The notes beneath the pieces are model-generated. The model saw only the letters and a list, made by a program, of their open reading frames with translations, did not search any database and had not been told where the DNA came from. Positions 1 through 64,000 of a stretch of 64,000 nt of DNA are shown in pieces. The DNA is from Luteolibacter yonseiensis. Its GTDB lineage: Bacteria; Verrucomicrobiota; Verrucomicrobiia; Verrucomicrobiales; Akkermansiaceae. Positions within the stretch are counted from its first letter, which is position 1, and every line of letters begins with the position of its first letter. Position numbers and translations under genes: made by a program. Location: the NCBI RefSeq assembly GCF_016595465.1, contig NZ_JAENIK010000012.1, positions 806,001 to 870,000 on the forward strand. Reading direction: 5' to 3'.

Positions 1-1
1 C

Positions 2-241
2 GAGGAATCAGACATCGCGGCGGCATTGTCGGATGCGGGCAGACACATCGGGCACGTTCATTTCGCGGACTCCAACAGGCAGGCGATGGGCTTCGGCCAT
101 ACGAACGCGGCGGCGGTGATCTCCGCGCTGCGTGAGATCGGCTACCCCGGCTACCTGTCCGCGGAGATCCTTCCCCTGCCCGATCCGGAAACCGCCGCCC
201 GCCAGACGATCTCCATCATCCGCGAACTGTCGGCATCATGA
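2..241 (+). CDS. Sugar phosphate isomerase/epimerase, TIM-barrel (C-terminal part only)
   Basis: The open frame enters from the window edge and ends at TGA 239-241, so only about 79 C-terminal residues are visible. They contain a strand ending HVHFADSNRQ followed by a G-F-G-H segment and a final barrel strand (YLSAEILPLP), the pattern of xylose-isomerase-like TIM-barrel sugar isomerases and epimerases that bind a metal and a sugar at the barrel mouth. The stop overlaps the next start (ATGA, 238-241), so it is translationally coupled to the aldo/keto reductase and belongs to the same sugar operon. Substrate cannot be read from this fragment; an epimerase feeding the L-galactose-type route is an inference. 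Confidence 0.75.
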   Translation, partial: EESDIAAALSDAGRHIGHVHFADSNRQAMGFGHTNAAAVISALREIGYPGYLSAEILPLPDPETAARQTISIIRELSAS

Positions 242-1176
242 AAACCCGCACGCTTGGCAAGACGGGCATCGAGCTGCCGATCCTCTCCTTCGGAGCGTCG
301 TCGCTCGGGGCGGAGTTCCGTTCCATCACTCTGGAGGAAGCCATGCTTTCGACGAAGACAGCCATCGATCTCGGCATGAACTTCATCGACACCTCGCCAT
401 TTTACGGGCGCGGCATGTCGGAAATCATGCTTGGCCTGGGCCTCAAGGGAATTCCACGCGGGAGCTATCTGTTAGGCACCAAACTGGGACGTTACTCGGA
501 CATCCACTTTGATTTCTCGGCAAGGCGTGTGGAGGAATCCGTACACGTCTCGCTGCAAAGGCTCGGCACGGATCATCTGGATATCCTTTTGCTGCATGAT
601 GTGGAATTCGTGCCCCTCGCACAAATCTGGGAGGAAACCCTGCCCGCCGTCCTGAAACTGAAGCGGCAGGGAAAGGTCCGCGCGGTGGGATTTTCCTGTT
701 ATCCGCTCAAGACCTTTCATTCGGTGCTGGATCACGTGGAGGATGAGATCGACTGCGTGCTTTCCTATAATCGACACACCTTGCAGAACACGTCATTTGC
801 GGAAGATCTGCTCCCGCGCCTGGAGGCGAAATCCATCGGCGCGATGAATGCCGGTCCGTTCTCGGCGAGGCTTCTGACGAATGCCGAGTTGCCCGCATGG
901 CTGAAGGAGCCGGAGGAAGTGAAGGCCGCCGCACGGGCCGCCGCGAAGCTCTGCGCCGGCCGCGGTGTGGATCTCGCGCAACTGGCGCTCCAGTTTTCCT
1001 GCGAGCATCCTGGTCTGGCGACCACCATCGCCGGTTCCGCGAATCCGGCCAACATCCGCAAGTGGGCGGAATGGCTCGAACAACCCATCGACCGCGAACT
1101 GCTGGCCGACGTGCTCGCCATTTTCTCCCCGGTCAGGAACATCGGCCACACCGAGGGCCTTCCGGAAAACAACTGA
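238..1176 (+). CDS. Aldo/keto reductase, probable L-galactose/L-fucose-type aldose 1-dehydrogenase
   Basis: A 312-residue, full-length aldo/keto reductase predicted to oxidise an aldose at C1 with NAD(P)+ to give a lactone. The catalytic tetrad is visible: Asp51 and Tyr56 in FIDTSPFYG, Lys82 in LLGTKLG and His120 in DILLLHD. The NAD(P)-binding end appears as TTIAGSANPANIRKW near residues 270-285. Start ATG 238 overlaps the upstream stop and the gene's own TGA overlaps the next ATG (1174-1178), so it lies in a tightly coupled operon. In Bacteroides an AKR of this kind works with a COG3618 lactonase and an L-galactonate dehydrogenase; all three partners occur here. L-fucose or another 6-deoxy sugar is an alternative substrate. 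Confidence 0.85.
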   Translation: MKTRTLGKTGIELPILSFGASSLGAEFRSITLEEAMLSTKTAIDLGMNFIDTSPFYGRGMSEIMLGLGLKGIPRGSYLLGTKLGRYSDIHFDFSARRVEESVHVSLQRLGTDHLDILLLHDVEFVPLAQIWEETLPAVLKLKRQGKVRAVGFSCYPLKTFHSVLDHVEDEIDCVLSYNRHTLQNTSFAEDLLPRLEAKSIGAMNAGPFSARLLTNAELPAWLKEPEEVKAAARAAAKLCAGRGVDLAQLALQFSCEHPGLATTIAGSANPANIRKWAEWLEQPIDRELLADVLAIFSPVRNIGHTEGLPENN

Positions 1177-2207
1177 TGCAAGCCATCCAATTCACCGCGC
1201 CTCGGGAGATCAATCTGGTCGATCTGGAGGAACCCGCCGTCCCGAAACCGGGCGAGGCTCTCGTCCGCACGCACCGCATGGGCATCTGCGGCACGGACCT
1301 CGCATGTTACCTCGGAAAATTTCCCTTCTTCGCCTATCCCCGCACACCGGGCCATGAACTCGGACTGGAAGTCGTGGCGGTGGCGGAGGACGTGACGAAT
1401 GTGAAACCCGGCGACAAGTGCTCGCTGGAACCTTATGTGAATGATCCGGACTCCGCCACCTCGCTCAAGGGAGCACAGAATTGCTGCCCCGGCGTTCAGG
1501 TCATCGGCGTCCACAACAATGGCGGCCTGCGCAAGGGAGTCTTCGCTGTGCCCGCCCGCAAGCTGCATCCGGGCAACGATCTCACCTACGACCAGCTCGC
1601 GCTCGTGGAAACACTGGCCATCGGCTATCATGCGGTGCAACGCGGGAACCCCGCGGTGGGAGAAACCGTGCTCGTCATCGGGGCGGGCCCCATCGGCCTC
1701 GCTTGCCTGGAGTTTTTAAAACTGATGGAGGTGACGACCATCGTCATGGACATGGTGGAAAGCCGGCTGGATTTCTGTCGGGAAAATCTCGGCATCCGCC
1801 ACGCCATTCCATTCAAGGCGGATGGCTCGCATCTGGCGGAATTGGAAAACCTGACCGATGGCCGGCTCGCCGATGTCATCATCGATGCCACGGGAAACCC
1901 GGTGTCCATGTCCACCTGCTTCAACTATGCCGCCTTCACCGGCCGTGTGGTTTACGTCGGCATCACCACCTCGGAACTCACGTTCCCGCACGCGCCGGTT
2001 TTCCACCGCCGCGAGCTGACCCTCATGGCCTCGCGGAACGCCATGCCGGAGGATTTCCGCCATATCATCCGGCTCATCCGCGAGGGAAAGATCGATACCG
2101 ACGCATGGATCACCCACCGGATTTCCTTCGATGAAGTGCCTTCGAAGTTCGCGGATTTCACCGATCCGTCGCTTGGCGCGATCAAGGCGGTCATCGAAGT
2201 CCGATAA
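1176..2207 (+). CDS. Zinc-dependent alcohol dehydrogenase, probable L-galactonate 5-dehydrogenase type
   Basis: A 343-residue medium-chain dehydrogenase. Catalytic zinc ligands are visible as Cys38 (GICGTD), His60-Glu61 (PGHE) and Glu145 (VETLAIG); the NAD-binding Rossmann motif is VIGAGPIG at 167-174. The usual four-cysteine structural zinc lobe is not intact: the region around residues 82-105 has only Cys82 and the adjacent Cys103-Cys104. Start ATG 1176 overlaps the stop of the aldo/keto reductase; earlier in-frame codons lie inside that gene. In the neighbourhood of a lactonase and a tagaturonate epimerase the best guess is oxidation of L-galactonate to D-tagaturonate. That substrate is inferred from context; the family call is solid. 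Confidence 0.85.
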   Translation: MQAIQFTAPREINLVDLEEPAVPKPGEALVRTHRMGICGTDLACYLGKFPFFAYPRTPGHELGLEVVAVAEDVTNVKPGDKCSLEPYVNDPDSATSLKGAQNCCPGVQVIGVHNNGGLRKGVFAVPARKLHPGNDLTYDQLALVETLAIGYHAVQRGNPAVGETVLVIGAGPIGLACLEFLKLMEVTTIVMDMVESRLDFCRENLGIRHAIPFKADGSHLAELENLTDGRLADVIIDATGNPVSMSTCFNYAAFTGRVVYVGITTSELTFPHAPVFHRRELTLMASRNAMPEDFRHIIRLIREGKIDTDAWITHRISFDEVPSKFADFTDPSLGAIKAVIEVR

Positions 2208-2264
2208 CCCGTTTGGTCCCTTCCACCTGTCCGCACCGCCGGATAAAACCCTTCCGAACCATTC

Positions 2265-3515
2265 ATGAAAACCTGCCCCAAATATACCTTCGGCGTCGGC
2301 GATCGCTTCGCCAACGGCGCACATGCCCAACTCGCCGCCTTCATCGAGGCGAAGAAACTCGGCATCGACATCGTCCCAGTATGGAACAAGTCGAACCGCG
2401 AGCACAACATCATCGGCTCCGAGCCGGTCCAGACGCGCGAGGCGGCGGACAAGGCGGTGGCGGATCTCGGATGGACGGATGAATACCTCCTGGATGCGGA
2501 CCACATCAACCTGACCACCGTGGACCGCTTCGTCGCGCCCTGCGATTTCTTCACGCTCGATGTGGCGGAAGACATCGGGGAAGCCGCCGATCCCTCGGAC
2601 GTGGCGGCCTTCATCGCGAAGCACCCGGAACTCATCGGCACCGTCGCCATCGAGGGCATCGACACTCCGTTTGAAATCACCCGTGCGGACGTGGAGAAGA
2701 CCGCCAACCAGTTCCTCAAGGCCACCCAGAAGGCCGCTGCGATCTATCAGCACATCGTCGCGGCGAAAGGCGGGGTGGACAACTTCGTGACCGAGGTTTC
2801 CATGGACGAGACCGACAGCCCGCAGACTCCGCCCGAGCTGTTGATCATCCTCGCCGCCATCGCCGACCAGGGTGTGCCGATCCAGACCATCGCTCCGAAG
2901 TTCACCGGACGCTTCAACAAGGGAGTTGATTATGTGGGCGATCCCGCACAGTTCGAAAAGGAGTTCAACGACGACCTCGCCGTCATCGCCCACGCCATCA
3001 GGACCTATGGACTGCCAGCCGGGCTGAAGCTCTCCGTGCACTCGGGGTCGGACAAGTTTTCCATCTATCCGATCATCAGGAAAGCCATCCAGCGCACCGG
3101 AGCCGGGCTGCACATCAAGACGGCGGGCACGAACTGGCTGGAGGAAATCATCGGTCTGGCGGAGGCCGGTGGTGCCGGACTCGCGCTGGCGAAGACGATT
3201 TATGCGAAAGCGTTGGAGAAAAAAGCCGCCCTTTGCGAACCCTACGCCACCGTCATCGACATCAATGACGCCAACCTCCCGTCCGCCACGGAAGTGGAAG
3301 GCTGGAGCAGCACCCGTTTCACCGACGCACTGCGTCATGATCCCTCGAACCCCGGTTACAACGCGGACCTCCGGCAGCTTCTGCACGTCGGTTTCAAGAT
3401 CGCCGCCCAGCTCGGACCGGAATACATCCAGGCCTTGCACGACAACTCGGCCGTTGTTGCGAAAAATGTGACGGGAAACCTGTTGGAACGTCACATGAAG
3501 CCGCTTTTCCTGTGA
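2265..3515 (+). CDS. Tagaturonate epimerase family protein (UxaE-type)
   Basis: A 416-residue protein recognised as the UxaE family, which interconverts D-tagaturonate and D-fructuronate at C3 in bacteria such as Thermotoga. Likely active-site segments are DADH (77-80), TEVSMDET (176-183), SVHSGSDK (257-264) and KTAGTNW (285-291). Glu, His, Asp and Lys residues in conserved positions suit a metal-dependent epimerase. It lies 57 bp after the dehydrogenase that would make its substrate. The epimerase would move material into the fructuronate -> mannonate -> 2-keto-3-deoxygluconate route; the reductase and dehydratase for those steps are not in the window. No Shine-Dalgarno is seen before ATG 2265. 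Family assignment is fairly sure, exact substrate less so. Confidence 0.75.
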   Translation: MKTCPKYTFGVGDRFANGAHAQLAAFIEAKKLGIDIVPVWNKSNREHNIIGSEPVQTREAADKAVADLGWTDEYLLDADHINLTTVDRFVAPCDFFTLDVAEDIGEAADPSDVAAFIAKHPELIGTVAIEGIDTPFEITRADVEKTANQFLKATQKAAAIYQHIVAAKGGVDNFVTEVSMDETDSPQTPPELLIILAAIADQGVPIQTIAPKFTGRFNKGVDYVGDPAQFEKEFNDDLAVIAHAIRTYGLPAGLKLSVHSGSDKFSIYPIIRKAIQRTGAGLHIKTAGTNWLEEIIGLAEAGGAGLALAKTIYAKALEKKAALCEPYATVIDINDANLPSATEVEGWSSTRFTDALRHDPSNPGYNADLRQLLHVGFKIAAQLGPEYIQALHDNSAVVAKNVTGNLLERHMKPLFL

Positions 3516-3585
3516 CAGGAAGCCACAAGGGCCGCAAATGTTCGGGAAGAAGACCGCCAAGGATTCCTGTTATTCCCGGTTCTGT

Positions 3586-3613
3586 TTGACAAGTGCGGGT
3601 AATGGCTTCTCAT
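3586..3613 (+). promoter_or_regulatory. Candidate sigma-70 promoter before the receiver gene
   Basis: A perfect TTGACA (3586-3591) is followed after 16 bases by TCTCAT (3608-3613), which matches TATAAT at 4 of 6 positions. A transcript from here would begin near 3620, downstream of the alternative ATG 3602 and upstream of ATG 3635, and would let the receiver gene be expressed apart from the sugar operon. Weak -10 match; no experimental support. Confidence 0.3.
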
Positions 3614-3634
3614 AGCCAAAGCCCGGCCCTAACA

Positions 3635-4051
3635 ATGACCACCAACACCGCTTCTTCTCAGGACCACACGCCCGTTCAAACCGAGGTCCTTGTCGTCGAT
3701 GACGACAAGCATACGCGTGATATCCTCCGCCTGATGCTCATCTCCCAGGGCTTCGCCGTTGAAATGGCGGAGAATGGGGCCGAAGCGCTCAAGCGGCTCG
3801 AATCACGTGACTTCGGCCTGGTGATCACGGATCTGTTCATGCCGGAGAAGGATGGAATCGAGACCATCCGCGAAATCCATGCCAAACGTCCTGAGCTGAA
3901 AATCATCGCGATCTCCGGAGGAGTGGGCGGGATCGGCAGGGACTGCCTCACCGTCACCAAGTATCTCGGAGCATCCGCCACCTTGAAAAAGCCTTTCGAT
4001 CATGACACCCTGGCTGAGACCATCAAGACGGTCCTGACAACCGGCAAATGA
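3635..4051 (+). CDS. Stand-alone response-regulator receiver domain (CheY-like)
   Basis: A single REC domain of 138 residues with no output domain. Acidic pair Asp22-Asp23 (VVDDD), phospho-acceptor Asp66 (LVITDLFMP), Ser94 (AISGG) and Lys118 (LKKPF) are all present, so it should be phosphorylatable. Start ATG 3635 is chosen because the extra N-terminal residues from ATG 3602 or GTG 3593 look unstructured and a candidate promoter overlaps them; those starts remain possible. It lies between the epimerase and lactonase genes of the sugar operon, 119 bp after one and 111 bp before the other. No cognate kinase is adjacent; the nearest hybrid kinase in the window begins at 9820. It probably works by protein-protein contact. 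Confidence 0.85.
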   Translation: MTTNTASSQDHTPVQTEVLVVDDDKHTRDILRLMLISQGFAVEMAENGAEALKRLESRDFGLVITDLFMPEKDGIETIREIHAKRPELKIIAISGGVGGIGRDCLTVTKYLGASATLKKPFDHDTLAETIKTVLTTGK

Positions 4052-4162
4052 GCCTGCGGCCGGTCCATCCGACCGGGGCAGGCCCGTTGAAAGATCGTTT
4101 CCGGATCCACCCGCATCAATTCCTCGCCCGTCCGGAAGGAACGTCCACTCCTTGTTTTCCGC

Positions 4163-4990
4163 ATGATCGACTCGCACCACCACCTCTGGAGCTACTCCGC
4201 CGGGGAATACCCGTGGATTCCTCCCGGCTCGCCTCTGGCGAACGACCATCTCCTCACGGAGTTGGAACAAGCCACGGCCTCCGCAGGGGTGGATGCCACC
4301 GTGGTGGTGCAGGCGCGGCAGGTGGTGGAGGAGTCGCACCGGCTGCTTTCCCTGGCGGACCGGTCGGAACTCATCGCCGGGGTTGTCGGCTGGGTTCCTC
4401 TTGTGGATGAAAATGTCGCCGAGCCGCTCGCCCGCCTCGCGGCACATGACAAGTTCAAGGGCGTGCGACATGTTCTGCAGGATGAACCGGATGACTATTT
4501 CCTGCGGGACGATTTTCATCGCGGCCTGTCGCTGCTTCCCGATCTGGACCTGCGCTACGACCTGCTGGTTTACCAAAACCAGCTCCCGGCCTCCATCCGG
4601 CTGGTGGATCGCCAGCCGGACCTGGGCATCATCATCGATCACATCGCCAAACCCCGGATCCTCAAAGGCAGGATCGATCCCGCTTGGAAAGCAGGCATGA
4701 CGGAGCTTGCCAAACGCGAGAACATCCTTGGCGTTAAAATCTCGGGCATGGTGACGGAAGTGTCGGACCCGGAGATCGATGAAGACACGCTGCGCGCCTA
4801 CTTCGAGGAAACCCTCCGGATCTTCGGCGTGGACCGCCTGATGTTCGGCACGGACTGGCCGGTGTGCCTGCTTCGTGTGGATTCCTGCCAAACGTGGACG
4901 GAAATGTTCCGCCGTTTCACCGCCTCCTTGAGCAGTGATGAAAAAGCCGCCGTCGGGCATGACAATGCCGCGCGGATCTATGGTCTTTAA
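4163..4990 (+). CDS. COG3618 amidohydrolase, probable sugar lactonase
   Basis: A 275-residue amidohydrolase-superfamily protein of the COG3618 group, whose known members hydrolyse L-fucono-1,5-lactone or L-galactono-lactones to the free acid. The opening IDSHHHLW gives the H-x-H metal pair (His5, His7). The last barrel strand carries RLMFGTDWPV with the catalytic/metal Asp near residue 233, and KGVRHVLQ and IIDHIAKP resemble strands of the same family. Start ATG 4163 fits the usual IDxHxHxW beginning. Its location between an aldose dehydrogenase and a KDPG aldolase supports a lactonase in sugar-acid breakdown. The L-galactono versus L-fucono preference cannot be decided by eye. Confidence 0.82.
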   Translation: MIDSHHHLWSYSAGEYPWIPPGSPLANDHLLTELEQATASAGVDATVVVQARQVVEESHRLLSLADRSELIAGVVGWVPLVDENVAEPLARLAAHDKFKGVRHVLQDEPDDYFLRDDFHRGLSLLPDLDLRYDLLVYQNQLPASIRLVDRQPDLGIIIDHIAKPRILKGRIDPAWKAGMTELAKRENILGVKISGMVTEVSDPEIDEDTLRAYFEETLRIFGVDRLMFGTDWPVCLLRVDSCQTWTEMFRRFTASLSSDEKAAVGHDNAARIYGL

Positions 4991-5065
4991 ATCCTGCACT
5001 TTCCAAAGGACACCGCCATTTCCATTGTCATCCCGAGAATTTCCTTCAACTTCGAAACCCATCCC

Positions 5066-5698
5066 ATGATTGACCGCATCCTCGCCAAACGCATTGTTCC
5101 CGTCGTTGTTCTCGACCGTGTCGAATCCGCCGAGCCGCTTGCGGAGGCGCTGTTGGAGGGGGGGCTCGACATCATGGAAATCACGTTCAGGACGGCGGCG
5201 GCGGAGGAGTCCATCCGGCGCATCGCCGCGCGGTTTCCGGAGATCCTGTTAGGGGCCGGAACATTGCTTGAAAAGGAACAGGTCCGGCGTGCCCGCGACG
5301 CGGGTGCCGTGTTCGGCCTGGCACCGGGCCTGAACCCGGCCATCATCGCCTCGGCGAAGGAGATCGGCCTGCAATTCTCCCCCGGGGTCATGACTCCCAG
5401 CGATGTGGAACAGGCGCTGTCGCTCGGTTGCGAACTGTTGAAATTTTTCCCGGCGGAGGTCGCGGGCGGTGTGGACATGCTCAAGGCCCTCGCCGGTCCA
5501 TACGGTCATACAGGTGTCCGGTTCATCCCGACCGGTGGCGTGTCTTCCGGCAATCTGTCGGCCTATCTCAAGCTGCCTGTCGTCGCCGCCATCGGCGGTT
5601 CGTGGATGGTGGACAAGCAGTTGGTGAACGATGGGAAGTGGGCGGAAATCACTCGCATCACACGCGAGGCTCTTGCCGCCGCCGCGGAAGCCCGCTAA
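5066..5698 (+). CDS. eda: 2-dehydro-3-deoxy-phosphogluconate (KDPG) aldolase / 4-hydroxy-2-oxoglutarate aldolase
   Basis: A 210-residue class I aldolase of the KDPG/KHG family that splits 2-keto-3-deoxy-6-phosphogluconate to pyruvate and glyceraldehyde-3-phosphate. Glu38 and Arg42 in MEITFRT and the Schiff-base Lys126 in LLKFFPAE are present, together with GAGT (63-66) and the phosphate-binding IPTGGV. Length is typical for the family. It follows the lactonase by 75 bp and precedes the ROK kinase by 10 bp, consistent with the last step of a hexuronate/sugar-acid operon. The paralogous galactonate-type aldolase (KDPGal) is an alternative. Confidence 0.88.
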   Translation: MIDRILAKRIVPVVVLDRVESAEPLAEALLEGGLDIMEITFRTAAAEESIRRIAARFPEILLGAGTLLEKEQVRRARDAGAVFGLAPGLNPAIIASAKEIGLQFSPGVMTPSDVEQALSLGCELLKFFPAEVAGGVDMLKALAGPYGHTGVRFIPTGGVSSGNLSAYLKLPVVAAIGGSWMVDKQLVNDGKWAEITRITREALAAAAEAR

Positions 5699-5708
5699 CA
5701 CCGTTCCC

Positions 5709-6566
5709 ATGATCGCAGGAATCGAACTGGGCGGGACGAAGACCGTCGTCGCCATTGGCACGCCTGAAGGGAAGGTCGTGGAAGAGTTCCGCTTCCCCAC
5801 AACCCACCCGGAAGAGACGCTTGCCGTTGCGGCGGAATGGCTGCGCGCGAGAGGCACTCCGGGGGACATCTGCATCGCCGCATTCGGTCCGGTGGGGGTG
5901 GTGAAAGGGCGGGAGAATTATGGAAAAATCCTCGCGACACCGAAGGCCGGTTGGTCGGACTTCTCGCTGACAGGCGCGCTGGCGGAAGTATTTCCCGAGG
6001 CCCGCTACTCCATCGACACCGACGTGAACGCGGCCGCCCTGGCGGAAGCACGGATCGGCGCGGCGGCCGGGCTGGATGACGTCGCCTACATCACCATCGG
6101 CACCGGCATCGGAGCGGGGATCCTGTCCGGAGGACATCTGATCCACGGTTCACTTCATCCTGAGACGGGTCACCTGAAGGTGCCGCGTCATCCCGAGGAC
6201 ACGTTCAAAGGCGTATGCCCGTTTCATGCGGACTGTCTGGAGGGCTTGGCAAGCGGCCCGGCCATCGCGGCCCGGTGGGGGAAACCGGCTGATGAACTGC
6301 CGGTCGGCCATCCCGCCTGGGACATGCAGGCGTGGTACCTCGCGCATGGGATCCTTTCCTTGCTTGCCATCGTTTCTCCGGAGAAGGTCATCGTCGGCGG
6401 AGGGGTCTCCCAGGTGGCGGGATTGCATGAAAAGATCAACAGGCTGCTTGTGGAAATCGGCGCGGGGTATTTCCCCGTTCTGTTGACCGATGGTGACTAC
6501 GTCGTCCCGCCCGCCCTCGGCCAGGAAGCGGGAATATGCGGGGCGTTTCTGCTGACGGGTTCTTGA
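5709..6566 (+). CDS. ROK family sugar kinase, fructokinase-like
   Basis: A 285-residue ROK kinase. The N-terminal ATP-binding motif is GIELGGTKT (4-12), the catalytic Asp is probably Asp105 in IDTDVNAAALAE, and the ROK zinc site is seen as TGH (His155) plus Cys170-x2-His173-x2-Cys176 within GVCPFHADC. The extended zinc segment resembles the Bacillus YdhR/GmuE fructokinase branch, so fructose or mannose is the likely substrate. In this operon it could instead phosphorylate a keto-deoxy sugar acid before the aldolase; 2-keto-3-deoxygluconate kinases are usually PfkB-type, so that is only a possibility. Start ATG 5709 lies 10 bp after the aldolase stop. Confidence 0.82.
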   Translation: MIAGIELGGTKTVVAIGTPEGKVVEEFRFPTTHPEETLAVAAEWLRARGTPGDICIAAFGPVGVVKGRENYGKILATPKAGWSDFSLTGALAEVFPEARYSIDTDVNAAALAEARIGAAAGLDDVAYITIGTGIGAGILSGGHLIHGSLHPETGHLKVPRHPEDTFKGVCPFHADCLEGLASGPAIAARWGKPADELPVGHPAWDMQAWYLAHGILSLLAIVSPEKVIVGGGVSQVAGLHEKINRLLVEIGAGYFPVLLTDGDYVVPPALGQEAGICGAFLLTGS

Positions 6567-6637
6567 ACGGGTGCGGTTTTGCCTTGTGATCGCGCCCCCG
6601 ATCCAGTGACAGCCACAAGCATGGAGGAGGAAACGAA

Positions 6638-6669
6638 AAAGCCCGCCATCCGCAGGGATGACGGGCTTT
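6638..6669 (-). terminator. Rho-independent terminator of the YlbF-like gene
   Basis: AAAGCCCGCCATCC and GGGATGACGGGCTTT form a stem of about 14 bp with one mismatch and a 2-3-base loop. Read on the minus strand it is followed by a T tract (the A run at 6636-6640), so it should end the minus-strand gene stopping at 6689. It also lies after the plus-strand ROK kinase and may work both ways. Confidence 0.75.
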
Positions 6670-6688
6670 GGAGATTCACCGGTGCGTT

Positions 6689-7117
6689 TTAGCAACCGCA
6701 GCCGCCGCCACCGTGGCCACCGCAGCAACCGCCGCCGGATTCCACGAGGTCGTCAGCCGTTGGCACGCGGCCGTTTTCGATGGTGCTGCTCACGTACTTG
6801 CCGATTTCCTTCTGGAGGCCTTCCAGTTCGCGCTGGGCGGTAAGGAAATCACGGGCGATTTCATTGGCGAACAAAGCGTCACGGGCCGCCTCGAACTCGC
6901 GGATTTCAACAGCGCCCAGCTCGATGCCGGCGTGTTGCTTGTGGTGGAGTTCCTCGCCGCGCTCATGCACGCTCTGGTATTGGAGGCGGGCCGCGTCGTC
7001 GCCCAGGAAGCGCTCGACCTGGGCCTGAAGCTTGAGAAAGGTAGGATCACTGACGATTTGCGCGCACAGTTCCTTGGTTTTGGAGATGACTTGTGAGTCT
7101 TCGGCAACAATGGACAT
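6689..7117 (-). CDS. YlbF/YmcA-like protein with Gly/Cys/His-rich C-terminal tail
   Basis: A 142-residue, largely helical protein. Residues 1-110 read as the YlbF/YmcA (Com_YlbF) fold: helical heptads with a pattern such as FLTAQRELEGLQKEIGKYV. In Bacillus these proteins form the YlbF-YmcA-YaaT complex that affects RNA processing and carries Fe-S clusters. The last 16 residues are nearly all Gly, Cys and His (Cys131, Cys132, His135, Cys140, Cys142), which suggests metal or cluster binding. Start ATG at 7115-7117 is chosen because the longer frame upstream has no family resemblance and runs into the divergent kinase-like gene. It has its own terminator at 6638-6669 and is monocistronic. Confidence 0.7.
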   Translation of the reverse strand: MSIVAEDSQVISKTKELCAQIVSDPTFLKLQAQVERFLGDDAARLQYQSVHERGEELHHKQHAGIELGAVEIREFEAARDALFANEIARDFLTAQRELEGLQKEIGKYVSSTIENGRVPTADDLVESGGGCCGGHGGGGCGC

Positions 7118-7264
7118 GCCGCTCAATACGCCTGTAAAACCGGACTGGCAACGGAAATAAAAACGGGGGCCGGTCGATCCGCCGGCGTCCTTCAAAACAC
7201 GGTGCTCCTCAAAAAGCGTGACAGCGGGCGGAAGCCCGGTTTTCGTAATGCAACTCACTTCCCC

Positions 7265-7696
7265 ATGGCCATCGACCCACTCAAAGACGGCATCCGTTCC
7301 AACGTCCGGATCGATTTCTACGGCCACGTCCACAAGCGCCTGCGGGGCACGGATGCGGACAAGCGCTACGCCATGGAGGTCTCCGTCCTGAAGGTGTTGG
7401 AAGAACGCGGCTGCCCGTATGTCCCACGCCTGCTGGAAGAACATCCGGAGGAGCTTTATTTCGTCTCCACGAACTGCGGGAAGCCCGCGTCCATGATTAC
7501 CAAGGAGAAGGCCAACCAGCTTTTCGCGAAACTGGAGCGCGAGTATGGCGTGCGCCATCTCGACGCGGAGCCCCGGAACATCACCTACTCCGACAAGCTC
7601 GGTTGCTTCTGCATCATCGACTTCGAGCTGGCGGAGGTGCTTCCACCACCGCCGGAGCTCGGCACTCCCTCACCCAAAAATCCCGAACACCCATAA
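7265..7696 (+). CDS. Miniature protein-kinase-like protein
   Basis: A 143-residue protein with recognisable eukaryotic-like kinase landmarks: a candidate beta-3 lysine (Lys24, VHKRL), a candidate alpha-C glutamate (Glu39), a catalytic loop HLDAEPRN (98-105, H-x-D-x4-N) and a DFG-equivalent IIDFE (118-121). There is no room for the glycine-rich loop and the C-lobe stops just after the DFG region, so it is about half the usual kinase size. It may be a RIO/Bud32-like minimal kinase or a non-catalytic nucleotide-binding protein. The PP2C phosphatase begins 16 bp downstream, making a kinase-phosphatase pair. Start ATG 7265 gives the most compact product. Confidence 0.6.
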   Translation: MAIDPLKDGIRSNVRIDFYGHVHKRLRGTDADKRYAMEVSVLKVLEERGCPYVPRLLEEHPEELYFVSTNCGKPASMITKEKANQLFAKLEREYGVRHLDAEPRNITYSDKLGCFCIIDFELAEVLPPPPELGTPSPKNPEHP

Positions 7697-7712
7697 ACCC
7701 AACCCATCATTC

Positions 7713-8528
7713 GTGACGGAATCCGCCATTTTTCACTGGGCGTCGCTGACCCACAGCGGCTCCCGGAAACCCCGCAATGACGATTCGCTCATCGCCTTCG
7801 CCTCCGGAGCGCTCGGTGCGGAAACATTACCCGCCGAGGGCAGCCTGCCCCTTGCCCAGCATGATCTCGTCTTCGCCGTTTCCGACGGCATGGGCGGAGG
7901 AAATGCCGGTGACATCGCGTCCTCAACCATCGTCACCCAGATGGCGGAGATCATCCCGGAAACGTTCAAGGCGGCTGCCGCGGGCTTTTTCCCCGATTCC
8001 ATCAGCCACCTTGGAGACGCATTGCGCAGCATCCACGAACAGATCAACGCCGCCGCCAATGGTTGCCCGGACAAGAGTGGCATGGCCGCCACGCTGGCGC
8101 TCACCTGGTTCACTCCGGAAAACCTCTACCTCGCCAATGCAGGGGATTCGCGCATCTACCGCTCGCGCGGTGGCGTGCTGGAGCAGCTCAGCCGAGACCA
8201 CACCGCCGCCTGGGGGCAGTGGAAACGGGGGGAGATCAGCGAGATCCAATACCGGAACCACCCCCGCCGCGCCGCGCTCTATGAAGTCGTCGGCGGGGGC
8301 CATGCCCGGGTGAATCCCCACTTCGCCGCCGTATCCTACGAACCGGGCGACTGTTTCCTCGTCTGCTCGGACGGCCTCATCGACGGTTTGTGGGAACGCC
8401 ACATTTCGGAAGCCCTCGCCGGTTGCACGGATTGTCCGATGGCCACCGCCGAAAAACTCCTGAAACGCGCCGTGGACAACTCGGGTATCGACGACACGAG
8501 CCTGATCGTGATCTCGGTGATCGCCTGA
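7713..8528 (+). CDS. PP2C-family serine/threonine protein phosphatase
   Basis: A 271-residue PPM/PP2C phosphatase with every metal-binding motif visible: NDDSL near residue 23, AVSDGMGGG near residue 56, NAGDSRIYR, SRDHT, VCSDGLIDGLW and the final DDTSLIVI. It removes phosphate from Ser/Thr residues using two Mn/Mg ions; no membrane segment is present, so it is cytoplasmic. The start is taken as GTG 7713 because the frame opens 16 bp after the kinase-like gene and the protein then begins like PP2C enzymes; no in-frame ATG fits. Co-transcription with the mini-kinase suggests they act on the same targets. Confidence 0.88.
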   Translation: MTESAIFHWASLTHSGSRKPRNDDSLIAFASGALGAETLPAEGSLPLAQHDLVFAVSDGMGGGNAGDIASSTIVTQMAEIIPETFKAAAAGFFPDSISHLGDALRSIHEQINAAANGCPDKSGMAATLALTWFTPENLYLANAGDSRIYRSRGGVLEQLSRDHTAAWGQWKRGEISEIQYRNHPRRAALYEVVGGGHARVNPHFAAVSYEPGDCFLVCSDGLIDGLWERHISEALAGCTDCPMATAEKLLKRAVDNSGIDDTSLIVISVIA

Positions 8529-8693
8529 AACACCCCCACCCTCCTCCCCCCGGCCTCCCGCAGCACTTTTTGCGGCAATCAACTTTTTGGCTTTCCTATT
8601 CCTTGGTTGGGTGGAGGATCAGACAAAACATTTCTAACAGAAACTGATGCGTGGTTTTCTTCAGATCCGCCCCACCTTCTCCCTAGAATTTCC

Positions 8694-9818
8694 ATGAAAT
8701 TACTTCAAACCCTCCTCCTGCCCTCCCTCGAATGGAAAAACGACCACGGGCGGCTCGCTCCGGCTGACGCCGAACTGGTGTTTGCTTTTGGAATCCGCGA
8801 AATCATCGAGTCTCCCGATATTTATCAGGAGCTGAAAAAACGATTTCCTGCCGCCCACATCGCCCTCGCCTCGACCTCCGGCAACCTGGCGGACCAGATC
8901 ATCGATGACAGCGGAGTGCTCTGCACCGCTCTCCGCATGGAAAAGTCCCGCACCCGTGCGGAGGTTGCGAATCTATCATCCCACCCGGACCTCGAAACCT
9001 TGTGCGCCCACCTCGCCGACGTGCTCGCGGCGGACGATCTCCGTCACGTATTCGTGCTTTCGGACGGCAGTTCCGTCAACGGCACGGAATTGAGCAACAC
9101 ATTCAACAGCAAGCTTCCACCTCAGGTGACACTCAGCGGCGGTCTGGCCGGAGACGGCACCGCCTTCAGCAAGACCGTCGTGGGCCTGGACAGCGTCCCC
9201 ACGACCGGAACTATCGTCGCCATCGGGTTTTACGGAAATGTGGAACTGGCCTTCGGCAGCGCGGGCGGCTGGAGCGGATTCGGCCCGGAACGCCTGGTCA
9301 CCCGGTCCGAGGGCAACTGCCTCCACGAGTTGGACGGGCAGCCGGCACTCCATCTTTACAAAACCTACCTTGGCAGCCAGGCAGCCGGCCTGCCAGCCTC
9401 CGCCCTGAGGTTCCCCCTCCGGGTGTCGCAGGGAGAAAACACCCCCTTCATCGTCAGGACCATCCTCTCGATCGATGAGGATGCGAACACCATGACTTTC
9501 GCCGGTGACGTCCCGGAAGGGGCCAAGGTCCAGCTCATGCGGGCGTCCTATGAGGATCTCATCGATGGCGCGCAATCGGCGGCGGAACAAGCGGAACTGC
9601 CCGGAGCGGAACTGGTGCTCTGCGTCAGCTGCGTCGGCCGGAGGATCGTGCTGGGCCAGCGCACCGAGGAGGAACTCGAGAGCGTGCGGGCGGCCTTCGG
9701 GGACTCTCCGGTGATCGGCGGATTCTATTCCTACGGCGAACTGGCCCCCTCCGGGCATCAACTGGAAAGCCAGCTCCACAATCAAACCATGACCATCACC
9801 AGTTTCCGGGAAGTCTGA
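8694..9818 (+). CDS. FIST-domain (FIST_N/FIST_C) sensor protein
   Basis: A 374-residue soluble protein that reads as FIST_N followed by FIST_C. FIST_N includes LAFGIRE-like strands, ASTSGNLADQ and LSGGLAGDG; FIST_C includes DGQPALHLYKTYLG near residues 210-225 and the closing VIGGFYSYGELAPSG. FIST domains are ligand-binding sensory modules; the Pseudomonas NosP protein is a heme-binding FIST nitric-oxide sensor encoded beside a hybrid kinase. Here the stop (9816-9818) is followed one base later by the ATG of a hybrid histidine kinase, so the two are almost certainly a sensor-kinase pair. Whether this one binds heme, an amino acid or something else cannot be seen. Start ATG 8694 omits an unlikely upstream extension. 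Confidence 0.82.
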   Translation: MKLLQTLLLPSLEWKNDHGRLAPADAELVFAFGIREIIESPDIYQELKKRFPAAHIALASTSGNLADQIIDDSGVLCTALRMEKSRTRAEVANLSSHPDLETLCAHLADVLAADDLRHVFVLSDGSSVNGTELSNTFNSKLPPQVTLSGGLAGDGTAFSKTVVGLDSVPTTGTIVAIGFYGNVELAFGSAGGWSGFGPERLVTRSEGNCLHELDGQPALHLYKTYLGSQAAGLPASALRFPLRVSQGENTPFIVRTILSIDEDANTMTFAGDVPEGAKVQLMRASYEDLIDGAQSAAEQAELPGAELVLCVSCVGRRIVLGQRTEEELESVRAAFGDSPVIGGFYSYGELAPSGHQLESQLHNQTMTITSFREV

Positions 9819-9819
9819 T

Positions 9820-11757
9820 ATGACCTATCACCCGCTACTGGCCCGGCAATTGCGGAGAGTTTTCGGCTCGTCAGACACGGTGCCACCGGAAGTGCTGCCA
9901 TTCATCAAGCTGGTGGATGGCGCTTACGCCCAGTTTGACAGCGACCGCCTGCTGACGGAGCACGTGATGACTGTCAGCGCCCGCGAACTGACCGAATCCA
10001 ACGCCACCCTGATCGAACAGAACAACCGCAATGCCGAAGTGCTCCAACGGTTGGAAAAGGCGATCAACCTGCTGAACGACGACGAATCCGGCCACCGCGG
10101 CGGATTGGATCTTCTGCAGGTCGCCCATGACATCGAGCAACTCGCGGAACTGCGGCGCGATACGGAAAACGCCCTCAGATCCGCGAAAGTCGCCGCGGAC
10201 TCCGCCAACCGGGCGAAAAGCGAGTTTCTGGCGAACATGAGTCACGAAATCAGAACGCCGCTCAACGCCGTGGTAGGGATGACCAGCCTTCTGCTCGATT
10301 CGGAGATGTCTCCCGACCAGCTCGACTATACCGAGACCATCCGCGCCAGCAGCGACGCGCTCCTCAGCATTATCAACGATATCCTGGATTTTTCCAAGAT
10401 CGAGGCCGGAAAAATGGAGGTCGAGTGCATTCCCACCGACATCCACACCACGGTGGAACAGGTGATCGACATGTTCTCCGCCCAGACCTCCGCGCAGATG
10501 TTGGATCTCGGAGCTTTCATTTCCCCGGAGGTGCCGCGATGGGTCAACTCGGATCCCACCCGGCTGCGCCAGATTCTGGTGAACCTCGTGGGAAACGCCA
10601 TCCGGTTCACTCCTCAGGGAGGCATCGGCATCTTCGTCAGCGCGATGCGGGAAGAAGACAAATGGAACATCAGGTTTCATGTCGAGGACACGGGAATCGG
10701 CATTCCAGCCGAGAGGCTCGACCGCCTGTTCAAGGCATTCACCCAGGTGGACAGTTCCACCACGCGGAGATTTGGCGGAACCGGGCTCGGACTGGCCATC
10801 TCCCAGCGGCTGGTGTCCATGCTGGGAGGAGAAATTTCCGTGACCAGCGAGCCCGGCGAAGGAACCACCTTCCACTTCGACATCCGCGCGGAGGCGGTCG
10901 GTCTCAATGAGCTGCGTCCGCCACAACAACTCGACATCCGTCCTCTCGCCGGACGGCATATCCTGATTGTGGACGACATCGCGATCAACCGCCGGATCCT
11001 CGAACAGCAACTCCGTGGCGCGGGATTTGTCGTCACCCTCGCCCCGAGTCCCCAAGCCGCCATCGAGTTTTTCCTGCTCGGGAATTCCTGCGACCTCGTC
11101 CTGCTGGACTACAACATGCCGGTCATGAACGGTGCGGAACTCGCCCTGGAGCTCGACCGCAGACATCCCCGCAGCCTGCCGCCCTTCATTCTCCTGAGTT
11201 CGCGGGGACACCTGACCGATGAGGCAGGCCCCCTGATCAGCCGCAGGCTCGCCAAGCCCGTCAAACCCAGCGAGCTGCTCTCACTGATTTCCGAAACGCT
11301 GCTGCCCACCAGCCACATCCGGGTGCCGACCCGTGCGGCGCCGGAATACGACACCTCCTTCGCCAACAAGTATCCGTTGAAAATACTCGTCGCCGAAGAC
11401 ATCGCCGTAAACCAGAAGGTCATCAGCCTGTTCCTCACCCGGCTCGGCTATCGGGCGGACATCGTCGCCGACGGATTGGAGGTGCTTGCCGCCCACGCCG
11501 CGGGAAACCATGACATCATCCTGATGGACCTCCAGATGCCGGAAATGGACGGTGTCGCCGCCACCCGCATGCTCCGCACCAACCCCAACGGCGCCTCGCG
11601 CCCCTACATCATCGCCTTGACCGCGAACGTCCAGTCCGAGCAGCAGATTGAAGCACGGGAGGTCGGATTCCAGGATTACCTCAGCAAACCGCTGCGCCCG
11701 GAATCACTCGCGAACGCCCTCGAAAGAGCCCACATCTGGCTCATGGCAAACCCTTAA
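9820..11757 (+). CDS. Soluble hybrid histidine kinase with two receiver domains
   Basis: A 645-residue protein without membrane segments. Residues 1-130 are helical and probably coiled-coil. The HisKA box is SHEIRTPLN with phospho-acceptor His142; the HATPase domain spans about 205-360 with DTGIGIP (290-296) and GGTGLGLAI (319-327). REC1 covers about 378-495 with Asp430 (LVLLDYNMP), and REC2 about 520-640 with Asp570 (IILMDLQMP) and Lys in LSKPLRP. Lacking its own sensor domain, it probably takes its input from the FIST protein encoded immediately upstream. No DNA-binding output or HPt domain is present, so phosphate must go to another protein; the orphan receiver at 3635 is one candidate. 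A paralogue lies at the right end of the window. Confidence 0.92.
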   Translation: MTYHPLLARQLRRVFGSSDTVPPEVLPFIKLVDGAYAQFDSDRLLTEHVMTVSARELTESNATLIEQNNRNAEVLQRLEKAINLLNDDESGHRGGLDLLQVAHDIEQLAELRRDTENALRSAKVAADSANRAKSEFLANMSHEIRTPLNAVVGMTSLLLDSEMSPDQLDYTETIRASSDALLSIINDILDFSKIEAGKMEVECIPTDIHTTVEQVIDMFSAQTSAQMLDLGAFISPEVPRWVNSDPTRLRQILVNLVGNAIRFTPQGGIGIFVSAMREEDKWNIRFHVEDTGIGIPAERLDRLFKAFTQVDSSTTRRFGGTGLGLAISQRLVSMLGGEISVTSEPGEGTTFHFDIRAEAVGLNELRPPQQLDIRPLAGRHILIVDDIAINRRILEQQLRGAGFVVTLAPSPQAAIEFFLLGNSCDLVLLDYNMPVMNGAELALELDRRHPRSLPPFILLSSRGHLTDEAGPLISRRLAKPVKPSELLSLISETLLPTSHIRVPTRAAPEYDTSFANKYPLKILVAEDIAVNQKVISLFLTRLGYRADIVADGLEVLAAHAAGNHDIILMDLQMPEMDGVAATRMLRTNPNGASRPYIIALTANVQSEQQIEAREVGFQDYLSKPLRPESLANALERAHIWLMANP

Positions 11758-11773
11758 ATACCCCCCAACGTGA

Positions 11774-11799
11774 ATGCCAAAAACAATTTGGCTTGGCAT
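11774..11799. promoter_or_regulatory. Inverted repeat ATGCCAA / TTGGCAT overlapping the sigma-54 promoter
   Basis: ATGCCAA (11774-11780) and TTGGCAT (11793-11799) are perfect 7-base inverted repeats 12 bases apart. The right arm overlaps the -24 element of the glutamine synthetase promoter, so a protein bound here could block sigma-54 polymerase. It may also be coincidental because TTGGCA belongs to the -24 box. Confidence 0.35.
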
Positions 11800-11809
11800 G
11801 CATGATGCT
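11793..11809 (+). promoter_or_regulatory. Sigma-54 (-24/-12) promoter for glutamine synthetase
   Basis: TTGGCATGCATGATGCT carries GG (11795-11796) and GC (11807-11808) exactly 10 bases apart and differs from the consensus YTGGCACGN4TTGCW at only two positions. The predicted start of transcription near 11820 leaves a leader of about 90 bases. Sigma-54 control of glutamine synthetase by nitrogen status is well known in other bacteria. No enhancer-binding protein is encoded in the window. Confidence 0.75.
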
Positions 11810-11908
11810 TTTTCATGAATGTCAGTCATCCTTGGCGGCCACGGGAGCACCCGGATTCACAAGGATTTCTGAGACAAAATTACCGTTAATCACTGAAAAC
11901 AACCACAT

Positions 11909-12934
<1,026 letters not shown>

Positions 12935-12960
12935 GTTGACCCTTTAGAGTGAGTTTTCCT

Positions 12961-12998
12961 CAAGCCGCCTTCCTTCACGGGAAGGCGGCTTGTTTTTT
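12961..12998 (+). terminator. Rho-independent terminator after glutamine synthetase
   Basis: A perfect 13-bp stem (12961-12973 with 12980-12992, beginning CAAGCCGCC) closes a six-base loop TTCACG and is followed by six T residues (12993-12998). Confidence 0.92.
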
Positions 12999-13242
12999 GA
13001 GATAGGGAAACCGACAACGGCCTGTTGCATGGCCTCCGGTGCCGCCCTTCCGGTGATCGCAACGGGGTGCCAGGACTTCTGCGGCGGGTGGCAGACAGTC
13101 GCTTCGTCATCGGCCGAAAACCCTCGGATACCTTTTTTGAAAATCCTGGTTCATTTGCGAATTATCGCGAGATAATAGACGTAGTGGATTTTACAACGCC
13201 GGCGACAACCCCTGCCACCCACGCGGTCCAACCCATTATCCG
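12999..13242 (+). promoter_or_regulatory. Leader region of the exported metallopeptidase gene
   Basis: Non-coding stretch between the glutamine synthetase terminator and ATG 13243. Apart from the palindrome at 13162-13177 nothing distinct is visible. GATAAT within that palindrome resembles a -10 box, but I see no convincing -35 partner. Confidence 0.4.
13162..13177. promoter_or_regulatory. Palindromic motif copy 1 (TATC-N-CG-N-GATA type)
   Basis: ATTATCGCGAGATAAT: arms ATTATC and GATAAT are perfect inverted repeats around GCGA. It lies 81 bp before the start of the 13243 peptidase gene. Related copies lie before the exported-protein genes at 15171 and 27520 and in the region before 37452. 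It could be an operator or a promoter whose -10 is GATAAT. Confidence 0.5.
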
Positions 13243-15048
13243 ATGAAAATCCGAATCAACTCATGCTGCCTCCTGTTGGCATCCCTGATGACAGGTCTTG
13301 CAACTCCCGAAAATGACATCGCCTCGCAGGTACCCGCGGCGAGGGCCATCCTGGATGAATGGCAGGCGGAAAAACCGGAGCGGGCCCAGAGAAAACTGCA
13401 CGTGATCTTGTGGACCCCCTCCGACCGGGAACCCGCACCGGGATATCGCGAGCGGCTTTCCGCCGTGTTGCACGACATCCAGAAATTCTATGCGAAGGAA
13501 ATGACACGCGTCGGATTCGGTCCCCGCACCTTGAGATTTGATGAAGAATCTGGCGGCATGATCCGCATTCATCAGGTGCGGGGCAGGCACCCCTACGCTC
13601 ACTACGCCACGAAAAGCGGAAGCGAAATCCGCGAGGAATGCCTCAAGCCGCTGAAGCAGGCCGGTGTGGACGCGGACAAGGAAACGATCGTGATCTTCTG
13701 CAACATGGCGAACTGGGATGCCGACAAGGGAACAATGACCCAGAACAGCCCTTACTATGCCGGCGGAACCCATATGAAGGGCACCGCATGGCAGGTGGAT
13801 TCCCCGTTGTTGAACCTGGACTTCCTGGCGAAAAAGGAGCCGGTTTTCCATGACGGCCAGTATGGAAACATCTCGGTCGGCCGTTATAATTCGATCTTCA
13901 TCGGTGGCGTGGCCCACGAGTTGGGGCACGCCCTGGGTCTCCCCCATGCGTGCGAACGGGAGGACGAGAAAGAATCATTCGGAACCGCGCTCATGGGATC
14001 CGGAAACCGCTCTTACGGTGAGAATCTGCGGGGCGAAGGCAAGGGCACGTTCCTCACCCTCGCCCACGCGCTGCGGCTAGCGTCCCACCCGATTTTCTGC
14101 GGCTCCATCAAGGGCGTGGACATTCCCGCAAACGTATTGGTGACGGATGCCTCGATCCAGCAAGCCGGGAATGGCTGCGATTTCTCCGCCACGGTGAAGG
14201 CGGACCCGCCGGTATATGGGGTGGTCGCCTACATGGATCCCGAGGGTGGAGGCGATTACGACGCCACGACCACCACGGCGGTGCCGGACAAGAACGGCAA
14301 ATTCGTCCTGCACTGCCAGACCTTCGCCAAAGGCAAGGCGGGTGAGCTGCGGGTGGTCTATCTCCAGTCAAACGGCGTAGCCTCCGGATTCTTGAGCGCC
14401 ACCCCCTACAGCTATCCCTATCTGGTGGATTCTTCGGGCAAGGTTGATATTTCCGCATCGAGAACCCGGCTGCTTCTGGAACCACTCGTCGCCGCGGTCG
14501 CCGCCCGTGCCCCGGCTGCTGTGGAACTGCGGTTGAAAGAACTTGCCTCATTCAAAGACGATTCCCTTTCGGAAATCGCCCGATGCTATGCGAATTCCAT
14601 CTCACCCCGCTTGAAATCAGGAATCGGCCCCGGAACCAACCGGGTGCTTCTCTCCGAAATGGCCACCGCCGAGGCGCTTACCGGCTATGGTCCACCGACC
14701 CGCGACGGACTGCCGGGACGAGACGGGATTCTCATCTGTGGCGGCCGGGCATATGCACGCGGACTCTACGCCCACGCACCCGCCCGCCATGTGTGGGAAC
14801 TGGACGGCTCATGGAAGTCCCTTCAAGGAAGAGCCGGTATCGCGGACGGTCATGACGGCACCGTCCGGTTCGTCATCGAGGGCGATGGCAAGCTGCTGTG
14901 GCAATCGGACGTGGTCAAGGCCGGCAAGAGCCTGCCATTCCAAGCCGACCTCAGCGGAATCAGAAAACTCACCCTGCGTACGGAAGACGGCGGGGACGAA
15001 ACCCGGGGTGACTGGGGGCTCTGGCTCGCTCCCGAAATTTCCCGTTGA
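13243..15048 (+). CDS. Secreted zinc metallopeptidase with C-terminal NPCBM-like domain
   Basis: A 601-residue exported protein. Residues 1-20 form a signal peptide (INSCCLLLASLMTGLA). The catalytic motif HELGHALGLPHA gives zinc ligands His225, His229 and His235 with general base Glu226, the extended HExxHxxGxxH pattern of metzincins, and a Met-containing segment (TALMGSGNRSYG) follows as in a Met-turn. The C-terminal 100 or so residues (GGRAYARGLYAHAPARH onward) resemble NPCBM, a putative carbohydrate-binding module that usually rides on glycoside hydrolases, so glycoprotein or cell-wall-attached substrates are likely. It shares an upstream palindrome with the next gene, also an exported metallopeptidase. 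Start ATG 13243 places the signal peptide at the N-terminus. Confidence 0.82.
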   Translation: MKIRINSCCLLLASLMTGLATPENDIASQVPAARAILDEWQAEKPERAQRKLHVILWTPSDREPAPGYRERLSAVLHDIQKFYAKEMTRVGFGPRTLRFDEESGGMIRIHQVRGRHPYAHYATKSGSEIREECLKPLKQAGVDADKETIVIFCNMANWDADKGTMTQNSPYYAGGTHMKGTAWQVDSPLLNLDFLAKKEPVFHDGQYGNISVGRYNSIFIGGVAHELGHALGLPHACEREDEKESFGTALMGSGNRSYGENLRGEGKGTFLTLAHALRLASHPIFCGSIKGVDIPANVLVTDASIQQAGNGCDFSATVKADPPVYGVVAYMDPEGGGDYDATTTTAVPDKNGKFVLHCQTFAKGKAGELRVVYLQSNGVASGFLSATPYSYPYLVDSSGKVDISASRTRLLLEPLVAAVAARAPAAVELRLKELASFKDDSLSEIARCYANSISPRLKSGIGPGTNRVLLSEMATAEALTGYGPPTRDGLPGRDGILICGGRAYARGLYAHAPARHVWELDGSWKSLQGRAGIADGHDGTVRFVIEGDGKLLWQSDVVKAGKSLPFQADLSGIRKLTLRTEDGGDETRGDWGLWLAPEISR

Positions 15049-15089
15049 AGCCCGCCTCCGCCACGTGCGGCCCACCGGCTGAAATTTTT

Positions 15090-15105
15090 ACTAGCACGAG
15101 ATAAT
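15090..15105. promoter_or_regulatory. Palindromic motif copy 2
   Basis: ACTAGCACGAGATAAT matches copy 1 at 13 of 16 positions and lies at the identical distance, 81 bp, from the start codon of its gene (15171). The flanking sequences of the two leaders are otherwise unrelated, which argues that the motif itself is under selection. Confidence 0.5.
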
Positions 15106-15170
15106 TCGGAATGATATGACCAAATCAATTGGAGCTTACCCGTCCGGACGATTCCCCATCCCTTGTTGCC

Positions 15171-18100
15171 ATGCATCGTTTCCCTTTGATCTCTCGGGCC
15201 GTCTTTCTGGCGCTCTCGTTCGTGTTCACAGCATCATCCCGTGCGGATTTATCCGGGGATTACGCGAGTCTCGTCAGCGGAGCGGAATCGCAGGTCATCA
15301 CCGCACCGGGCACTCCGGGGACGGTGGCCATGTTTGGCACGGCAGCGTTTCCCGTTCTCCTGGGAACGGCCGGTCCACCCCAGTCGGTGATGGGCGCGGG
15401 GCGTTACGGTGACAGCTACGCCGGAACAGCAGCCCGGGCGGTGGGCTTTTCACACACGGGATTTTTTGATACAGTGGCGGGTCCGCGCGGGACCTTGTTT
15501 GCGAACTCGGTGCTATGGGCGAGCCGTCAGCCGGTTCCGGTCGGAACGATCGCGGTCGTTGTCGGAAACACGGCGGTCGGAACATTCCTCACCACCGCAG
15601 GCTACACGGTGCGCAATGTTTCATCGGGTATCACGGATGCGAACCTCAATGGCGCGCATGTGCTTATTCTGGGTGGAAATACGGACTATTCGAACACCGT
15701 AATGACACGCATCGCCGGTTTCGCGACGGCGGGCGGCGGCATCGTGATGAGCGCCACCCCTTGGGCGGCATCCGCGGGCGCTTATGCGGACAGCAATGAA
15801 ATTTTAAAACCCTTCGGACTCGTTTTTACCGGAGACTATTCGGCCGATCCTTCATACACGGTTGCGCCGGCCGCGCACCCGGCGATCAACTCGGCTCTGG
15901 TGGCCGCAGACGCGTTGATCGCTGACAAAGAGGGCACGGCGGTCATGACTGCAGCGAACCGCGGCATCGCGGCGAACGCGATTTTCCAAGTCACACAGGT
16001 CCGTATCGACATCCCGACCCTGGCCGCGAAATTGGACATTTTGGGTGACGCCACCCATTACGGCATTATCGCGCCGACACTCGCCTCACCGATCAATACC
16101 ACGGCCAAACCGGTCGAAAAGATGCTCGCGCGCTACCAATCGCAGACTTACGACGCGATGGCTCCGGGGCAGTTGTTCGCCCATCCGTGTGCTGCGGATT
16201 TCCCGGGTTCCGCCGCCGCGGGTGCCATCCCTGTGAGCAGAACGGTGACGGTGAATGGCAACACCGCCACGGACTTCTACATGAACCAAGGCGGCAAACC
16301 GACCCGTGTCGAAACGGGCGTTTACGCCGCCCCCGGTGCCACAGTGACGGTTGCCATTCCGGTGGATAAGATCGCCCAAGGCCTGCAAGTCCTCATCTCA
16401 CCAAACGGTAGCGAGGACTCAACCTTCGACACCACCACCTGGACGTTTTTCCCGAAACTCTGGCGGCGTGTGCCACTCACCCAAGCCGCCACCCAGACCG
16501 GCAGCGTATTGGGCGGGCTGGTGACGATCCTTGTTCCCGCAGGCAAATCGCTGGGAAATTTCGAGGTGACCGTGCACGGCGGGATCAAGGCTCCGGCATT
16601 CGTACTCGGCCAGACCACCGACGCCGAATGGAATGACGGCATCAAGAACAATCCCGCCCCCTATGGCTACATCCGGAATGAAAAGCTGACGCTGTATCTG
16701 CCCAGCGCCCAACTCTCGAAGATGAGCAACCCGACGGAGGTGACCGCCTATTGGAAACAGGTGATGGACATCGCGGACGACTGCTACGGCTATTCCAACT
16801 ATCGGAAACGCGCGGAAGTCGTGAGCACGTCACGCTACGTGGCCTATGGTGCCGCCTATGCGGGCTACCCGATCGAAGCGGGTTGGGGAACCGATGCGGA
16901 ATCGCTGCTGAATTCCGCACGGGTGAACGGAGACTGGGGCACCTATCACGAGCTCGGCCATGGGTTTCAGGATGATTTCGACAGCTCCTTCGTGATCGCG
17001 ACCAGCGCCGAGGTGGATGTGAATCTGTTTCCCGGAATGATTTACACGATCCTCCATGACCGCACGGCATGGGACGGCGCACATTCCAGCTACGATGCGG
17101 TCGACCGTATTGCGGCAAGAAACACGTATCTTGCACTGCCGGTGGATCAGCAGACCTGGCAGAAGGCGAACGATTCCTACCCTGTCGCCTACGACTTCTA
17201 TTTCAACCTGGCCGAGGCGTTCGGCTGGCAATGCTATAAAACGGCCCTTTCCCGCCTGATGCGCTACCTGCAGGATCCCACCTCCGCGACGGATGCTCCG
17301 TTGAAGGCTTTGAATACCGCCGATCCGAACTTCAAGCGCAACCGCTTCTACCTGTTGTTTTGCGATGCCACGGGGCGGAATCTCGACGCTTATTTCCAAC
17401 GCTACGGCTTGGGAAAAGCAGGTGCGGGTTTTGAAATCACCCAATCGGTGAAGGACCAGATCGCCGCAAAGGGCTATCCCACCTGGACCGGCAACACACC
17501 GATCGACTCGCTTTCCACCCCTCCGGCTCTCAGCTTGAGGGAGGACTCCGTGCCGGGCACCGAGATTTACCAATTCTCAGCCACGGATGCGGAAGAGCCG
17601 GGCCAGATCTACGAATACTCCATTACCGGCGGAAATCCCGACAACGCCTTCAGTATCGACAAACGAACCGGCAGGCTCCGGGTTCAGAAGGTGGATGCGG
17701 AAACATTGGCAAGCCACACGCTCACCGTCCAGGTGCAGGATTGCGGAGTACCGCGCTACGCCGCGACCCAGACTTTCACCATCAATATCCTCAACACCGG
17801 CGAACCGCCGCAGGTCGAAGGCAAGCTCCTGACGGCGACGAAGACGATGGCCGACGGTACGTCGCTCGGCACGCCGGCCGCCACTGTCGAACAAGGTCGC
17901 ACGGTCGTCAGCCGCTCCATCGTGGCGGGTAACGACGGCCATTTCGCCATCAACTCCAGCACCGGAGCCATCACCGTCACCAACGCCAGCACCCTTCCCG
18001 ATCCGGGTGTGATCGTTCTTACCGTCAAGGTCACGGACAGCAGCGGAGCCAGCGGCTTCGGCACCGCGACGATCCTCTGCAACCGCACGAAAGGCATCCT

Positions 18101-19274
18101 CGAAGAGCGCTGGGCCGGCTCCGCCATCGGCGGAAACCCCTCGTCAACCAGCACTTACACCACCTTCACCTCCGCTCAGAACGTGTCGAACAATTACATC
18201 CGCCGCGTATCCGGCTGGCTGATCCCGATGAAAACAGGGATTCACACCTTCTGGATCTCTTCGGACGACGGCAGCACGCTCTCACTCAGCACCGACGGGA
18301 CTGAAGCCAACAAACGAGCCATCGCCACCGTCAGCGGCTACACGAATTTCCAGCAATGGACGGCATCCTCGTCGCAGAAATCCCAACCCGTTTTTCTGGA
18401 GATGGGTCGGGCCTACTACATCGAGGCGATCCAGACGGAAGGCTCCGGCGGCGACCATGTCTCCGTGGCATGGGAGGGCCCCGGCATCGCGCGGCAGGTC
18501 ATCCCGAACGCGGTGCTCATCCCGCGGAATGCGACAGCCGCATTCCCTCCCCGCCCATCCGTGCCGACGGTCTCGCTGACAACCCCTGACTCGGGTGAAC
18601 GACTGTTCACCCCCGGCACATTCCCGGTATCCGCCACACCCGGTGACAACACGCTCACCATTTTCAGAGTGGCGTTTTTTGATGGTGAGACGCTGATCGG
18701 CGAGGACGACACCCCGCCTTACAGCATCAACTGGATCAATCCGGAGGTCGGCCCCCATTCCCTGAGCGCGCGTGTTTTCCATACCGTCGGCACGCTCGAT
18801 TCCATCGCCATCACCGTCACCGTGGCTCCGCAAACACCCATGACGTCCTGGCAAAATGCCAAATTTGGTGCGGCGGCGGGCGACCCGTCAGTCTCGGGTC
18901 CTCACGCGGACCCCAATCACAACGGCCTCGTGAACCTTCTGGAGTATGCTCTCGGCACGGAACCAAACTCCCCTTTTTCTTCTCCCCCTGTGCGAGGAGC
19001 GATATTCGAAAACCGGCTTACTCTTTCATTCTCCCGCAACACTTCCGCCAGTGATGTGGTCTTGAAGGTGCAGGCAAGTGACGAAGTTACCGGGCAATGG
19101 AGCGACCTCGCCGTCAGCACCGATGGAGGAGCGTTTTCAGCCCTGATCCCGGGGGTGGTGGTTACGGAATCCCCAGGCGGAGCAACTCGCGACGTATCCG
19201 TCAGCGACTTCGTCGCAAACGACTCCCCCGCCCCCATCCGCAGATTCATGCGCGTCCATGCCTCCCTTCGTTGA
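15171..19274 (+). CDS. Giant secreted M60-like peptidase with cadherin, PA14 and C-terminal sorting-type module
   Basis: A 1367-residue exported protein. Signal peptide 1-23 (FPLISRAVFLALSFVF). A ThuA/glutamine-amidotransferase-like segment follows (VLILGGNTDYSN). The peptidase M60 (enhancin-like) core includes the HELGH motif (His593, Glu594, His597) with a later Glu in NLAEAFGW. A cadherin-type repeat (about 790-890), a PA14 domain (about 980-1110, SGWLIPMKTGIHTFW), an Ig-like segment and a terminal module with ADPNHNGLVNLLEYALG complete it. M60 enzymes cleave mucin-type O-glycoproteins, and PA14 domains bind carbohydrate, so it probably attacks glycoproteins outside the cell. The ATG 15171 start is chosen for its signal peptide over the TTG at 15129. 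Confidence 0.85.
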   Translation: MHRFPLISRAVFLALSFVFTASSRADLSGDYASLVSGAESQVITAPGTPGTVAMFGTAAFPVLLGTAGPPQSVMGAGRYGDSYAGTAARAVGFSHTGFFDTVAGPRGTLFANSVLWASRQPVPVGTIAVVVGNTAVGTFLTTAGYTVRNVSSGITDANLNGAHVLILGGNTDYSNTVMTRIAGFATAGGGIVMSATPWAASAGAYADSNEILKPFGLVFTGDYSADPSYTVAPAAHPAINSALVAADALIADKEGTAVMTAANRGIAANAIFQVTQVRIDIPTLAAKLDILGDATHYGIIAPTLASPINTTAKPVEKMLARYQSQTYDAMAPGQLFAHPCAADFPGSAAAGAIPVSRTVTVNGNTATDFYMNQGGKPTRVETGVYAAPGATVTVAIPVDKIAQGLQVLISPNGSEDSTFDTTTWTFFPKLWRRVPLTQAATQTGSVLGGLVTILVPAGKSLGNFEVTVHGGIKAPAFVLGQTTDAEWNDGIKNNPAPYGYIRNEKLTLYLPSAQLSKMSNPTEVTAYWKQVMDIADDCYGYSNYRKRAEVVSTSRYVAYGAAYAGYPIEAGWGTDAESLLNSARVNGDWGTYHELGHGFQDDFDSSFVIATSAEVDVNLFPGMIYTILHDRTAWDGAHSSYDAVDRIAARNTYLALPVDQQTWQKANDSYPVAYDFYFNLAEAFGWQCYKTALSRLMRYLQDPTSATDAPLKALNTADPNFKRNRFYLLFCDATGRNLDAYFQRYGLGKAGAGFEITQSVKDQIAAKGYPTWTGNTPIDSLSTPPALSLREDSVPGTEIYQFSATDAEEPGQIYEYSITGGNPDNAFSIDKRTGRLRVQKVDAETLASHTLTVQVQDCGVPRYAATQTFTINILNTGEPPQVEGKLLTATKTMADGTSLGTPAATVEQGRTVVSRSIVAGNDGHFAINSSTGAITVTNASTLPDPGVIVLTVKVTDSSGASGFGTATILCNRTKGILEERWAGSAIGGNPSSTSTYTTFTSAQNVSNNYIRRVSGWLIPMKTGIHTFWISSDDGSTLSLSTDGTEANKRAIATVSGYTNFQQWTASSSQKSQPVFLEMGRAYYIEAIQTEGSGGDHVSVAWEGPGIARQVIPNAVLIPRNATAAFPPRPSVPTVSLTTPDSGERLFTPGTFPVSATPGDNTLTIFRVAFFDGETLIGEDDTPPYSINWINPEVGPHSLSARVFHTVGTLDSIAITVTVAPQTPMTSWQNAKFGAAAGDPSVSGPHADPNHNGLVNLLEYALGTEPNSPFSSPPVRGAIFENRLTLSFSRNTSASDVVLKVQASDEVTGQWSDLAVSTDGGAFSALIPGVVVTESPGGATRDVSVSDFVANDSPAPIRRFMRVHASLR

Positions 19275-19342
19275 GGGCGCGCGGGGCTGTGGGGGGAAAA
19301 TAGCAGATCGCCACGCGGGGAAATCCAGGCTAGCGTCCGACC

Positions 19343-19672
19343 ATGCAAACCGTGGCCACCTTCACGACCCCGGAAGACGCACATCTCTTCCGCACCTTTC
19401 TCGGGTCCCACGGGATCGAGGCATTTTTGTTGGATGAGCATTTCATCCAGAGTTTCTGGTATTACAGCAACACCCTCGGCGGAGTGAGACTGGCGGTGCA
19501 GGACGAGGATCTGGAGCATGCGGCGGACATCCATCAGGCCTACATGGACACCCTGAGAAAAGGCCCCTATCCTTTGCAACCTGTCCGCGCGTGGCCCGTG
19601 GTGATACTGCTTTCCATTCTCTTCAGCGTGCCCTTGCCGATCTTCGGACGACAGCCGTGGCGTCAGGACTAG
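19343..19672 (+). CDS. DUF2007-type small protein with C-terminal membrane segment
   Basis: A 109-residue protein. Residues 1-70 match the DUF2007 (putative signal-transducing) pattern: VATFTTPEDAHLFRTFL, then GIEAFLLDE and GVRLAVQDEDLEHA, a ferredoxin-like fold related to ACT-like domains. Residues 84-101 (WPVVILLSILFSVPLP) form a single membrane helix and the end is short and polar. It lies 68 bp after the M60 gene and 140 bp before an ECF sigma factor, with no obvious coupling to either. Function is unknown for the family. Confidence 0.65.
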   Translation: MQTVATFTTPEDAHLFRTFLGSHGIEAFLLDEHFIQSFWYYSNTLGGVRLAVQDEDLEHAADIHQAYMDTLRKGPYPLQPVRAWPVVILLSILFSVPLPIFGRQPWRQD

Positions 19673-19812
19673 TGGCACAGGCAACCGGGATCCGGCTTCT
19701 CCCCCCCACCTTTGGGAACCGGCGGGCCGGACGCGGAGAAACACGCGACGATGGGTGCCGGATTCGATATTTTATCATCACAAAAAACAAATCCTCCCGA
19801 CCGCAACGCTCT

Positions 19813-20412
19813 ATGGATGAAACCAGCGACAATCCCATGGCAAATTCAACCGCGGCCACCGAAGCATCTCCCGCAGCCTCCGCATGGCGCGAGTGGCTGG
19901 AAGAGCACGGCCCCAAGCTACTGCTCTTTGCCCGCCAGCAGTCCAGATCTCATGAGGATGCCAAGGACATCTTCCAGGATGCTCTCGTCAAACTCGTCGA
20001 AAAGGTCCGCAGCGGCGAATTCGTCGGCGGGCAGGAAGCATGGCTTCCCTACCTCTATACCGCCATCCGCCGCCTCGCCATCGATCTGAGCCGCCGGGAC
20101 GACCGCCGCAAGCGCCGCGAGGACAATGTGTCCGCCGATGCGGAAGCATTTTCCAACGATCTCCAGCCATGGTTTGAAACCGAGTCATCCGACGACGAGA
20201 CACGTTCCCAGCTCGAACGGGGTCTCAAGGAACTGCCCGAAAAGTTCGCCGAGGTCATCACCATGAAAATATGGGGCGAACGCACGTTCGCGGAAATCGG
20301 CGAAACGCTCGGCATCTCACAGAACACCGCCGCCTCGCGCTACCGTTACGGCCTTGAAGCGCTCAAGAAACTTCTCAGCAACGCCCGCAACCGTGGCGAC
20401 CTTTCCATCTGA
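19813..20412 (+). CDS. ECF-type RNA polymerase sigma factor
   Basis: A 199-residue sigma-70 family protein with region 2 (EDAKDIFQDALVKLVEK, then YLYTAIRRLAIDLSRR) and region 4 (LPEKFAEVITMKIWGE, then FAEIGETLGISQNTAASR), and no regions 1 or 3. Start ATG 19813 is preferred; the longer frame upstream overlaps the preceding gene. The next gene starts 18 bp downstream and encodes a one-pass membrane protein that could hold this sigma factor inactive. An exported PDZ protein completes the likely operon, pointing to an envelope-stress role by inference. Confidence 0.9.
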   Translation: MDETSDNPMANSTAATEASPAASAWREWLEEHGPKLLLFARQQSRSHEDAKDIFQDALVKLVEKVRSGEFVGGQEAWLPYLYTAIRRLAIDLSRRDDRRKRREDNVSADAEAFSNDLQPWFETESSDDETRSQLERGLKELPEKFAEVITMKIWGERTFAEIGETLGISQNTAASRYRYGLEALKKLLSNARNRGDLSI

Positions 20413-20430
20413 CACCTTCCACCAAACCAC

Positions 20431-21063
20431 ATGAAGCAAGATCATTCATCCATCGAAGCGGAACTCCGGTCGCTGCAGGCCGCGATGCTCGATGACGAAC
20501 TGCTCCGGCGGCTCGAAGCCGCCGCGGAGGGGACCCAGACGCAGCTCACCCGTGAGGAACTCCGGTTCGAGGACTCCCTCCGCAGGCATTCACCCGCCCG
20601 GCTTTCTCTCGATTTCCTCACACGTCTCGAAGCCGTGGTGCATGAGGTTCCATTCCCGGTGAATGAGAAGATCGTGATGTTTCCCAAGGCCCAGCAGGGC
20701 AAACAAACACCCGCCGCCCGCACCAACCGTCCGATGTGGAGCGCTGCGGCGGCCGTCGCGCTGGTCGGCGCCATCTCCGCCCTGATGATTCCCACCGGGA
20801 AGACTCCGGAGAGGACCGCCCGCCAGGCAGACCCCGCCCCTCTCTCTCAAGACGGTCCGGCAAACCTCATTCCCGCCAGCTTCAACCGCGGCGTGAGCGA
20901 GGTGAGCGACGAGGGCATCGTCTGGAAGTCCAACAACCAGCCGCACAGCGTCGTCCGTGTCGTCTATCAGGACCGCATCACCCTGAAGGATGGGGACGGC
21001 CGGACCTATCAGGTCGAGCAGCCGAAGGTCAAATACATGCTGGTTCCCGCGAAAACGGACTGA
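20431..21063 (+). CDS. Single-pass membrane protein, probable anti-sigma factor
   Basis: A 210-residue protein with no close family that I recognise. Residues 1-100 are charged and helical (EAELRSLQAAMLDDELL, EELRFEDSLRRHSPARLS) and probably cytoplasmic. A membrane helix occupies about 103-121 (WSAAAAVALVGAISALMI), and about 90 residues lie outside, including VVRVVYQDRITLKDGDG. Length, topology and location directly after an ECF sigma gene are those of anti-sigma factors; a zinc-finger H-x3-C-x2-C motif is not seen. Confidence 0.6.
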   Translation: MKQDHSSIEAELRSLQAAMLDDELLRRLEAAAEGTQTQLTREELRFEDSLRRHSPARLSLDFLTRLEAVVHEVPFPVNEKIVMFPKAQQGKQTPAARTNRPMWSAAAAVALVGAISALMIPTGKTPERTARQADPAPLSQDGPANLIPASFNRGVSEVSDEGIVWKSNNQPHSVVRVVYQDRITLKDGDGRTYQVEQPKVKYMLVPAKTD

Positions 21064-21121
21064 AAACACGATTCAAAAAAAGACAAAGACATCAAACTAC
21101 TACGCTTATAGTATGTAAACA

Positions 21122-22105
21122 ATGAAAACAAAATCATTCCATCTTGTTACGGCGGGCCTGGCCGCCATGATCTCCCCCGCCCTCGCGTTGGAGGCCCCGG
21201 CGGACAACGCCCCGCCACCACCCGCGGTGAAGGAGGACCGGGCGGCGGTGCCCAAAATCCAGATCCCGCAGGTCAAGGGACTGGTGGCACCGAAGCCGGC
21301 CGCGGCGTTCCTCGGCGTCGTCACCGGCGAGCTCCCGAAACTCCTGGCCGACCACCTCGTCCTCGACAAGGGCCAGGGAGTGGTAGTCCGCTCGGTCGTG
21401 TCGGACAGCCCTGCCGAGAAAGCCGGACTGGCGGTGAATGACGTGATCACCAAGGTGGGCGAGATCTCCGTGGGCAGTCCTGCCGACATCACCCAGCAGA
21501 TCACCTCGTTCAAACCGGGCGAAAGCGTCGTCCTCCAGATCATCCACAAGGGCCAGCCATCCAAACTGGAGGTGAAGTTGGAGAGCAAGCCTGCCGAGCT
21601 CACGATGATGGACCAGCTCCCACCAGAGCAGCTCGACCTGGAGAACCTGCCGAAGGAACTGGCCGACCGGGTGCGCGGTGCCATCGCCGGCAACGTCGGT
21701 GCCCTCGACCTCCAGCAGGACATGGATGCCGAAACACTCTCGCTGGAGATGAAAAACGCCGTCGAGCAGATGCAGAAGCGCATGCAAGGCGCCTTTGCGG
21801 AAGCCATGGCGGATGAACAGGAGAGCAAGGAGGAGACGCGGACGACAAACAGCGAGGCCACGGTCAGGATGTCTGACAATGATGGCAGCGTGGAGGTGAA
21901 GTCCAAGAACGGTGCCAAGCAGGTCACCGTCCGCGACCATCAGGACAACGTGGTCTGGAGCGGTCCTTGGGACACCGCGGCGGACAAACAGGCCGCTCCC
22001 GGCGATGTCCAGACCCGGGTGGCCCGGCTCAACCTCGACTCCAGCTTCAAGGGTGGCGGCCTGCGGCTCCGCATGAACTCCCATCCCGTCCCTCCGGAGG
22101 AATAA
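21122..22105 (+). CDS. Exported PDZ-domain protein
   Basis: A 327-residue protein with a signal peptide (MKTKSFHLVTAGLAAMI, cleavage after ALA near residue 22), a proline-rich linker, and a PDZ domain about residues 60-150 (AAFLGVVTG, VVRSVVSDSPAEKAGLAVND, ITSFKPGESVVLQI). The second half is acidic and helical with no catalytic motif, so it is a PDZ adaptor without a protease domain. It is the third gene behind the ECF sigma factor, 58 bp after the membrane protein, and could present misfolded envelope proteins or sense them. A -10-like TATAGT lies at 21107-21112, so it may also have its own promoter. A strong terminator follows. Confidence 0.8.
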   Translation: MKTKSFHLVTAGLAAMISPALALEAPADNAPPPPAVKEDRAAVPKIQIPQVKGLVAPKPAAAFLGVVTGELPKLLADHLVLDKGQGVVVRSVVSDSPAEKAGLAVNDVITKVGEISVGSPADITQQITSFKPGESVVLQIIHKGQPSKLEVKLESKPAELTMMDQLPPEQLDLENLPKELADRVRGAIAGNVGALDLQQDMDAETLSLEMKNAVEQMQKRMQGAFAEAMADEQESKEETRTTNSEATVRMSDNDGSVEVKSKNGAKQVTVRDHQDNVVWSGPWDTAADKQAAPGDVQTRVARLNLDSSFKGGGLRLRMNSHPVPPEE

Positions 22106-22133
22106 TCGAACGAGTTTTTTATGGCAAAGGGTT

Positions 22134-22173
22134 CACACCCGCATCCGTTCACACGGGTGCGGGTGTGTTTTTT
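22134..22173 (+). terminator. Rho-independent terminator after the PDZ gene
   Basis: A 14-bp stem (22134-22147 with 22154-22167, one G-U pair) closes the six-base loop TTCACA and is followed by six T residues (22168-22173). It marks the end of the ECF/membrane protein/PDZ operon. Confidence 0.9.
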
Positions 22174-22254
22174 CGGTCTCCACCTTGCTGGAACGTGCGA
22201 TCCCGGATCCCGGTTCACGAAAATGCCGCCCTCCCGCGCCCGCCGCTCCGATTT

Positions 22255-22683
22255 CTAGCCATTGCCTGGCACCGCTCCGCTCAGCGTGACTTTTGCGCTC
22301 GCAAGCAGTCCGTGCGGTCCGCTCACATCCCCCTCGATCTGCACGAGCCCTCCGAGAGATCCCTCGATTTTCGCCCGGATCTCCAGCACGTCCCCCGGAA
22401 CCGCCGCTCCCAGGACTTTCGCCGCACGCACTCCGGTCAGGCGCAGTTCCGTCAGCGCGGGCTGGACGACGATGCCGCCGAGCTGTGCGATGGCTTCGAT
22501 GAGCAGCACGCCCGGCATCATCGGGTTTCCGGGAAAATGAGCGGCGAGAAATCCCTCATCGCCCCGCACGAGATACCTCGCCGACGCTTCTTTTCCAGGT
22601 TCCAAGGTAACGAGTTCATCGAGAAAGCGGAAAGACGGCCCGTGAGGAAGGGACTGGAGTGCGACCTGCATTTCTGATGTCAT
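22255..22683 (-). CDS. FabZ-like 3-hydroxyacyl-ACP dehydratase
   Basis: A 142-residue hot-dog-fold protein. The diagnostic segment HFPGNPMMPGVLLIEA contains the catalytic His and Glu of the FabA/FabZ family, which removes water from 3-hydroxyacyl-ACP. Start ATG 22683 is chosen; the frame extends six codons further to 22701. It is divergent from an acyltransferase, a GT2 and a methyltransferase, and such a set resembles part of aryl-polyene or flexirubin-type lipid clusters, where the dehydratase is a dedicated one. General fatty-acid FabZ is the alternative; no other fab genes are nearby. Confidence 0.82.
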   Translation of the reverse strand: MTSEMQVALQSLPHGPSFRFLDELVTLEPGKEASARYLVRGDEGFLAAHFPGNPMMPGVLLIEAIAQLGGIVVQPALTELRLTGVRAAKVLGAAVPGDVLEIRAKIEGSLGGLVQIEGDVSGPHGLLASAKVTLSGAVPGNG

Positions 22684-22776
22684 GTGAAAGAACCCTGGCA
22701 CGTCCCGCCCCCCAAGCCAACCTGTGAATCATCGCCGTGTTGACCCGCTGGAATTTCGTCTGTAGCCTCAACCCCC

Positions 22777-23595
22777 GTGGCCATCAGCGACCCCATCGCC
22801 TCCCCCCTCCGCTCACCGCTCCGGCGGTGGCTGCGCGCGCCGTGGGACTATGTGATGATGGCTCTGGGATTGCTTTACTGGGGCGTTTTCGGAGGGTTGC
22901 TGACACTGGTCGGAGGGCCATTGCATCTGGTCCTGCCACAGAGGATCGGCCAGAAAATCGGCAGGAGACTCCTGCAACAGTTGTTCAGCAAATTCGTCGT
23001 CTACTTGCGCTTGTCTGATCTGGTACGGGCGGACCTGACAGGCCTGGACGCGCTGGGAGGCCTCACCCATTCGTTCATCGTGGCACCCAACCACACTTCG
23101 TTATGGGATGTCGTGTTCATCATCGCCCGCCTGCCTTGCGCCGTGTGCGTGATGAAAAAACAGATCCTCACCAATCCCGTGCTCGGTGGGGGGGCTAGGC
23201 TGGCGGGCTACATCGCGAACGACGGGATGAAGCGCGTCATGCGCGACGCCTCAAAGTCGCTCGCGGACGGCGGCCAGCTGCTGATGTTCCCCGAGGGCAC
23301 GCGGACACGGCCGGACGCCCGCTGGATCAACCCGCTCAAGGGTGGTTGCGCGATCATCTCCAAACGGACGGGTGTGCCGGTCTATCCCATTTTCATCCGC
23401 AGCGACACCCGTTTCCTGCAAAAAGGCTGGCCGCTATGGCGGAGGCCCGTTTTTCCGATCCACATGCGGTTTGACGTGGGCGAACCCATGGTGCCGGAAC
23501 CGGGCGAAAGCTCCCAGGAATTCACCGCCCGCCTCGCGGCGGTGTACGAGCGGGAGCTCTCCAAGCCGGATCCGCTGCGCAGAACCCATGGCTGA
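22777..23595 (+). CDS. PlsC-like 1-acyl-sn-glycerol-3-phosphate acyltransferase
   Basis: A 272-residue LPLAT-family acyltransferase. The catalytic NHTSLWD (105-111; His106 and Asp111 are the H-x4-D pair) and the phosphate-binding FPEGTR (171-176) are both intact, and a hydrophobic helix at 24-48 should anchor it in the inner membrane. Start is GTG 22777. It transfers an acyl chain from acyl-ACP or acyl-CoA to a hydroxyl acceptor. It heads the plus-strand trio with the GT2 and methyltransferase genes and is divergent from the FabZ-like gene, so a special lipid rather than bulk phospholipid is plausible. Confidence 0.87.
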   Translation: MAISDPIASPLRSPLRRWLRAPWDYVMMALGLLYWGVFGGLLTLVGGPLHLVLPQRIGQKIGRRLLQQLFSKFVVYLRLSDLVRADLTGLDALGGLTHSFIVAPNHTSLWDVVFIIARLPCAVCVMKKQILTNPVLGGGARLAGYIANDGMKRVMRDASKSLADGGQLLMFPEGTRTRPDARWINPLKGGCAIISKRTGVPVYPIFIRSDTRFLQKGWPLWRRPVFPIHMRFDVGEPMVPEPGESSQEFTARLAAVYERELSKPDPLRRTHG

Positions 23596-23696
23596 TCCAC
23601 GCCGGACTGAAGCCGTGCCGCCCGTCGACATCTCCAGACCCAACTTTCATCACAGCTCTTGCCCCAACGGGATTTGGCGTTTAAAGCAAGGGGTAC

Positions 23697-24470
23697 ATGC
23701 CAGATGCGCGACCGCTTATCCTCATTCCGAGCTACAACACCGGACCGATTCTTTTGGAAACGGTGAAGTCCGCCCTCTCGCTGGGAACACCGGTCTGGGT
23801 GGTTTTCGATGGCTCTACGGACGGCTCTCCCGCACTGATCCATAACCTGAAAGGGGAAAATTTCCGTGTTATCGAGCTGCCGGAGAATTCCGGCAAAGGT
23901 GCGGCGGTATTGTACGGTCTTCGCGAGGCGATCCGTGACGGCTTCACCCACGTCCTGACAATGGACGCTGATGGCCAGCATCCGGCGACGGCGGTGCCGG
24001 AATTTTTCCGGCTTTCCGCATCTCACCCCGAGGCTGCGGTCTTCGGCCGGCCGATCTTCGACTCATCCGCCCCCGCGCTGCGCGTGAACGGGCGTAAGGT
24101 ATCCAATTTCTGGGCGAATCTGGAAACTCTCGGCTGGGGGATGGATGATTCCCTCTTCGGAATGCGGCTTTACCCCGCACAGGACCTGCTGGAGGTTTTC
24201 GAATCCACGGCATTTGCCAGACGCTTTGATTTCGACCCGGAGGTGGCCGTGCGCCTGTGCTGGCGTGGCGTACCTGTCATCAACCTTCCGACGCCGGTGC
24301 GCTACCCGAGCAAGGAGGACGGCGGCGTTTCACAATTCCGCTATCTCCGGGACAACACGTTGCTGACCTGGATGCACCTGCGGCTGCTGTTCGGATTTTT
24401 CGCCCGCCTTCCACTGCTCATCGCCCGCGGATCGAACCCGCTCGAGAGCCTGAGCCCACCCGCCCGATGA
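23697..24470 (+). CDS. Family 2 glycosyltransferase
   Basis: A 257-residue GT-A fold enzyme. Nucleotide-sugar binding is indicated by FDGSTDGS (37-44) and the metal-binding DAD of TMDADGQHP (88-96); the ENSGKGAA segment lies between them. The C-terminal LLFGFFARLPLLIA is hydrophobic and may associate with the membrane. It starts 101 bp after the acyltransferase and its stop overlaps the methyltransferase start (ATGA, 24467-24470). The acceptor is unknown; with an acyltransferase and FabZ-like neighbour a lipid carrier or aryl-polyene-type lipid is likely. Confidence 0.85.
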   Translation: MPDARPLILIPSYNTGPILLETVKSALSLGTPVWVVFDGSTDGSPALIHNLKGENFRVIELPENSGKGAAVLYGLREAIRDGFTHVLTMDADGQHPATAVPEFFRLSASHPEAAVFGRPIFDSSAPALRVNGRKVSNFWANLETLGWGMDDSLFGMRLYPAQDLLEVFESTAFARRFDFDPEVAVRLCWRGVPVINLPTPVRYPSKEDGGVSQFRYLRDNTLLTWMHLRLLFGFFARLPLLIARGSNPLESLSPPAR

Positions 24471-25120
24471 GCGATCCTGCGGAACATCAAATCGCAGCGC
24501 TTTTTCCCGGCCGCTGGAACCGGAACTACGTCGCCACCAAGCTTCGGACGGATCCGCTCTACACCGCGCTCGCGGACACCCTCGGGCATTCGCCGTTTCC
24601 CCTGCTCGATCTCGGCTGCGGTCTCGGCCTGCTGGCGTTTTTCCTGAGATCGAGAGGTATCGAGGTCCCGATTCTCGGTCTGGACTACGATGCGGGAAAA
24701 ATCGATTCGGCACGGCAGGCTGCGGAAAAATCCGGCCGGCGTGATCTCTCTTTCGCTCATCACGACGCCCGTACCGGCCTGCCCGAACATCACGGTAATG
24801 TGAGCATCCTGGACATTCTCCAGTTCTTCACCCCCTCCGAACAGGAGAATCTGTTGCAGCTCGCCGCCTCAAGGGTCTTACCGGGGGGCAAGCTCGTCAT
24901 CCGTTCCGGGCTGCGGGATGGATCGCTGCGTTTCAAGGTCACCGTTCTCGGCGACCTGCTGGCGAAGGCGACATTCTGGATGAAAGCCGCCCCCACCCAC
25001 TATCCGACGCGGGAGGATTTCGAACGTGTTTTATCCCCCTTCGGCAGCGTGGAGGTCACGTCCCTGTGGGGAAAAACACCGTTCAACAATTATCTGATCG
25101 TCCTCAGTCGGCCGATTTGA
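24467..25120 (+). CDS. SAM-dependent class I methyltransferase
   Basis: A 217-residue methyltransferase with SAM-binding motif I LLDLGCGLG (46-54), the acidic residue of motif II in LGLDYD (72-77) and a motif III-like segment NVSILDILQFF. Start ATG 24467 overlaps the glycosyltransferase stop, so the two are coupled. It lacks membrane helices. The substrate is not evident; in aryl-polyene clusters a methyltransferase of this size modifies the aryl head group, which would fit here. Its stop codon falls inside an A/T-rich hairpin. Confidence 0.83.
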   Translation: MSDPAEHQIAALFPGRWNRNYVATKLRTDPLYTALADTLGHSPFPLLDLGCGLGLLAFFLRSRGIEVPILGLDYDAGKIDSARQAAEKSGRRDLSFAHHDARTGLPEHHGNVSILDILQFFTPSEQENLLQLAASRVLPGGKLVIRSGLRDGSLRFKVTVLGDLLAKATFWMKAAPTHYPTREDFERVLSPFGSVEVTSLWGKTPFNNYLIVLSRPI

Positions 25121-25152
25121 TAAAAAAGTGAGCCTTTTTTTCACTTTTTATC
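25119..25152. terminator. A/T-rich hairpin between methyltransferase and ECF sigma genes
   Basis: GATAAAAAAGTGA (from 25119) and TCACTTTTTATC (25141-25152) pair as an inverted repeat of about 12 bp with one extra A and a short loop containing a T run. It includes the stop codon of the methyltransferase and lies 26 bp before the sigma-factor ATG. It may end transcription in one or both directions, or serve as an operator for the sigma gene. Confidence 0.5.
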
Positions 25153-25177
25153 ATCCCCGACTAAACCCTTTGCCGAA

Positions 25178-25732
25178 ATGGACCGTCTAGGTGGAGTGGA
25201 ATCCTCACCAGAAATCGACGACGTAGACAGCTTCGTACAGGAGCTGACCGGTTGTCAGGATGATCTCATCCTGTTCATCCGGACGATTTGCGGTGATTTT
25301 CATCTCGCTGCGGACATCCGTCAGGAGGTGAACATGGTGCTCTGGCGCAAGCGGGGAAAATTCGCCCCGGGCACGAGTTTCCGAAGCTGGGCCTACCGGA
25401 TCGCACACCTGGAAGTGAAAAACCATTTCCGTCAGACCAAGCGCCGTTCGGTCACCTCCCTTGATCCGGAACTGCTGGACTACTTCGCCGCGGAACTTCC
25501 CGCCTCCACCGACGAGCTTCCCGAGCGCCGGCGGGCCCTGCAAGGCTGCATGGAGCGCCTGACTCCGAAGGATCACGAACTGATCCGGCACCGCTATTGG
25601 TCGGAAAGCTCGCTGGAGATCCTCGCGAGTTCCAGCGACCGCAGCATCGGCACTCTCAAAGCCCGGCTTTTCCAACTCCGTGCCGCCCTGCGGCTCTGTA
25701 TCAGCGAACGACTGTCGGAGGTGTCCGCATGA
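25178..25732 (+). CDS. ECF sigma factor, Rhodopirellula/Verrucomicrobium family
   Basis: A 184-residue sigma factor with region 2 (DLILFIRTICGDFHLAADIR, EVNMVLWRKRGKF, FRSWAYRIAHLEVKNHFR) and region 4 (MERLTPKDHELIRHRYW, then SSSDRSIGTLKARLFQLR). The FRSWAYRIA and VLW patterns are typical of the family named after Rhodopirellula and Verrucomicrobium. Its TGA overlaps the ATG of the FecR-type protein (25729-25732), so regulator and sigma factor are coupled. The likely targets are outer-surface proteins such as the autotransporter-repeat protein 1.8 kb downstream; that is inference. Confidence 0.92.
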   Translation: MDRLGGVESSPEIDDVDSFVQELTGCQDDLILFIRTICGDFHLAADIRQEVNMVLWRKRGKFAPGTSFRSWAYRIAHLEVKNHFRQTKRRSVTSLDPELLDYFAAELPASTDELPERRRALQGCMERLTPKDHELIRHRYWSESSLEILASSSDRSIGTLKARLFQLRAALRLCISERLSEVSA

Positions 25733-27156
25733 ATCCCAAACTCGAACGACTGCTGAACCGTTGGCTCGAGGGCGATCTCACGCCTCCTGAAGAGGCTGCG
25801 GTGCAACGCCTGCTGGTTGAGGATCCCGAAGCACGCCGCGTTTATTATGAGCTTCTGATGGTGGATAAAATGCTGAACGAAACCCAGGAAACGGTTTCCT
25901 CCAGCCTCGGGATGATGAATTCGCTGGCGGACAACCTCGCCACCTCCTCTCCGAAAATCCGCCTTTTCCCCGCGAGAATCGTCGCCATCGCGGCGCTCGT
26001 CGCCCTGTCGCTCTTCGCCGCGTTTTTCCTCACCCGCCAGCTCCCGGAATCTGAAAAATCCGGTCCCAGAATCGCCGGCAGCATCGACAGCCGCATCACC
26101 ATCGCCCAACGGCAGGACAGCTCCCGTTGGGAAGTCGGCGAACTCCTGCGGCTCGAACGCGGAACCGCCGCCATCCAGCTCAATCCGTCGGTCTCCGGAA
26201 ACTTCGAAGGCCCCGCCGCGATCGAACTCGCGGATTCGTCCGGAAACATCCGCCTGTTGGAAGGCATGGCGTCCTTCCAGGTCAGCACCAGCGCGAACCG
26301 TTTCGATGTGCGGGTCCCGGGCGGCATCCTGCGGGACATGAGTTCGCGCTTCACGACCGAGGTGCTCGCGGATGGCGGAGCGAATGTCCGCATCGAGTCC
26401 GGCATGCTGGAGATCCGTCCGCGCGGAGGACGGGAAGCGCTTTACCTGAAAGCGGGGGACGCCATCCGCCTGGAGTCCAATGGCGCGAGCCACCCCATCC
26501 GCCTGCCGAACCAACATTTCCTCTCCGGCCTGCCCGAGCAGGTCACCATCTTCCGCGACGATTTCCAAACCACGGGCGATCAGCTCCTGACGTCCCACCG
26601 ACCGGAGATCGGGCAGGCATGGAAAGCGACCAACGAGACCAATCCCACCTACCTGAGAAACCAGACCCTCGACACCTCCAGCGGAGCCCGGAATCTGTTC
26701 GGAACATTCGCCCCGCACGATGCCGGTGGCGCGCGCTCGGTCTACATCCTCACCTTCCACCTCGTGCCGCCGCAGTGGATCCACGACAAGGTGAGCCGCA
26801 GGGAAGGCGTCGAACTCATCTCTCTCACCGACTCCGCCGGGCAGCCCATCATCAGCATTTTCGCGGAGGCCGCCAACAGCCACCGCTGGCAGCTCCGGGA
26901 TGAAAGGTCGAAGGCGGTCACCGCGCTGACCCCCGTCTGCGCGCTGTGGACCCACTCCCTCACCCTCTGCTACGGACTGGACGGACGCGCGACACTGCAT
27001 GACGGAGCGACCGCCCAGGCCCCCGTCGTCGCGGAGATGAGACTGGACAAACCCGACCCGGTTTCCGGCATTTCCATAGCGAACCGCAATGGCGGAGATC
27101 TTGCATTTTCATCTATAGAAACCACCTTGCTTGCCACACCCAGAAACGAACCATAG
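25729..27156 (+). CDS. FecR-type transmembrane regulator with LamG-like C-terminal domain
   Basis: A 475-residue protein. The N-terminal 75 residues are cytoplasmic and helical (LLNRWLEGDLTPPEEAAVQR, a sigma-binding-like region). A membrane helix lies at 83-102 (RIVAIAALVALSLFAAFF). The outer part contains a FecR domain about 120-270 (WEVGELLRLERGTAAIQL, SRFTTEVLADGGANVRIESG) and a C-terminal concanavalin/LamG-like domain about 290-470 (FRDDFQTTGDQLL onward). Such proteins in Verrucomicrobia and Planctomycetes follow ECF sigma genes and are thought to relay an outside signal to them. Start ATG overlaps the sigma stop. Confidence 0.85.
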   Translation: MNPKLERLLNRWLEGDLTPPEEAAVQRLLVEDPEARRVYYELLMVDKMLNETQETVSSSLGMMNSLADNLATSSPKIRLFPARIVAIAALVALSLFAAFFLTRQLPESEKSGPRIAGSIDSRITIAQRQDSSRWEVGELLRLERGTAAIQLNPSVSGNFEGPAAIELADSSGNIRLLEGMASFQVSTSANRFDVRVPGGILRDMSSRFTTEVLADGGANVRIESGMLEIRPRGGREALYLKAGDAIRLESNGASHPIRLPNQHFLSGLPEQVTIFRDDFQTTGDQLLTSHRPEIGQAWKATNETNPTYLRNQTLDTSSGARNLFGTFAPHDAGGARSVYILTFHLVPPQWIHDKVSRREGVELISLTDSAGQPIISIFAEAANSHRWQLRDERSKAVTALTPVCALWTHSLTLCYGLDGRATLHDGATAQAPVVAEMRLDKPDPVSGISIANRNGGDLAFSSIETTLLATPRNEP

Positions 27157-27519
27157 GAAAACCCGATCCATAACTGATCCGACACCATCGGCGGCAATGG
27201 AACCTGATCGGCCCACAACCCGGGGACGATCTCCACATGATCGGCGTGCCATTCTCAAAACAGCCTGAAATAAGGTAAAAAAAGCGCCAGCCCCCACCCA
27301 ACGGGCGAGCCACCATCGGAAGTCCTCATATCCCGGAGCTTCCTCGATCATCTTTTCATCGATCGATATCGCATCTTTTGATCGATTATAGTATCTCGTG
27401 ATAATATATTATATTTTTGTGTCATTTTCGATACATGGAATCCGTTGCCCACATACATCTCCGGAGGAACGATCCCGCCGAATTCGAAAACAAACATTCA
27501 CCCACCTGAACCCCACCTC
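27157..27519 (+). promoter_or_regulatory. Long A/T-rich leader before the autotransporter-repeat gene
   Basis: A 363-bp stretch with no credible gene. The first 180 bp are ordinary in composition; 27340-27425 is distinctly A/T-rich. It contains three GATC sites (27346, 27361, 27380), the palindrome copy at 27390-27405, a perfect 12-base palindrome ATAATATATTAT (27401-27412) and a -10-like TATAGT (27387-27392). This is the probable promoter region of the 27520 gene and a likely target for the adjacent ECF sigma factor, although I cannot define its -35. Confidence 0.5.
27390..27405. promoter_or_regulatory. Palindromic motif copy 3
   Basis: AGTATCTCGTGATAAT matches copy 1 at 13 of 16 positions and retains the TATC-N-CG-N-GATA core. 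It lies 130 bp before the start of the 27520 gene. Confidence 0.45.
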
Positions 27520-30500
27520 ATGAAATCCAAATTCCGCAACCTTCTCGGCCTCACGACCGTGATCGCCTCGTTCACTCCGGCCACCCGGCTCCTCGCGCTG
27601 GACTACACCTGGACAGGGACGACCAGCAACGTCTCCAATGTGGCCGGCAACTGGAATCCCAACGGAACCCCCGGTGGCGCCGACAACGTCCTGATCAACA
27701 CCAGCACCCCCAACCCCACCAACATTCCTTCCGGGAACTGGGAACGCAAGGGCGCGGGCACCACCACCATCGACGGCACCGGGATCGTGAACCTCGCGCT
27801 GGGCGGGGCACGCTTTCTCAACAACGGAGCCTTCAACATGCTGGGCGGACAGTTCGTGCAAAGCGGCGAGTATTTCATCGTGGGGAACGGCGGAGTCGGC
27901 ACCTTCACCCAGAGCGGCGGTTCGGTGGATACAACCCTGAGACGCGGATTCTTCCTCTCGGATGGTGACGGCGATTCCGGCTCCGTTTACAATCTCTCCG
28001 GCGGAACACTGAGCGTGAAGTCCGCGACCGACTCCGGGGTCGGTGAGGAGCTTCGCAGCGTATGGTTCGGCAAAGGCAGGAACGGCGTCGGAACCGACAA
28101 ATTCAACATCACCGGAAGCACCGCGACTTTTGAAAAAACCGGCGGATCCACCGCGAACGTGCAGCTCTCCGGCAGCGCCGAGCTGAATGTCACGAACGGA
28201 ACGGTCACCTTCGACAAATACACCGAAGCCAGGGTCGGCTATCTGGCTGCCAACGGCGACCAGCAGGCCAAGATCAACGTCAGCGGCGGCACGCTGAACT
28301 TCACGAACGCAGCGGGCAACACGAATGTCAGGGTGGGCTACAACGACAAGGGCCTGCTGAAGATCGATGGCGGCGAGGTCAACATCAAGGGACTGCTTGG
28401 CATCGGCACCACGGGCAACGCCGTTGTGGACGACGGAGCGGGAACCTGCCTCATGAGCGGCGCCGCCGTGATGAACATCACGGGGAATCTCGCGGTCGGC
28501 ACCGGCACCAGCAAGGGCACCCTCTCGATGAGCGGAGGCACGCTCACCGTCACCAACACAGGCGTGGACATCATCGGCGGAGGAAACAATGGAAACGCCA
28601 CGGTCAGCCTATCGGGAACCAGCGTACTGAACGCCGCGACGACGAAATGGAAGACCGGTGACTTCGGCGGCAACGGCAACGCGGGCAGCACCACCATTTC
28701 ATTGGCGGACAGCGCGGCTCTCACGCTCAAGGAATTCACCATCGGCCACATCGGCGGTCCGACAGCGACGGAAACGGTGACTCTCACGGGCTCCTCGAAC
28801 CTCACGGTCACCAATTTCATCACCATGGGTCGCGATGACAGAGCTGAAAATTCCAGCATCATCGCCTCGCTGAATCTCAACGGCGGGACACTTTCCACCG
28901 GCTACATCATCAAGGGTGGCGACTTTTCGGACGCCACCCGGAACCTTGTCAACGCCGACGGCGGCACCATCAAGGCGCTCGCGACCGAGCCGGATTTCCT
29001 CAAGAACGGCACCCTCTCCCCAGGCCGGGTCTATTTGAACCTGCAGGCGGGAGGATTGAAATTCGACACCAACGGATTCGATGTGGGAATCCAAACGGGC
29101 CTCCACGGCACCGGCGGCCTGACCAAGCTGGGCCAGGGCACTCTCTCGCTGTCCAATTTCAACGATTACACCGGACTCACCACCGTCAGCGCCGGCGCGC
29201 TGCAGGTCGCCACCGGAAACAACGAAGGCGCTCCGGCGACGTTCGCTGATGGGACCGGACTCATCGTGACGGGCGAACCCAGCCTGCCGTGGAGAACCAC
29301 CAATCTCACCCTCGGCTCCTCCACCGGAATGACCGTGGAGATCCGGAATTTCGACCCGGTTGCGGGAGGAGCCGCCATCGATGCCACGGGCACCCTAACT
29401 CCTCATGGCGATGTGACCCTCAAGATCACCGGGATGCCGGCTGTCAACAAATTCCCTCTCATCCGGTTCGGCTCCCTGGCTCCGAACGGCTTGAGCTCTT
29501 TCAAGCTCGCCCCCCTGCCCCGCGGCGTCGATGCGGAGCTGATCGTGTATGACAGCTCGATTGCTCTGAACGTCAAGGCCTTGAACGTCCTGAAATGGAA
29601 AGGAAACGTGAATTCCACATGGGATGTCAACTCCACCTCCAACTGGACGCTCGGAATCCCGGCGGCCAAGTATTTGGAGAATGACAATGTCCGCTTCGAC
29701 GACACGGCCTCGGGGATCACCAGCATTTCCCTGGCGGCTGTCGTGGCTCCGGCCACGATCAACGTGGAAAACACCAACAAGACCTACACGATATCGGGAA
29801 CCGGGTCCATCACCGGCGGCACCACGCTGAACAAGACGGGAAGCGGCATGCTCACCCTCGCCACCGTCAATACCTACACCGGCCTGACCAACGTTATCGC
29901 AGGCACGCTCCGCTTTGGAGACGGTGTCAATGACGGCTCCATCGCCGGTCCGCTGCTTGTCAACGACACCAATGTGATCTACAACACGACCGCCAGCGCC
30001 ACGCAGTCCGGATCGCTCGCCGGTTACAATGACTTGGGCGGCCCGGCCAGCCTGACCAAGGTGGGTCCCGGAACTCAGATCTTCACCGGCACGGTCAACG
30101 ATTACTCCGGCCGGATCCAGATCAACGAGGGAACCTACCAGATAGGCGACGGGCTTGTGAACGGAGCCTTCGGCTCGTCCGCGATTTATGAAATCGCTCC
30201 GAACGCCAGGCTCAGGTTCAACCAGGTTTCCGCCGTCGCCAAGAACTGGGGAAGCATCACAGGAACTGGTGTGATCGGTCTCACCGCCCCCACCTCGTTC
30301 GACTGGGGAGCCATCGCCCTTTCGCAGAATTTCGGCGGCACCCTGGTGGTGGAGAAAGGCCGGATCGGTCTGAACGGCGGTTCCGCCGCCCTCGGCGGGA
30401 CAACGAAAATCCAGATTCTCTCCGGTGCCCAGTTGCTCGCCTTCAGCAATGTTGATCCTTATACGGTTCCCATCGAGATCGCCGGTGGAGGCTGGGGAGA

Positions 30501-31686
30501 AACCGGCTACCCCAACGGCCTGCGGCTGGCCGCCACCGCCACGGCAACCTGGGCCGGCGCTGTGACACTCACCGCCGACTCCGGCATCACCTCCCAACGC
30601 GGGGCCACATTTGAGATCACCGGTCCCATCTCCGGCAACTACCAGTGTGAATTCTACACGGGTGACAACGCCGGGGAAAATGGCACGCTTGTGATCAACC
30701 CGGCCGGCGGCAGGAACTCCTACACCATCACGAAAATCAACGGTCGCGTCGGAGGTTCGACGGTCGCTGGGAATGCCAACGCCTTCAGCACCGGACCGCT
30801 CGTCGTCGCGGAGTCCATGTTGAAACTCAACGGATTCGATTTCACCTTCGCCAATCTCAGCGGAACAGGCGGAAAAATCGGCAACTACCACGCCACGACA
30901 CCATCCGTGCTCACCGTGGGTGGAGACAACACCAGCTCCACCTATACCGGTGTCATCCTCGACGGGGCCACGGCCCCGCTGGGTCTCACCAAAACCGGAA
31001 GTGGAACTCTCACCCTCAGCGGTGCGAATGCCTACACCGGCGTGACCACCGTCAGCCAAGGCACGCTGTCATTCACCACCCCCTCCCTTGGTGATACCGC
31101 CACGGTCAGCATCTCCAGCGGAGCCCACCTGGATCTCTCCACCGGAGCGGCCGACACCATTGGCGTGCTCATCCTCGGCGGCGTCAGCGTGCCACCCGGC
31201 ACCTACAATTCCAGCCACCCCACCTACGGCAGCTATTTCACCGGCACGGGCAGTGTTGTCATCGCCGGCGGCTATTCCTCATGGGCGGCTGAGAAGGGGT
31301 TGGACGCCACCAACAACGGTCCCACACAGGATCCCGATAACGACGGACTCGCCAATCTCCTCGAATTCTACCTCGATGGAAATCCGCTTGCCTCCGACGG
31401 AGCCTCCCTGGTCACGCAAACCACGGATGCCAACTACCTGACGCTCACCTTCCACCGCCGGGATGATGCGAACGACGACGTCACCTCCCAGTTCGCCCAA
31501 TACGGCCCGGGCCTGACCGGCTGGACGGATGTGATCCTCGGAGACGCGAATTCGGGACCTGATGCCAACGGCGTCCTCGTCAACATCACTGACAACGGCA
31601 CCGCGCCCGACACCGTGGTGGTCCGCATCCCCACCACCAACGCGGGCGGCGGAAAACTCTTCGGGCGTTTGAAAGTGGTGAAATAA
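27520..31686 (+). CDS. Giant secreted autotransporter-associated beta-strand repeat protein
   Basis: A 1388-residue exported protein. Signal peptide 1-27 (LLGLTTVIASFTP). A repeat-rich N-terminal half uses many SGG-T and GN-x-G-turns (VYNLSGGTL, INVSGGTLNF, LSMSGGTLTV), as in right-handed beta-helices. Four autotransporter-associated beta-strand (PATR) repeats follow. The C-terminal 138 residues (from SSWAAEKG) include QDPDNDGLANLLEFYL, a calcium-loop-like segment, and end LFGRLKVVK; a related end is found on the M60-type protein at 15171. No beta-barrel translocator domain is visible, so export does not look like a classical type V system. Start ATG 27520 is chosen for the signal peptide. 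It is probably a surface structural or adhesin protein. Confidence 0.82.
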   Translation: MKSKFRNLLGLTTVIASFTPATRLLALDYTWTGTTSNVSNVAGNWNPNGTPGGADNVLINTSTPNPTNIPSGNWERKGAGTTTIDGTGIVNLALGGARFLNNGAFNMLGGQFVQSGEYFIVGNGGVGTFTQSGGSVDTTLRRGFFLSDGDGDSGSVYNLSGGTLSVKSATDSGVGEELRSVWFGKGRNGVGTDKFNITGSTATFEKTGGSTANVQLSGSAELNVTNGTVTFDKYTEARVGYLAANGDQQAKINVSGGTLNFTNAAGNTNVRVGYNDKGLLKIDGGEVNIKGLLGIGTTGNAVVDDGAGTCLMSGAAVMNITGNLAVGTGTSKGTLSMSGGTLTVTNTGVDIIGGGNNGNATVSLSGTSVLNAATTKWKTGDFGGNGNAGSTTISLADSAALTLKEFTIGHIGGPTATETVTLTGSSNLTVTNFITMGRDDRAENSSIIASLNLNGGTLSTGYIIKGGDFSDATRNLVNADGGTIKALATEPDFLKNGTLSPGRVYLNLQAGGLKFDTNGFDVGIQTGLHGTGGLTKLGQGTLSLSNFNDYTGLTTVSAGALQVATGNNEGAPATFADGTGLIVTGEPSLPWRTTNLTLGSSTGMTVEIRNFDPVAGGAAIDATGTLTPHGDVTLKITGMPAVNKFPLIRFGSLAPNGLSSFKLAPLPRGVDAELIVYDSSIALNVKALNVLKWKGNVNSTWDVNSTSNWTLGIPAAKYLENDNVRFDDTASGITSISLAAVVAPATINVENTNKTYTISGTGSITGGTTLNKTGSGMLTLATVNTYTGLTNVIAGTLRFGDGVNDGSIAGPLLVNDTNVIYNTTASATQSGSLAGYNDLGGPASLTKVGPGTQIFTGTVNDYSGRIQINEGTYQIGDGLVNGAFGSSAIYEIAPNARLRFNQVSAVAKNWGSITGTGVIGLTAPTSFDWGAIALSQNFGGTLVVEKGRIGLNGGSAALGGTTKIQILSGAQLLAFSNVDPYTVPIEIAGGGWGETGYPNGLRLAATATATWAGAVTLTADSGITSQRGATFEITGPISGNYQCEFYTGDNAGENGTLVINPAGGRNSYTITKINGRVGGSTVAGNANAFSTGPLVVAESMLKLNGFDFTFANLSGTGGKIGNYHATTPSVLTVGGDNTSSTYTGVILDGATAPLGLTKTGSGTLTLSGANAYTGVTTVSQGTLSFTTPSLGDTATVSISSGAHLDLSTGAADTIGVLILGGVSVPPGTYNSSHPTYGSYFTGTGSVVIAGGYSSWAAEKGLDATNNGPTQDPDNDGLANLLEFYLDGNPLASDGASLVTQTTDANYLTLTFHRRDDANDDVTSQFAQYGPGLTGWTDVILGDANSGPDANGVLVNITDNGTAPDTVVVRIPTTNAGGGKLFGRLKVVK
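29107..31078 (+). repeat. Four autotransporter-associated (PATR) beta-strand repeats within the giant protein
   Basis: Protein-level repeats begin near 29107 (LTKLGQGTLSLSNFNDYTG), 29827 (LNKTGSGMLTLATVNTYTG), 30052 (LTKVGPGTQIFTGTVNDYSG) and 30985 (LTKTGSGTLTLSGANAYTG). Each has the pattern L-x-K-x-G-x-GT-x6-12-YTG followed by a G-T-L strand. The copies are spaced irregularly and diverged at DNA level, so they are old. Confidence 0.8.
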
Positions 31687-32032
31687 TCCTTGCTAAGAAT
31701 CCAGCCGCTCCGGTCATCAAGCCGGGGCGGCTGTTTTTTCGTCATTGTTCCTTATTTTTCAGACATTATCCGCTTTTTGGGGTTGTGAAATTTTTCCCAA
31801 ATGGGTTAATTTTTTATTCGACTAGGGGAAAATTAAATTTACTTTGTATTGCCATAAGGAATACCGATCCGCACGAACACCCTCGAAAATCCCATTTCAG
31901 TGCCAATTCAGGCCATCACGTGCCAAGCAGTCAGCCCGCCCCCGCGAACACCGTCACCCACATTACCGCCATCCCCTCACCGCTTTTTCACACAAAAGTG
32001 GTAAATTCATTCTCAAAAAACCATATTCACCC
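31687..32032 (+). other. Intergenic stretch between giant protein and Verru_Chthon A gene
   Basis: A 346-bp gap. It opens with a strong terminator (31701-31738). Then 31740-31850 is A/T-rich with a loose dyad (AATTTTTCCC near 31789 and GGGGAAAATT near 31824). The last 170 bp are C/A-rich and hold no gene I trust; a longer in-frame start at 31844 for the downstream gene has an improbable Arg/His-rich extension. Promoter position not clear. Confidence 0.4.
31701..31738 (+). terminator. Rho-independent terminator after the autotransporter-repeat gene
   Basis: CAGCCGCTCCGG (31701-31712) pairs with CCGGGGCGGCTG (31721-31732) with one G-U pair, closing an eight-base loop, followed by six T residues. 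Confidence 0.9.
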
Positions 32033-35000
32033 ATGAAATCAAACCACCAGCTCCCCAGAGACAAGGATCGAGGCTTTGCCCTCGTCGTCACGCTCAGCAT
32101 GATGATCCTCCTGACTGTCATCGCTGTCGGTCTCTTGTCCCTCAGTTCGATTTCATTGCGGAAATCCGGCAACGAAAACGCCACGACCGTCGCCCGGGCG
32201 AACGCCAAGATGGCGCTCATGCTTGCGTTGGGCGAGTTGCAGAGAAATGCCGGTCCTGACCAACGGGTCACGGCGGACGCGTCGATCTACCAGCCCGCAG
32301 CTTCGAACCCCAACATCCCGGACGACACTCCGGACAAGAACACCGTGGGAGTTTGGGAAAGCTGGTCTCCAAAGCTTGCAACGGAAGGCAACGGCGTGCT
32401 GACCTCCGCCAGCGGGACCTATGCGGCCAAGAAAACCTCGAATTTCAAGGGCTGGCTCTCATCCAGCCCCTCCCCGGATGAGTTGAAGGCCACGACCTGG
32501 GCTACGAATCCTTCGCACGCCGACCCTGTCGAACTCTTCACCATGAAGTCCGATGGACATGCCCAATCGGCTTCGAAGGTGAACGTGAATCTGGTCAAGC
32601 AGGGTGAGAACAGCACGCCGGGCAAGGAATTCAGCGGCAGCATCGCCTGGACCGTGGTTCAGGAAGGCACCAAGGCGAAAATCAATGTCGGAGGCCCGGA
32701 GAACAACAACCTGCAGGATCAGAACGACCGGCTCCAGGCGCAACCCCGGCCATACCTCATCGGCTCCAACAACTTCAAACAGCCGTCATCGGAATGGAAC
32801 ATCCGTGCGGGCAAGATCCTCACCACCGCCCAGGCGAAACTCGACACGGCTCTATGGGAAGGTGAAGTAACCAACACGGTGGAATCGGGCGACTACACCG
32901 CTTCCAGCATGGGCCTTCTGACCGACACCGTCTACGGCGGCCTCAAGACCGATATCAACCTCGGCTTTGACATGCCGAACGGCAACTTCACCCAAACCAC
33001 CTGGGGAACATCTCCGTCCTATAGGAATCCCTTCATGGGTGCAGGCCTCCGGGGGGTGCAGACTTTCACCCAAGCGATGTTCCGCGGAACCCAGAGACCG
33101 CTTTTCAAGAATCCGACCAACGTAAGCTCCGGCACCACCGTGACGAAACTGAACTTCAGGTCGGCGGACGGCTTCTTCCATTTCCCCGCTTCGATCATTC
33201 CAACCTTCACCACCCTGCGCTCCTACTACAGGACTCCCAACTTCCTGTATAACACATCGGACGGTCCCACGGTTTTCGAACGTGCCATGGACAGCACCAC
33301 CCTTTCCACCGCCGCAAACGGAGTCGACGCCGCTTTCCCCTATCCCGGTGCTCCTCCTCGCGGGCAATACAGCCAGACCAGTTTCCGTCCCGTGCTGGAC
33401 CGCGTCCTGTTCGTTTTGAGCCTTGGTTCTTTCGGAAGCGAAGTCCGTCTCGTCTTCACCCCTGTCATCACCCTGTGGAATCCTTACAATGTGGCGCTTG
33501 AGATCGAGGGCGCCGTCGCCTGCCCTTGGATGGATATGCCATACAGCGCCAAATGGACCTTCACCCCCGCAAAGGAAGGTGATCCGAAAGACCCTCTGGC
33601 CATGTCGAAAATGATGGGCAATGTCGACCCCAGGGTGGAGGGCCGGCAGATCAGACCCTATTTTTATGCTGCCATCACACCCAACGGCGGTCCTATAAGC
33701 CCCGGTCAAACCATCCGCTTCAAACCCGGTGAGGTTCGTGTATTCGCACCTGCGAGTCAGATCGACGTGCAATACAATACCGCGGCAACCATTCCTGGAA
33801 ATGGAGCCCTGCCTGTGGGCCAAACCGTTTACATGAAACCGGTCACCAACGCGAACGACATGAAAAACCTCAAGGGAGGACTGGCGGTTCCGATGAAAAA
33901 CGCGAAATCCGGTGATGGTTTCACCCGGTCCTTCAGTCCTGGCGACACTGTCAATGTCAACTTCTACAGCAACAGGGCTCAGGACTACCCGTTCTCGGTA
34001 ACGCTGGAGGATGCCACACGGGCTAAAACCAATCCTCCATTCCCCCGGGGCCAGGCCATCACCGATGTCCAGATGACCGCTTTCGCCCAGTCGGCCACCA
34101 TCGCAAATCTAAATTCACCCACAGTGCCATTCGCCCAGTTGAGTGTGACCCGTCAGCCGTTCGGCGTCATCGAGACCTACCACCGCGTCGCCAAGGAAAG
34201 CAGGACCGCCCGCCGCTCCGACATCGTTTATACCGTCAATCCGCGCCAGCCCTTCGTCAATCGTGCGCTCAGCGACGGTTCCTTCCTCACAGCCCCGCAC
34301 TATGAAACCGTGGTGCGCACCGTTTCCAGCTTCGAGGAAGTGATCAGAACCGACGAGACGGGCCGCAACGCCTTCTATGGCAGATCCAATGCGCTGCCCG
34401 ACGGACAATCGCAATTGGCCTTCTTCGAAGCTCCCCAGCAGCCGATCATCTCCCTTGCCGCGTTCCAGCACGCGGATCTCGGCGGAACCGCCTTCTCCAC
34501 CTCCTATCAGATCGGCAACAGCTGGGCCAGCCCCTATCTCGACAAGAGCCGTGCGATGAATGCCATCCAGAGCGGCGGTGCCAATACCGGCACCGAAGCG
34601 AACTATACCCGTCAGATGATGGGGGTTTATGATTATTCCTACCTCGCGAACGAGGCCCTTTGGGATTCCTTCTTCTGCAGCAGCATCACCGACACCTTCC
34701 AGCTTGGCAGCACCGCAGGCACCGAGGCAGCCTGGCAGGGGAACGGTATCGCCACGAAAAAGGTCAAGGCCGAGACTGTGCTCGCCAACTTCCTCGACGA
34801 TCCTGAAAAGAATCCGCTCCGGAATCCCAGAATGAAGTTCTTCCCAGGCAAGTCCGAGATTGCGGACCTGAAGACGGACCTGATGAGACCCGAAGGCTGC
34901 CTCAAGATCGCAGCCCACCTCCAGGTCGACGGAGCCTTCAACATCAATTCCACCAGCCGCAAGGCATGGATCGCGGTTCTCAGCGGTCTGCGGGAAGCAG

Positions 35001-35689
35001 CCTTCACCCTGAAGAACGACAATGGCAGCACCAGCTCCGCCTCCGGCCTCAAGAAAACAGGTTTCCCGCGCATGCGCTACCCCATGGGTACCGATTCGAA
35101 CCTGTGGCAGGGCTACCGTTCGCTGACGGACTCCGACATCGACCTCCTCGCCGACAAGATCATCGCCCAGGTCCGCCTGCGCGGACCGTTTCTTTCCCTC
35201 GGTGAGTTTGTCAACCGCCGGGTCGACAGCTCGAACCTCTCATACAAGGGTGCCCTCCAAGCGGCCATCGACAGCACCACGATCAACAAGGCTGTCACAG
35301 ACTCATGCGATCCGTTTGATCCCAACATCTATCCGTTCCGTCCAAACGTCTCCAATCCCAACAATACCCCGAACATCGGCGTCGGCATCCCCGGCTACCT
35401 GACCCAGGCGGATCTTTTGCAATCCCTTGCTCCAGTCATCACCCCGCGCTCGGACACCTTCACCATCCGTGCCTACGGCGAAGCCAAGGACGGGACAGGA
35501 AAAGTCATCGCTACGGCACGCTGCGAAGCGGTGGTCCAGCGCGTCGCCGAATTCGTGGATGAAATCAACCCACCGGAAACGCAGATCGCCGACCTGAACA
35601 CCACGAACCAGAATTTCGGACGTAAATTCAAGATTGTGTCGTTCCGGTATCTTTCCGATAATGAGGTCGTTCCCGGTCCAACCACGTAA
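32033..35689 (+). CDS. Verru_Chthon cassette protein A-like giant pilin-related protein
   Basis: A 1218-residue protein. It begins with a type IV pilin-like leader: short charged segment, then RG followed by FALVVTLSMMILLTVIAV, a hydrophobic helix at about 15-40. The conserved Glu at +5 of true pilins is missing, as in GspK/PilX-type minor pilins. Near the C-terminus DIDLLADKIIAQVRLRGPF and LGEFVNRRV resemble the helical GspK-type region. Overall it matches the Verru_Chthon cassette protein A family known from Verrucomicrobium and Chthoniobacter. Its usual B, C and D partners are not adjacent. A prepilin peptidase gene lies 13 kb away. Start ATG 32033 gives the leader at the N-terminus. The exported partner gene follows after 9 bp. 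Confidence 0.8.
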   Translation: MKSNHQLPRDKDRGFALVVTLSMMILLTVIAVGLLSLSSISLRKSGNENATTVARANAKMALMLALGELQRNAGPDQRVTADASIYQPAASNPNIPDDTPDKNTVGVWESWSPKLATEGNGVLTSASGTYAAKKTSNFKGWLSSSPSPDELKATTWATNPSHADPVELFTMKSDGHAQSASKVNVNLVKQGENSTPGKEFSGSIAWTVVQEGTKAKINVGGPENNNLQDQNDRLQAQPRPYLIGSNNFKQPSSEWNIRAGKILTTAQAKLDTALWEGEVTNTVESGDYTASSMGLLTDTVYGGLKTDINLGFDMPNGNFTQTTWGTSPSYRNPFMGAGLRGVQTFTQAMFRGTQRPLFKNPTNVSSGTTVTKLNFRSADGFFHFPASIIPTFTTLRSYYRTPNFLYNTSDGPTVFERAMDSTTLSTAANGVDAAFPYPGAPPRGQYSQTSFRPVLDRVLFVLSLGSFGSEVRLVFTPVITLWNPYNVALEIEGAVACPWMDMPYSAKWTFTPAKEGDPKDPLAMSKMMGNVDPRVEGRQIRPYFYAAITPNGGPISPGQTIRFKPGEVRVFAPASQIDVQYNTAATIPGNGALPVGQTVYMKPVTNANDMKNLKGGLAVPMKNAKSGDGFTRSFSPGDTVNVNFYSNRAQDYPFSVTLEDATRAKTNPPFPRGQAITDVQMTAFAQSATIANLNSPTVPFAQLSVTRQPFGVIETYHRVAKESRTARRSDIVYTVNPRQPFVNRALSDGSFLTAPHYETVVRTVSSFEEVIRTDETGRNAFYGRSNALPDGQSQLAFFEAPQQPIISLAAFQHADLGGTAFSTSYQIGNSWASPYLDKSRAMNAIQSGGANTGTEANYTRQMMGVYDYSYLANEALWDSFFCSSITDTFQLGSTAGTEAAWQGNGIATKKVKAETVLANFLDDPEKNPLRNPRMKFFPGKSEIADLKTDLMRPEGCLKIAAHLQVDGAFNINSTSRKAWIAVLSGLREAAFTLKNDNGSTSSASGLKKTGFPRMRYPMGTDSNLWQGYRSLTDSDIDLLADKIIAQVRLRGPFLSLGEFVNRRVDSSNLSYKGALQAAIDSTTINKAVTDSCDPFDPNIYPFRPNVSNPNNTPNIGVGIPGYLTQADLLQSLAPVITPRSDTFTIRAYGEAKDGTGKVIATARCEAVVQRVAEFVDEINPPETQIADLNTTNQNFGRKFKIVSFRYLSDNEVVPGPTT

Positions 35690-35698
35690 TTTTCATCC

Positions 35699-36424
35699 AT
35701 GAATCACACAGCCCTGCGTCTCGTTCGCCCGCTCGTCCTCGCCCTTGCTACCCCGCTGCTCTGCGGCCCGCTCCTCGCCATACCGGCCCGCGTACTCGCG
35801 TGGGACACCGACATCGCGGGGAGATCCCTGGCCATCGGTGACGCGAACAAGAATTCGAAAATCGTCGCGATGCACCCCACGCAGCGCACCGAGCCTTACG
35901 AGGTCAACACTGGAGACGCACCTTCCGGAATTGTCGCCTTGGACAAAAAGGGGCCGGACGGCAAGCCGGCGGTCAGCCCGATCAAGATTCCCGCAGGCGT
36001 CAAGAATCCGCTTCTTGTCATTCTTCCGGATGAAAAGGCCACCACCGGAATCCGCATATTTGTTCTCGAGGACGACACCAGCGGTTTCTCATGGGGGACA
36101 ACCCGCTTCATCAATGCGATGGGCAAGGAAGTGATTTTCGTGCAAGAGAAGAAAGGCACCTCTTTGCCACCCTCATGGACCCCTATCCAACTGTCGCCGG
36201 GTGGTGAAGATCGCAATGTGGGAGTGAAGATGTTCTTCCGTGACCAACCCGAGCGCCCCATCTACTCCGCGGTTTGGGAAATCAACAGCAACGTCAGGAA
36301 GCTGGTTTTCCTCCTGCCTAGCGAGGATGAACGGCTCGGCCCTGTGGCCACGAAGATGATTCTGGAGGACCGCCGGGTGATCCAGGCGGTCAACGACGCG
36401 AAGCAGAAGGCCGGAAAACCATAA
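35699..36424 (+). CDS. Exported protein of unknown function, partner of the Verru_Chthon A protein
   Basis: A 241-residue protein with a signal peptide (LVRPLVLALATPLLCGPLL, cleavage near residue 27) and no recognised domain. The mature part has mixed beta-strand character (NPLLVILPDEK, IRIFVLEDDTSGFSWG, VWEINSNVRKLVFLL) and a helical end. It starts 9 bp after the Verru_Chthon A stop and is followed by a strong terminator, so the two genes form one transcript. An assembly or anchoring partner of the pilin-like protein is a reasonable guess only. Confidence 0.7.
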   Translation: MNHTALRLVRPLVLALATPLLCGPLLAIPARVLAWDTDIAGRSLAIGDANKNSKIVAMHPTQRTEPYEVNTGDAPSGIVALDKKGPDGKPAVSPIKIPAGVKNPLLVILPDEKATTGIRIFVLEDDTSGFSWGTTRFINAMGKEVIFVQEKKGTSLPPSWTPIQLSPGGEDRNVGVKMFFRDQPERPIYSAVWEINSNVRKLVFLLPSEDERLGPVATKMILEDRRVIQAVNDAKQKAGKP

Positions 36425-36453
36425 TCCGTTTTGCTTCGGTAATCCATCCATAG

Positions 36454-36482
36454 ACGGCGGTCGATCGACCGCCGTTTTTTTT
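36454..36482 (+). terminator. Rho-independent terminator after the Verru_Chthon A operon
   Basis: A perfect palindrome from ACGGCGGTC to GACCGCCGT (36454-36475) folds into a 9-bp stem with a four-base loop and runs directly into eight T residues (36475-36482). Confidence 0.9.
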
Positions 36483-37451
36483 GATACATGTCGGGCGGTT
36501 TGCCTGATCACCACCGCCCCAGTTCCAGGGTAACTTCCCATCCCTCCCCTCCCTTTTCAGAGATTCGGCAGAGGCTCTGTGGAACAAGAAAGCCCGCATT
36601 TTCCGACATTTTCCAATTTCCTCCCCGCGATGCGCAGCAGTTCGTCCTCGTGCACGCGGAACATCACAATCGGAGCCTCGTGTGCGTCCCTCCCCAAGGG
36701 CTTCAACCCACTCTCCGCCCCCTGTCCCTGAGGGAATCCCAAGAGGATGTAATCCGACTCATCGTCTTTCCAAATCAATCTGGGGCCCTTCCCGCCAAAG
36801 GTAAAATGATCCACAAAATATTGCTGGATCCGACCGCGTTGGCATTCGGATAAACCTCTGGAATTGATACAAATATTCATCGGGGGCAAACAGTTCGATC
36901 CATGATGTGGGGAGGGGGCACGATCGCTGGACGTAGGTAGCAAAACCATTGATGCACGCACGTTTCGTGCCACGTGACTTCGCACACAGATCAACTCTCT
37001 CATCATCAACTCAAAAGAGCATCCTCTCATCTGATTATCACGAGGTAGGAGGTGAAATACCCGGTAACTCTTGCCGGAAGTCTGAAGAATTTTCCGTAAA
37101 AACCACCTTTCGGCCTGAAGAGGCCGGCACGGCATCAGGACATCGTGAACAACCTTCAGACCGCTCGGTCGATGACGAATTTAACAGGAATTCGACGGGT
37201 TCCGGAGTCCTTGGCTTTTCAACCTTTTTTCCTCTCTTCCTCACCCCGACGAACACAACAGAAGCATTCATAACCGCCACCTAGGGAGAGGCCAGCTCGT
37301 CCGGCACGGAAGAAATCAATGCCAGTTGTCTCAGCCCTTTCATCGTCCGCCATGCATGATGTTGGCGATTCGGAGATCTCCGCTCCTTTTCCTGTCCGCT
37401 CCGTTGCCGAAATCCGTTGACGCATTCCCTTTCAATCCGTTAGGTCGATCT
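36483..37451. other. Gene-poor region of about 970 bp
   Basis: No confident gene. A minus-strand frame from ATG 36880 to 36557 would encode 107 residues (start MNICINSRGL, middle WKDDESDYILLGFPQG, VMFRVHEDELLRIAG). It looks protein-like but matches nothing I recognise and has no ribosome-binding site; it could be a small gene or a decayed one. The remaining frames have unnatural composition. A fourth copy of the palindromic motif lies at 37034-37049. The leader of the 37452 gene occupies the right end. Confidence 0.4.
37034..37049. promoter_or_regulatory. Palindromic motif copy 4 (weaker right arm)
   Basis: ATTATCACGAGGTAGG keeps the left arm and centre of the motif but the right arm is degraded. 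It is 418 bp before the GTG at 37452, so a link to that gene is uncertain. Confidence 0.3.
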
Positions 37452-38639
37452 GTGCTGAAGCGGTCCCTGATCCTTTTTTCCTGCGCGCTCATTGCGGGGC
37501 TGGCGGCAGGTTGGAATCATATGGAGTCACCCACCCCGGCACCTCTCGAAACCACAAGGAAGACCTCTCCACGCGCCAGTCCACCACGTCCCGTTTGGAC
37601 GACCGATGATTTCATCAAGCTTGCCCGCGACCGCGCCCGCATCATGGGCCAGCCCGGCTACAATCCCCTCGCCGAAACCCTTGCCGACTGGACCGACTCG
37701 GAAATCATCGCCGCCCTTGATGCCTGTCTCACCGATCCTGATGTGGTTCTGGGGGCCGGCTCCGCGGAATTCCTGGATGGAAATCTGTTGGATGAATGGA
37801 TGCGGCGTGATTTCGATTCCGCGCTCGCATGGTTTGAAAAACTCGAATCCCGCTCCGCGAAAAGCAGGCTGGCGGTGACACTCGGCAACCGCTGGCCTGC
37901 GGACAAAGCGGATCAAGGTCTCGCCTTTCTTCAAGCGAATCGCGAACTTTTCCCCTTAAGTCTCGGCGACTCCATTCTGAACAAGGCATTTGAAGCCGCC
38001 GCACGGAGAGGCCCCGCGGCGATGGAGAAGATGCTGAAAATCCTGCGGGAAAATGAAATCGACACACCGGGTGGGTCTTGGCGTTTCCCCCCAGACTTCG
38101 ACTTCGCCACCTTGAGCCGGAGCACGGAAATCAAGGCGATCTGGGGCAACAGTGACTCGAAGGCATTTTTGGAACAATGGGTTGCCCAGAATTCGGATCA
38201 GGCCTTCGACTGGATTCTGGGATACCCGGGTGCGGATTCGTTGCCCCTCCTTTTCAAGTGCTCGCAGGATTGCAAGTGGCTCGGCAGCAAATTTGAAACA
38301 CTCGATGCCGGGCAACGCGCCGAATTCATGGACGACCTGAAGTCTTCAAATACGATCCCACCAGCCCTCGTCGCAGGATTCATCGAAGGTATCGGTGATC
38401 CAATCGCTCTTCAGGGAGCCTACGAAATGCTGGCGCAGAACATCCTACGCGGAAATGTAGAAGACCAGATGAGGGTGTTGGAAGAAATCGGGGACACCGC
38501 GATCAGGATCTCCCTGTTGAAAAATGTGCCACCGGCGGAGACGGACGGCGCGGGCGAGCCCCTTCTGCGACAGAAGCTCATCGACTGGAAAGCATCGCCC
38601 GAACAAATCGAATCCATTGTTTCCCGCTACAAGCCATGA
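37452..38639 (+). CDS. Exported or membrane-anchored helical protein, first of a related pair
   Basis: A 395-residue protein with an N-terminal hydrophobic segment (LILFSCALIAGLAAGW) that is a signal peptide or anchor, a Pro/Ser/Thr-rich linker and a long helical part. Short motifs recur: DEWMRRDFDSALAWFEKL, EQWVAQNSDQAFDWIL, the A-x2-W repeat style common in verrucomicrobial secreted proteins. No enzyme motif is present. The start is taken as GTG 37452 because it puts the hydrophobic segment at the N-terminus; the frame is open further left to 37326. Its stop overlaps the start of the next, similar gene (ATGA 38636-38639), so the two are coupled. Confidence 0.65.
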   Translation: MLKRSLILFSCALIAGLAAGWNHMESPTPAPLETTRKTSPRASPPRPVWTTDDFIKLARDRARIMGQPGYNPLAETLADWTDSEIIAALDACLTDPDVVLGAGSAEFLDGNLLDEWMRRDFDSALAWFEKLESRSAKSRLAVTLGNRWPADKADQGLAFLQANRELFPLSLGDSILNKAFEAAARRGPAAMEKMLKILRENEIDTPGGSWRFPPDFDFATLSRSTEIKAIWGNSDSKAFLEQWVAQNSDQAFDWILGYPGADSLPLLFKCSQDCKWLGSKFETLDAGQRAEFMDDLKSSNTIPPALVAGFIEGIGDPIALQGAYEMLAQNILRGNVEDQMRVLEEIGDTAIRISLLKNVPPAETDGAGEPLLRQKLIDWKASPEQIESIVSRYKP

Positions 38640-39898
38640 GGAAATCCATTTCACTCCCCGTGCTCGCGTGTGCCGGCTTCATCACCGGATATTGGTCGGG
38701 AGATCATCTGACGACGCTTTCCGGGATCGCATCCAAACCGGCCCTCCTCCCCTCCGCTTCTGCCCGTCCAAACGAACAAACACCTCATCATCTCACGGAA
38801 CCGCCACAGGAAAAACACAATCTCGCCGCCCTCCTCCGCTGGCGTTCGCAACGGGCCGATGGAGACCCCGGGATCCGGAACGAAATCGGACGCATGGATA
38901 GTTCGACCATACGCGAGATGATGACCGGTGTGCTGGCGGCACAACAGGATGGCCCGATGGAGGTCCGCCTGATCCTGGATGCCGCGGCAAAGGAGCTCTT
39001 CCACCGTGAAGGAGAAAAGGCACTCGAATGGGCGGACTCTCTCGATCCCGCGTCCGGACGTCGTGCCATTCTCGAGCATGTCGTTGTGGCTGCGGTTTCC
39101 GCCTCGCCTGAAATGGGAAAACAATGGATCGACCGGTATGAGAAGGAATTCGGGAAAGACAGATTCAGTCCGTTTCCCTCCGCCGCTGCAACCGGTGCCA
39201 CCCGGCGCGGCGCGGCGGACCTTCTTCAACTGCGGATAATCATGGGAACCGGCTCAACCGCTCCCATGGGACCGATACCCAACGACTTTGATTTCCACCT
39301 GCTCATCACGGAATCCCCGAACCTCGCATCACTGGGACAGGCCATGGAATACTGGACTGCCAAAGATCGCGAGAACGCCTGGGCCGCAGTCCGGGAAATC
39401 ATGGTCAAAGATGCCAACAAGGGCGTCAATTTCTTCGGTTCGGCTTTCACCGGCATCGCCTCGATCGAAGGAGAGCGGCAGGCGGCGCGCTGGATTTCCG
39501 GCAAACTGGACGAACTCCCGCCGGATCTCCGGGAACGCGCGGTTTCCTCGCTCCTCACCAATGAGCTGACCCAGAACGCCACCTACGAAACCCTGATGGC
39601 GGAATTTCCGCATGATGCCGACCGCGTCGCGTTGGCGGCCAGCATCGTCAATCCGTTCGCCAATCCCACGGCAGGCTCGAATGTGCTGAAATCGCTCGGT
39701 TCCGAGTCGCTGCAGGTGCAGGCGCTCGTGAGATCCGCGAAAACCTTCAGCCGGGTCGCCTCCGATCCTGACGATCCTTCAGCCAGGGATATCCATACTT
39801 ATTTCGGGAAAACCATGGATCAGCTCGACCTCGGTCCGGCATCGCGGGAAAAGGTCGATACCGTGCTCAACACTCCGCAGGATCCAGATCCAAGGTAG
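38636..39898 (+). CDS. Exported or membrane-anchored helical protein, second of a related pair
   Basis: A 420-residue protein of the same plan as its upstream neighbour: N-terminal hydrophobic segment (ISLPVLACAGFITGYWSG), polar linker, then helices with the same style of repeat (GEKALEWADSLDPASGRRAI, KDRENAWAAVREIM, RQAARWISGKL). Sequence identity to the neighbour is low by eye, so they are old duplicates or members of one broad family. No catalytic motif seen. Start ATG 38636 overlaps the previous stop. It converges on the TamA-like gene with a 117-bp gap in which no clear terminator is visible. Confidence 0.65.
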   Translation: MRKSISLPVLACAGFITGYWSGDHLTTLSGIASKPALLPSASARPNEQTPHHLTEPPQEKHNLAALLRWRSQRADGDPGIRNEIGRMDSSTIREMMTGVLAAQQDGPMEVRLILDAAAKELFHREGEKALEWADSLDPASGRRAILEHVVVAAVSASPEMGKQWIDRYEKEFGKDRFSPFPSAAATGATRRGAADLLQLRIIMGTGSTAPMGPIPNDFDFHLLITESPNLASLGQAMEYWTAKDRENAWAAVREIMVKDANKGVNFFGSAFTGIASIEGERQAARWISGKLDELPPDLRERAVSSLLTNELTQNATYETLMAEFPHDADRVALAASIVNPFANPTAGSNVLKSLGSESLQVQALVRSAKTFSRVASDPDDPSARDIHTYFGKTMDQLDLGPASREKVDTVLNTPQDPDPR

Positions 39899-40015
39899 CT
39901 CGCTTTCGGGCTCGGACTTTTCCAAGCCGAAGCCTTGGGAGAATCGCCCCCGCCACTGTTCCATTCGGACCAGCATGATGGAAAGAGGGGCAATAAATTC
40001 CCTCGTTGCCCGCGT

Positions 40016-42004
40016 TCAATACGCCGTTCCGATTGCGAAATGCAGCGTGCCAACAGGTTCGCCGGGATCCTGGGTCAGATTGTAACCATACTCCAACCGC
40101 ACAGGGCCAATCGGCAGATTCAGCCTGACGCCGAGACCGACCGCCATCTCCAGTTCGCTCTGGGACAGTTCATAATACTCGCGGGACAGCGCACCCGCGT
40201 CCAGGAACACCACCGCGCTGACACTTCCCGTGATACTGCGGATCAGCTCGGCATTCGCATTCCAAGCGGCTTCGCCGCCTGTTGGATGGCCGTTCACCGT
40301 CGGCCCCAGTTCCCGCTCGGGGAAGCTGCGAACGCTCCGTGCGCCACCATTGAACATCCGCAGGTCGATGGGCAGGTTCTCACCGTCGCCCGTCGGGACC
40401 AGCATGCCGAACTCACCTCCCAAACCAACGCTGTAGTTCGCATTGATCGGGTGATACCATCCCCCGTTGACGCCTCCCTTCACGTAGGAGGTGGTGAGAT
40501 CCCCCACCGCGGCACCGATTTCCAACGGGCTGTCCAGGTGCCATCCCTTCTTCGGCAGGACGGTGCTGTCGCGATAATCCAATGTCTGGGTGAAGCGAAG
40601 CCGCGGGTTTCCATATACCGTTTCGCCCAATTCCGCAGGCGGCAGGCCGTCAGGTTCGAGGTTCACGATGGAGGTGCCCGCGAGAACTTCCAACGAATAG
40701 TGGTCGCCCAGCTTCCAATTCACCTTGCCCTCCAGACCGGTTTCCAGGGCGGTATAGCCTTCCCGTCCGTAAAACAGCGCGTAAGCGCGGACTGTTCCCG
40801 AAACATCGGAACCCCACATCCAGGGATCCGTCAGTTTCGTTTCTCCCAGAATGCCACGCGCGCTGAATTCGAAACCGGAGCTGAAGCCCAGCAACTGCCC
40901 GAACAGGTTCCTGTCCGCATAGGATACCCGGAAGAGAGGTCCGTGATAGGAATCCACCCCCGCCGCACCTGAAATCTCTCGCGCGCGTGTTTCGTCGAAA
41001 TGCAGCAAGGCATCGATCCGTTTCTCGCTCACCGGAACCCTCTCCACGGTCGCTGAAGAAAATGCTCCGGTCGCCAGGAATCCACGGATGCGCTTGTTCA
41101 TCGCCGCCTCGTCATACCACTCCCCCTCCAAAACCTTCATTCGTTGGGCGATTCGTTTCGGATTCGTCCGCTCGAGCCCCTCGATACGGACGTTGTTCAG
41201 CCGGACGCGGTTGCCGAGATCAATGTAGAAATCCGGGATGAATTTCGGAGCCTCCAGAATGCGGCCCATGGTGATTCTGGAGTCGGGATAACCACGGCTG
41301 TTGAAAGCCTCCTCCACCGCGAGGCGCATGGCATTCAGGTTCGCGGTGGTGGCTTCCTTGCCGATGAATGGGTCAACGGTCGTCTTCGTGCGGATCACCC
41401 CGCGGTTGTCCGGGCTGAAGATTTTCGCGGGAGAAATTCGGAAAAGCGGTCCGGTGACCACGTCGATGGCGAGATCCACCCGCTCCTCAACCGGATCGGT
41501 ATTGCGGGAGGCGATCGTCACCTCGGCTGACCAATAGCCTTGCGAGTTGAGTTGTTGCCGGATGTTGGATACCCCCTTCTCGACGTCTTCCTCCCTGAAG
41601 GGGGCGGACCCGGCTCCCAACGGACGAGCCTTCTCGGCGGGTGCGGCATAGATCTTGGCCAGTTTGGGCGCCTGATCCGAATCGACACCGCGGACCGTCA
41701 CGGTCCCGAGGGAGAATCTCCGGCCTTCGTATACGGTCAGCAGGATTTCGTCGCGGCTGACGATTTTCGAACTCACCCGCACATCGGCGTATCCGTCCTT
41801 CCGCAACACCTGGGTCAGAAGGAAGGCGGCATCGTCCGCACTTGATGCGGATGCCTGGTTGTTCCTCACATATTCCAGCCGCCCGCCCATCAGATCCAGC
41901 ACGTTCCCCTCGCTCTTGCGGGTCAGGCCGGTGATGTGGATGCGCGTCTCGGCCGTCGCGGCGAGCGCGGTGAGCATGAGGATGGGAAAAGTGCGGCGCA
42001 TCAT
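40016..42004 (-). CDS. tamA: Omp85-family outer-membrane protein, TamA/BamA-like
   Basis: A 662-residue outer-membrane assembly protein. Signal peptide RRTFPILMLTALAATAET; about three POTRA domains follow (VYEGRRFSLGTVTVRG; VDLAIDVVTGPLFRIS; IDLGNRVRLNNVRIEG), then a 16-strand-type barrel. Barrel landmarks are VLPKKGWHLDSP, the conserved RSVRSFPERELGP loop and the C-terminal VRLEYGYNLTQ ending in an aromatic Tyr. Start ATG 42004 overlaps the stop of the tamB-like gene (minus-strand TGATG), which argues for TamA rather than BamA. The TAM pair moves lipids or proteins across the periplasm to the outer membrane. Confidence 0.85.
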   Translation of the reverse strand: MMRRTFPILMLTALAATAETRIHITGLTRKSEGNVLDLMGGRLEYVRNNQASASSADDAAFLLTQVLRKDGYADVRVSSKIVSRDEILLTVYEGRRFSLGTVTVRGVDSDQAPKLAKIYAAPAEKARPLGAGSAPFREEDVEKGVSNIRQQLNSQGYWSAEVTIASRNTDPVEERVDLAIDVVTGPLFRISPAKIFSPDNRGVIRTKTTVDPFIGKEATTANLNAMRLAVEEAFNSRGYPDSRITMGRILEAPKFIPDFYIDLGNRVRLNNVRIEGLERTNPKRIAQRMKVLEGEWYDEAAMNKRIRGFLATGAFSSATVERVPVSEKRIDALLHFDETRAREISGAAGVDSYHGPLFRVSYADRNLFGQLLGFSSGFEFSARGILGETKLTDPWMWGSDVSGTVRAYALFYGREGYTALETGLEGKVNWKLGDHYSLEVLAGTSIVNLEPDGLPPAELGETVYGNPRLRFTQTLDYRDSTVLPKKGWHLDSPLEIGAAVGDLTTSYVKGGVNGGWYHPINANYSVGLGGEFGMLVPTGDGENLPIDLRMFNGGARSVRSFPERELGPTVNGHPTGGEAAWNANAELIRSITGSVSAVVFLDAGALSREYYELSQSELEMAVGLGVRLNLPIGPVRLEYGYNLTQDPGEPVGTLHFAIGTAY

Positions 42005-45000
42005 CAGTGGAAGGTAAGCCGCCAGATGGCGAGGATTCGTGAATCGCCGGTCTCTCCCATGCCGGTGGAGAGGAACCACTTGTCAGTAAGTGAAATGGTG
42101 GCTGTGGAAAACTTGTCGTTCGAATACGGATCGCTCTCCGCCACACTGAAGTTCACCTTGTCCAACAAACCCAGCAACGGTCGCAGCCTGCGGGTGTAGC
42201 TGACACGCCCGTGACGGATTTCCTCGGCGAGCAGGTGCATCGCCCGCGATGAGGCCACAGACGGGTCCTCCAATCCGGAAGTTGTCGTGCCGGTGGCGAG
42301 AAGGGTCATGATCTCGTTGTCCGGCAGAGGAGGATTCGAAGTCAGGAGAAGTTGTGGATTGGAGGCGTTCCCATAGGCATAGACATTCACCGTATAGGGG
42401 CGGGGCTCGGCGGTCCCCCTTATCTCAAGGATGGGATCGAAACCGGAGTCCGGTTTGAAACTGATCAGTCCCGATCTGACAGACAAGGTGCTGAAAGGCA
42501 GGCTCGCCTTGAAATTGCGGACCTTGAAGTCACCGTCCGGGGCGGGGTTGCCCAGATTCCCGCCGATTTTCATGCTGCCCGAGATATCACCATTCGCAAG
42601 ATTCCCCCGGATGATGAGCGGGGCATCGGTGCGCACCGTCACATTCAGTCCCCAGTTCCGGAACGGCTCGGGCATGCCGCCGACCTGCGTCTGTGATTTG
42701 TCGAACTTGGGAATCGCGGCGGCGGAGGGACCGGTGAAGGGCGTGCCGATCGGCAACAGCTCGATGTCCCGGTAGAAAATACTGTCCACCAGGCCCACGC
42801 TGCCCGAAACGACCGCATTTTCCCAAGCGCCTTGCAACCGTAGATCACCATTGGCACGGACGATCAGGTAGTCGTTCCGCAGCAATGGCAGATGGTTGCC
42901 ACGCAGGCGAACATCCAGAGGACCCGGCTTGCCCTCGCTCAGCGAGAGGGTTCCCTCCCCCTGCAAGCTGCCACCGGCGACGGTCGCGCGAAGATTTTTC
43001 ACCACCGCCCGGTCCAGCGCGAATTCCACGGCTGCCGCCACCCCTTCCAGCGGCGGGATGCGCTGGTCTTTCAGTCGGAGCGCGCCACCTGTCAGTTCCA
43101 GCAGCCCCTTGATCTCAGGCTTGCCGACTTTTCCGCTGACGCCGACATTCCCGGTCAAGGCACCGGAGAGTTGCTCCGCTGAGGGGACCAGGGTGTTGAA
43201 ACGGGAGAGGTCGAGGCGGGGAAGGTCCAATCGTGCCACCAAATCCTCGTCCTTGATGGACGCCGGGTTCTGCGCCCATTCCGCCGGACGGAACGCCATG
43301 TCCGCCTTCATCACGGCGGCGGGGAAATCGGGTGAGGTCGCCTCACCTTCCAACCTGAGACGTCCTTCGCCCCCGACGAGCGAGATCTTCAAATCCGCGG
43401 GCGGAAGTTGCGGCCGGGCGGGCGAACGCAGGTCGCGGGCGACGAATTTCGCGTCGATCAGCGGATCGGAATAGGTCCCGGAGACATGGATGCCGAGCTG
43501 CCCGGTGGAGCGTGGATCCAGTTGTTCCAGAGCGGGAACCCACTCCTTCAGGAGTCCCAATGAAAGCACCTTCGAGTCGATGGACACATCCAACGGACGT
43601 GCGTCCCTCGCCAGTGTGTCGCGCCATTTTGAAAAGTCTTCCGGTATGGGAAGACTGGCCGTGCCATGGGCGAGTTCCTCGATGCCACGGGTCCACGTGA
43701 AATTACGGAGGTCCAGCAACCCATGGGAAAGCGCCGCTTCCAATGCCACACCTTGCTCCCCCATGCGCACTCTCAGCCCCTTGGTCTCAAACCCGGAGGG
43801 CCAATCATAGGCCATCCCGCCGATGGCGGTGATCGGCTCGGCCATCTCCCTCGACCAGGTGGCTTGGGTGAAGGACAGTTCTCCCCGGTGCTTGTTGGCC
43901 TTTATTTCGCCTCCGCCATCCCACCGGCCTGTCAGACTTGCGGTTCCTCCCAACTTTACCTTGGCGATGGAAAGCCAGCGCTCGATCCGGGCGGTGGTGA
44001 ATTCCTCGAACTCCGCCGAAGCCTTGTAACCGGCGGTTTGGATTTGGTAAGTGGTATTCACTTTGGCACCATCCAACACGAGGTCCGCGGCAAGCGGTTG
44101 ATCAGGAGCCCAGCGTGCCTTGATGTTCATGGGAGTGGCAATCGTCACATCCTGGGGCTTGAGCGACAGATCCACGTCGGCCGACTGAGGCTTGTTGGAT
44201 GCGAAGGCGACGCTGAAACTGCCGTCAATCGAGGACGCCGGAGCCACCGCTTCCGGATCGATGGCTGGAACCCTCGCGGACAATTCCCGCAGCAATGCCG
44301 GGACGTCCGCGACATTGAATTTTCCAGTCGTTTCACCGAGGGTGAAACTCTTCTCCGAGCGGGCGACAGGAGCGGTGGCCTCCACCGCGATCTCCGTGCC
44401 AAGCAACTTGCTACGGCCGTTCACGGTGGCCTGCGCGTCGGTGAGCGTGGCGTCCAGGCTCAACTCCGATGAAAGCCAATCCTGCCAGGCGACATTCTCC
44501 AACAGCGTCCGCACCGTGCCTGTGGCGGACTTCGGGTCTGGCAGCAGTTGGTCCAGCTCCACAGAGAGGGAGGTGAGGGTCGCGGCTGCGGGCAACTCCA
44601 CGCCGAAACGTCTGGCGGTCTCGTCCACCTGGAGTTTCCCCTCCTTCAGGTCGATCTTGGCCGAAGAAAAACCCGGTGCCGCGTAAAGCAGGAAAACGGC
44701 CTCATCCAGATGCAGTTCGCCATCAAGCGAAGGTTCGCCACCGGCAGGGAGCTGCACGACGAGGTCCCGCAAGCTTACCCCGGGCAGCGGATCGATCCGC
44801 CGGATGTCCAGCGCGTCCTGCGACCAGACAATGGCGGACTGCTGGGCCGGCCATTCGCGACCGGACGCATCGGTGATGGCTCCCAACTCCAGCCGGATGT
44901 CATCGCTTCCCGCAGCGTGGGAGAGACCGCTTTTCGCAAGACCGATCACCGGTTTACCCTCCCGGGTCGCAGCCAGGGTAAGATTCCTGAGTTCCAAGTT

Positions 45001-45540
45001 CAACGGAATGACCCGACCGCGGATGGAGCGCACGGTGGTGACGAGTTTTTTCAAGTCGAGCGGCGGTTTTTCCGGCTCCTCAGGCTTTTCCAGCCCGAGC
45101 CGGAGATCCGCATGAACACCATCGATGGTCAGGCCTTTCAATTCCCCCCTGATGAGTCCCCTCCACTCGTATTCGGGTGTCACCTTGTCGATGGAAAGAC
45201 TGGCGAGTTCCTTGTCCCCCTCGATGTGGAGATCCGAAAACGAGAGTCCGCCGGTCAAATTCCCTCCGACAGTAAAATTTCCCCGCAGTCCGGCTTTTTC
45301 GAGGAAATGCACCGCCACCCTCGGGGTGATGAGGCGCAACCCCGGTCCGTTCAGCCACACAAGCCCCAGCAACAGAAGGCCGAGCAAAATCAGCAGTCGG
45401 TATTTCAAACGCCGTTTACGCGGCGCTGCGGGGGCATTGGTAATGGGTTCTGATTCTGCCAAAGCGTCAGTAACCTTGACGGAACTTCCGCTCCGGTCAA
45501 CAGCTCGATTCTCAAGAATTGCCAATTGCCAAACCTCCAT
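42004..45540 (-). CDS. tamB: TamB-like translocation and assembly module protein
   Basis: A 1178-residue protein with a basic cytoplasmic N-terminus, one membrane helix at about 48-63 (RLLILLGLLLLGLVW) and a very long beta-rich periplasmic part. The C-terminal third carries the TamB/DUF490 domain (ANGDLRLQGAWENAVVSG, VRNFKASLPFSTLSVRSG, LLTSNPPLPDNEIMTLL, and the final FSVAESDPYSNDKFSTA). It overlaps the TamA-like gene, so the pair should form one envelope-spanning machine. ATG 45540 is used, but that start is only 15 bp from the divergent manA ATG; a TTG start at about codon 45, just before the membrane helix, would leave more room for promoters. Confidence 0.83.
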   Translation of the reverse strand: MEVWQLAILENRAVDRSGSSVKVTDALAESEPITNAPAAPRKRRLKYRLLILLGLLLLGLVWLNGPGLRLITPRVAVHFLEKAGLRGNFTVGGNLTGGLSFSDLHIEGDKELASLSIDKVTPEYEWRGLIRGELKGLTIDGVHADLRLGLEKPEEPEKPPLDLKKLVTTVRSIRGRVIPLNLELRNLTLAATREGKPVIGLAKSGLSHAAGSDDIRLELGAITDASGREWPAQQSAIVWSQDALDIRRIDPLPGVSLRDLVVQLPAGGEPSLDGELHLDEAVFLLYAAPGFSSAKIDLKEGKLQVDETARRFGVELPAAATLTSLSVELDQLLPDPKSATGTVRTLLENVAWQDWLSSELSLDATLTDAQATVNGRSKLLGTEIAVEATAPVARSEKSFTLGETTGKFNVADVPALLRELSARVPAIDPEAVAPASSIDGSFSVAFASNKPQSADVDLSLKPQDVTIATPMNIKARWAPDQPLAADLVLDGAKVNTTYQIQTAGYKASAEFEEFTTARIERWLSIAKVKLGGTASLTGRWDGGGEIKANKHRGELSFTQATWSREMAEPITAIGGMAYDWPSGFETKGLRVRMGEQGVALEAALSHGLLDLRNFTWTRGIEELAHGTASLPIPEDFSKWRDTLARDARPLDVSIDSKVLSLGLLKEWVPALEQLDPRSTGQLGIHVSGTYSDPLIDAKFVARDLRSPARPQLPPADLKISLVGGEGRLRLEGEATSPDFPAAVMKADMAFRPAEWAQNPASIKDEDLVARLDLPRLDLSRFNTLVPSAEQLSGALTGNVGVSGKVGKPEIKGLLELTGGALRLKDQRIPPLEGVAAAVEFALDRAVVKNLRATVAGGSLQGEGTLSLSEGKPGPLDVRLRGNHLPLLRNDYLIVRANGDLRLQGAWENAVVSGSVGLVDSIFYRDIELLPIGTPFTGPSAAAIPKFDKSQTQVGGMPEPFRNWGLNVTVRTDAPLIIRGNLANGDISGSMKIGGNLGNPAPDGDFKVRNFKASLPFSTLSVRSGLISFKPDSGFDPILEIRGTAEPRPYTVNVYAYGNASNPQLLLTSNPPLPDNEIMTLLATGTTTSGLEDPSVASSRAMHLLAEEIRHGRVSYTRRLRPLLGLLDKVNFSVAESDPYSNDKFSTATISLTDKWFLSTGMGETGDSRILAIWRLTFH

Positions 45541-45555
45541 CTATCAACCCCGCGC

Positions 45556-46494
45556 ATGGAACCGATCATCTTCACCCCGCTTTACATGGAACGCGTCTGG
45601 GGCGGCCGCGAACTGGAACACGTTTATGGACGCTCACTGCCGGATCCGTCCCTGCCCTTCGGCGAGGCATGGGAGATCGTGGACCGGGAAAACGAGCAGT
45701 CCGTCGTCACGGGCGGCACCTATGCCGGTGCCGCGCTGCATGACCTGTGGACCAACCACCGCGAGGAAATCTTCGGCCTTGGCTACCAGAACCACCCTCG
45801 CTTCCCCATCCTCATCAAGGTGCTTGACGCCCGGGACGACCTCTCCATCCAGGTCCATCCGCCCGTCCACCTTGCTGATTCCCTCGGTGGCGAGCCGAAA
45901 ACCGAAATGTGGTACATCGCGGATTGCGAGCCGGACGCGAAACTCTACGTCGGCTTGAAGAACGGCATCACCCGCGATGATTTCGAGAAGTCCATCGCGG
46001 ACGGAACGGTCGCGGATTGCGTGCACGCCGTCGAACCCAAGGCCGGTGACTCCATTTTCATCGCCTCCGGACGCCTGCACGCCATCGGCGCGGGATTCCT
46101 GATCCATGAGATCCAGCAGAATTCGGATACGACCTACCGGGTGTTCGACTGGAACCGCCTCGGCCTGGATGGGAAACCCCGCGAACTCCATGTCGCCGAG
46201 TCGCTGGCGAGCATCGATTTCCACGACTTCGAGCCCACCATGGACACCCCGCTGGGTGACAACCTGGCGAGCTGTGATTACTTCAAGACGGATCGCAAGT
46301 TGCTCAACGCGGGCGAAAGCATCGTCAATCCCCGCGAAGACCGCTTCTCGATCCTCTCGGTCGCGAACGGCCAGTTGGAAAGCGCCGAAGGAACACGGTT
46401 TGAGAAAGGACAGTTCCTGTTGGTGCCTCGTGGCGGTGCCCCGTTGAAGGCGGTGGCGGACTCCACGGTCCTGCAGATCACGCTGCCGCTCTGA
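45556..46494 (+). CDS. manA: Mannose-6-phosphate isomerase, class I
   Basis: A 312-residue cupin-type isomerase converting mannose-6-phosphate and fructose-6-phosphate. Landmarks are RVWGGRELE (11-19), SIQVHPP with metal-binding Gln and His, the Glu of KTEMWYI, and GRLHAIGAGFLIHEIQQNSD with the active-site His. Length fits the short bacterial type. Start ATG 45556 is preferred over 45526, which would overlap the start of tamB. It lies divergent from tamB and convergent with the amylase gene. Confidence 0.92.
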   Translation: MEPIIFTPLYMERVWGGRELEHVYGRSLPDPSLPFGEAWEIVDRENEQSVVTGGTYAGAALHDLWTNHREEIFGLGYQNHPRFPILIKVLDARDDLSIQVHPPVHLADSLGGEPKTEMWYIADCEPDAKLYVGLKNGITRDDFEKSIADGTVADCVHAVEPKAGDSIFIASGRLHAIGAGFLIHEIQQNSDTTYRVFDWNRLGLDGKPRELHVAESLASIDFHDFEPTMDTPLGDNLASCDYFKTDRKLLNAGESIVNPREDRFSILSVANGQLESAEGTRFEKGQFLLVPRGGAPLKAVADSTVLQITLPL

Positions 46495-46514
46495 GCTGCC
46501 CGTCACATCGCGAT

Positions 46515-46548
46515 TCGGGTGGGGAAAGAAATGTCCCTACCCGATTTT
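46515..46548 (+). terminator. Terminator between convergent manA and amylase genes
   Basis: TCGGGTGGGGA (46515-46525) pairs with TCCCTACCCGA (46534-46544) with one mismatch around an eight-base loop, followed by TTTT. The amylase stop codon (46537-46539) lies in the right arm. Confidence 0.55.
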
Positions 46549-48336
46549 CAGAATCATCGCGCCACACGGCGGCAGGTCGGGGAGAGCCAGGCCTTCCGCA
46601 TCCGATTCACCCGCCCAACCGCTGTCGAGAGTGTCGGTGAATCTCCACGAAGGCTTTTCCGTCCGGTTCATGAATTCCCATGCGTTCCGGGGGATGTCCA
46701 CCTTCACTCCCCGCAGGGTTTCGCTGCCGTGGAAGTTCGCCACGACCAGGGCGGATTCACCGCTTCCCGGGTCGTGACGGATGAAGGCGTAGAGCCAGTG
46801 CCCGGACGCTGTTTCGTCTCCTATCCTTCCGAATTTCGGATTGCCGTGGTTCGCATGGTTCAAGCCATAGAATTCTCCTTGGGTGAATGCGGGAGAGCCG
46901 ATCGCTCCGAGGAGTTTCCCATACCACCCACGCAGTGATTTTTGTTCGTCGCCGAGTCTCCCGCCATCGTATTTCCCTCCGTTCACCCATTTCACAAACT
47001 CGGGCATGGACCAGTAATCAAAAATCGTCGTGCGCGCGTTGTCGCCGCTGAAACCTTCCGATCCGACGGCGGGTTCGCCGATTTCCTGGCCGCTGTAGAG
47101 CATCACCGCGCCACGACCCATGCCGAACAAGACCGCGGAGACCGGCTTGCCGGTTTTCATCCCGAGCCCCCCCCATACCTTCGGATTTGCAATCCTCACC
47201 TCGTCGTGATTCTCGGCGTAACGTACGGACTGGTGGAATTTTTTCCCGGTGAATGTCAGCGGATCGAGGTCGTTCGCCCACTTTCCGCCGTCATAGACCG
47301 CCTCCAGCAGGCGGTAGGCGGGATGATCGTAAACGGCGTCGAACCCGGAATCCAACAACTCGTCGAGCACATCCTTGTCCGTGAGCTTCGCCGGGTCGCT
47401 GTCGTAGGCTTCGGCGGAGAAAAACACATCCTCATGGCGCGCACGCGCCCGCTTCACCGCCCAACGCCAGAACTCCATCGGTATCATGTGGGCCATGTCG
47501 CAGCGGAATCCTCCTACGCCCATTCCCTGCCAGTAGGCGAGGATCTCATCCATCGTGCGCCACGTTTTCGGCACCTCGGACACGTCGGCACCGGCGCCGG
47601 GCAGGTCCCCTGTCGCACGGCCCCGGGTGAAATCATGACCATAGTTCAGCTTCACCGTCTCATACCAATCATGGATGGATGGAGCCCATGAGATCACATT
47701 GTTTCCCGTGACCCTTCCACATATCGTCTCCATCTCGAAGAGTCCGCTGCATCCCGGCATCCCTGCCGTGGGCAGCTTGAGCGGCGGTCCTTCGCCGGGA
47801 TCTTCCGGGCCGAGGTAATAGAAATGGTTGTCCCGGTCGAAGAACACGTCGTGCCTGTCACCCGCGCCAAAAGAGAGCTCTGGCTTGACGTCGGATTGAT
47901 AGGAACGCGCCACGTGATTCGGCACGAAGTCGATGACGACCTTCAACCCATGCGTGTCGCAGCGGTCCAGCAGGGCCTTGAACTCTTCGAGTCGTTTCAA
48001 CGGGTCGATCGCGTAATCCGGACAGACGTCGAAGTAATCCTTGATGGCATAGGGACTTCCGGCGATGCCTTTCAGGATGTCCGGCGCATCCGCAGGGCGG
48101 CCCGGATAGGCGGTGCCGCTGGCTTGTTCCAAGACCCCGGTGAGCCAGAGGTGGGTGAAACCCATGTCCTTCAGCGAACCCAGCGCGGCATCATTGATAT
48201 CGTTGAATTTCCCGCAGCCGTTCTCAGCGAGCGTGCCATTGATTCTGCGGGTTTCGTTCGTATTTCCGAAGGTCCGGACCAGAAGCTGATAGATTACCGG
48301 ACGCGTCGCCACGGCGGACAGGGCACTTGATGTCAT
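46537..48336 (-). CDS. GH13 alpha-amylase family glycoside hydrolase
   Basis: A 599-residue GH13 enzyme without a signal peptide, so probably cytoplasmic and acting on alpha-glucans or malto-oligosaccharides. Conserved regions: VVIDFVPNHV (region I), GFRCDMAH with nucleophile Asp280 (II), FFSAEAY with acid/base Glu309 (III), and YAENHDE with Asp378 (IV). The C-terminal beta domain has LVVANFHGSETL. Start ATG 48336 is chosen; the longer frame to 48408 adds residues unlike the family. Product specificity within GH13 cannot be read by eye. Confidence 0.88.
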   Translation of the reverse strand: MTSSALSAVATRPVIYQLLVRTFGNTNETRRINGTLAENGCGKFNDINDAALGSLKDMGFTHLWLTGVLEQASGTAYPGRPADAPDILKGIAGSPYAIKDYFDVCPDYAIDPLKRLEEFKALLDRCDTHGLKVVIDFVPNHVARSYQSDVKPELSFGAGDRHDVFFDRDNHFYYLGPEDPGEGPPLKLPTAGMPGCSGLFEMETICGRVTGNNVISWAPSIHDWYETVKLNYGHDFTRGRATGDLPGAGADVSEVPKTWRTMDEILAYWQGMGVGGFRCDMAHMIPMEFWRWAVKRARARHEDVFFSAEAYDSDPAKLTDKDVLDELLDSGFDAVYDHPAYRLLEAVYDGGKWANDLDPLTFTGKKFHQSVRYAENHDEVRIANPKVWGGLGMKTGKPVSAVLFGMGRGAVMLYSGQEIGEPAVGSEGFSGDNARTTIFDYWSMPEFVKWVNGGKYDGGRLGDEQKSLRGWYGKLLGAIGSPAFTQGEFYGLNHANHGNPKFGRIGDETASGHWLYAFIRHDPGSGESALVVANFHGSETLRGVKVDIPRNAWEFMNRTEKPSWRFTDTLDSGWAGESDAEGLALPDLPPCGAMILKIG

Positions 48337-48417
48337 TATGGCCACGACTACACCAGAAGCGGGCGACTGCCAAGAGAATGGTTGGAGACTGCGGGGCCTC
48401 GACCCCACGAACGTCTC

Positions 48418-48705
48418 TCACGAGTCCTTATGCTTTTCACGTTCTTCCCGGATGACCGCCAGCGCGTCATACATCGCGAAGAGCATCACCATCACCGTCG
48501 CCACCGCGCATCCCCCCCACCAGAAGAGCACGCGCCACGGGCTTTCCCAGATCCATGCGTCAATCACCCACAGTCCCACGGCCAGCATGCCGAGCGGCAC
48601 GAGCACCATCCGGCCCATCCACTTCCGGCGTTCCGTGCGGTCATGCAGGATCGCCCGCGCGAGACCGGTACTCGCATCCCAACTTCCAGGCTCCTTGTTT
48701 TTCAT
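48418..48705 (-). CDS. Small two-helix membrane protein
   Basis: A 95-residue protein with a polar N-terminus, two membrane helices at about 33-52 (MVLVPLGMLAVGLWVIDAW) and 59-78 (VLFWWGGCAVATVMVMLFAM) and a charged C-terminus (IREEREKHKDS). I do not recognise a family. It lies 3 bp after the prepilin peptidase gene and is probably co-transcribed with it. Confidence 0.65.
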   Translation of the reverse strand: MKNKEPGSWDASTGLARAILHDRTERRKWMGRMVLVPLGMLAVGLWVIDAWIWESPWRVLFWWGGCAVATVMVMLFAMYDALAVIREEREKHKDS

Positions 48706-48708
48706 ACC

Positions 48709-49914
48709 TCAGAAATTACTCCCGATTCCGATTGGTCCAAGGAAATCCAGATACCACGCCCACAGTCTCCACCCGCCGAACATCCACGCCACCGCGCCCA
48801 TCGCGAGGAACGGCCCGAACGGCAACTGCCTGCCAAAACCGATCCGCCCGATGATCGCCGCGAAAATCGCGAACAGGGACGCGGCGAACAAGGAGAACAG
48901 CACGCCCGACCAGCCGAAGAACGCGCCGATCATCCCCAACAGATGGACGTCCCCCATGCCCATCGCCTCACGTGGGATCACCGCGTTCGTCGCAACCCCG
49001 TCCAGCGCCTTGATGTCCTCCAGCGCGTGCGTCGTTCCATCCGCCAGTTCGATACCGGTCTCCCGGATCACCAATTTTCCCGCCACCACCGCCACGCCGT
49101 TCACACGCACCTCCGTGGTGTCCACGATCAGCTTGTCCTCCTTCCGCGAAAAGATGTCCCACCACGGGATCTCATCCTCACCAATGACAAAATAAATCGG
49201 ATCCGTGTCGTTCTCCGGTTCACGCAGCGACCAGGCCACCGGTTTGTCGAACTTCAGCGCCTTCTTGCCAAAAGCCAGTTTGCCCAGCTCCACCACACCC
49301 CAAAGCCCGAAAAAACCCACCGCCCAACCGATGCCTCCCTGTTTCATACCGCTCAACCACTCATAACCATAGCCTGCCAGGACCGGAAGCTGCGGCCACA
49401 GGGCACAACCCGCCAGTCCTACCACCGATCCCCCCCAGGTCAGCGAGGTGGGGATGATGAGATGCTCGGCATCGATGAAAGTGATGCTCACCAGAAGTGC
49501 CATCAGAATCCACAGCGGGATCACCACCGCGGCCGACTGGGGCAGGAAGATCCATGCCACCGCCACAAAAAGCAACGCGGTCAGCAACTCGACACCGAAG
49601 TAGCGGAAAGCGATCGGCGCGTGACACTGTCTGCATTTTCCCCGCAGCCATAACCAGCTCACCAGCGGCAGGTTCAGCCACATCGGGATGGCGGCCTTGC
49701 AGATCGGACAAAACGACCGTTTCGGCTCGTTCACCGACATTCCCAACGGCACCCGGTAGATCACCACGTTCAAAAACGAGCCGATGCACGCACCGAGGAC
49801 AAACGCCGGTACCAGCCAGCTCCACGGCGCGAAAGGAAGTTGGGAAATCACTGCGTCCAAAGTCCCGCCATTCAAGCCACCCCCGTGCGACTGCCAAGGA
49901 TAATGATCGGGCAT
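48709..49914 (-). CDS. Prepilin peptidase (A24 family) with an inserted soluble domain
   Basis: A 401-residue membrane aspartic peptidase. The N-terminal zinc module has Cys69, Cys72, Cys94 and Cys97 (FCPIC, GKCRQC); catalytic Asp148 (ITFIDAEH) and Asp322 (GMGDVHLL) are both present, so it should remove prepilin leader peptides at the inner membrane and may methylate them. About 100 mostly polar residues (around 213-316) separate the fifth membrane region from the GMGD motif; typical enzymes have almost none, so the protein is far longer than the usual 250-290 residues. Pilin-like substrates include the Verru_Chthon A protein at 32033. It is followed by a small membrane protein gene. Confidence 0.87.
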   Translation of the reverse strand: MPDHYPWQSHGGGLNGGTLDAVISQLPFAPWSWLVPAFVLGACIGSFLNVVIYRVPLGMSVNEPKRSFCPICKAAIPMWLNLPLVSWLWLRGKCRQCHAPIAFRYFGVELLTALLFVAVAWIFLPQSAAVVIPLWILMALLVSITFIDAEHLIIPTSLTWGGSVVGLAGCALWPQLPVLAGYGYEWLSGMKQGGIGWAVGFFGLWGVVELGKLAFGKKALKFDKPVAWSLREPENDTDPIYFVIGEDEIPWWDIFSRKEDKLIVDTTEVRVNGVAVVAGKLVIRETGIELADGTTHALEDIKALDGVATNAVIPREAMGMGDVHLLGMIGAFFGWSGVLFSLFAASLFAIFAAIIGRIGFGRQLPFGPFLAMGAVAWMFGGWRLWAWYLDFLGPIGIGSNF

Positions 49915-49927
49915 GGATCGCCTATCC

Positions 49928-52183
49928 TCATCCGCTTATCTCGATCTCCACCGCCTTGCTCGTCGGCGTGCCGCTGCCTTCAGCCTGGCTGGTGGCGGGG
50001 ACCAGCACGTTGGCTTCGGGGAAATAGGCGGCGGCACTGCCCCGGGGCATTTCATAGGGAACCGCGGTGAAGCCACGGGCAACGCGTCGTTCGTCGCCCC
50101 AGAAGCTGGTGATCGTCACTTGAGAACAAGGCGGGATCTTCCGCAGCGCGAGATCCTCCGGATGAACCAGGAGGATGCGGCGGGCGTTTGAGATCCCCCG
50201 GTAGCGGTCGTCCAGACCATAGATGGTGGTGTTGAACTGGTCGTGGCTGCGGAGGGTTTGCAGCACCAGGCGGCCGGGCGAGGGTTGGAAGACGTCCATC
50301 AGGGCGAGGCTGAAATTCGCCTTGCCGGTGGGAGTGTTCCAGATCCGCTCCTTGGCTGCGTTCGGAAGATAGAAACCGCCCTCTTCGAGCACACGTTCAT
50401 TGAAGTTCTCGAAACCCGGAATGACCCGCTCGATGATGCTGCGGATGCGGTCGTAGTCCTCGGCGAGCCAGCGCCAGAGCACGGGGCTTTTGACACCATG
50501 CACGGCCTCGGCGAGGCGGGCGACGATTTCCACTTCCGAAAGCAGGTAGGGAGAAGCCGGGGGGAGCGCGCCTTGGGACATCTGGACGACTCCCATCGAG
50601 TTCTCTGTCGTGATGAACCTGCCCTCTCCATCGCGCTCGCTGCGACCAAGGCAGGGCAGGATCAGAGCGGTGCGACCGGTGACGAGGTGGCTGCGGTTCA
50701 GCTTGGTGGAGACGTGGACGGTGAGTTCGCAGTTCCGCAGGGCGGCGGCGGTGTAATCGGTGTCGGGCGAGGCCTGGAGAAAATTTCCGCCGAGGGCGAA
50801 GAACACCTTGGCCCGGCCGGAGTGCATGGCATGGATGGCGGCGACGGTATCGTAACCGTGGCGGCGGGGTGAGGTGATCCCGCATTCCCGATCCAGCGCG
50901 GCGAGAAAGGATTCCGGCATCTTTTCGAAGATACCCATGGTGCGGTCCCCTTGGACATTGCTGTGGCCGCGCACGGGGCAGAGGCCCGCTCCGGGCCGGC
51001 CGATGGCACCGAGCAGGAGGTGGACATTCACCACCTCACGGATGGTGGCCACGGCATTCCGATGCTGGGTGAGTCCCATCGCCCAACAGGTGATGACGCG
51101 GCGGCTGCCACCGGCAAGCGTTTCGGCCAGGGCACGGATCTCGCTTTCCCCCACTCCGCTCATTTCGATGATCTCTTCCCACGGAGTGGCGAGCACGAGA
51201 TCGCGGTAGGCTGCGAAATCCCCGGTATGTTCCCGGATGAAAGAGGAGTCCAGCACCGTGCCGGGCTCGCGGGACTCGTCCTCAAGCAGCGCCTTGGCGA
51301 CGCCCCGGAACAGGGCCAGATCACCATTGACCCGCACCCGGATGAATTGCGAAGCGAGCGCGGTCGCCCGGCCGAACACGGTGGCGACGGGATGCTGCGG
51401 GTGGACGAAGCCCACCAGTCCCGCTTCTTTCAACGGGTTGATGGCGACGAGTCTCGCCCCGTTTTTCACGGCGGCTTCCAGCGTGCCGAGCATCCGGGGA
51501 TGATTGGTGCCGGGGTTCTGCCCGACGCAGAGGATGGTATCAGCCTCAAGGAAGTCATCGAGCGTCACGGTCCCTTTTCCGATACCGATGGCGTCCTTCA
51601 TGGCGAGACCGCTGGACTCATGGCACATGTTCGAACAATCCGGCAGGTTGTTCGTTCCATAACTGCGGGCGAAGAGCTGGTAAAGAAAAGCGGCCTCGTT
51701 GCTGGCGCGGCCGGAGGTGTAGAAGATCGCTTCATCCGGTGATGCGAGCCTGTTGAGGTGTTTGGCGATGATGCCGAAAGCGTCGCTCCAAGTCACCGGC
51801 TGGTAATGGTCGGAGCCCTGCCGCAGGACCATCGGATACGCGATGCGGCCCTGCCGGTCATGCCAGAGATCGCTCTCGGCTTCGAGCTCTTCGATACTGT
51901 GGGTTTCGAAAAACGCGGGATCGGCGAGCGTGAGGGTGGCCTCGGACGCGAGGGCTTTCGCCCCGTTTTCACAAAACTCGGCAAGCGAGCGATGCCCGTC
52001 CGGATCCGGCCACGCGCAGCTCGGACAATCGAAACCACCGATCTGGTTCATGTCGAGAAGCCCGCGGGTGCCCCGCAGCGCGCCGGCTTCCCGCAGGATA
52101 TGTTGCATCGACGAACTGACAGCCGGCATCCCGGCGGCCCACGTCTTGGGAGGGGTTTGTTTCAGCTTCTCGGGTTCAAGCAT
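49928..52183 (-). CDS. FdhF/YdeP-family molybdopterin oxidoreductase
   Basis: A 751-residue soluble member of the DMSO-reductase superfamily, closest in appearance to YdeP-type proteins. Cys53 and Cys56 (FDCPSCAWPD) resemble the reduced cluster region of this group. NMCHESSGLA with Cys187 occupies the position of the molybdenum-ligand Sec/Cys in FdhF. Cofactor-binding segments include VGQNPGTNHPRM and NVQGDRTMG. The C-terminal molybdopterin-dinucleotide domain starts near RLVLQTLRSHDQFNT. No electron-transfer subunit or FdhD gene is adjacent, and the substrate of the family is not settled; YdeP has been linked to acid resistance. Confidence 0.82.
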   Translation of the reverse strand: MLEPEKLKQTPPKTWAAGMPAVSSSMQHILREAGALRGTRGLLDMNQIGGFDCPSCAWPDPDGHRSLAEFCENGAKALASEATLTLADPAFFETHSIEELEAESDLWHDRQGRIAYPMVLRQGSDHYQPVTWSDAFGIIAKHLNRLASPDEAIFYTSGRASNEAAFLYQLFARSYGTNNLPDCSNMCHESSGLAMKDAIGIGKGTVTLDDFLEADTILCVGQNPGTNHPRMLGTLEAAVKNGARLVAINPLKEAGLVGFVHPQHPVATVFGRATALASQFIRVRVNGDLALFRGVAKALLEDESREPGTVLDSSFIREHTGDFAAYRDLVLATPWEEIIEMSGVGESEIRALAETLAGGSRRVITCWAMGLTQHRNAVATIREVVNVHLLLGAIGRPGAGLCPVRGHSNVQGDRTMGIFEKMPESFLAALDRECGITSPRRHGYDTVAAIHAMHSGRAKVFFALGGNFLQASPDTDYTAAALRNCELTVHVSTKLNRSHLVTGRTALILPCLGRSERDGEGRFITTENSMGVVQMSQGALPPASPYLLSEVEIVARLAEAVHGVKSPVLWRWLAEDYDRIRSIIERVIPGFENFNERVLEEGGFYLPNAAKERIWNTPTGKANFSLALMDVFQPSPGRLVLQTLRSHDQFNTTIYGLDDRYRGISNARRILLVHPEDLALRKIPPCSQVTITSFWGDERRVARGFTAVPYEMPRGSAAAYFPEANVLVPATSQAEGSGTPTSKAVEIEISG

Positions 52184-52270
52184 CGAACCCCAAACATGTG
52201 CGGCGATGCGGCTGATTCAACCCAAAAGGGGAAAATTCGAATCACTGGATCCGTGGAGGGAGTGGCAGAC

Positions 52271-53758
52271 TCACTCAAGTCCCAAAGCACGATCCGCGTC
52301 CACACGCAATTTCTGGTACAATTCCGGATCTCCCGCCAGGCTCCTGCCGTAGGATGGAATCATGGTTTCCAGCTTGGATCGCCATTCGGGAAGCCGCTTG
52401 GCGAAGCATTTTTCAAGAATGTCCAGCATCACATCCACCGCGGTGGACGCACCGGGAGACGCACCCAGCAATGCGGCGATCGATCCATCCCCCGCCGCGA
52501 CGACTTCCGTGCCGAACTGGAGCACTCCGCCTTTTTTCGCATCCTGCTTGATGATCTGCACCCGTTGGCCGGCGGTGAGGAGCTTCCAATCCTTGAGCTT
52601 CGCGTCGGGGAAAAACTCGCGCAGGGCGTCAAGACGGTCCTCGGGGCTTTGCATCACCTGTTCGATCAGGTAGCGGGTGAGGTCGATATTGTCTTTTCCG
52701 ACCGCGAGCATCGGGATGAGGTTGGAGATTTTCACCGAGCCGGGAAGGTCGAAAAACGAACCGGACTTCAGGAATTTCGGAGAGAATCCGGCGAACGGGC
52801 CGAAGAGCAGTGAAAGCTTGCCGTCGATAACCCGGGTATCCAGGTGCGGCACGGACATCGGTGGCGCGCCGACAGCGGCTTTTCCATACACCTTCGCGTG
52901 GTGGCGCTCGACGATCGCCGGATTGTCACAAACGAGGAACTGGCCGCTGACCGGGAATCCGCCAAAGCCTTTGCCTTCGGGAATTTTCGATTTCTGCAAC
53001 AACGGCAGCGACGCGCCGCCGGCCCCCACGAAGACGAAGGGCGCGGTCACCTTGCGGTTGATGCCTTTTTCCAAATTGCGGATGACCAGCTCCCACCGTC
53101 CGTCCCGCTTGCGCTTGATGTCGTGGACCTGGTGACGGGTCGCGACCTTGATGGTTTCCTTGGAAGAGAGGAAATCCACAAGGCTGCGGGTGAGCGCGCC
53201 GAAGTTCACATCGGTGCCGCCCTCCGCGCGGGTCGCGGCGATGGGTTCCTGCGCGTTTCGTCCATCCAACAACAGTTGCGCCCATTTCCCGATGGTCTTG
53301 GAGTCCTCGCTGTATTTCATCTCCGCGAAGAAGTGATGCTTGGACATCGTCTTGTGACGGCGCTTGAGATAGGCCTGATCCTGTTTTCCACGCACGAAAC
53401 TCATGTGCGGGACCTTGGTGATGAACTCGGCGGGATCGGGCAGCACGCCCTCGCCCACAAGATAGGCCCAGAATTGTTTGGAAACCTCGAAGGCCTCGTT
53501 GATCTCGATGGCCTTGGAAATATCGACCGTCTTGTCAGCGTTCTCCTTCGTGTAATTCAGCTCGCAAAGTGCGGCGTGGCCGGTCCCGGCGTTGTTCCAA
53601 GGATTGGTGCTTTCCTTCGCGACCTCGGCGAGGGCCTCGACGATCTGGATCTTCAGCGTGGGATCCAGATGATAGAGCAGCACGCCGAGTGTGGCGCTCA
53701 TGATGCCTCCGCCGATGAGAATGACGTCCGGTTCCGCGATAGTTTCGACCCTTTTCAT
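52271..53758 (-). CDS. mqo: Malate:quinone oxidoreductase
   Basis: A 495-residue FAD-dependent enzyme oxidising malate to oxaloacetate and passing electrons to quinone at the inner membrane. FAD-binding [14 protein letters not shown] is at the N-terminus, followed by [20 protein letters not shown], a hallmark of Mqo. Further landmarks are [14 protein letters not shown] and [11 protein letters not shown]. Length is typical. Start ATG 53758 excludes an unlikely extension to 53806. It is divergent from an L,D-transpeptidase gene, with 133 bp between the starts. Confidence 0.95.
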
Positions 53759-53891
53759 GACAAGCTGGCGGTGCGATAGGCAGGCCCGCCCCATCCGGCA
53801 AGCCATTTGGGAGAAAATTTCGATAACCGCATCGTGCGAAATGAACGGGCTTGGCAGGAGCGTGCCGTCTACCTATCTCAGGCACAGCCAC

Positions 53892-54491
53892 ATGATCCCC
53901 CGCCTGTTCATCAGTTTTTCCCTCGTCTGCCTGTCCGTGCTCACCACCTCCTGCGGACTTTTCAAACCCGAAGAGCCGGCGAAGGCGAAGGCGGTGCTTT
54001 ACGAGTGGGCCGACGATGGCGGCCCCGGCGAGATCTCGGTGGAAATCGATCTCTCCGAACAAATCGCGACCTACAAGCGTGGCGACCGCGTCATCGGATG
54101 GTCGTTCGTCTCGACCGGAAAGGAAGGCCACTCGACGGCAACCGGCGACTACACCATCACGGAAAGGCTGCCGCTGAAGCTGTCCAATCGTTACGGCTGG
54201 ATCGCCGATGCCAAAGGTACCGTCACCAACGGCGATGCGAAGCCAACGACACCGGTCCCGCCCGGCGAATTTTATCACCCGTCCCCCATGCATTATTGGA
54301 TGCGGATCACGAATTACGGCATCGGCCTGCATGCGGGGGAAATCCCCCGCCCCGGCGAGGCTGCATCCCATGGCTGCATCCGTCTGCCACGGGACTTCGT
54401 TCCGAAATTGTATGAAGTGACCAAGGTCGGAACGCCGGTGAAAATCACGCGGGGCAAGCCCAGGCTCAGCCGCCCCGGGACACTGGGCTGA
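53892..54491 (+). CDS. L,D-transpeptidase (YkuD) lipoprotein
   Basis: A 199-residue exported protein. The N-terminus IPRLFISFSLVCLSVLTTSC is a lipoprotein-type signal with a lipid-attachment Cys near residue 20. The YkuD domain covers most of the rest: SVEIDLSEQIATYKRGD, GWSFVSTGKEGH, and the active site H-x-G then ASHGCIRLP with the catalytic Cys. It cross-links peptidoglycan or attaches proteins to it. Start ATG 53892 gives a clean signal peptide. It is divergent from mqo and 59 bp before the GH2 gene. Confidence 0.88.
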   Translation: MIPRLFISFSLVCLSVLTTSCGLFKPEEPAKAKAVLYEWADDGGPGEISVEIDLSEQIATYKRGDRVIGWSFVSTGKEGHSTATGDYTITERLPLKLSNRYGWIADAKGTVTNGDAKPTTPVPPGEFYHPSPMHYWMRITNYGIGLHAGEIPRPGEAASHGCIRLPRDFVPKLYEVTKVGTPVKITRGKPRLSRPGTLG

Positions 54492-54550
54492 GAAGAAATT
54501 AACCCGTTCCGGTAATTGGATTTTCCGGCGGAGGCGGGTTGAATCACCGG

Positions 54551-56896
54551 GTGAAACCCACGTTGTCCGCCCTTTTCGCCGCCCTTTTGTCGTGCATCAC
54601 ATCGCTTGCCGCCCGCACGATCACCCCCCTGGATGCGGAATGGGCATTCTTCCAAGGTGACGCTCCGGGGGCAGAGAAGCCGGATTTCGATGCTTCCTCA
54701 TGGCAGAAAACCGATGTCCCGCACGACTGGAGCATCGCTGGAAATTTCTCGCAATCCGCCCCGGCCACAGGATCCGGTGGTTGGCTGCCGACCGGAGTGG
54801 CGTGGTATCGCAAGGAGATCAAACCACCTGCCGGGAGCGGGGGACAGCGCATGTGGATCGAGTTCGACGGGGTGATGGCGAACAGCGATGTCTGGCTGAA
54901 CGACAAGCTGCTCGGGCACCGGCCCAGCGGCTATGTCAGCTTCCGCTACGACGTGACGGAACATCTCAGGCAGGACGGGGCCAACGTGCTCGTCGTCAGG
55001 GCGGACACCTCGGCCCAACCCGCCTCGCGCTGGTATGCCGGTGGCGGCATTTACCGCCATGTGAGACTCGTCGCCGCGCACCCGGTGCATGTGGCCCCGT
55101 GGGGGGTGTATGTGACCACGCCCGAGGTTTCCAAAGAATCCGCGACGGTGGAGATCCGAACATCCCTCGCGAACACCTCGGAAAAATCAGGGGAAATCAT
55201 CCTTCAATCCTCCCTTGTCGGACCGGACGGCAAAACCCTCGGCAATACCGAATCCCACACCACACTCGGCCCGGGCAAGGAGATCGCTCTCACGCAGAAG
55301 CTTCAGGTCTCTTCCCCCAAGCTCTGGAACCTCGATTCCCCGCATCTCCACACGCTCGTCACCCGCGTCACGGCCGGAGGAGTCGATCTGGATGAGGTGC
55401 GCACTCCCTTCGGCATCCGCAAGGCGGAGTTCCGTTCGGACACCGGCTTCTGGTTGAACGGCAGGAATCTCAAACTCAAGGGAGTGGCGCTCCATCACGA
55501 CGGAGGAGCCGTGGGTGCGGCTGTTCCGTTGGGCGTCTGGCGCAGGCGCCTGGAAACCCTGCGCGGACTTGGCGTGAATTCCATCCGCACGGCGCACAAT
55601 CCGGTGGCGCCGGAATTCCTCGATCTTTGCGATCAGATGGGATTTCTCGTGATGGATGAGTTTTTCGACTGCTGGACGAAGGGGAAAAACAAACAGGACT
55701 ACCACCTCCATTTCAAGGAATGGTCCCACCGGGATCTCCGCGACGGAATTCTCCGTGACCGGAACCACCCGAGCATCATCCTCTACAGTGTGGGAAACGA
55801 GATCCACGACACACCGAAGCCGGACCTTGCCAAGCCCATCCTCCGCGGCCTTGTCGATATCTGCCATGAGCTGGATCCGTCGCGCGCGGTGACCCAGGCG
55901 TTGTTCCGCTCCAACGTCTCCGGCGATTACAAGAATGGTCTGGCGGACATGCTGGATGTCATCGGGACAAACTATCGCGACAAGGAACTGTTGGAGGCAT
56001 GGAAGGACAAGGCGGGGCGGAAGATCGTCGGCACCGAACAGGGTCATGAACGGGCCACCTGGCTGGCCTGCCGGGACAATCCCCAACATTCCGGACAGTT
56101 CCTGTGGGTGGGCATCGACTACCTGGGAGAATCCCGGAGCTGGCCGCTCACCGTGTTCAACGCCGGCCTGCTTGACCGGGCGGGTTTCATCCAGCCGCGG
56201 GGCGAGGAACGGAGGAGCTGGTGGAGCGACGAACCGATGGTCCGCATTTTCCGCCGCATCGGGGTCACCGCCGCCACCCCGGCGGACCCCGGATATGAAG
56301 CGCTGGAATGGCAGCGCCGCCAGGTGTTGTTCCCCGACTGGACACCCTCCAACCGCGAGCCACACGATGAGGAGGTGGAAATCTACAGCAACGCGGACGA
56401 GGTGGAGGTTTTTCTCAACGACAAATCGCTAGGGAAAAAGTCCACCCGCAAGGATGGAGGTCCGCTGAACTGGAAAGTCTCCTACCAACCCGGAACCCTC
56501 AAAGCCATCGCTTCCAAAAACGGCAGGGAAGCCGCCACCGACCAGCTCCGCACCGCTGGAAAAGTAGTGAAAATCGAACTACTGCCGGACAGGAACACCC
56601 TTGGAACCAGCTTTGACGATGTCTCCAACATCGAGGTCCGTCTGCTGGACGAAAACGGCATTGTCGTCCCGAACGCGGAGAATCTCGTGACATTCAACCT
56701 CACGGGTCCCGGTAGGATCATCGGCGTGGACAGCGGAAATGTCGTCAGCACCGAGCCGTTCCAAGCGAACCGGCGAAAGGCTTACCAAGGCCGCGCGCTA
56801 GCGATCGTGCGTGCGACAGGCACCGGCAAGATCACGGTGGCCGCCGGTTCGGAAGGCCTTGACGGCAAGAGCATCGAAATCAACCCGGAGCGCTGA
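54551..56896 (+). CDS. GH2 beta-galactosidase-like glycoside hydrolase, secreted
   Basis: A 781-residue GH2 enzyme with a signal peptide (TLSALFAALLSCITSLAART). N-terminal jelly-roll (GVAWYRKEIKPP, NVLVVRADTS), Ig-like domain, TIM barrel (GVNSIRTAHNPVAPEFLDLC) and C-terminal Ig-type domains (EVEIYSNADEVEVFLND). Acid/base Glu417 lies in SVGNEIHD and nucleophile Glu496 in VGTEQGHE. GTG 54551 is used; TTG 54539 in the same frame has a GGAGG four bases upstream (54530-54534), one of the few real Shine-Dalgarno sites in the window, and is an equally good start. It probably cleaves beta-galactosides in plant or algal polysaccharides. Confidence 0.87.
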   Translation: MKPTLSALFAALLSCITSLAARTITPLDAEWAFFQGDAPGAEKPDFDASSWQKTDVPHDWSIAGNFSQSAPATGSGGWLPTGVAWYRKEIKPPAGSGGQRMWIEFDGVMANSDVWLNDKLLGHRPSGYVSFRYDVTEHLRQDGANVLVVRADTSAQPASRWYAGGGIYRHVRLVAAHPVHVAPWGVYVTTPEVSKESATVEIRTSLANTSEKSGEIILQSSLVGPDGKTLGNTESHTTLGPGKEIALTQKLQVSSPKLWNLDSPHLHTLVTRVTAGGVDLDEVRTPFGIRKAEFRSDTGFWLNGRNLKLKGVALHHDGGAVGAAVPLGVWRRRLETLRGLGVNSIRTAHNPVAPEFLDLCDQMGFLVMDEFFDCWTKGKNKQDYHLHFKEWSHRDLRDGILRDRNHPSIILYSVGNEIHDTPKPDLAKPILRGLVDICHELDPSRAVTQALFRSNVSGDYKNGLADMLDVIGTNYRDKELLEAWKDKAGRKIVGTEQGHERATWLACRDNPQHSGQFLWVGIDYLGESRSWPLTVFNAGLLDRAGFIQPRGEERRSWWSDEPMVRIFRRIGVTAATPADPGYEALEWQRRQVLFPDWTPSNREPHDEEVEIYSNADEVEVFLNDKSLGKKSTRKDGGPLNWKVSYQPGTLKAIASKNGREAATDQLRTAGKVVKIELLPDRNTLGTSFDDVSNIEVRLLDENGIVVPNAENLVTFNLTGPGRIIGVDSGNVVSTEPFQANRRKAYQGRALAIVRATGTGKITVAAGSEGLDGKSIEINPER

Positions 56897-56904
56897 TCCA
56901 CCGG

Positions 56905-56925
56905 AGGGTGGGACCACCCCACCCT
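56905..56925. terminator. Hairpin between convergent GH2 and MoxR-operon genes
   Basis: AGGGTGGG and CCCACCCT form an 8-bp stem around a five-base loop (56905-56925) just after the GH2 stop. No T run follows, so it may act only weakly as a terminator. Confidence 0.35.
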
Positions 56926-56945
56926 GCAACGAATCACAGGCAGGC

Positions 56946-57974
56946 TCACTGCCTCGGGGCCGGGACGCTTTCCACGATCGCCTGGAGAACCTCGTCCACC
57001 TCCTGGCCGCTGATCGCCACTTCCGGCGTGAGCTGGACACGGTGGCGCAGGACCGGCAGGGCGGCGCGTTTGATATCGTCGGGGGTGACGAAGCCCCTGC
57101 CATCCAGCGCGGCGAAGGCCTTGCCGATTTTCACCAGACTGATCGCTCCACGAGTGCCCGCTCCGAGGGAAACGGATCTGGATTCGCGGGTCGCCTGCGC
57201 CAGCGACACCGCGTAAGCCACCACTTCCGGGACCACCTGGACCGCCGCGGTAGCCCGCTGTGCGGACACGATTTCCTCAGGGCCACAGATGATCGAAACC
57301 TCGTCACGGGCGGCACCGGGCGTCTCGGCGGCGGCCCGTGTGACGATCTCGCACTCGGCCTCCCGCACGGGGTAGTCGATGAGCACCTTCATGATGAAGC
57401 GGTCCAGTTGTGCTTCCGGAAGCGGGTAAGTGCCCTCGTGCTCCACCGGATTCTGCGTCGCGAGCGTCATGAATGGCGGTGCCAGCTTCAGTGTTTCGCC
57501 ATCGATGGTGACCTGTTGCTCCTGCATCACTTCCAGCAGTGCGGACTGTGTCTTGGCAGGAGCACGGTTGATTTCGTCAGCCAGGAGGAGGTTGGTGAAA
57601 ACGGGACCATGCCGCAGTTGGAATGTCTGGCTCTTCATGTCGAAAAGCCGGAAGCCTGTCACATCGGAAGGCATGAGGTCCGGTGTGAACTGGATCCGCG
57701 CGGAGCTGCCGCCGAAGGTCTTCGCCAATGTGGTGACCAGGTGGGTTTTCCCCAACCCCGGCTTGCCTTCCAACAGCACATGGCCTCCCGCCAGCAATGC
57801 GGCGAGAACCTGCTCCACAACGGCATCCTGTCCGAGAATGACGTGGCGGATCTGTTCGCGCATCTGCCGGATCAGCGCGGCGGGTCCATGGGCGGTCGGA
57901 GCGTCCTGTGGCACCGGGGTATTCTGGATGATCGGCGCCTCTTGAGGTGTCGGGGAGTCGGGTTCGGAATTCAT
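56946..57974 (-). CDS. MoxR-family AAA+ ATPase
   Basis: A 342-residue AAA+ protein with Walker A GKPGLGKT (70-77), Walker B LLLADEINRA, sensor 1 TLATQNP and the arginine-bearing PEAQLDRF. MoxR ATPases act as chaperones that mature or activate partner proteins, often with von Willebrand or DUF58 proteins. Here it is the last gene of a five-gene minus-strand operon (RDD, SpoIIM, DUF4129-like, DUF4350, MoxR), a widespread arrangement. It begins 6 bp after the lipoprotein gene. A DUF58 gene is not in the operon. Confidence 0.93.
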   Translation of the reverse strand: MNSEPDSPTPQEAPIIQNTPVPQDAPTAHGPAALIRQMREQIRHVILGQDAVVEQVLAALLAGGHVLLEGKPGLGKTHLVTTLAKTFGGSSARIQFTPDLMPSDVTGFRLFDMKSQTFQLRHGPVFTNLLLADEINRAPAKTQSALLEVMQEQQVTIDGETLKLAPPFMTLATQNPVEHEGTYPLPEAQLDRFIMKVLIDYPVREAECEIVTRAAAETPGAARDEVSIICGPEEIVSAQRATAAVQVVPEVVAYAVSLAQATRESRSVSLGAGTRGAISLVKIGKAFAALDGRGFVTPDDIKRAALPVLRHRVQLTPEVAISGQEVDEVLQAIVESVPAPRQ

Positions 57975-57980
57975 AAGGAG

Positions 57981-59075
57981 TTAATGTAAAACTTGGAGAA
58001 GGCGTTGCAGGTCCGCGGTGGTGCGGGTGAGGATTGCCGAATCCGCCGGTGCCGCTTCCACCAGGGCGCGGTGGACGCGTTCACGGGGTATCTCCGCACG
58101 CTCGGCCAGGAATTGGATGAAGTCGTCATCCCGCCGTCCGGCCCGGGCACGTATCCGCTGACCGCGTTCGATGATCTGCTCCCGCAACGGAACCAGAAGG
58201 GCGGCGGCCCGATCGAGCCGCCATTGGAAATCACCGAGGGCTTCCAGATGATGGTCATAACCACGCAAGGGGGAACCGGCGTCCGCCGACTCGATGGGGC
58301 CGAAACGGCTGAAACTCCTCCAAAGCCACAACGCCATGAGAAGGGCCAGCCCCACCAGCACGGGCCACAGATGGTCTTTCAGCAAGCCCCAGAGCGACAA
58401 GCCTGATCCCCGCAGGAAACCGATGTTGCCCTCGTATTCGGTGGCTGCGACGAGGGCGTCAAGCAATGCCGCATGATCCTTGTCGCCGATCCAGCGGTTG
58501 CGGAAAATCCTGGCGTCCGTCAGAACCGTGATGCGGCCGTCCCCGCTTCTGACAGATGCGAACACGCCCTGTTTCCCGCCCTTGCGGGCCACACCGGCAT
58601 CCGACTTCGCATCAACCTCGTAGGATTCCTTCCGGAAGCGGATCCTTTCCGCGGTCACCTCCCCACGACCCGCGGCGTCCGGCTTCAATTCGATCCCCGC
58701 GCGATCCAACATCTCCAGGAGGACCGGTTCGAGATCCGGAGGCATCGCATGGCGGGACCAGTCGCTGGATTCCGCGTCCGCATGTTCCACCAGCAGAACC
58801 AGATGCCCCCCTTCTTCCACCCAGCTTTCCAACTGGCGGATGTAGCTCGTATTGCTGGGAACGGACGCCGGCACGAACCATATCGCATCGTCGTATTGCG
58901 GAGCCGTCCATACCGCGAGCGAACGGACCTCACCATCGTATTGTTCGCAAAACCGCTCGGCGGCGAGCCAGGGATTGATACGTGCCTTTCCCTTGTAGCC
59001 GATCTCACGCTTCACCTCGGTATAATCACATCCCGTGATGACCAGAACCGCCAACAGCATGAGAAGAAATTTCAT
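57981..59075 (-). CDS. DUF4350-domain lipoprotein
   Basis: A 364-residue protein. The N-terminus MKFLLMLLAVLVITGC is a lipoprotein signal with Cys16. DUF4350-type segments follow (AIWFVPASVPSN, LESWVEEGGHLVLLVEHA, ITVLTDARIFRNRWIGDKDHA). A membrane helix lies near 235-252 (LWPVLVGLALLMALWLW) and an acidic/basic helical tail is cytoplasmic or periplasmic. The DUF4350 domain resembles a Rossmann-like scaffold. Start overlaps the stop of the DUF4129-like gene (59072-59075). Role within the MoxR operon is unknown. Confidence 0.8.
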   Translation of the reverse strand: MKFLLMLLAVLVITGCDYTEVKREIGYKGKARINPWLAAERFCEQYDGEVRSLAVWTAPQYDDAIWFVPASVPSNTSYIRQLESWVEEGGHLVLLVEHADAESSDWSRHAMPPDLEPVLLEMLDRAGIELKPDAAGRGEVTAERIRFRKESYEVDAKSDAGVARKGGKQGVFASVRSGDGRITVLTDARIFRNRWIGDKDHAALLDALVAATEYEGNIGFLRGSGLSLWGLLKDHLWPVLVGLALLMALWLWRSFSRFGPIESADAGSPLRGYDHHLEALGDFQWRLDRAAALLVPLREQIIERGQRIRARAGRRDDDFIQFLAERAEIPRERVHRALVEAAPADSAILTRTTADLQRLLQVLH

Positions 59076-60502
59076 CGCCGCCTCCCTTCTTCAAAAGGCC
59101 ACTGCTCGCACGCCGCCCGCACCTCAGCGTCCGGCGGCGTGACGCCCGCGTAGGCAAGACGGATCCACATGCCGGTGATGCCACGGAAATATCCCGGATG
59201 CGCGGCCACGCCCGTTTGCTCCACGCGGCGCATGCAGTCGCCCTCGGTATCCGACTCATGGATCTCCACGCGACCCGTCTCGATCACCCGGGAAATGGAA
59301 CCCCGGTAAAGCAGCCCCAAGGCATCCTGCTGCCGTCCCTGCTGCCAGAGAACCCACGCGGCGGTGGGAATGTCCGTGGGAAGGGAATCGGGAGAAACCT
59401 CCATGCCCATCACCACCCGGGCTGCCGGTGGCGGCCCTTTTTCCTTCCCGGCACCACCCCGGAGCTGGAACGCATGACGGTTTTTCCATACCATCCAGCC
59501 CACAAGACCCACGAGCAGCACCACCGTGCAGACAGCGGAAACCACCATGATCGCCTGGATCAACTCCACAGGAAGGGTCCTGGAGGATGACGTCTTCGAC
59601 TTCTGCACCCGATCCATCACGCTGTGCACTTCGAAAGCCTTGTCGGATTTCACTTCTTGGATGACCTCGGCAGGAGATCCGGTTTCCCCTGCCCTGGCGG
59701 ACAGGCTGATGAGGGAAAATGAAAGCAACAACAGCGCCACCTTCCCCAATCGCTGGGCGAGCCGTTTGAAGGCCAGCTCCACATCCCAGCCCTCGATCCA
59801 TGTGCGGTTGTTGATGTAGATGCCGAACCCTGCGCCGATCACGAAGATGTCGGTCAGGGACAAGGCGAACATCATGCTTCCGACCACGACCCGCAACGCG
59901 GCGAGGGGGATCTCCAGCGGAAAATTGGGATCCCATGCCTCCTTCGTCTGCTGCCAGATCCCATCCTGCCCCTCCGGCAGCATCATGTGGATCAGGACGA
60001 GGATTCCGAACCCCAACCATTCCACCGTCAGATGACCGATGCCCGACAGCCACATGACAGCCCCTTCTCCACGCCTTACCAACTGGCCACAACGCAGACG
60101 GTAGGGCTTCCCGCGCAATCCTTCCAGGTCTTCCACTGCCAGCGTCACCGGCATCCATGGCGAGAAACGCGCCCAGATGTAGCGATAGAAAAACCGCCGC
60201 CACCATGCGCGCGGGATTTCCCGCCAAACGGATTTCCACGTCGGCTCCTCGCCGAACAACCGCCTGCTCAGTTCGAACAACACCAGCCGGGACCCGGCGG
60301 GTTTCCACCACCAGAAAAGGATGAGCAGAACGATGGGATGGTCCCACAAAAACACCGCCGCGATGGCGGTGGGAATGCCGATGGCGAGCCACCACACCGT
60401 GAGGCACCGCCAGAAACTCCGACGGACCATGGCGAATCCGAGATCCACCGCCTCCCAGTCGCTGCGGGGACGGATCTCCGCGGTCACCGTATCAAGGCGC
60501 AT
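59072..60502 (-). CDS. Multi-pass membrane protein with DUF4129-like C-terminal domain
   Basis: A 476-residue protein. The N-terminal half has several membrane helices (LTVWWLAIGIPTAIAAVFLW, IVLLILFWWW and others) and the interior has another pair (IMVVSAVCTVVLLVGLVGW). The C-terminal approx. 100 residues (AAWVLWQQGRQQDALGLLYR, IRLAYAGVTPPDAEVRAACE) read as DUF4129, the domain typical of this MoxR operon. Start ATG 60502 overlaps the SpoIIM gene end by 11 bp; the earlier start at 60523 is less likely. Confidence 0.78.
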   Translation of the reverse strand: MRLDTVTAEIRPRSDWEAVDLGFAMVRRSFWRCLTVWWLAIGIPTAIAAVFLWDHPIVLLILFWWWKPAGSRLVLFELSRRLFGEEPTWKSVWREIPRAWWRRFFYRYIWARFSPWMPVTLAVEDLEGLRGKPYRLRCGQLVRRGEGAVMWLSGIGHLTVEWLGFGILVLIHMMLPEGQDGIWQQTKEAWDPNFPLEIPLAALRVVVGSMMFALSLTDIFVIGAGFGIYINNRTWIEGWDVELAFKRLAQRLGKVALLLLSFSLISLSARAGETGSPAEVIQEVKSDKAFEVHSVMDRVQKSKTSSSRTLPVELIQAIMVVSAVCTVVLLVGLVGWMVWKNRHAFQLRGGAGKEKGPPPAARVVMGMEVSPDSLPTDIPTAAWVLWQQGRQQDALGLLYRGSISRVIETGRVEIHESDTEGDCMRRVEQTGVAAHPGYFRGITGMWIRLAYAGVTPPDAEVRAACEQWPFEEGRRR

Positions 60503-61463
60503 GCCCGAACCTCCTTCCCGCAAGGGTGAAATAGGCGATGTGCAGCAACCAGCCGACGATGCCCACGGTGTATTTCAGATTCGAAGGCATGTCCTGCGCC
60601 GACCAGAACCCCTCCACCACCGCGGCGAGAGTGGTCATGACGGCGGCGCCATAGATCAGCGGCAGCGCCTGCCGGGCCGCCTCGACCAGCGCCCTCACAC
60701 GTGGCAGCCTTCCCGGCCGCAGGATCGCCAGACCGAGGCGCATGCCCGCCATGCCGGAAACGATCATGCCGAGAAGTTCAAACGAGGAATGGCCGGAGAC
60801 AAACGTCCAGAATGACTCGGGATTGCACGCGTGGTTCACGTAGCCTGCCGCGGCACCGAGGTGGAGGCCGTTGAACAGCAGGAAAAACAAGGTGCCCACC
60901 CCCGCCGCCATGCCACCGGCGAAGATGCGGAAATCGATGGCCACATTGTTATAGATGTAGAAGCAGAACATCATGAAATTCGAACCATACTCGCTCCGCA
61001 GGTGGCTGAGCTGTTCTTCCTTTCCACCGTACATCTGCTCCATGCCCGCCATGCCATTGGCTCCCAGGACAGCCTGCACCCAGCGGATGTCGTGGTGTGC
61101 GGAGAGCATCATCGCGAAAAACGGCAGCCAGAAAACCAGGTTGCACATCCAGAACAGGCGCCAGTCGGCCCGCACGGCACGCGGAAACCCCACGGCGATG
61201 AAACGCACCACATTCTCCCAGCTCCCGCGCCGTCTCTGGTAAATGAGTTCGTAACCCCGAATGACGAGTTCATTCAGACGCTGCGTGATGCGGGGACCAT
61301 ACATGCGTTCTTCCGCGAGCGACAGATCCAGGCTGAGTTCGCGGAAAAGCCGTGGCAGTTTCTCCGCCTCGGGTCCGCGTTTTCCTTTTTCCAGCATCGA
61401 CACCAGGGATTCATACTCCGCCCAGCGGGCGGCGTTGCGGCTCTCGAATTCACCCGACGTCAT
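60492..61463 (-). CDS. SpoIIM-family membrane protein
   Basis: A 323-residue protein with a charged cytoplasmic N-terminal region (residues 1-100, RLFRELSLDLSLAEERMYG, ELIYQRRRG) and about six membrane helices. The stage II sporulation protein M pattern is seen in FIYNNVAIDFRIFAGG-like and GHSSFELLGMIVSGMAG segments. In non-sporulating bacteria it is found in MoxR operons with RDD and DUF58/DUF4129 proteins. Stop overlaps the next gene and its start overlaps the RDD stop (61460-61463). Confidence 0.88.
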   Translation of the reverse strand: MTSGEFESRNAARWAEYESLVSMLEKGKRGPEAEKLPRLFRELSLDLSLAEERMYGPRITQRLNELVIRGYELIYQRRRGSWENVVRFIAVGFPRAVRADWRLFWMCNLVFWLPFFAMMLSAHHDIRWVQAVLGANGMAGMEQMYGGKEEQLSHLRSEYGSNFMMFCFYIYNNVAIDFRIFAGGMAAGVGTLFFLLFNGLHLGAAAGYVNHACNPESFWTFVSGHSSFELLGMIVSGMAGMRLGLAILRPGRLPRVRALVEAARQALPLIYGAAVMTTLAAVVEGFWSAQDMPSNLKYTVGIVGWLLHIAYFTLAGRRFGHAP

Positions 61464-62188
61464 TTATCCCCCCTTCCCATCTGCGCCCAGTGCGCCATCG
61501 CCAGCAGGCGGTCCACGCCCGCCACGCCGCTCGAGCCGCTGAGCACGGAAACCTGGTCCGCGATCTCCTCGCGCCGCCCCTCCGACCACAACCCCGCACG
61601 ATCACGGAACAACGCCAACGCCCTCATTTCATCCGCCGTCAGTCCGACCGGCAGCGGCACCGCGACAACCGGGGGCGGCGAGGGCAACATCGGCTGCGGA
61701 GGGATGCGGTCATAGATCACCACCGTGCCAGCGGCAAGATCTCCGAGACGCTGGAAACGCTTCGTCGCCATGCAGCTCGTCAGTCCGAAGCAGTAGGTGA
61801 ACATCGGCATGCCGTCGATGAAACGCAGGAAATTCCGGATCACGGCCTGGCCGAGCGTGATCGGTGAACCGGTGGCTTGCACCACACGCAGCCCCATCGC
61901 GCGCTTGCCGGGAGTGGCTCCGCGTTTTCCGGCTTCAAAAACAACGGGGTAAAGCCAGTCCATGAGGAACCAGGATAACAATATCACCCCTTGCGCCACC
62001 TGGCCGCCCATGGCGATGCCTGCGAATGAAACAGCGATCCCGCCAACGATCAGAATCACACCCCGGATCAGGAAATCGACGAGATAGGCACTCGCACGCA
62101 ACATCGGTCCCGCCATCCGCAGGCGGATCTCAATGCCCTCGGCGAGTTCCACCGCCTGCAAGGTGTCTAGTTTTTCTGGCTCCGGCAT
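61460..62188 (-). CDS. RDD-family membrane protein
   Basis: A 242-residue protein, first gene of the MoxR-type operon. The RDD domain spans about residues 15-160: ASAYLVDFLIRGVILIVGG, then GKRGATPGKRAMGLRVV and AVIRNFLRFIDGMPM, with the Arg-Asp-Asp-type positions at the start of helix 1 and the conserved loop. A cytoplasmic C-terminal part follows. Start ATG 62188 is chosen over 62311 because the extension has Arg/Lys-rich and Pro-rich sequence unrelated to the family. Function is unknown; transport has been suggested for some members. Confidence 0.87.
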   Translation of the reverse strand: MPEPEKLDTLQAVELAEGIEIRLRMAGPMLRASAYLVDFLIRGVILIVGGIAVSFAGIAMGGQVAQGVILLSWFLMDWLYPVVFEAGKRGATPGKRAMGLRVVQATGSPITLGQAVIRNFLRFIDGMPMFTYCFGLTSCMATKRFQRLGDLAAGTVVIYDRIPPQPMLPSPPPVVAVPLPVGLTADEMRALALFRDRAGLWSEGRREEIADQVSVLSGSSGVAGVDRLLAMAHWAQMGRGDK

Positions 62189-62338
62189 GGTCGGTGTCGC
62201 TGGGAAATTATCCGTCTGGGGGAACAGGTAAAGCACAGGCGGAGAGAAAATCCCACATCTCTTGCAGGAACGCACGCCGCGTGCGCGCTTTTCCTGCTTC
62301 GGTTGTCGCAACTGCCAGCACCCATCCTCGGACGACCG

Positions 62339-64000
<1,662 letters not shown>

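Follow-up and report, generated by a model that had tools for sequence, protein, structure and literature searches.

Does the row of genes at the left end of the DNA analysed here, a 64,000-nucleotide stretch of the Luteolibacter yonseiensis (Akkermansiaceae) genome (hereafter the window), encode a pathway for L-galactose in which D-tagaturonate is epimerized instead of being reduced? The closest studied system is that of Luteolibacter sp. LG18, where lguABCDEF, lguG and lguH form a dual L-glucose/L-galactose pathway and D-tagaturonate is routed via a reductase (LguC) and altronate dehydratase (LguB) (PMC12632266). We consider it likely that the window's cassette serves the catabolism of L-galactose, probably also of L-glucose, by the same lgu pathway with a UxaE-family epimerase replacing LguC and LguB. 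It is probably a Verrucomicrobiota cluster for growth on L-galactose, with a known entry route and the usual next step exchanged for another enzyme.

Genes of the cassette and their predicted roles

The cassette comprises the following genes:

1–241, + strand: 3′ end of an IolO-type, LguG-like gene for a putative 5-keto-L-gluconate/D-tagaturonate epimerase with a xylose-isomerase-like TIM barrel (PF01261, 137.4 bits)
238–1176, + strand: aldo/keto reductase (AKR), putative L-galactose 1-dehydrogenase, LguA-like (PF00248, 153.5 bits)
1176–2207, + strand: zinc alcohol dehydrogenase (ADH), putative L-galactonate 5-dehydrogenase, LguD/LgoD-like (PF00107/PF08240)
2265–3515, + strand: UxaE-family protein of the short clade (416 aa), putative D-tagaturonate/D-fructuronate epimerase (PF16257, 180.6 bits; cut-off 27.1)
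3593/3602–4051, + strand: CheY-like receiver protein, between the UxaE and lactonase genes (PF00072)
4163–4990, + strand: COG3618 amidohydrolase, putative L-galactono-lactonase (Amidohydro_2, PF04909)
5066–5698, + strand: KDPG aldolase, LguE-like by family (TIGR01182, 250.6 bits; cut-off 156)
5709–6566, + strand: sugar kinase of the ROK family, resembling fructokinase ScrK and, by family, LguF (NF045550, 209.6 bits; cut-off 400)

A sequence-only reading of this DNA had placed the three Bacteroides entry families (AKR, COG3618 lactonase and zinc ADH) in one row with a UxaE-family gene beside them, and the Pfam and NCBIfam matches fall at just these places. Its named genes and families were thereby confirmed, although it had missed the IolO-type gene and the published Luteolibacter pathway. 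The IolO-type gene starts ∼560 bases to the left of the window (L002:11438), base 2 lying inside its 3′ end, and overlaps the AKR frame in ATGA; its product scores 235 bits with the NCBIfam IolO model, below the cut-off of 300. The corrected start of the zinc ADH, at 1176, overlaps the AKR stop as TGATG. The best NCBIfam model for this ADH is PRK10083 (151.8 bits, below the cut-off of 376), which we take to include Escherichia coli LgoD; the two proteins are 37% identical over 342 columns. An AraC-type regulator gene is divergent from the cassette, and a scan for promoters and terminators returned site numbers about equal to those in shuffled sequences. The CheY-like receiver, whose gene occurs in the window's own cassette and in none of the other 21 family cassettes compared, probably stands outside the pathway. 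The ROK kinase, which probably starts at 5709, is probably not needed either, because the LG18 lguF mutant grew without defect (PMC12632266).

In the proposed pathway, whose substrates and fluxes are all predicted, the AKR would convert L-galactose to the lactone, the COG3618 protein would open L-galactono-lactone, the zinc ADH would oxidise L-galactonate at C-5 to D-tagaturonate, and the UxaE-family protein would turn the latter into D-fructuronate. An SDR-type UxuB and UxuA, encoded elsewhere in the genome, would then yield D-mannonate and KDG; a kinase yet to be found would form KDPG, which the cassette aldolase would split. If both dehydrogenases accept L-glucose, 5-keto-L-gluconate would form, and the IolO-type epimerase would convert it to D-tagaturonate.

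The AF2 model of the UxaE-family protein (mean pLDDT 94.9) is a class II aldolase-like TIM barrel that matches the Cohnella UxaE entries at TM 0.74–0.82 (0.82 to 6ila), and its nearest solved relatives are just 22–26% identical in the structural match (24–26% for the Cohnella entries). Its E46 and D79 are unchanged across 30 sequences and align with Cohnella Glu126 and Asp159 by a manual count that assumes a one-residue offset; catalytic roles of the UxaE Glu and Asp are described in PMC11194214. The protein is thus a putative D-tagaturonate/D-fructuronate epimerase, an activity predicted from family, fold and residues.

UxaE and UxaB/UxaA as alternative branches

Among 60 genomes of the family, 30 encode the AKR, 27 encode UxaE and 24 encode both. 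PF08125 (UxaB/UxuB-type) proteins are present in 13 of the 60 and in none of the 27 UxaE genomes, and in five of the six genomes that encode the AKR but no UxaE, the genes for UxaA and UxaB adjoin that of the AKR. Fisher tests on these co-occurrences are uncorrected for relatedness and were not taken as probabilities. The association of the two genes exceeds chance: the AKR and UxaE genes lie on one strand, at most ∼1.7 kb apart, in 22 of the 23 genomes examined from the 24 with both. At 80 UxaE loci from named genomes, a set that partly overlaps the 60 family genomes, the AKR is nearby in 29 and UxaC in another 14; nowhere do the two occur together. One genome of the UxaA/UxaB type, G322, has UxaB/UxaA and no UxaE; identity to the window's proteins is 80% for its AKR, 76% for its ADH and 62% for its lactonase. 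In the AKR tree, which requires two changes between the branches in the sampled genomes, G322 is nested among the UxaE rows. In four relatives the AKRs encoded next to UxaA/UxaB are 44–47% identical to the window AKR. These observations support the earlier proposal that UxaE replaces the tagaturonate reductase branch: among the same neighbouring genes it stands where the reductase and altronate dehydratase would be.

The cassette itself is variable. The 22 family cassettes carry the IolO-type epimerase in 19 cases and an RbsD-like gene in 13 (the window's has none); within the stretches examined, the ADH is absent from four and the lactonase from 12. The KDPG aldolase gene, proposed to close the route, is no fixed member, being found in one of the 22 family cassettes and adjoining the cassette in one of the 80 named loci (L186). 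At locus L258 the genes form a single AKR–ADH–UxaE–SDR–IolO–lactonase group, and at L215 and L228 UxaE is followed by an SDR similar to that of L258; all three SDRs exceed the NF006132 D-mannonate oxidoreductase cut-off. Neighbour clustering of 41 loci singled out the AKR, the ADH, the lactonase and IolO, together with a Gfo/Idh/MocA protein, but was dropped because many clusters were shadow frames; neighbour counts were taken from named queries instead.

From D-fructuronate to KDG and KDPG

A search of the window's genome (G000) for uxuA, uxuB and kdgK, proposed with the sequence-only reading, gave UxuA (TIGR00695, 462.8 bits; cut-off 199.6) and, adjoining it at the same locus (L117), an SDR D-mannonate oxidoreductase (NF006132, 327.2 bits; cut-off 281), away from the cassette, but no KDG kinase, the role of LguH in LG18, with a weak E. 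coli KdgK query. With these two enzymes D-fructuronate can therefore reach KDG; mannonate oxidoreductase activity is attributed to the Thermotoga maritima SDR UxaD (PMC5673643). The KdgK query (E 1e-8, 10 genomes) matched only in G313 and found nothing in G000 or in G251, which carries LG18-type genes; the search is too weak a test. Another SDR, ∼1 kb to the left of the IolO-type gene (L002:9720–10520), was considered as the fructuronate reductase; it fits PRK06523 and not D-mannonate oxidoreductase, and the SDR beside UxuA is preferred.

Full-length UxuA is present in only two of the 24 AKR + UxaE genomes (G000 and G296) and missing in 22; G215 shows a PF03786 match that is weaker and partial. 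Of the 24, only G000 itself and G215 encode an SDR sharing 73% identity or more with the one in the window's genome. Haloferula rosea KCTC 22201 has the gene row RbsD–IolO–AKR–ADH–UxaE–lactonase (L190), while G277, the genome to which this locus appears to belong, gave no PF03786 match. Thus, in most AKR + UxaE relatives no outlet for D-fructuronate was found, an unexplained gap. ManD of the enolase superfamily was tried as an outlet in the UxuA-less relatives: a PF13378 search of 28 genomes listed 32 matches in 19 genomes, and none of the eight proteins classified (L153, L154, L159, L160, L162, L172, L173 and L180, from six genomes including G322) exceeded the ManD cut-off. Two of the eight passed the cut-offs of other families, L154 as a galactonate dehydratase and L180 as a hydroxyproline dehydratase; by eye, L162 and L172 resemble L-fuconate dehydratases. 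UxaA/UxaB as a parallel outlet in G000 was likewise rejected, there being no PF08125 match in that genome; its single PF04295 gene (C11:1263222, L147) lies away from the cassette, is best named galactarate dehydratase, below the cut-off, and has no recognised reductase partner nearby.

Substrates, alternatives and known systems

The choice of L-galactose as the sugar, made in the sequence-only reading, is favoured by the window AKR, which groups with L-galactose dehydrogenases: its match to PDB 9w6y has E 3e-86, and each of the five solved proteins most closely related to it is named as such an enzyme. L-galactose is the likeliest substrate, but L-glucose is a possible one and may be used too, because an LguG/IolO-type epimerase belongs to the cassette. 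This epimerase, present in most family cassettes, is the probable counterpart of LG18 LguG, whose gene is required only for L-glucose, and might even mean that L-glucose or another L-hexose is the natural substrate and L-galactose secondary; we hold this to be unlikely, given that the kcat/Km of LguA favours L-galactose 40-fold and that the LG18 authors presume no L-glucose in nature (PMC12632266).

Two further readings concern the place of UxaE. A cassette for L-fucose (6-deoxy-L-galactose), in which UxaE would take a 6-deoxy keto-acid as its substrate, would suit the lactonase, whose best named NCBIfam family is L-fucono-1,5-lactonase (NF052480, 221.7 bits, below the cut-off of 400; E 2e-40 to PDB 4dlf), as well as the UxaE relatives at L041, L042 and L063, grouped with FucU-like, FucP-like and GH29-like genes (at L041, FucU and FucP are above the NCBIfam cut-offs and GH29 above that of Pfam). 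The L041 AKR, however, is a different protein, 25% identical to that of the window and without a PDB match at E 1e-20, and the AKRs of L042 and L063 are its relatives, whereas the window AKR sides with the L-galactose dehydrogenases. Since LG18 LguA is also inactive on L-fucose (PMC12632266) and a 6-deoxy product would presumably offer no C-6 phosphorylation for KDPG aldolase, this reading is very improbable. It also seems very improbable that UxaE belongs to D-galacturonate breakdown by the UxaC route and adjoins L-galactose genes by history only. G000 does encode UxaC, and UxaC is near the 14 UxaE loci counted above, but the G000 gene is on a different contig, the UxaE–AKR pair is kept together in nearly all of the 23 family genomes examined, and beside the AKR UxaE and UxaB/UxaA are mutually exclusive. 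UxaE could nevertheless serve both routes.

If the preferred L-galactose pathway is correct, the tagaturonate node of L-hexose catabolism would be modular, the same entry genes being joined to either outlet, and the short UxaE clade would gain a defined role. The published Luteolibacter pathway would then reach more Verrucomicrobiota and also Planctomycetota, and a missing enzyme step would be indicated in the relatives without UxuA. More speculatively, and with considerable doubt, the cassette may be a stereochemical funnel, in which a loose dehydrogenase pair takes L-glucose, L-galactose and perhaps L-gulose to 5-keto acids that the IolO-type and then the UxaE-type epimerase converge on D-fructuronate; L-hexose scavenging would then be widespread among Verrucomicrobiota and Planctomycetota, and the many relatives where UxuA was not found would have some other outlet for D-fructuronate.

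LG18 and the window share, by family, the LguA-type AKR, the zinc ADH (LguD), the putative LguG/IolO-type epimerase, the KDPG aldolase and the ROK fructokinase. Each has a divergent regulator, AraC-type in the window and reportedly also in LG18 (LguR). The window has UxaE where LG18 has LguC and LguB, a pair of which its genome shows neither a PF08125 match nor a PF04295 gene near the cassette; unlike LG18, it has a lactonase gene in the cluster and the IolO-type gene in a row with the dehydrogenases, whereas LG18 lguG adjoins rbsD (PMC12632266). The UxaE proteins of T. maritima and Cohnella laeviribosi have the family, fold and catalytic Glu and Asp in common with the window protein, but they have about 490 residues and a hexuronate gene setting. 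With the Bacteroides vulgatus L-galactose pathway (Hobbs 2014) the window shares the three families of the entry to D-tagaturonate, namely an AKR, a COG3618 lactonase and a zinc ADH. PMC12632266 cites BVU_0219 and BVU_0222 for that pathway. The lactonase is reportedly part of it, and it is not known to include a UxaE step. D-Galacturonate catabolism (PMC6353982 and PMC7953866) has the same choice of outlet at D-tagaturonate, either to altronate or by an epimerase to fructuronate and mannonate, but there D-tagaturonate is made from D-galacturonate by UxaC. Finally, the L-gulonate pathway of Haemophilus influenzae (GulD, UxuB and UxuA; PMC5788505) resembles the proposed route in passing dehydrogenase-fed D-fructuronate to KDG via UxuB and UxuA, and differs from it in starting from L-gulonate and dispensing with an epimerase.

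Gene order and enzymes of the cassette

The sequence-only reading had named an aldo/keto reductase (AKR), a zinc alcohol dehydrogenase (ADH), a UxaE-type epimerase, a COG3618 lactonase and a KDPG aldolase, and its positions and family assignments for these genes were correct. The window covers 806001–870000 of contig C12 in a 5.73 Mb genome of 13 contigs. The gene cut at base 1, read from the left flank (L002), encodes a xylose isomerase-like TIM barrel that scores best, among named families, with IolO (5-keto-L-gluconate epimerase; 235 bits versus a cut-off of 300). This IolO-type gene overlaps the AKR gene by ATGA, the AKR gene overlaps the ADH gene by TGATG, and a divergent AraC-type regulator gene lies to the left. 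An orphan CheY-like receiver gene (3593–4051) between those for UxaE and the lactonase was not found in the other 21 family cassettes compared.

The five top relatives of the AKR among solved structures are all named L-galactose dehydrogenase (best 9w6y, E 3e-86), and the ADH is 37% identical to Escherichia coli LgoD. For the lactonase, the nearest model is L-fucono-1,5-lactonase (221.7 bits, under the cut-off of 400) and the nearest solved structure is 4dlf, likenesses that do not settle which sugar the predicted enzyme would take.

A search of 288 genomes from the phylum matched the UxaE protein in 108. Among the named relatives of the gene are those of Haloferula rosea and a Luteolibacter MAG. 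The matches form one set with 43–87% identity, nearly full length in most rows, and another with about 31–42% identity, mostly frames of about 500 aa; the window protein falls in the first, short set. Its predicted structure (mean pLDDT 94.9) gave TM scores of 0.74–0.82 with Cohnella UxaE and 0.79–0.82 with a Thermotogota relative. Glu46 and Asp79 are invariant in 30 aligned sequences and, counted by hand along the alignment, are placed opposite, and would correspond to, Glu126 and Asp159 of the Cohnella mechanism described in passages of PMC11194214.

Exchange of UxaE with UxaA and UxaB

Among 60 Akkermansiaceae genomes, the AKR (E up to 1e-30) was found in 30, UxaE in 27 (including a distant 86-bit match in G316 and partial matches in G288, G327 and G330) and both in 24. 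PF08125 (UxaB/UxuB type) was present in 13 of the 60 and in none of the 27 encoding UxaE. Six genomes have the AKR and no UxaE. Five of them (G178, G251, G314, G322 and G329) carry UxaA and UxaB beside the AKR; the sixth is G312 (AKR 37%). Of the 24 genomes that encode both AKR and UxaE, 23 supplied loci for comparison; G288, with its genes on fragments, was left out. AKR and UxaE lie together on the same strand in 22, and G215 is split over two contigs (AKR-ADH-IolO and UxaE-lactonase). Partners in the 22 cassettes are IolO (19), ADH (18), RbsD (13), lactonase (10) and KDPG aldolase (1); UxaA/UxaB occur in none. Four loci of one genus (L129, L135, L144 and L145) keep IolO, AKR, UxaE and lactonase and lack ADH.

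An AKR tree of 59 rows, 55 of them different (52 near UxaE, 5 near UxaA/UxaB, 2 near neither; where a genome had a named and an unnamed locus, each was counted), explains the UxaA/UxaB label with two changes. The G322 AKR belongs to the eight-row subgroup that also holds the window's AKR (support 97/92), and the other four UxaA/UxaB-linked AKRs form a separate clade (100/100); the deep joins are unsure because of long branches. L075 of G172 may show a third exchange: part of a different type of AKR reads in frame into the latter (C-terminal) half of UxaE, and the neighbouring gene is a tagaturonate reductase scoring over its cut-off. The two minus-strand stretches concerned are L075:9538–11031 and 8025–9239. 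The fused half has neither catalytic residue, and UxaE appears to have been lost here naturally.

In L123–L126, a gene lies between AKR and UxaA, at the place expected for the lactonase; that at L124:8646–9296 belongs to the PF04199 cyclase family and is possibly an unrelated substitute for the COG3618 lactonase.

UxaE surroundings and the putative route beyond D-fructuronate

In the best 80 loci among the matches listed (named genomes, some shared with the family set), UxaE lies near AKR in 29, near UxaC in 14, near both in none and near neither in 37; the respective numbers for the 42 of these with full flanks are 20, 9, 0 and 13. The AKR setting extends into Planctomycetota: Candidatus Laterigemmans baculatus (L258) has the row AKR-ADH-UxaE-SDR-IolO-lactonase, its SDR being a D-mannonate oxidoreductase over the model cut-off. 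A similar SDR follows UxaE in L215 and L228, so that the product of UxaE is tied to D-fructuronate. In L215 (9317–11256), from an Acidobacteriota MAG, UxaE is followed by the oxidoreductase and a sugar-acid kinase, which has KDG/KDGal kinase models among its best matches, under cut-off.

Three loci (L041, L042 and L063) combine a short UxaE with FucU-, FucP- and GH29-like genes, lactonase, an LgoD-like ADH and a different AKR, possibly an oxidative L-fucose or L-galactose locus. A protein cluster within about 3 kb of UxaE (L040, L043, L044, L050, L053 and L071), whose representative (L044:7685–9022) is Gfo/Idh/MocA by Pfam, may be an alternative fructuronate reductase.

The sequence-only reading had called for a genome search for uxuA, uxuB and kdgK. 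The L. yonseiensis genome carries UxuA and a D-mannonate oxidoreductase SDR adjacent on C11 (L117) and UxaC on C13, with no match to PF08125. The E. coli KdgK query (E 1e-8) found no KDG kinase there, a weak negative; it also fails in G251. The chief result opposing a simple, uniform reading is the scarcity of UxuA among relatives: the full-length protein was found only in this genome and G296, and not in the other 22 of the 24 AKR and UxaE genomes, despite conservation of the cassette. An SDR with an identity of 73% or more occurs only in this genome and G215, and none of the eight enolase-superfamily proteins classified, out of 32 matches, reached the ManD cut-off.

Relation to known pathways

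As gene logic, the chain from L-galactose through D-tagaturonate to D-fructuronate proposed in that reading is well supported, its substrates being inferred. Four findings extend it here: the IolO gene, the comparison with LG18, the exchange between UxaE and UxaA/UxaB, and the pairing of UxuB with UxuA. Two outlets for D-tagaturonate are described for D-galacturonate in passages of the literature, and the open-access passages of PMC11194214, PMC5788505, PMC6353982, PMC7700177, PMC6003095, PMC5385347, PMC7953866 and PMC5673643 contain no link between UxaE and L-galactose.

In Luteolibacter sp. LG18, the IolO relative LguG, whose gene adjoins rbsD, converts 5-keto-L-gluconate to D-tagaturonate and is required for L-glucose only, and loss of lguF, encoding a fructokinase, causes no growth defect (PMC12632266). 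The window has family-level counterparts of LguG, LguA, LguD, LguE and LguF, but its cassette also carries a lactonase, and UxaE stands where LG18 has LguC and LguB. The cassette is a new variant form of an already known pathway.
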